NCBI GenBank assembly: GCA_027341705.1 | Contig: DAIELO010000008.1 | Coordinates: 1 to 14,978, forward strand | DNA from: Caryophanales bacterium | GTDB taxonomy: Bacteria; Bacillota; Bacilli; Alicyclobacillales; SLC66 | Direction: 5' to 3' | Length of the DNA stretch: 14,978 bases | In this document: positions 1-14,978 of the stretch, in pieces | Layout of the letters: the number at the start of each line of letters is the position of its first letter | How positions within the stretch are numbered: the first letter of the stretch is position 1 | Program-made: the position numbers and the translations under genes | The notes under the pieces: model-generated | The model's input: only the letters and a program-made list of their open reading frames with translations | The model's database searches: none | Told to the model about the DNA's origin: nothing

Positions 1-2
1 AA

Positions 3-560
3 ACTAACGCTGTACCCTCTCCATCTGTTGTCGAAGAATTATCGTCAATCAGTCAGGTGATTGACAGATCTATCAAAGAATTGCGCAATTCTCTTTATGA
101 TTTGAACTTTGAACTTGAAACTGATTTTTTTGAGTTCATTCGCGAACACGCCATTCAGTTAGAACTTCGCTCTGGCATCAAGACAGAGGTGGATATTCAA
201 GATACTGGTTCCGCTTGGGCCGATCGGGTGGAGGTACAATTAGCGCGAATGGCCAAAGAAGTCCTCACCAACATTCAAAAACACTCACATTCCCGTTTTG
301 TGCGTTTGTGGTTTAACAGAACGCCGCAGGAGATGCGTATCGTCATTTCTGATGATGGTATTGGTTTTAATCCAAAAGTAGCCCAAGAAGACCCGCAGCA
401 TTATGGGATTAAGTCAATTGAGGAACGCTGTAGAATACTTGGCGGAACTGCGAATGTAGATTCTCAACCCGGTCAAGGAACCACGTGGAAATTCCACATT
501 CCCGCACACTATGAAGCACAACACAGCATTCCACAAGCTACCCCAACACATTCCATTTAA
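3..560 (+). CDS. Sensor histidine kinase of the NarL/DegS type, C-terminal part (5' end outside window)
   Basis: The reading frame is open from base 3 to the stop at 558-560, so the gene begins before the window; a GTG at 57 is internal and not a likely start. The visible part is the end of the dimerisation domain (KELRNSLYDL, typical of the HisKA_3 class after its His) followed by a HATPase domain. The N-box is EVLTNIQKHSHS, the G1 box is ISDDGIGFN, and the G2 region is HYGIKSIEERCRILGG, ending in GQGTTWKFHIP. Such kinases autophosphorylate and pass the phosphate to LuxR/NarL-type response regulators. The sensing domain is not visible. No regulator follows it on this strand, since a terminator sits directly downstream. 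The partner may lie upstream of the window or may be the regulator at 3031-3714; that pairing is inference only. Confidence 0.9.
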   Translation, partial: TNAVPSPSVVEELSSISQVIDRSIKELRNSLYDLNFELETDFFEFIREHAIQLELRSGIKTEVDIQDTGSAWADRVEVQLARMAKEVLTNIQKHSHSRFVRLWFNRTPQEMRIVISDDGIGFNPKVAQEDPQHYGIKSIEERCRILGGTANVDSQPGQGTTWKFHIPAHYEAQHSIPQATPTHSI

Positions 561-561
561 T

Positions 562-596
562 AAAAAATCACCCGCTAATTAGCAGGTGATTTTTTA
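562..596. terminator. Bidirectional rho-independent terminator
   Basis: The A-run, stem TCACC.GCT, loop AATT, stem AGC.GGTGA and T-run form a near-perfect hairpin flanked by A6 and T6. It therefore serves both the plus-strand kinase gene that stops at 560 and the minus-strand CoA-disulfide reductase that stops at 624. Confidence 0.9.
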
Positions 597-623
597 TTAA
601 GATCACTTACCATAACGCATGTG

Positions 624-2282
624 TTATACTTTGGAATACCAATCTTTCCACAGTTGCCAAAGCGTATATCCCCCTGCCCAGTTGTAAACAGATTGAAATC
701 CATGCTGTCTTAATATCCGCGAAGCCACATAACTCCTGAATCCACTTCGGCAATAAAGAACCACCGGATGATTGGGATCAAGTTCGTTAATATGATCACG
801 AAAACCAGGAAGCGGAATAAGTTTCGCTCCCTCCATACTGCCTTTCGCAGTTTCGTCAGGATCCCGCACATCTACAATTTGTACATTCGGGGCGAACATG
901 TCAAAATGTTCGGTTTGCACCACTTCTACCAACCCATCCAGAATATTCTGTGCTGTCATCGCTGCCATAATGATAGGATCTTTTGCTGATCCAAAAGGCG
1001 GCGCATAGGCCAAATCCAACTCCATCAGATCGGTGACAGTTAACTTCGAATAAATTGCCGTAGCAAGGACGTCTATGCGCTTGTCGACGCCTTCCGTGCC
1101 AGTAATTTGAGCACCAATAATCTTGCCCTCATCAGGTGTAAAGAGCAATTTGATAATCATGTCCTTTGCCCCAGGATAATATCCTGCATGATGTTTCGAG
1201 ATCGTATAGGAAACTTTATAAGGCTGGTTTGCTCTTTTCGCAGATTTCTCCGTAAGTCCAGTTTGAGCTAAAACTTGATCTTGAAAACGAACGATAGAAG
1301 TACCGAGCACCCCTGCGAATTTTCCTGGCCTCCCCATCATGTGATTAGCAATCACGCGCGCTTGCTTGTTAGCAGGTCCTGCGAGCGGAATCCAAGTGTC
1401 CTCACCTGTCGATTGAAAAGTACTATCCGCCAAGTCACCTGCAGCATAAATATCTGGGTCACTCGACTGTAAATACTCATTCACCTTGATAGAGCCTGCG
1501 ACACCCAAATCAAGTCCTGATTGTTTGGCAATAACCGAATCTGGCCTCACACCTAGTCCTAATAAGAACATGTCACCCGCCACTTCATTGCCTGACTCCA
1601 GCACCACTCGTTGGGCCACTCCATCACCTTGCAACGATTGAATCCCGTCATTCAAAATAAGCTCTACGCCGGCCTTTTCCAGCGCCTTAATCACTGGTAT
1701 GGTCATTTCCGGATCAGCAGGTGGCATGATTTGCGGTGCCTTCTCAATCAAAGACACCTTCAACCCCCTTAACAAGAAAGCCTCTACCATTTCAATGCCA
1801 ATAAAACCTGCGCCAATCACGACTGCATGTTTCACAAGATCACTAGAAATTTTATCCTGAATGGCATCTACATCAGGAACTGATCTTAACTGATACACAT
1901 TTGAAAAATCAATTCCAGGAATCGGCGGACGAATTGGCGCAGCGCCTTGTGCTAATACCAGCTTGTCATAGCTTTCTTCATATGATTGTCCCTTGTCATG
2001 ATCAAGAATTGTCACTGTTTTATGGTCACGATCAATCGACACAAGTTCATTTTTCACACGGACATCTATGTGAAAGCGTGCACGTAAACTTTCAGGCGTA
2101 TTTAAGATTAACTCTTCACGCTCTTTAATTTCACCAGCAATGTAGTAGGGCAGCCCACAATTAGCAAAGGAAACATATTCACCCTTTTCCAAAAGTATAA
2201 TCTCAGCCTTCTCGTTCAGTCTTCTCAACCTTGCTGCGGTTCCTGCCCCAACAGCAACGCCTCCAGCGATGACAATTTTCAT
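624..2282 (-). CDS. CoA-disulfide reductase / persulfide reductase fused to a C-terminal rhodanese domain (CoADR-RHD)
   Basis: This is a 552-residue cytoplasmic FAD/NAD(P)H flavoprotein. Residues 1 to about 330 form the two-nucleotide-binding pyridine-nucleotide disulfide oxidoreductase fold. The FAD motif starts at VIAGGVAVGAG, and the single active Cys is C42 in SFANCGLPYY, the hallmark of CoADR and NADH oxidase/Npsr enzymes. A second nucleotide-binding motif is VIGAGFIGIE, and AAGDLAD binds the FAD. A dimerisation domain follows, and from about residue 455 a rhodanese domain with DVRDP and the active loop CRSGFRS (C511). Known relatives reduce CoA disulfide or CoA persulfide, and the rhodanese Cys carries sulfane sulfur. 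The start has a clear AGGAGG 8 nt upstream. A terminator at 2385-2425 separates it from the preceding unit, so it is probably transcribed alone. The second glycine-loop position reads GGVAVGAG where GGVAGGAS is more usual. Confidence 0.93.
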   Translation of the reverse strand: MKIVIAGGVAVGAGTAARLRRLNEKAEIILLEKGEYVSFANCGLPYYIAGEIKEREELILNTPESLRARFHIDVRVKNELVSIDRDHKTVTILDHDKGQSYEESYDKLVLAQGAAPIRPPIPGIDFSNVYQLRSVPDVDAIQDKISSDLVKHAVVIGAGFIGIEMVEAFLLRGLKVSLIEKAPQIMPPADPEMTIPVIKALEKAGVELILNDGIQSLQGDGVAQRVVLESGNEVAGDMFLLGLGVRPDSVIAKQSGLDLGVAGSIKVNEYLQSSDPDIYAAGDLADSTFQSTGEDTWIPLAGPANKQARVIANHMMGRPGKFAGVLGTSIVRFQDQVLAQTGLTEKSAKRANQPYKVSYTISKHHAGYYPGAKDMIIKLLFTPDEGKIIGAQITGTEGVDKRIDVLATAIYSKLTVTDLMELDLAYAPPFGSAKDPIIMAAMTAQNILDGLVEVVQTEHFDMFAPNVQIVDVRDPDETAKGSMEGAKLIPLPGFRDHINELDPNHPVVLYCRSGFRSYVASRILRQHGFQSVYNWAGGYTLWQLWKDWYSKV

Positions 2283-2340
2283 TGCAAATCCTCCTAAAGT
2301 TTAATTTTAGTTATTATTTGATTGTGTCCCCTGTGTAAAG

Positions 2341-2367
2341 AGTATACCCCCATAAGTTGTGAAACAA
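2341..2367 (-). promoter_or_regulatory. Possible promoter of the CoADR-rhodanese gene
   Basis: On the minus strand a TATACT (complement of 2341-2346) is a good -10 box. The best -35 candidate is TTGTTT (complement of 2362-2367), but its 15-nt spacing is short. The gap between the upstream terminator and the start codon leaves little other room for a promoter. The C-rich run next to the -10 resembles half of a CsoR/CstR-type operator, but no second half is visible. Confidence 0.35.
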
Positions 2368-2384
2368 ATGAGCGAAGGAGACTA

Positions 2385-2425
2385 CAAAAAAACTCGTGTA
2401 TAGTACTTTCATACTATACATGAGT
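2385..2425 (-). terminator. Rho-independent terminator of the efflux/response-regulator unit
   Basis: Fourteen-base arms (2392-2405 and 2412-2425) pair with a single G-T wobble around a 6-nt loop. On the minus strand the hairpin runs straight into seven T residues. It lies 33 nt past the stop of the DHp-domain membrane protein and marks the end of that transcription unit. Confidence 0.9.
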
Positions 2426-2458
2426 AAACGATCCAATGTATTTATAATAACAAAAAAA

Positions 2459-3034
2459 TCATTTAAATGATTCTTTGTTGTCATTTAAATCATGAAATAA
2501 ATTGTCTAATCTAGTCAGTTCATCCTCAACCAATCGTAAATTCGATTCAATCGATTCACTGTGTTTTGAAAACAACAACAGTCGCATGGCTAACAGAGAA
2601 TTTCTTACTTCGTTCACCATCGACCAAGGGATTACCTGCGGAGTCTGAATAAAGCCATAAATCTCCTGCTTGCGACGAATGGACGCCACTTTGTGCTCAC
2701 GACCCAGCCACGCAATATACATACATCCCAGATATACTAACGCCTCAAGAGGAACTTCTGACCAAAAAAAACCGACCTGCGAAAATCGAATGCCTGTTAA
2801 AATAAGCCCTCCGATAATCGCGGGAATAAATCCAAGTAAATACCCAATCGCACCGACCAAGACCACTTCAATGCTCATTTCTATATTATGAAGCAAAAAG
2901 CCCAAAATACACAGACCGATACCGATGACAGCAGCAATTAACGTCATTTTTTGCTTCAAAAAATCAAATAATAGCTGATCATAGTGATGTATTCGAGTTA
3001 ACCTTCCCATCCTATTCGCATCCCAATTTTTCAT
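2459..3034 (-). CDS. Membrane protein with a degenerate histidine-kinase DHp domain and no ATPase domain
   Basis: The product has 191 residues. After a charged N-terminus come hydrophobic segments at about 31-51, 55-82 and 95-110, then a basic linker and a roughly 55-residue helical hairpin. That hairpin matches the HisKA dimerisation pattern: VNEVRNSLLAMRLLL followed by LRLVEDELTRLDNLFHDL. In working kinases the first helix reads HE(V/I)RNPL; here the phospho-accepting His is Asn (N141). The gene stops right after the second helix and a terminator follows, so there is no catalytic ATP-binding domain. The ATG overlaps the stop of the response-regulator gene (ATGA), indicating translational coupling. 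I infer a membrane-bound partner or antagonist of the regulator, or of another kinase, that works by heterodimerisation or sequestration. It may instead be a shrinking relic of a sensor kinase. It cannot be an ordinary kinase by itself. Confidence 0.8.
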   Translation of the reverse strand: MKNWDANRMGRLTRIHHYDQLLFDFLKQKMTLIAAVIGIGLCILGFLLHNIEMSIEVVLVGAIGYLLGFIPAIIGGLILTGIRFSQVGFFWSEVPLEALVYLGCMYIAWLGREHKVASIRRKQEIYGFIQTPQVIPWSMVNEVRNSLLAMRLLLFSKHSESIESNLRLVEDELTRLDNLFHDLNDNKESFK

Positions 3035-3714
3035 GTATTCGACATATCCGAATCATTTGAATTATTTTCATCAACAAGTCCTTCCCTTACCGCATAGGTG
3101 GCAGCTTCCACGCGATTGGATACATGTAGTTTGTCCAATATATTTCTCACGTGATTTCGTACTGTGTTTTCACTGATAAACAGACGTTTTGCGATATCAC
3201 GATTAGAAGCGCCTGTCCCCAACTCTCGTAGCACCTCAATCTCGCGTGCAGTTAATGGCTCCACACCATCACCAACGGGTGCCGAAGCCTTAGGTCTAGA
3301 CATTTCAGATAGAATCCGCAATGCGAGATTACTGGGGACTACAGCCTCTCCTGCTGCAACACTTCGAATAGAATGCAGTAACTCCTCTGGATCCACCGTT
3401 TTTAACACATAACCTTGCGCACCAGATTTTACCGCTTCAAACAAGGAGCGCTCATCTTCGTTCACCGTCAGAATTAAAATTTTCACTTGATGATCCACAT
3501 CACGTATACGTTTTGTGGCTTCCATCCCGCCCATTACAGGCATTGCCAAATCCATGATCAATACATCTGGATGCGTTTTCTGGACTAGTGCAATCGCATC
3601 CCTACCGTTGTCAGCTTCACCTACTACTTCTATATCCGAAGACGCATTAATAATACCGATCACACCTTTTCTAAACAAATGGTGATCGTCAACTACATTA
3701 ACCTGAATCGACAT
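3031..3714 (-). CDS. Two-component response regulator, NarL/FixJ (LuxR-type) family
   Basis: This is a 227-residue cytoplasmic DNA-binding regulator. The receiver domain (about 1-120) has the acidic pair D9-D10, phospho-acceptor D55 in LIMDLAMPVMGG, T83 and K105, so all residues needed for phosphorylation are present. The C-terminal LuxR helix-turn-helix spans about 152-215 (LTAREIEVLRELGTGASNRD, then SENTVRNHVRNI). The tail after 215 is short, polar and Asn/Ser-rich. A GGGTGGG ribosome binding site precedes the ATG. It lies 37 nt downstream of the cation-efflux gene and overlaps the DHp-domain protein by 4 bp, so the three form a unit. DegU, NreC and LiaR/VraR are relatives by overall pattern, but the sequence does not choose among them. 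It could bind the GACTAT/ATAGTC repeats upstream of this unit and of cydA; that is inference. Confidence 0.93.
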   Translation of the reverse strand: MSIQVNVVDDHHLFRKGVIGIINASSDIEVVGEADNGRDAIALVQKTHPDVLIMDLAMPVMGGMEATKRIRDVDHQVKILILTVNEDERSLFEAVKSGAQGYVLKTVDPEELLHSIRSVAAGEAVVPSNLALRILSEMSRPKASAPVGDGVEPLTAREIEVLRELGTGASNRDIAKRLFISENTVRNHVRNILDKLHVSNRVEAATYAVREGLVDENNSNDSDMSNT

Positions 3715-3751
3715 CTTAGTTTCCCACCCAATTGTTAATCTTATATAGCCT

Positions 3752-4651
3752 TTAATAAAATTGGTATTTATTGCTGTGCGGAAAGCCGTGATGATCAGGA
3801 TCCACCTGCGACTCCAACTGAATGGCAGAGTGCACTATTCCAAATCGCAGTTTTAATATTTCCTCAATCTCCTTTATTAAGCGATCTGTTTCTGAAATGA
3901 CTACTTTAGGACCGATAACAACATGCAACGACGCAGCAATATCACGATCAGAAACAGCCCACACATGAATGTCATGGATAGCTAAAATCCCCGGCAATCG
4001 ACTGATTTGTTCATGTAGCATCTCAAGATTAATCGTATTAGGGGTTCCTTCCATTAAAATCAAGAGAGATTCTTTTACAATCCTCCATGAAGTGTATACC
4101 ATTACTACTATTAAAATAAAGGTGATTATTGGATCGAACCATGGTTTGTGCGTCACGCTAACAAGTACCGCGGCCAGAATAACACCTAAAGATACAAATG
4201 CATCTCCTGCAAAATGGACAAAAGCGCTTTTGATATTAAGATTTTGTTCCCCTCGCATCAACATCCAAATAATAATGCCATCCACAAAAAGCGCAACCAA
4301 CGCCGCCCCAATCATCCATCCCGGATGTACGGGCTCAGGGTAAATCAAGCGCATGACGGTTTGACCAAGAATGATAATTGATAACAAGATCAACGAAAAT
4401 CCATTGACAAATGCAGCGACGACTGTTCCTCTCGCAAATCCGTAACTCATCATCTTGGTGCTTGGCCTATGAGCAATACGCTCTGCAAACAAAGTCAACA
4501 ACGCACTGAGAAAATCTGTTCCTACGTGAGCCACATCAGACAGTAACGCCACGCTATGAGAAAAGAAGGCGGCTATGATTTCAAATACAAGTAAACTCCC
4601 GACCAGTATGGCCACGGCGGACAGCCTGCGCACAAGTGTCACAAAATCCAT
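3752..4651 (-). CDS. Cation diffusion facilitator (CDF) efflux transporter, Zn-type
   Basis: This is an integral membrane protein of 299 residues, the usual CDF size, with about six transmembrane helices in residues 10-195 and a cytoplasmic C-terminal domain. Metal-site residues are visible in TM2 (D39, and H42-xxx-D46 in SDVAHVGTD) and in TM5 (H146-xxx-D150 in FVHFAGD). The HxxxD pair in both helices is typical of Zn2+ (also Cd2+ or Co2+) exporters of the ZitB/CzcD group rather than Mn or Fe types. The family exchanges cytosolic metal for protons. The C-terminus ends in a His-rich stretch (DPDHHGFPHSN). The first ATG directly abuts its GAGGGG ribosome binding site, so a GTG at codon 4 (4642) with a 9-nt spacer may be the true start. 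It is followed 37 nt later by the response regulator. Metal specificity is inferred from motifs only. Confidence 0.92.
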   Translation of the reverse strand: MDFVTLVRRLSAVAILVGSLLVFEIIAAFFSHSVALLSDVAHVGTDFLSALLTLFAERIAHRPSTKMMSYGFARGTVVAAFVNGFSLILLSIIILGQTVMRLIYPEPVHPGWMIGAALVALFVDGIIIWMLMRGEQNLNIKSAFVHFAGDAFVSLGVILAAVLVSVTHKPWFDPIITFILIVVMVYTSWRIVKESLLILMEGTPNTINLEMLHEQISRLPGILAIHDIHVWAVSDRDIAASLHVVIGPKVVISETDRLIKEIEEILKLRFGIVHSAIQLESQVDPDHHGFPHSNKYQFY

Positions 4652-4664
4652 CCCCTCATGGGTA

Positions 4665-4748
4665 GACTATCTTTAGATCTTTACATTTTTATGATTTCTC
4701 AACTACACACCAACGGACTATGCAGATATAGTCCATATAGACTATATC
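4665..4748 (-). promoter_or_regulatory. Operator array with GACTAT/ATAGTC half-sites upstream of the CDF unit
   Basis: On the plus strand three half-sites lie exactly 12 bp apart in alternating orientation: GACTAT at 4716-4721, ATAGTC at 4728-4733 and GACTAT at 4740-4745. The first pair is a perfect 7-bp inverted repeat (GGACTAT/ATAGTCC) with a 6-nt spacer. The second pair is a perfect 9-bp inverted repeat (GATATAGTC/GACTATATC) with a 6-nt spacer, and it overlaps the cydC stop codon. A further isolated GACTAT is at 4665-4670, near the CDF start. A possible minus-strand promoter (TTGGTG, 16 nt, TAAAAA) lies between the array and the gene, which would suit an activator site. The same motif occurs upstream of cydA at 10776-10793. 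The regulator is unknown. Confidence 0.65.
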
Positions 4749-6487
4749 GCTACTTCTTGTTGTTGTATTAATTGTTTTTGCACATCCCACATCTGTCGGT
4801 ACAGTCCGTTTTTTTCCAGCAATTCATCATGAGTCCCTCTCTCTACAATTTCACCGCGACTCATCACCAGTATTTCATCCATCAATTCCAGTCCCGTCAA
4901 CCGATGAGTAATCCATAACATCGACTTCCCACGCAACGCCTCGTGGATTGATACAAGCAGCTGTTCTTCTGTAATCGCATCCATGCCAGAAGTAGGCTCA
5001 TCAAAAATGTTAATCGGTGCCCCTGAGAGCACCACCCTGGCAATAGCCAAACGTTGTCGTTCACCACCAGATAGCTTATACCCTTGTTCGCCGATAAACG
5101 TATCGTATTGCTCGGGTAATTTTTGAATAAAGCGATCTGCAAGCGCAATTTTTGCAGCTATTTCAATCTCTTCTACATTAGCATTAGGCCGTGCTAACTG
5201 CAGATTCTGTTTTACGCTGGTATTAAATAAATGTGGCTTTTGTGGTGAGACTGCAATCTGCTGATGGATTGCGTCTATCGTATAGTCTTTGAGCTCATCA
5301 TTACCAAGATTAATAGTACCTTTTTCATAATCAAAAAATCGTGCCAACACTTGTACGAGACTACTTTTCCCAGCCCCACTTGGACCAACAATTGCGGTGT
5401 GTTTTCCCGGTGTCAATTCAAAAGAAATATTTTTGATCACATCAGAGGCGTCAGGAAGATAGCGAAAAAACAACTGATTAATAACTAACGATGGTTCCAT
5501 AGAACCATCGAAATTGCGTTTCCCATCTACTACTGCAGGCTTTGCGTCCAACAAATCAAGCAAATGGCGCATGGATGCAAACCCGCGACCCAAATATTGA
5601 AATGCAAGTGGCAATGGCAATACGGCTTCAAAACTTGCTAACGCGGTTTGCGCAATCACCGTCAGGTCTACTCCCGTTATTTTCCCTAATTGAACCATTG
5701 GAATCGCGACTAGTAGCAACACCCACATCGAGAAGTGATTTAAAAAAATCATCAACCCATTAGTCAATCCACCAATACTCGCCATTTTAATCTGCTTTTG
5801 TACGAGATCACGCTGACGCAAGCTCAAATTACTGATCGCCTTCTCCTCTTGAGAAAACGCTAAAATATCTGACATCCCCTGAATGGTATCCACCAAATCT
5901 GCAGTAAAAGAAGAACGCAACTGTACAATTTCAGACCCCAAATGGTTCCCCAACAGATAAGTAAGGCCTGGTACACCTAGACCTGCAACCAGCAGGATCA
6001 CAATTTGAATCACTCCAAGTTGAATAGAGAACAGTGACAAAAGTAAAAATACGATCACCATCACAACAATCGCGATCAGTGGAGGGGCAATCGCCCGTAA
6101 ATAAAGATCCTGAAGCGTGTCCACATCAGACACCGCACTACTCAGCACATCGCCGCTGCGAAATGTAAATAACCTTGCAGGTGCAAGCGGCTCTAAGCGA
6201 TCATAAAACCACGTACGCATCGTGGACAAAATGCGAAACGTGAGATCATGTGAAAAATATCGTTCCCCGTATCGAAAAACAGCGCGCGCCATGCCAAAAA
6301 ATCGCACACCTACGATAGGTACCCACAATAATAACACTGTAGACGGATGCAATGCGGCACTTGCAATCAGGTACCCTGAAGTGGCTAACAGTCCTATATT
6401 AGAAGCCACAGTTAACACACCAAGTAAAGTAGCCCACGATAGCGCCACTTTATGAGGGATGATAAAGCGATACAAGGTTCTAATCAC
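4742..6487 (-). CDS. cydC: Thiol reductant ABC exporter subunit CydC (ATP-binding/permease)
   Basis: With a GTG start at 6487 the product has 581 residues, normal for this half-transporter. A transmembrane domain fills about 1-310 and an ABC ATPase domain follows. The ATPase domain has Walker A GPSGAGKSS (about 368-376), the Q-loop region VSPQKPHLF, signature LSGGE (472-476), Walker B INIFDEP and the H-loop His in WITHRL (H528). With CydD it forms the inner-membrane exporter for glutathione, cysteine or related thiols needed for cytochrome bd assembly. The GTG is preferred over an ATG at 6511: it has AGGGG 8 nt upstream, while the ATG has no ribosome binding site. The GTG overlaps the cydD stop by 8 bp, indicating coupling. 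The N-terminal NIGLLATSGYLIASAAL is typical of CydC. It is the last gene of the cyd operon; its stop lies inside the operator repeat of the next unit. Confidence 0.93.
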   Translation of the reverse strand: MIRTLYRFIIPHKVALSWATLLGVLTVASNIGLLATSGYLIASAALHPSTVLLLWVPIVGVRFFGMARAVFRYGERYFSHDLTFRILSTMRTWFYDRLEPLAPARLFTFRSGDVLSSAVSDVDTLQDLYLRAIAPPLIAIVVMVIVFLLLSLFSIQLGVIQIVILLVAGLGVPGLTYLLGNHLGSEIVQLRSSFTADLVDTIQGMSDILAFSQEEKAISNLSLRQRDLVQKQIKMASIGGLTNGLMIFLNHFSMWVLLLVAIPMVQLGKITGVDLTVIAQTALASFEAVLPLPLAFQYLGRGFASMRHLLDLLDAKPAVVDGKRNFDGSMEPSLVINQLFFRYLPDASDVIKNISFELTPGKHTAIVGPSGAGKSSLVQVLARFFDYEKGTINLGNDELKDYTIDAIHQQIAVSPQKPHLFNTSVKQNLQLARPNANVEEIEIAAKIALADRFIQKLPEQYDTFIGEQGYKLSGGERQRLAIARVVLSGAPINIFDEPTSGMDAITEEQLLVSIHEALRGKSMLWITHRLTGLELMDEILVMSRGEIVERGTHDELLEKNGLYRQMWDVQKQLIQQQEVAI

Positions 6488-8228
6488 GAAGATTTCCCCT
6501 TTCCCCCACATACGCGGTTAATAATTGATGGTACAGTCCTTTTCGCGCCAGCAGTTCAGTATGATGTCCCTGATCAATAAGTTCCCCTTCGTTCATCACC
6601 AGAATGCGATCCATGCGCGTGATCGTACTTAACCGATGAGCAATCACAAATACAGTTTTATCGACAAATAAATCCCGCAACGCATGTTCAATCCAACGCT
6701 CACTCTCTGGATCCAAATTAGCAGTAGGCTCGTCCAATAGTATCAATTGACTGTCCTTCAAAAAAGCACGTGCCAGCGCAATCCGTTGAATTTGACCACC
6801 GCTTAGTCCAGTTCCGTCTTCACCGACCAACGTGTTGTAACTCTTTGGCAAACTTTGAATAAATTCATCTGCACCCGCTTTTGTAGCAGCTTCAATCAAT
6901 CGCTCCATTGGACAATCAGGACAAGCTAGCCGAAGATTATCCGCGATTGAACCATGAAACAAATGAGGGTGCTGCGGCAAATAGGTAATTTGTTTTCGCC
7001 ATGATGCAATGGTGGCAGACGTTAAGCGCTGATCTTGTATACGAATCTCACCAATACCAGGCGTGATAAAACCCAGCAGCAAATGCATGATGGTACTCTT
7101 TCCCGCACCGGTAGGGCCTACGAGCGCCACTTTTTCTCCTTGACTAATAGTCAGGTTCAAATCATTTAACGCTACGTTTTGCGCCCCTTGATATTGAAAT
7201 GTCACGCGTTCAAACGCGACCATTCCCCAATTCTCTACTAATTCTACAGCGTTCGATGCATTGAATGACTCTTCTAAAACAGGTGCATCCAATAATTCAA
7301 ATATACGGTCTGCCGCAATCACACCATTCATTCCGGCATGAAACTGTGTACCAAGTAAACGAATAGGCATGTAGAATTCCGGAGCAAGTAACAATACGAA
7401 AAAAGCATTTTGAAACTGCATGTTACCAGAAATTAACCGCAGTCCAATAAATACTGCCACAATGGCCGTACTCAAAGTGGTCAAGAGTTCAAGCGCAAAC
7501 GCCGATAAAAAGGCCACTCTCAATGTATCCATCGTAGTTTTACGGTAACGATCACTAATGCGACGAATCACTTCTAGTTGGTAGCGACTGCGATTAAATA
7601 GCTTTAATGTAGTCAACCCTTGCAACACATCCAGAAAGTGTGCGCTCAGTAGACTTAGCGTTTCAAACTGTTGCTTGCTTTTTTTTTCAGCTTGACGCCC
7701 AATTAACATCATAAAGTATGGAATGAGCGGCCATGTGACTACAAAAATAATCGCTGTCACCCAATCGTTGGGAACGACAAAAGCCAAGATGGTTAACGGA
7801 ACCAATGCAGAAACTGCCAGTTGGGGTATATAGCGTGCTAAATATACTTCTAATGATTCAATTCCCTCTAAAACCGTGTTGGTGACCTCTCCCGTACGTT
7901 CACCGCGCATATATACGGGTCCCAATTGGAACAGTCGCCGGATTAATTGATCTCTTAATTGTTCTTTCACTTTTAACGCGACTCGCAGTGCAAATACTTC
8001 ACTAGCCCATCCCACCACTGCCCTAAAAAAAATAACAATAAGTAGTCCCACAAAAAGCCCAGTGAGATCAGAAAGTTGCCAATGCATCAAAAATGCACGA
8101 TTCACAATACGCGATAGAAAACTCGCTTCTGCAATAGCAATTAAGCCACCCGCTAGCCCTAACCCAACGGTTAAGGCTAGCAGATGGCGAACTTCATGAA
8201 TCTGCGTAAAAATTCTCTTTTTAATCAT
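6480..8228 (-). CDS. cydD: Thiol reductant ABC exporter subunit CydD (ATP-binding/permease)
   Basis: The product has 582 residues. An N-terminal membrane domain (about 15-310) contains the long coupling-helix region and YMRGERTGEV, a pattern shared by CydD proteins. The ATPase domain has Walker A GPTGAGKST (371-379), signature LSGGQ (475-479), Walker B LILLDEPTANLD (about 495-506) and the H-loop His531 in IAHRLST. It acts as a heterodimer with CydC, exporting thiols to the outside and so supporting heme insertion into cytochrome bd. It begins 10 nt after cydB with only a modest ribosome binding site (GACGGGT), which suggests translation is partly coupled to cydB. Assignment to CydD rather than CydC rests on gene order and the N-terminal pattern; the ABC exporter class itself is certain. 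Confidence 0.92.
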   Translation of the reverse strand: MIKKRIFTQIHEVRHLLALTVGLGLAGGLIAIAEASFLSRIVNRAFLMHWQLSDLTGLFVGLLIVIFFRAVVGWASEVFALRVALKVKEQLRDQLIRRLFQLGPVYMRGERTGEVTNTVLEGIESLEVYLARYIPQLAVSALVPLTILAFVVPNDWVTAIIFVVTWPLIPYFMMLIGRQAEKKSKQQFETLSLLSAHFLDVLQGLTTLKLFNRSRYQLEVIRRISDRYRKTTMDTLRVAFLSAFALELLTTLSTAIVAVFIGLRLISGNMQFQNAFFVLLLAPEFYMPIRLLGTQFHAGMNGVIAADRIFELLDAPVLEESFNASNAVELVENWGMVAFERVTFQYQGAQNVALNDLNLTISQGEKVALVGPTGAGKSTIMHLLLGFITPGIGEIRIQDQRLTSATIASWRKQITYLPQHPHLFHGSIADNLRLACPDCPMERLIEAATKAGADEFIQSLPKSYNTLVGEDGTGLSGGQIQRIALARAFLKDSQLILLDEPTANLDPESERWIEHALRDLFVDKTVFVIAHRLSTITRMDRILVMNEGELIDQGHHTELLARKGLYHQLLTAYVGERGNLRD

Positions 8229-8238
8229 GTTTTACCCG

Positions 8239-9255
8239 TCAATAATCCATGTGATCTGTGATCGAAACACGTTTGCGGAAAATGTAGTATGTCCAAATTT
8301 GATAAGCAAGCACAATGGGAACCATAATCAACGCGACAATCGTCATCACGAATAGTGAATGATGATTAGAAGCCGCATTATAAATGGTGAGGTTCCATTG
8401 TGGATTCGTGCTGCTCACCATGACATTAGGATACATGCCCAAGAACATACCCGTGGTCGTTAAGGCAATCGCAAGACCTACAAAAGTAAATGCCCAACCG
8501 CCGTGCTTTCCTACGAGAAAGCGCACCGACAGTACTGCGATAAACGCAATCACGAAAATGACAAAAATCAATGCAGAACTGATACTGTACCTAAATACTT
8601 CACTTGGCACATAGCTAAATATCACAAACACCAAGAGCACTATGGCGACGGGGATACCCATCGTTGTCGCAAATTTTTTCGCTCTCGCTTCCACATTGCC
8701 AGTCGTTTTCAAGCTCAAGAAAAGTGAACCATGAAGCATGAAAACGAGTAAGAACGCCACGCCACCAAGCAATGCATACGGATTCAGCAAGGTTAACAAT
8801 GAACCAGTAAAATTCATGTGACCATCGATTGGTACACCCCTGACAATGTTGGCAAACGCCACACCCCAGAGAAGTGCAGGAAGTAGACGCCCAACAAAAA
8901 TCAGCCAATCCCATGTATTGCGCCAACTCGATCCAGGGTTTTTACTGCGATACTCAAGACCTAATCCGCGCAGAATCAAACCAATCAGCAACAAAAACAA
9001 CGCTAAGTAGAATCCACTAAAGAGTGTAGCATACCAATTGGGGAATGCTGCAAACATCGCACCGCCCGCCGTTAGTAGCCAAACCTCGTTGCCATCCCAC
9101 ACAGGACCTATGCTGTTTAGGACCACCCGACGTTCTAAGTCATTTTGCCCGACAAAGGGGAGTAAAATTCCAACGCCATAGTCAAATCCTTCAAGGAAAA
9201 AGTATCCGATGAACAACACCATTTCAAGTATAAACCAAAGTGTATTTAAGCTCAT
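8239..9255 (-). CDS. cydB: Cytochrome bd ubiquinol/menaquinol oxidase subunit II
   Basis: This 338-residue protein is hydrophobic throughout, with about eight to nine transmembrane helices. The family motifs are clear: FFLEGFDYGVGILLPF near the N-terminus and GPVWDGNEVWLL with GGAMFAAFP after it. CydB packs against CydA and holds the peripheral structure of the oxidase; it carries no heme ligands of its own in the classical enzyme. A strong ribosome binding site (GGAAGGAGG) precedes the ATG. The gene starts 21 nt after the cydA stop and 10 nt before cydD, so all four cyd genes form one operon. Length is a little short of the 370-380 residues common in enterobacteria and normal for Gram-positive homologues. 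Confidence 0.96.
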   Translation of the reverse strand: MSLNTLWFILEMVLFIGYFFLEGFDYGVGILLPFVGQNDLERRVVLNSIGPVWDGNEVWLLTAGGAMFAAFPNWYATLFSGFYLALFLLLIGLILRGLGLEYRSKNPGSSWRNTWDWLIFVGRLLPALLWGVAFANIVRGVPIDGHMNFTGSLLTLLNPYALLGGVAFLLVFMLHGSLFLSLKTTGNVEARAKKFATTMGIPVAIVLLVFVIFSYVPSEVFRYSISSALIFVIFVIAFIAVLSVRFLVGKHGGWAFTFVGLAIALTTTGMFLGMYPNVMVSSTNPQWNLTIYNAASNHHSLFVMTIVALIMVPIVLAYQIWTYYIFRKRVSITDHMDY

Positions 9256-9276
9256 TTCCTCGCCTCCTTCCCTAAA

Positions 9277-10656
9277 TTAAAATGTAGATGTTATATCCGC
9301 AGAAACATCGTGCTGCTCTTCGACTTCAAATCCTAATTTTGTATACTTGTTCATCAAGCCAATCATGACCACTGCCATGATCCCGTAAATAAGACCAAAT
9401 CCAATGAGTGTAGTCAGCGCCTCTCCCACCGAAACAATAGGCGAACTACTGATATCTGTTTTTAATAATCCAAACACCGACCAAGGTTGTCGACCGATTT
9501 CTGTCATAATCCAGCCCATCGAGTTCGCAATGAACGGCAGTGAAATGGACCAGAGTAAGATCCGCATAAATCGCGGGCTACTTTCTAATTTATTGCGACG
9601 AACGACCACAATCCCCCACAGCGAAATCAGAATCATCAATACTCCCGCAAGCACCATAATCCGGAAGCTCCAATACGTCGTATTCACTGGTGGAATATAG
9701 TTCCCTGGTCCATATTTTTGTACATATTGTTGTTGCAATTCATTCATGCCTTGCACTTTTCCACTTAGGCTGTCATAAGACAAAATACTTAGCACATAGG
9801 GAATATCTACACTGAACGTATTCTTGTGTTGCACAGCGTCAATGCCTGCAATCAATGACCACGGAGCATGTTCTGGACTTGTATTCCAAAGCCCCTCAGC
9901 AGCGGCTGTTTTCATTGGTTGCGCCTTGACTAAGTGCTGTGCCTGAAGGTGTCCTAAAAACGCAACTAGTAAGCTAGAGATAACGGCCATGGTTAATGCT
10001 ACCTTGAATGCCCGTTTAAATACATCTACATGATATTTGCGAAGCAATTGATAGGCACTTATTCCCAACATAAAGAAAGAGGCTGTGGCCCAAGCACCAA
10101 AAATCACATGAGGGAATTCAACCAATAATTGTGGATTGCCGAGTAATGCAAAAAAACTCGTCATTTCTGCGTGACCATTGCGAATTGCGTACCCCACCGG
10201 TTCTTGCATAAATGAATTCGCGGATAAAATCCAGAGTGCAGATAATGCGGTACCAAATGCGACCAGCCAGATAGAGAGCAGGTGAACACGTTTAGATACT
10301 CGCTCCCAGCCAAAGACCCAGATCCCCAAAAAGGTGGATTCCATAAAAAATGCCAGTAGTGCTTCTACTGCTAGTGGAGCCCCAAAAACATCCCCGACAT
10401 AACGGGAATAATCAGACCAGTTCATACCAAACTGAAATTCTTGAAGAATTCCAGTCACCACACCAATGGCAAAGTTGATTAAAAAAAGTCTGCCAAAAAA
10501 TTGAATCAATTTCTTCATTTTCTCATCGCCAGATCGAACATACATCGTTTCTAATATGGCTAAAAGAAATGCAAGACCGATGGTCAGCGGCACAAACAAA
10601 AAATGGTACACTGTCGTCACACCAAACTGAATCCGGTCAACCATTAGAGCATGCAC
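9277..10656 (-). CDS. cydA: Cytochrome bd quinol oxidase subunit I
   Basis: This membrane oxidase subunit oxidises quinol and reduces O2 to water at high affinity without proton pumping. With a GTG start at 10656 it has 459 residues. The start is chosen because an AGGGGGG site lies 6 nt upstream and the protein then begins MHALMVDRIQFG, as in the family; the open frame to 10761 adds 35 residues of unrelated sequence. Key residues are visible: H18 (heme b595 ligand region), E98 and E106 (GAPLAVE and FFMES), H183 (FPHVIFG) and M334 (YWSFRIM), the last two matching the heme b558 ligands. The Q-loop has QPMKTAAAEGLW with K249 and E254. The protein lacks the long C-terminal Q-loop insert of E. coli CydA, so it is the short-loop type usual in Gram-positives. 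GRQPW is present near the C-terminus. Confidence 0.96.
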   Translation of the reverse strand: MHALMVDRIQFGVTTVYHFLFVPLTIGLAFLLAILETMYVRSGDEKMKKLIQFFGRLFLINFAIGVVTGILQEFQFGMNWSDYSRYVGDVFGAPLAVEALLAFFMESTFLGIWVFGWERVSKRVHLLSIWLVAFGTALSALWILSANSFMQEPVGYAIRNGHAEMTSFFALLGNPQLLVEFPHVIFGAWATASFFMLGISAYQLLRKYHVDVFKRAFKVALTMAVISSLLVAFLGHLQAQHLVKAQPMKTAAAEGLWNTSPEHAPWSLIAGIDAVQHKNTFSVDIPYVLSILSYDSLSGKVQGMNELQQQYVQKYGPGNYIPPVNTTYWSFRIMVLAGVLMILISLWGIVVVRRNKLESSPRFMRILLWSISLPFIANSMGWIMTEIGRQPWSVFGLLKTDISSSPIVSVGEALTTLIGFGLIYGIMAVVMIGLMNKYTKLGFEVEEQHDVSADITSTF

Positions 10657-10698
10657 GTTGTTCCCCCCTGTTCTTTGAAATATAATCACATAATAAAT

Positions 10699-10715
10699 GT
10701 TACAACTATTGCAAC
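10699..10715. promoter_or_regulatory. Imperfect palindrome in the cydA leader
   Basis: The 17-bp GTTACAACTATTGCAAC is an inverted repeat with 7-bp arms, one mismatch and a 3-nt centre. It lies about 43 nt upstream of the cydA GTG and overlaps possible -35 boxes (TTGCAA or TTGTAA on the minus strand). It does not match the Rex consensus (TTGTGA with TCACAA arms). A repressor site is possible; evidence is symmetry and position only. Confidence 0.3.
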
Positions 10716-10773
10716 GGTCTATCTGATCATACTCACTAGACTCTAAGGATAGGAGACACATTTTGACTGATAT

Positions 10774-10795
10774 ATATAGTCCAAAAAGACTATTT
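10774..10795 (-). promoter_or_regulatory. Operator-like inverted repeat upstream of cydA, same motif as upstream of the CDF unit
   Basis: ATAGTC at 10776-10781 and GACTAT at 10788-10793 form a perfect 6-bp inverted repeat with a 6-nt spacer. Arm sequence and half-site spacing equal those of the array at 4716-4745. It sits 120 nt upstream of the cydA start codon and 33 nt past the end of the chemotaxis gene. No T-run follows on either strand, so it is not a terminator. A shared regulator for the cyd operon and the efflux/response-regulator unit is the simplest reading. Confidence 0.6.
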
Positions 10796-10826
10796 AATCA
10801 TATTTAACTTAACACTTTACCGATCG

Positions 10827-12101
10827 CTATTTACTGTTACTAATTTGTAGCTCATCTAAATCTGCAGCCACTGTTCTCATTTGCTCTAGCGCATTTCCTA
10901 CAGACTGCACCGCATGGGTTTGCTCTGTAGTGGTAGCTGCAACTTCCTCCGTTAGCGCCATCACTTGTTGAATGACATCATTGATTCGATGAGATTGCGT
11001 TTGTAATTGCGTAGTTTGATCTCGTTGTTTTGAAAATTCTTGTAATACTTCACGAACTACATTTTCAACTATTTGTCCTGATTCGTGGATGGTAGCGAAT
11101 GAAGTCGCAATTTCTTGACGAGCTTGCTCCACGCGGGAAAAAGAAGAACTAGTGTCGATCACTGCTTGATCCACATTGCCTATCTCCTCCACCATGATGC
11201 GAACCACTTCCTGAATTCGCTTATTCGACTCTTTACTTTGTTCAGCCAAGAGCCTAACCTCACTGGCAACGACAGCAAATCCCCTTCCCGCATCACCTGC
11301 GCGGGCCGCTTCAATCGATGCGTTTAGCGCAATTAAATTGGTACTCTCAGCAACTGCTTCCACGCTTTTTAAGATCTCTGCCACATTCTCTGCTCTTTCC
11401 ACCAATTGCCGAGTTTTCAACGTGGTCTGCTCTGCCGCCGTGCTGGCCAATTGCATTTCACTGGCAATTTGATTCGTGTGTGTCGCGCCTAACGTGATGG
11501 CCTCATGCAGCGATTGTACGGCTCGGCTCTCTGACTGCACCCCTTGTTCTAATCGATCCACAATAATTTGAGAAGCATCTGCTCCCTGCATTTGTGTGTC
11601 AGCAGCTTGGGCAGCCTGCATCGCACTATCTGTAATTTCTTTCATCGCAAGCGCAATTGAATGTGCACCATCAGATGCCAATCGCATTTTGCTGTCCACT
11701 TCTTGGACTGACTGGTTCAACATTTGAACCGATTTATCCATCTTTTCATGGTATTCACCTAACACACCAGCCGTCTTTTGAAAGGCCACGGCCACATCAT
11801 AAATTTCGTTTTTTATCTTAGGTAAAGGAATTTGAATATCAAATTCACCTTGTTGCATTTTTGCTATAGCAGTTTTCAATTGATTTAGTTGTTTAAGAAT
11901 ATAATGACCCGCTAGCCACACTAATAACGTTTGCCAAAACACACCACTCAATAAATCAAAGGTAGTGAGTGCGACAAATGCAGACCCACCTAATTGAACA
12001 TGGCGTTCCCATAAGAAGATTCCGCCACTGATTCCATTAGTAATCACAGCCACAATCATCGTGATAAAGATTAACTGTAATTCAAGTCGTCTCTTCACCA
12101 T
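10827..12101 (-). CDS. Methyl-accepting chemotaxis protein without an extracytoplasmic sensor domain
   Basis: The product has 424 residues. Two transmembrane segments (about 10-31 and 40-67) are joined by only some ten residues, so there is no external ligand domain. A HAMP-like linker (about 67-120) and a long coiled-coil signalling domain follow. The conserved CheA/CheW-contact tip is [20 protein letters not shown] with [11 protein letters not shown] at about 252-282. It should form part of a receptor array controlling CheA. With no external domain it more likely senses membrane or cytoplasmic state (energy, redox, lipid) than a soluble attractant. AGGAGG lies just before the ATG. It starts 12 nt after the uspA-like gene, so the two are co-transcribed. 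No C-terminal CheR-binding pentapeptide is seen. Proximity to the cyd operon hints at energy or oxygen taxis; that is inference. Confidence 0.92.
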
Positions 12102-12113
12102 CAGTCCTCCTAA

Positions 12114-12515
12114 TCAGCGTACAATTAACACCGAGCAATGTGCCCTACGCGTCACCGCTTCACTGACACTACCAAGTAGCAATCTTTCAATGGGGCCTTT
12201 GTTGTGCGCACCAAGCACCAGCAATTCTGTGTTAAAATCTTCTGCAATCCTAATAATCAAATCAGCAGGTGACCCCATCTCAGACTTAGTGATAGGTGTC
12301 ACACCTTGCTCCGCACAAATGGCTACTGCGCCACTCAATATCTCCTTGCCTACATTCGTATCGTAAGCCAATGGAGATACGCCGTATGCTCCATCCACAT
12401 AAGGCACCCGTTCCACATATAGCAACACATATTCAGCACTCGGGAAATTTAACAAAGCGTAACGCAAGCCTTTCACTGCTGACGCAGTACCGTCAAAACC
12501 AATCAGTATTTTCAT
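12114..12515 (-). CDS. Universal stress protein, UspA family
   Basis: This is a single-domain cytoplasmic Usp fold of 133 residues. The N-terminus MKILIGFDGTASAVKGL has the conserved Asp (D8) of the nucleotide pocket. The C-terminal motif is GAHNKGPIERLLLGSVSEAV, followed by CSVLIV. The loop resembles the ATP-binding G-2X-G-9X-G(S/T) motif but the glycine spacing differs, reading G-AHNK-G-PIERLLL-GSVS, so nucleotide binding is likely but not certain. Family members dampen stress or bind ATP/AMP; the specific role is unknown. An AGGGGG run lies about 11 nt upstream of the ATG, a rather long spacing. It is the first gene of the two-gene unit with the chemotaxis protein and is divergent from the tRNA cluster across 176 nt. 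Confidence 0.9.
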   Translation of the reverse strand: MKILIGFDGTASAVKGLRYALLNFPSAEYVLLYVERVPYVDGAYGVSPLAYDTNVGKEILSGAVAICAEQGVTPITKSEMGSPADLIIRIAEDFNTELLVLGAHNKGPIERLLLGSVSEAVTRRAHCSVLIVR

Positions 12516-12646
12516 GGAATAGATAACCCCCTAATACAATTTTGTCATATAACCTTTATTTACTTTATCACATAAGGCATAACATCATCAGAGACAAATG
12601 TGCTATATGTAAGAGCAATTTAGACTAATTATCGAATATTAGCGAT

Positions 12647-12675
12647 TTGTATTGTTCTTTTTAATATGATATAAT
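12647..12675 (+). promoter_or_regulatory. Promoter of the tRNA cluster
   Basis: TTGTAT (12647-12652), a 17-nt spacer and a perfect TATAAT (12670-12675) form a strong housekeeping promoter. It ends 16 nt before the first base of tRNA-Ser. Confidence 0.75.
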
Positions 12676-12691
12676 GCGTTCCGCAGCCTAT

Positions 12692-12782
12692 GGAGAGATG
12701 GCCGAGCGGTTGAAGGCACTCGTCTTGAAAACGAGCAACGGTTAGAAGCCGTTCGTGGGTTCGAATCCCACTCTCTCCGCCA
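12692..12782 (+). tRNA. tRNA-Ser (anticodon TGA)
   Basis: The acceptor arms GGAGAGA (12692-12698) and TCTCTCC (12772-12778) pair fully, the discriminator is G, and CCA is encoded. The anticodon stem CTCGT/ACGAG encloses loop CTTGAAA, giving anticodon TGA. A long variable arm (CAACGGTTAGAAGCCGTTC region) and the T-arm GTTCGAATC fit a class II serine tRNA that reads UCA and related codons. Confidence 0.96.
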
Positions 12783-12788
12783 CGGTGA

Positions 12789-12865
12789 GGCGGGGTAGCT
12801 CAGTTGGTTAGAGCATGCGGTTCATACCCGCAGTGTCGGGGGTTCAAATCCCTCCTCCGCTACCA
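12789..12865 (+). tRNA. tRNA-Met (anticodon CAT, elongator type)
   Basis: The cloverleaf is complete. Acceptor GGCGGGG pairs with CTCCGCT using two G-T wobbles, the D-arm is GCTCAGTTGGTTAGAGC, and anticodon stem TGCGG/CCGCA encloses TTCATAC. The T-arm contains GTTCAAATC, the discriminator is A and CCA is encoded. Position 1 is G, with a G-T pair at 1-72 rather than the unpaired C1-A72 of initiators, so the elongator form is preferred. It starts 6 nt after tRNA-Ser. Confidence 0.95.
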
Positions 12866-12870
12866 AAATT

Positions 12871-12946
12871 GCCACTTTAGCTCAGTTGGTAGAGCGGTTC
12901 ACTCGTAATGAACAGGTAGCCAGTTCGAATCTGGCAAGTGGCTCCA
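12871..12946 (+). tRNA. tRNA-Thr (anticodon CGT)
   Basis: Acceptor GCCACTT pairs with AAGTGGC, the D-arm is GCTCAGTTGGTAGAGC, and anticodon stem GTTCA/TGAAC encloses CTCGTAA, giving CGT. The T-arm is CCAGTTCGAATCTGG, the discriminator is T, and CCA is encoded. It is the last tRNA of the cluster, 5 nt after tRNA-Met. Its 3' end is the likely attachment site for the element whose integrase remnant lies next to it. Confidence 0.95.
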
Positions 12947-12960
12947 CAAAACCTTGATAT

Positions 12961-13000
12961 GACGGGCTTTTTCGAGAGATCGAGAAACCCGTCATTTTTG
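12961..13000 (+). terminator. Rho-independent terminator of the tRNA cluster
   Basis: GACGGG (12961-12966) pairs with CCCGTC (12988-12993), with an inner TTTCGA/TCGAGA stem, followed by ATTTTTGTTT. It lies 14 nt after tRNA-Thr. Confidence 0.85.
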
Positions 13001-13002
13001 TT

Positions 13003-13024
13003 TGCTACAAATATGCTACAAATC
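13003..13024. repeat. Tandem 11-bp repeat next to the integrase remnant
   Basis: TGCTACAAATA (13003-13013) is followed directly by TGCTACAAATC (13014-13024). The stop codon of the integrase remnant lies within it. Short direct repeats between a tRNA attachment site and the int gene often serve as integrase arm-binding sites; here that role is inferred from position. Confidence 0.5.
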
Positions 13025-13180
13025 TTTGTCAGGCTTACTCGTTGTAAAGGCTTCATCAAGTCGATCCACCGCGTCCTTTTGCATCTTATTGGTGACATGA
13101 GCGTAGGTGTCCATCGTGACACGAATATAGGAATAGCAGAACGCGTCAGTCCACACCAAATGCGGCACGCCAGCAATCAT
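13016..13180 (-). pseudogene. Remnant of a tyrosine recombinase (phage/ICE-type integrase), C-terminal tail only
   Basis: The minus strand encodes YIRVTMDTYAHVTNKM, then QKDAVDRLDEAF and a short tail to the stop at 13016-13018. This matches the C-terminal end of tyrosine integrases, with the nucleophile Tyr in DTYAHV. Just upstream, where families have LGHSSI, the remnant reads FCYSYI, so the conserved Gly-His is lost. Further upstream the expected HxLRHT box is absent, and a GVD..RVL-like fragment sits in another frame, suggesting a frameshift near 13140-13150. Nothing recognisable as the rest of the enzyme remains before the terminator at 13224. The integrase tail faces the 3' end of tRNA-Thr about 70 nt away, the classical arrangement of a tRNA-integrated element. 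I infer that an element entered here and was later mostly deleted. The exact upstream limit is uncertain. Confidence 0.75.
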
Positions 13181-13223
13181 ATCAAAGATATTTTGTGCAA
13201 TAAAGGAAACAAAACCCGATAAA

Positions 13224-13258
13224 GTCCTGTACAATCTACCTGTACGGGGCTTTTTTTA
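13224..13258 (+). terminator. Orphan rho-independent terminator
   Basis: GTCCTGTAC (13224-13232) and GTACGGGGC (13242-13250) pair with two G-T wobbles around a 9-nt loop, and TTTTTTTATT follows. There is no intact plus-strand gene before it apart from the tRNA cluster, which has its own terminator. It may have belonged to a gene lost with the integrated element. Confidence 0.75.
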
Positions 13259-13329
13259 TTCAGGTAATGGGCAGTTAATCAAAGAGTCGTGCACACTGGA
13301 AACAGACGAAATCAAGAGGGGACACGATC

Positions 13330-13833
13330 ATGAATATTCGAATTTTAGAAAAGTCAGATGCTCGGTTGTACCAAGATTTACGATTGAGTGCGTTAAGAAC
13401 AAGTCCAGACGCATTTGGTTCGACGTACGAGATGGAAGTCAAATTCTCACTGGAAACTGTAATTGAGCGAATGAAGCCCGCTAGTGACAAGTTTGTTCTA
13501 GGAGCTTTTGATGATGGCGGTTCATTAGTTGGAATTGTGGCTTTTATGCATGAGAGTGGATTTAAAACTGCTCACAAGGGGAACGTTTTTGGGATGTATG
13601 TAGCTCCAGAACTGAGAGGACATGGGTTAGGGAAATCGCTCATGCTTGAGCTCATAACAAATGCAAGAGAGTGTGATGGCTTGGAACAAATAAACTTAAC
13701 AGTTGTATCTGAAAATGAGTTCGCAAAGAGACTCTACAAGTCTGTGGGATTTGAGACTTATGGTGTAGAACGAAACGCCTTAAAATTCAATGGGCAGTAC
13801 TTTGACGAGGATTTAATGGTTCTAAAAATCTAA
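13330..13833 (+). CDS. GNAT-family N-acetyltransferase
   Basis: This 167-residue cytoplasmic protein has a complete GNAT fold. The acceptor-side helices are in about 10-55 (YQDLRLSALRTSPDAFGSTY), and strand 4 with motif A is NVFGMYVAPELRGHGLGKSL. In motif A, RGHGLGK at about 97-103 is the acetyl-CoA pyrophosphate loop. A late AKRLYKSVGFETYGVERNAL segment is the usual motif B. The family transfers acetyl from acetyl-CoA to an amine. The substrate cannot be read from the sequence; the DAFGSTY and ERNALKF signatures are shared with many stress- or antibiotic-linked and Rim-like acetyltransferases of bacilli. A purine-rich AAGAGGGG lies about 8 nt before the ATG. It stands alone between an orphan terminator and the lipoprotein gene. 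It may be accessory cargo, as it lies beyond the decayed integrase. Confidence 0.9.
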   Translation: MNIRILEKSDARLYQDLRLSALRTSPDAFGSTYEMEVKFSLETVIERMKPASDKFVLGAFDDGGSLVGIVAFMHESGFKTAHKGNVFGMYVAPELRGHGLGKSLMLELITNARECDGLEQINLTVVSENEFAKRLYKSVGFETYGVERNALKFNGQYFDEDLMVLKI

Positions 13834-13918
13834 GTTTTGTTGCAGTTATCTAGAATAGTATCTTTGAATTTTTGATGGTACGTTAAACTCTGGATAAGTA
13901 GGTTGGGAGGGGATACGA

Positions 13919-14383
13919 GTGAAGAAGACGATTTTTGTTTCCCTTGGTGTAATGGTGCTTAGCGTTGTTTCAGGGTGTTCGACCACTCCTCAAGGGTTCA
14001 CAGATGAAGATATACACTTCGAGATGATTAATCACCAATCGCTGAATGGCAATGAGGTGTACACGATTCAAGTAAAGAGTACGTCGCCCTTAGAACTAAC
14101 ACATCTCACGATGTACCTAACTTACCCGATAAAAACTCCTGATGGCACAAGGTCGAACCTATTTTTACTGCAAGGTCGCACAACGAAAAAATTAGTGACC
14201 CTTGAAAATGGACAGTCGGTGCAATTCACTTTCGATGCTCCAATTCACGATGTATTTGGTAATTCAAAACTTCTCGATTTTAGGCATCCAGATATTGAAT
14301 TGGATGGCTTTACGAAAGACGGAAGCAAAGAAACCTCATTTAGTATGCAGGGTGATTTGGGACTCTACTTGAGCCAGTACTAA
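13919..14383 (+). CDS. Small putative lipoprotein of unknown function
   Basis: The product has 154 residues with a type II signal peptide: KK at 2-3, a hydrophobic core at about 4-16, and the lipobox VVSGC with the lipidated Cys at residue 20. The mature part is a soluble, beta-rich domain of about 135 residues that would sit on the outer face of the membrane (VYTIQVKS, LTHLTMYLTYPI, QSVQFTFDAPI). No family is recognised; the pattern resembles small immunoglobulin-like extracellular domains, but this is only an impression. The start is GTG, with GGGAGGGG about 7 nt upstream, a convincing choice. It lies 85 nt after the GNAT gene in the same direction. No terminator is obvious after it. Confidence 0.75.
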   Translation: MKKTIFVSLGVMVLSVVSGCSTTPQGFTDEDIHFEMINHQSLNGNEVYTIQVKSTSPLELTHLTMYLTYPIKTPDGTRSNLFLLQGRTTKKLVTLENGQSVQFTFDAPIHDVFGNSKLLDFRHPDIELDGFTKDGSKETSFSMQGDLGLYLSQY

Positions 14384-14424
14384 TAGGTCCGCCAAGCGTC
14401 GCTCCCTCGAAGAAGGATTTGCTC

Positions 14425-14517
14425 ATGACCATACATAAATATACGTTGAGGGATTTTCTGGGCAATGTCGCATTTGGGCCGTTATGCGAGAGAATGGTAT
14501 GTAAAATTATATCTTGA
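14425..14517 (+). CDS. Possible very small ORF (30 residues), unrecognised
   Basis: An ATG with AGAAGGA 8 nt upstream opens a 30-codon frame (MTIHKYTLRDFLGNVAFGPL, then CERMVCKIIS). There is no signal peptide, no membrane helix and no known motif. The good ribosome binding site is the only support. It could be a remnant of a larger gene or chance. Confidence 0.2.
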   Translation: MTIHKYTLRDFLGNVAFGPLCERMVCKIIS

Positions 14518-14544
14518 TTTATAATATGCATACCTATTTTGGGG

Positions 14545-14709
14545 GTGTTGGACATTATTAAATTGATAAGATCACCAATCCCTTGGGGCGTACATTTGGG
14601 TATCATCGTTGGCTACTTTGGCATTCCTGTTTTAATGCCAGGATTCGAAAATCGTTGGAGTAATTATGTATGGTATCAACCTTATGGGTTTTATGCCACG
14701 TCATCATAG
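14545..14709 (+). CDS. Small hypothetical membrane protein, possibly truncated by the neighbouring insertion element
   Basis: A 54-codon frame opens at GTG 14545 (or TTG 14548), behind a TATAAT at 14520-14525 but with no well-spaced ribosome binding site; the G-run at 14541-14545 is too close to either start. The protein has one hydrophobic span (HLGIIVGYFGIPVLMPG, about residues 18-34) followed by an aromatic-rich part (RWSNYVWYQPYGFYATSS). Composition looks like real coding sequence rather than noise. The stop lies only 12 nt before the hairpin that precedes the TnpB-like gene. The C-terminus may therefore have been cut by insertion of that element, with the remainder beyond the window. No family is recognised. 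Confidence 0.35.
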   Translation: MLDIIKLIRSPIPWGVHLGIIVGYFGIPVLMPGFENRWSNYVWYQPYGFYATSS

Positions 14710-14721
14710 GCAAAGAGAGTA

Positions 14722-14753
14722 CCCCCACCTCTACGCATCAGCGAAGGTGGGGG
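14722..14753 (+). repeat. GC-rich hairpin upstream of the TnpB-like gene (possible element end or structured RNA)
   Basis: CCCCCACCT (14722-14730) and AGGTGGGGG (14745-14753) form a perfect 9-bp stem, with an inner CGC/GCG stem and ATCA loop. There is no T-run, so it is not a normal terminator. IS200/IS605-type elements carry subterminal hairpins that are recognised as single strands, and their TnpB proteins bind structured guide RNAs. Position just before a TnpB-like start fits a left-end hairpin best. Confidence 0.5.
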
Positions 14754-14802
14754 ATGAATCGCCAAAATGGCTGAAAACTAGCCCTTTCCCGAATAAAGAA
14801 GA

Positions 14803-14811
14803 TGATATACT
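14803..14811 (+). promoter_or_regulatory. Extended -10 promoter of the TnpB-like gene
   Basis: TGATATACT (14803-14811) is an extended -10 box (TGnTATACT) without a clear -35. A start of transcription near 14818 would leave a very short leader before the ribosome binding site at 14822. Confidence 0.4.
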
Positions 14812-14834
14812 ACGAGCAAGTGAGGTGAATTCGC

Positions 14835-14978
14835 TTGGAGGATCAAGCATCAAATTACCGCGCATACCAAATTCGCGTGAAGAAAGGTCATCGGTTGTAC
14901 GACTACTTTTTCGAACAAAGTCGTCTTGCGACAAACTTGTATAACCACGCCAACTTCTTCATCCGGCAAACGTATACA
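14835..14978 (+). CDS. TnpB-like protein of an IS200/IS605-family element, N-terminal part (3' end outside window)
   Basis: The first 48 codons are present. From TTG at 14835 the frame reads EDQASNYRAYQIRVKKGHRL, then YDYFFEQSRLATNLYNHANF and FIRQTYT. The (L)YxYF..(S)..A.NLYNHANF.IRQ pattern is the N-terminus seen in IS605 OrfB/TnpB proteins, the RNA-guided nucleases related to Cas12. A stop at 14826-14828 bounds the frame upstream. TTG is the only good start, with GAGGTG 7 nt before it. The frame is still open at the window end; the RuvC catalytic residues and the guide RNA, normally at the 3' end, are not visible. No tnpA is seen to the left. A strong hairpin at 14722-14753 precedes it. Confidence 0.8.
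   Translation, partial: MEDQASNYRAYQIRVKKGHRLYDYFFEQSRLATNLYNHANFFIRQTYT

Follow-up and report, generated by a model that had tools for sequence, protein, structure and literature searches.

A family of membrane-anchored, kinase-dead HisKA-like proteins linked to a NarL-type response regulator in relatives of Sulfoacidibacillus thermotolerans

The window (the whole 14,978 bp stretch of DNA analysed here, from a Caryophanales bacterium) contains a small gene whose product combines a membrane part with an apparent histidine-kinase DHp hairpin, and this raises the question of what such a protein could do with neither a phospho-acceptor histidine nor an ATPase domain. The preliminary description took it to be a kinase relic or pseudokinase that might sequester the adjacent response regulator, form a heterodimer with a kinase, or act as a phosphatase-like brake. 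We refer to it as pseudo-DHp, and the relevant features of the window are as follows.

2459..3034 (-): pseudo-DHp membrane protein gene, an ORF of 191 aa
2699..2962 (-): membrane-spanning segment of about residues 25-112, with probably four helices joined by tiny loops (AlphaFold2 helices, family-averaged hydropathy)
2693-2704 (-): Gly111/His114 codons, invariant, where the last membrane helix meets the cytoplasm
2480..2626 (-): HisKA-like DHp hairpin, residues 137-185 (profile comparisons, Pfam, Foldseek)
2612..2614 (-): Asn141 codon, at the position of the phospho-acceptor His (alignment to HisKA kinases)
2600..2602 (-): Asn145 codon, at H+4, the HisKA phosphatase residue (family alignment)
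2435..2490 (-): A+T-rich hairpin and U run across the stop codon, a possible terminator (fold energy)
3031..3714 (-): NarL/FixJ-type response regulator (Pfam Response_reg and GerE; orthologue group)
3..560 (+): PAS-HisKA_3-HATPase kinase, C-terminal piece of a gene cut by the window edge (HATPase_c match)
624..2282 (-): ORF whose product we take to be CoA-disulfide-reductase-like with a C-terminal rhodanese-like part
4742..10761 (-): ORFs that we take to be cydC, cydD, cydB and cydA (cytochrome bd oxidase and exporter)

The pseudo-DHp ATG shares four bases with the regulator stop codon (ATGA). The hairpin at its other end, which the preliminary description called a strong terminator, has a folding energy of -12.2 kcal/mol (z -4.1) and a U run, but is not among the calls of a consensus terminator scan of the window, so that label holds only in part. 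Full-length relatives of the kinase piece are present at three other loci (L002, L006, L007), and gene runs like the window cyd cluster at four (L002, L003, L011, L014).

The C-terminal hairpin and its membrane anchor

Family comparisons use an alignment of 59 distinct sequences, drawn from 66 matches of at least 130 aa in the window and in the order of S. thermotolerans; one member (L054) is cut at its N-terminus, and the 108-aa L050 copy and three kinase matches are excluded. Aligned by hhalign with 13 neighbouring HisKA kinases, the family gives P=1.2e-7 (probability 94%) with Asn141 opposite the acceptor His, and the C-terminal part by itself scores 56.8 (P=4.6e-8); 40 column-shuffled controls reach no more than 19.0 and a reversed one 14.6. 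A family HMM run on 4899 ORFs picks out HisKA domains in PAS-HisKA-HATPase kinases whose genes lie near pseudo-DHp, with independent E-values of 7.6e-6 and 2.5e-5 for the L048 and L049 kinases and only 0.023 for a third (L063), and here too Asn141 falls on their His. Pfam HisKA (PF00512) is the family matched by most of 50 family C-termini (21 at E<=10, best 3.6e-5); the window protein by itself, whether full-length or C-terminus only, has no HisKA model match, and no Pfam or NCBIfam model scores above its cut-off. Comparison with 16 neighbouring HisKA_3 kinases by hhalign yields no DHp-to-DHp match (probability <1%), and HisKA_3 (PF07730) does not match the window protein. By these sequence comparisons the C-terminal part is HisKA-like and not HisKA_3-like.

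With the HisKA DHp (PF00512; CrdS, HK853, NtrB) it shares the helix hairpin, an E-x-R-[T/N] motif and the H+4 phosphatase residue, and with the neighbouring HisKA kinases compared also ELxR[LI][ED] in the second helix; it differs in that Asn replaces the His, Ser replaces the Pro at H+5, and the HATPase domain is missing. The window protein has no match to a HATPase_c or CA-like domain and no room for one after the DHp part, as the ORF stops 14-49 residues past the E172 column in all 59 aligned sequences, the window's included. The phosphorylatable His of Spo0B/HPt phosphotransferases is likewise absent, the position being Asn141 in 59/59. Both the HisKA-type DHp with Asn for His and the early end of the gene, as first described, are thus borne out.

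AlphaFold2, given a 35-row alignment, models the full-length monomer with a mean pLDDT of 69 and helices at residues 2-47, 51-66, 69-87, 91-130, 137-156 and 164-190, and hydropathy averaged over the family is high at about residues 30-105. Residues 112-191 modelled alone as a monomer form three helices (pLDDT 76), the last two being the presumed hairpin. A Foldseek search of the PDB with this C-terminal model returns HK853 chains as 11 of the top 12 matches, none of them significant (best E 0.54), and places 4q20 (DivL) at rank 37 in the same search without significant matches. We read the models as predicting roughly four membrane helices, joined by very short loops, and then a cytoplasmic C-terminal hairpin. 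The window protein resembles 5TM-5TMR_LYT (PF07694) at E=0.0011 and 19.0 bits, below the 24.6 gathering cut-off, and this model matches 6 of 35 family members at E<=1 (best 4.4e-5). Weak Pfam matches of the family to ParD antitoxin and BioY were taken as chance.

Conservation and spread of the family

The strongly conserved positions fall mostly in the DHp part. Asn141, Trp137, Arg144, Ser146, Arg151, Glu172 and Arg175 are invariant in 59/59, Ser146 standing at H+5 in place of the usual HisKA Pro. Position H+1 is Glu in 52 sequences, Asp in five and Asn in two, and H+4 is Thr in 36, Asn in 20 (including Asn145 of the window) and Ser, a near substitute for Thr or Asn, in three. A database of 5.8 billion proteins yields 36 homologues among the 7999 candidates sharing most words, which were the ones scored, and all 36 contain the motif N-[EDN]-x-R-[NTS]-S. 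Proportions of non-synonymous and synonymous differences between the window and L002 are 0.156 and 0.766, with dS saturated, and dN/dS between the L002 and L003 genes is about 0.04. Because Asn141 and the early stop are kept throughout the alignment and non-synonymous change is low, the gene is, on this sequence evidence, under purifying selection and encodes a maintained protein; the term relic therefore does not apply. The preliminary description held that homologues with an intact His and a following ATPase domain in most relatives would point to recent decay. In the sets searched, such proteins appear only as ordinary kinases that lack the membrane part and match through the DHp alone.

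Within the GTDB order of S. thermotolerans the gene is present in 46 of 59 genomes. Wider samples, in which the first eight candidates per genome were scored so that distant copies could be missed, give 30 of 398 positive genomes for the class (E<=1e-8) and one of 398, namely G001, for the phylum (E<=1e-6). In the order of Fodinisporobacter ferrooxydans (G148) the family is found in one of 14 genomes. NCBI taxonomy places both Sulfoacidibacillus and Fodinisporobacter in the Alicyclobacillaceae, and in the sampled genomes the family is seen only in the neighbourhood of that family.

S. thermotolerans also has a 108-aa DHp-only paralogue (L050, 5572-5898), which keeps the Asn and lies upstream of a gene that we take to be DsrE-like; no regulator of the conserved group is present in this 12-kb stretch.

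Regulator, kinases and respiratory genes at the pseudo-DHp loci

A NarL-type regulator is the commonest neighbour of pseudo-DHp. The neighbour cluster, built from 59 loci with seven duplicate loci left out, contains 36 regulators, of which 33 full-length proteins (the window's own among them) and one fragment (L064) form a single orthologue group, 52-100% identical to the window regulator over the aligned part; the other two (L011, L097) are unrelated and CheY-like at 35%. Across 24 aligned orthologues, residues D9, D10, D55, T83 and K105 do not vary, in agreement with the earlier view of a fully equipped regulator. The two genes lie within 3.6 kb of each other at 38 of 64 loci and are convergent in 23 of these pairs, with the regulator first in nine, pseudo-DHp first in five, and a divergent arrangement in one. 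A linkage kept despite reorientation is better evidence of function than a frozen operon would be. The description of pseudo-DHp as membrane-tethered and linked to the regulator is upheld. For the remaining 26 pseudo-DHp matches, some of them at contig ends, the fetched stretch contains no orthologue of the regulator.

Regulator orthologues (E<=1e-75) are present in 45 of the 59 genomes of the order; 42 genomes have both genes, four only pseudo-DHp, three only the regulator and ten neither. The co-occurrence gives a Fisher P of 3.6e-6 uncorrected for kinship, and is not an independent test, since the genomes are related and some are incomplete; it may partly reflect shared descent. In one of the three regulator-only genomes (G056), a 40-residue tail of a pseudo-DHp gene (L128, 5277-5399) lies convergent to the regulator and represents either gene decay or an assembly error.

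The kinases beside the pairs are of PAS-HisKA_3 or PAS-HisKA type, with domains taken from examples. Counting only kinases inside the fetched stretches, the 38 pairs have HisKA_3 kinases only (19), HisKA kinases only (11), both (2, in which the HisKA kinase scores low and differs from the others) or none seen (6). Mapped onto a regulator tree of 43 rows, the kinase label requires seven or eight changes, three of them forced by well-supported branches. Depending on the species, a single group of NarL-type regulators is accompanied by HisKA_3 kinases or by HisKA kinases, the latter with PAS domains that presumably resemble those of Aer and NifL. These patterns point to an apparent replacement of the kinase on a conserved regulator, and the variation of kinase class beside a fixed pair argues that the regulator, and not the kinase, is the partner of pseudo-DHp.

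In raw counts, 29 of the 64 loci have, within 7 kb, a gene for a haem-copper oxidase, CtaA, bd oxidase or cytochrome b, L006 counting through a 28-29% match, and 35 loci show no such gene. The oxidases differ between lineages; in the window the cyd cluster is the one present, along with the CoA-disulfide-reductase-like gene. A copy of the 624..2282 gene more than 40% identical is present within 7 kb at eight of the 64 loci, the window included. A respiratory or redox role for the pseudo-DHp system is suggested by this gene content.

A proposed role and its alternatives

We propose, and give even chances to, a role in which a membrane-tethered, kinase-dead DHp docks to and restrains the NarL-type regulator, by phosphatase action or by holding it at the membrane, while a separate PAS kinase phosphorylates it. 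The protein would consist of a small polytopic anchor and a HisKA-type DHp hairpin, would be incapable of autophosphorylation because it has neither His nor ATPase domain, and most likely would dimerise. It would dock to the regulator receiver as a kinase DHp would, and the regulator would be restrained either by removal of its phosphate through the H+4 Thr/Asn, which is probably the route, or by retention at the membrane, with a membrane or respiratory signal in control. The dimer, the docking, the phosphatase action and the signal are steps that we infer. A membrane-held brake is the simplest reading of a protein in which what a kinase needs (His and an ATPase domain) has been dropped and what a phosphatase needs (H+4) has been kept.

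Studies of HisKA kinases provide a precedent. A Thr or Asn at H+4 is required for phosphatase activity, according to the available parts of PMC3510030 and PMC8292422. In the former, the half-life of CrdA~P is 53.5 min when CrdS is absent and 0.7 min when wild-type CrdS is present; replacement of the CrdS His by Ala keeps most of the phosphatase activity (2.6 min), and replacement of the H+4 Asn by Ala abolishes it (47.6 min). Several observations stand against the brake or phosphatase reading. The H+1 Glu, which in the same part of PMC3510030 is required for the kinase but not the phosphatase activity of CrdS, is kept in most of the family although selection for a phosphatase alone would not appear to require it, and the invariant Ser at H+5 would not be explained by it. 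A PleC His mutant lost both activities (available part of PMC3510030). The 26 loci and four genomes noted above show pseudo-DHp without a regulator match. Finally, the short Fodinisporobacter copies described below lie near a regulator that lacks the phospho-Asp, so that a phosphatase would have no substrate there.

A related reading, which we hold tentatively, gives a respiratory two-component system a third member of its own in pseudo-DHp, a kinase-free membrane DHp that keeps only the regulator-docking and phosphatase face of HisKA and that in one lineage has given rise to a phosphate-free pair of pseudo-DHp and pseudo-receiver. One conserved protein would then relay the off-signal from the membrane to the regulator, and the sensor kinase, even its class, could be exchanged.

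Pure sequestration, in which the receiver is bound at the membrane independently of phosphorylation and released on a signal, with no phosphatase chemistry, seems to us unlikely, and what favours it comes from F. ferrooxydans (G148). This genome has two membrane-anchored copies, two soluble 71-aa copies comprising only the DHp hairpin, and one 42-aa frame with a partial match. Both 71-aa copies keep Asn at the His position and lie on the same strand as a nearby NarL-like regulator, at L124 (regulator 5617-6285, pseudo-DHp 6518-6733) and L125 (regulator 9557-10225, pseudo-DHp 6489-6704). These regulators, a duplicated pair, are about 36% identical to the conserved group, and the phospho-Asp of their receivers is replaced by Ala or Val (LMAIRN, LMVIRN), so the 71-aa copies, if they are partners, must act without phosphate, and binding by itself may sometimes be enough. 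At L125, however, two genes intervene, one of 162 aa and the other for a cytochrome b, and the partnership is one that we infer. Across the family, the confinement of H+4 to Thr, Asn or Ser in 59/59 and the complete phosphorylation site of the usual partner regulator in 24/24 also speak against sequestration alone.

Pseudo-DHp could instead act on the sensor kinase, allosterically or as a heterodimer partner, in the way that RocA acts on CovS, which we consider doubtful. The pseudokinase RocA, with its six putative TM segments, interacts with CovS and depends on it (available part of PMC7028121), a kinase gene lies near 32 of the 38 pairs, and the HisKA kinases beside some of them have a DHp homologous to pseudo-DHp. 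Against this, a HisKA_3 kinase, whose DHp is dissimilar to pseudo-DHp, lies near 21 of the 38 pairs and is the sole class in 19, and within the fetched stretches the class switches while regulator and pseudo-DHp stay. Of the roles first suggested, the heterodimer is thus weakened, and on sequence grounds a regulator brake or sequestration fits best.

We regard it as very improbable that pseudo-DHp is a respiratory accessory protein, for instance in oxidase assembly, with an incidental link to signalling; this would account for the raw count of 29 loci with oxidase-type genes, but the regulator is the commonest neighbour, and conservation is strongest mostly in the DHp part. A recently decayed kinase, favoured only by the missing His and ATPase domain themselves and by the G056 tail, which indicates that the gene can be lost, is scarcely credible given the universal Asn and early stop and the purifying selection.

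If the proposed brake is correct, evolution would have split the on and off inputs of one regulator between two proteins, with the kinase exchangeable and the kinase-dead membrane DHp constant, and HisKA phosphatase and docking functions would be naturally separated from kinase function. Pseudo-DHp would then offer a direct test of what keeps such a domain under selection, and the proposal supplies a candidate regulator for terminal-oxidase regions in acidophilic Bacilli.

Some elements of this arrangement are familiar from other systems. DivL of Caulobacter is likewise a kinase-dead DHp in a two-component network, with Tyr in place of His, but keeps a kinase-like C-terminal domain that pseudo-DHp lacks. 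CheX and CheZ have other folds and are soluble, and SaePQ, LiaF and SpdC are membrane accessory proteins of two-component systems that are not known to have a DHp. DivL is termed a pseudo-histidine kinase (PMC9430884), with mention of a repurposed catalytic output domain (PMC4211667), and SpdC is described in PMC5854430. RocA of group A Streptococcus is similarly a polytopic membrane pseudokinase that modulates a two-component system, but has the DHp His (H246) and a CA-like domain and acts via CovS (available part of PMC7028121); the logic of DivL- and RocA-type pseudo-histidine kinases is thus similar, with pseudo-DHp differing in having no CA-like domain at all. CheX (ExxN) and CheZ (DxxxQ) resemble the proposed brake in dedicated regulator dephosphorylation with an acidic-plus-amide motif (available part of PMC3510030), and differ in acting on CheY and in that pseudo-DHp has a DHp-like part. 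Within the source text available for the papers listed, a literature search showed no described family of membrane DHp proteins without a catalytic domain in these bacteria.

Outside the hairpin, Gly111 and His114 are invariant (59/59) where the membrane part ends, as is Gly61 (59/59), and the conservation of Gly111 and His114 possibly marks a ligand- or quinone-sensing site.
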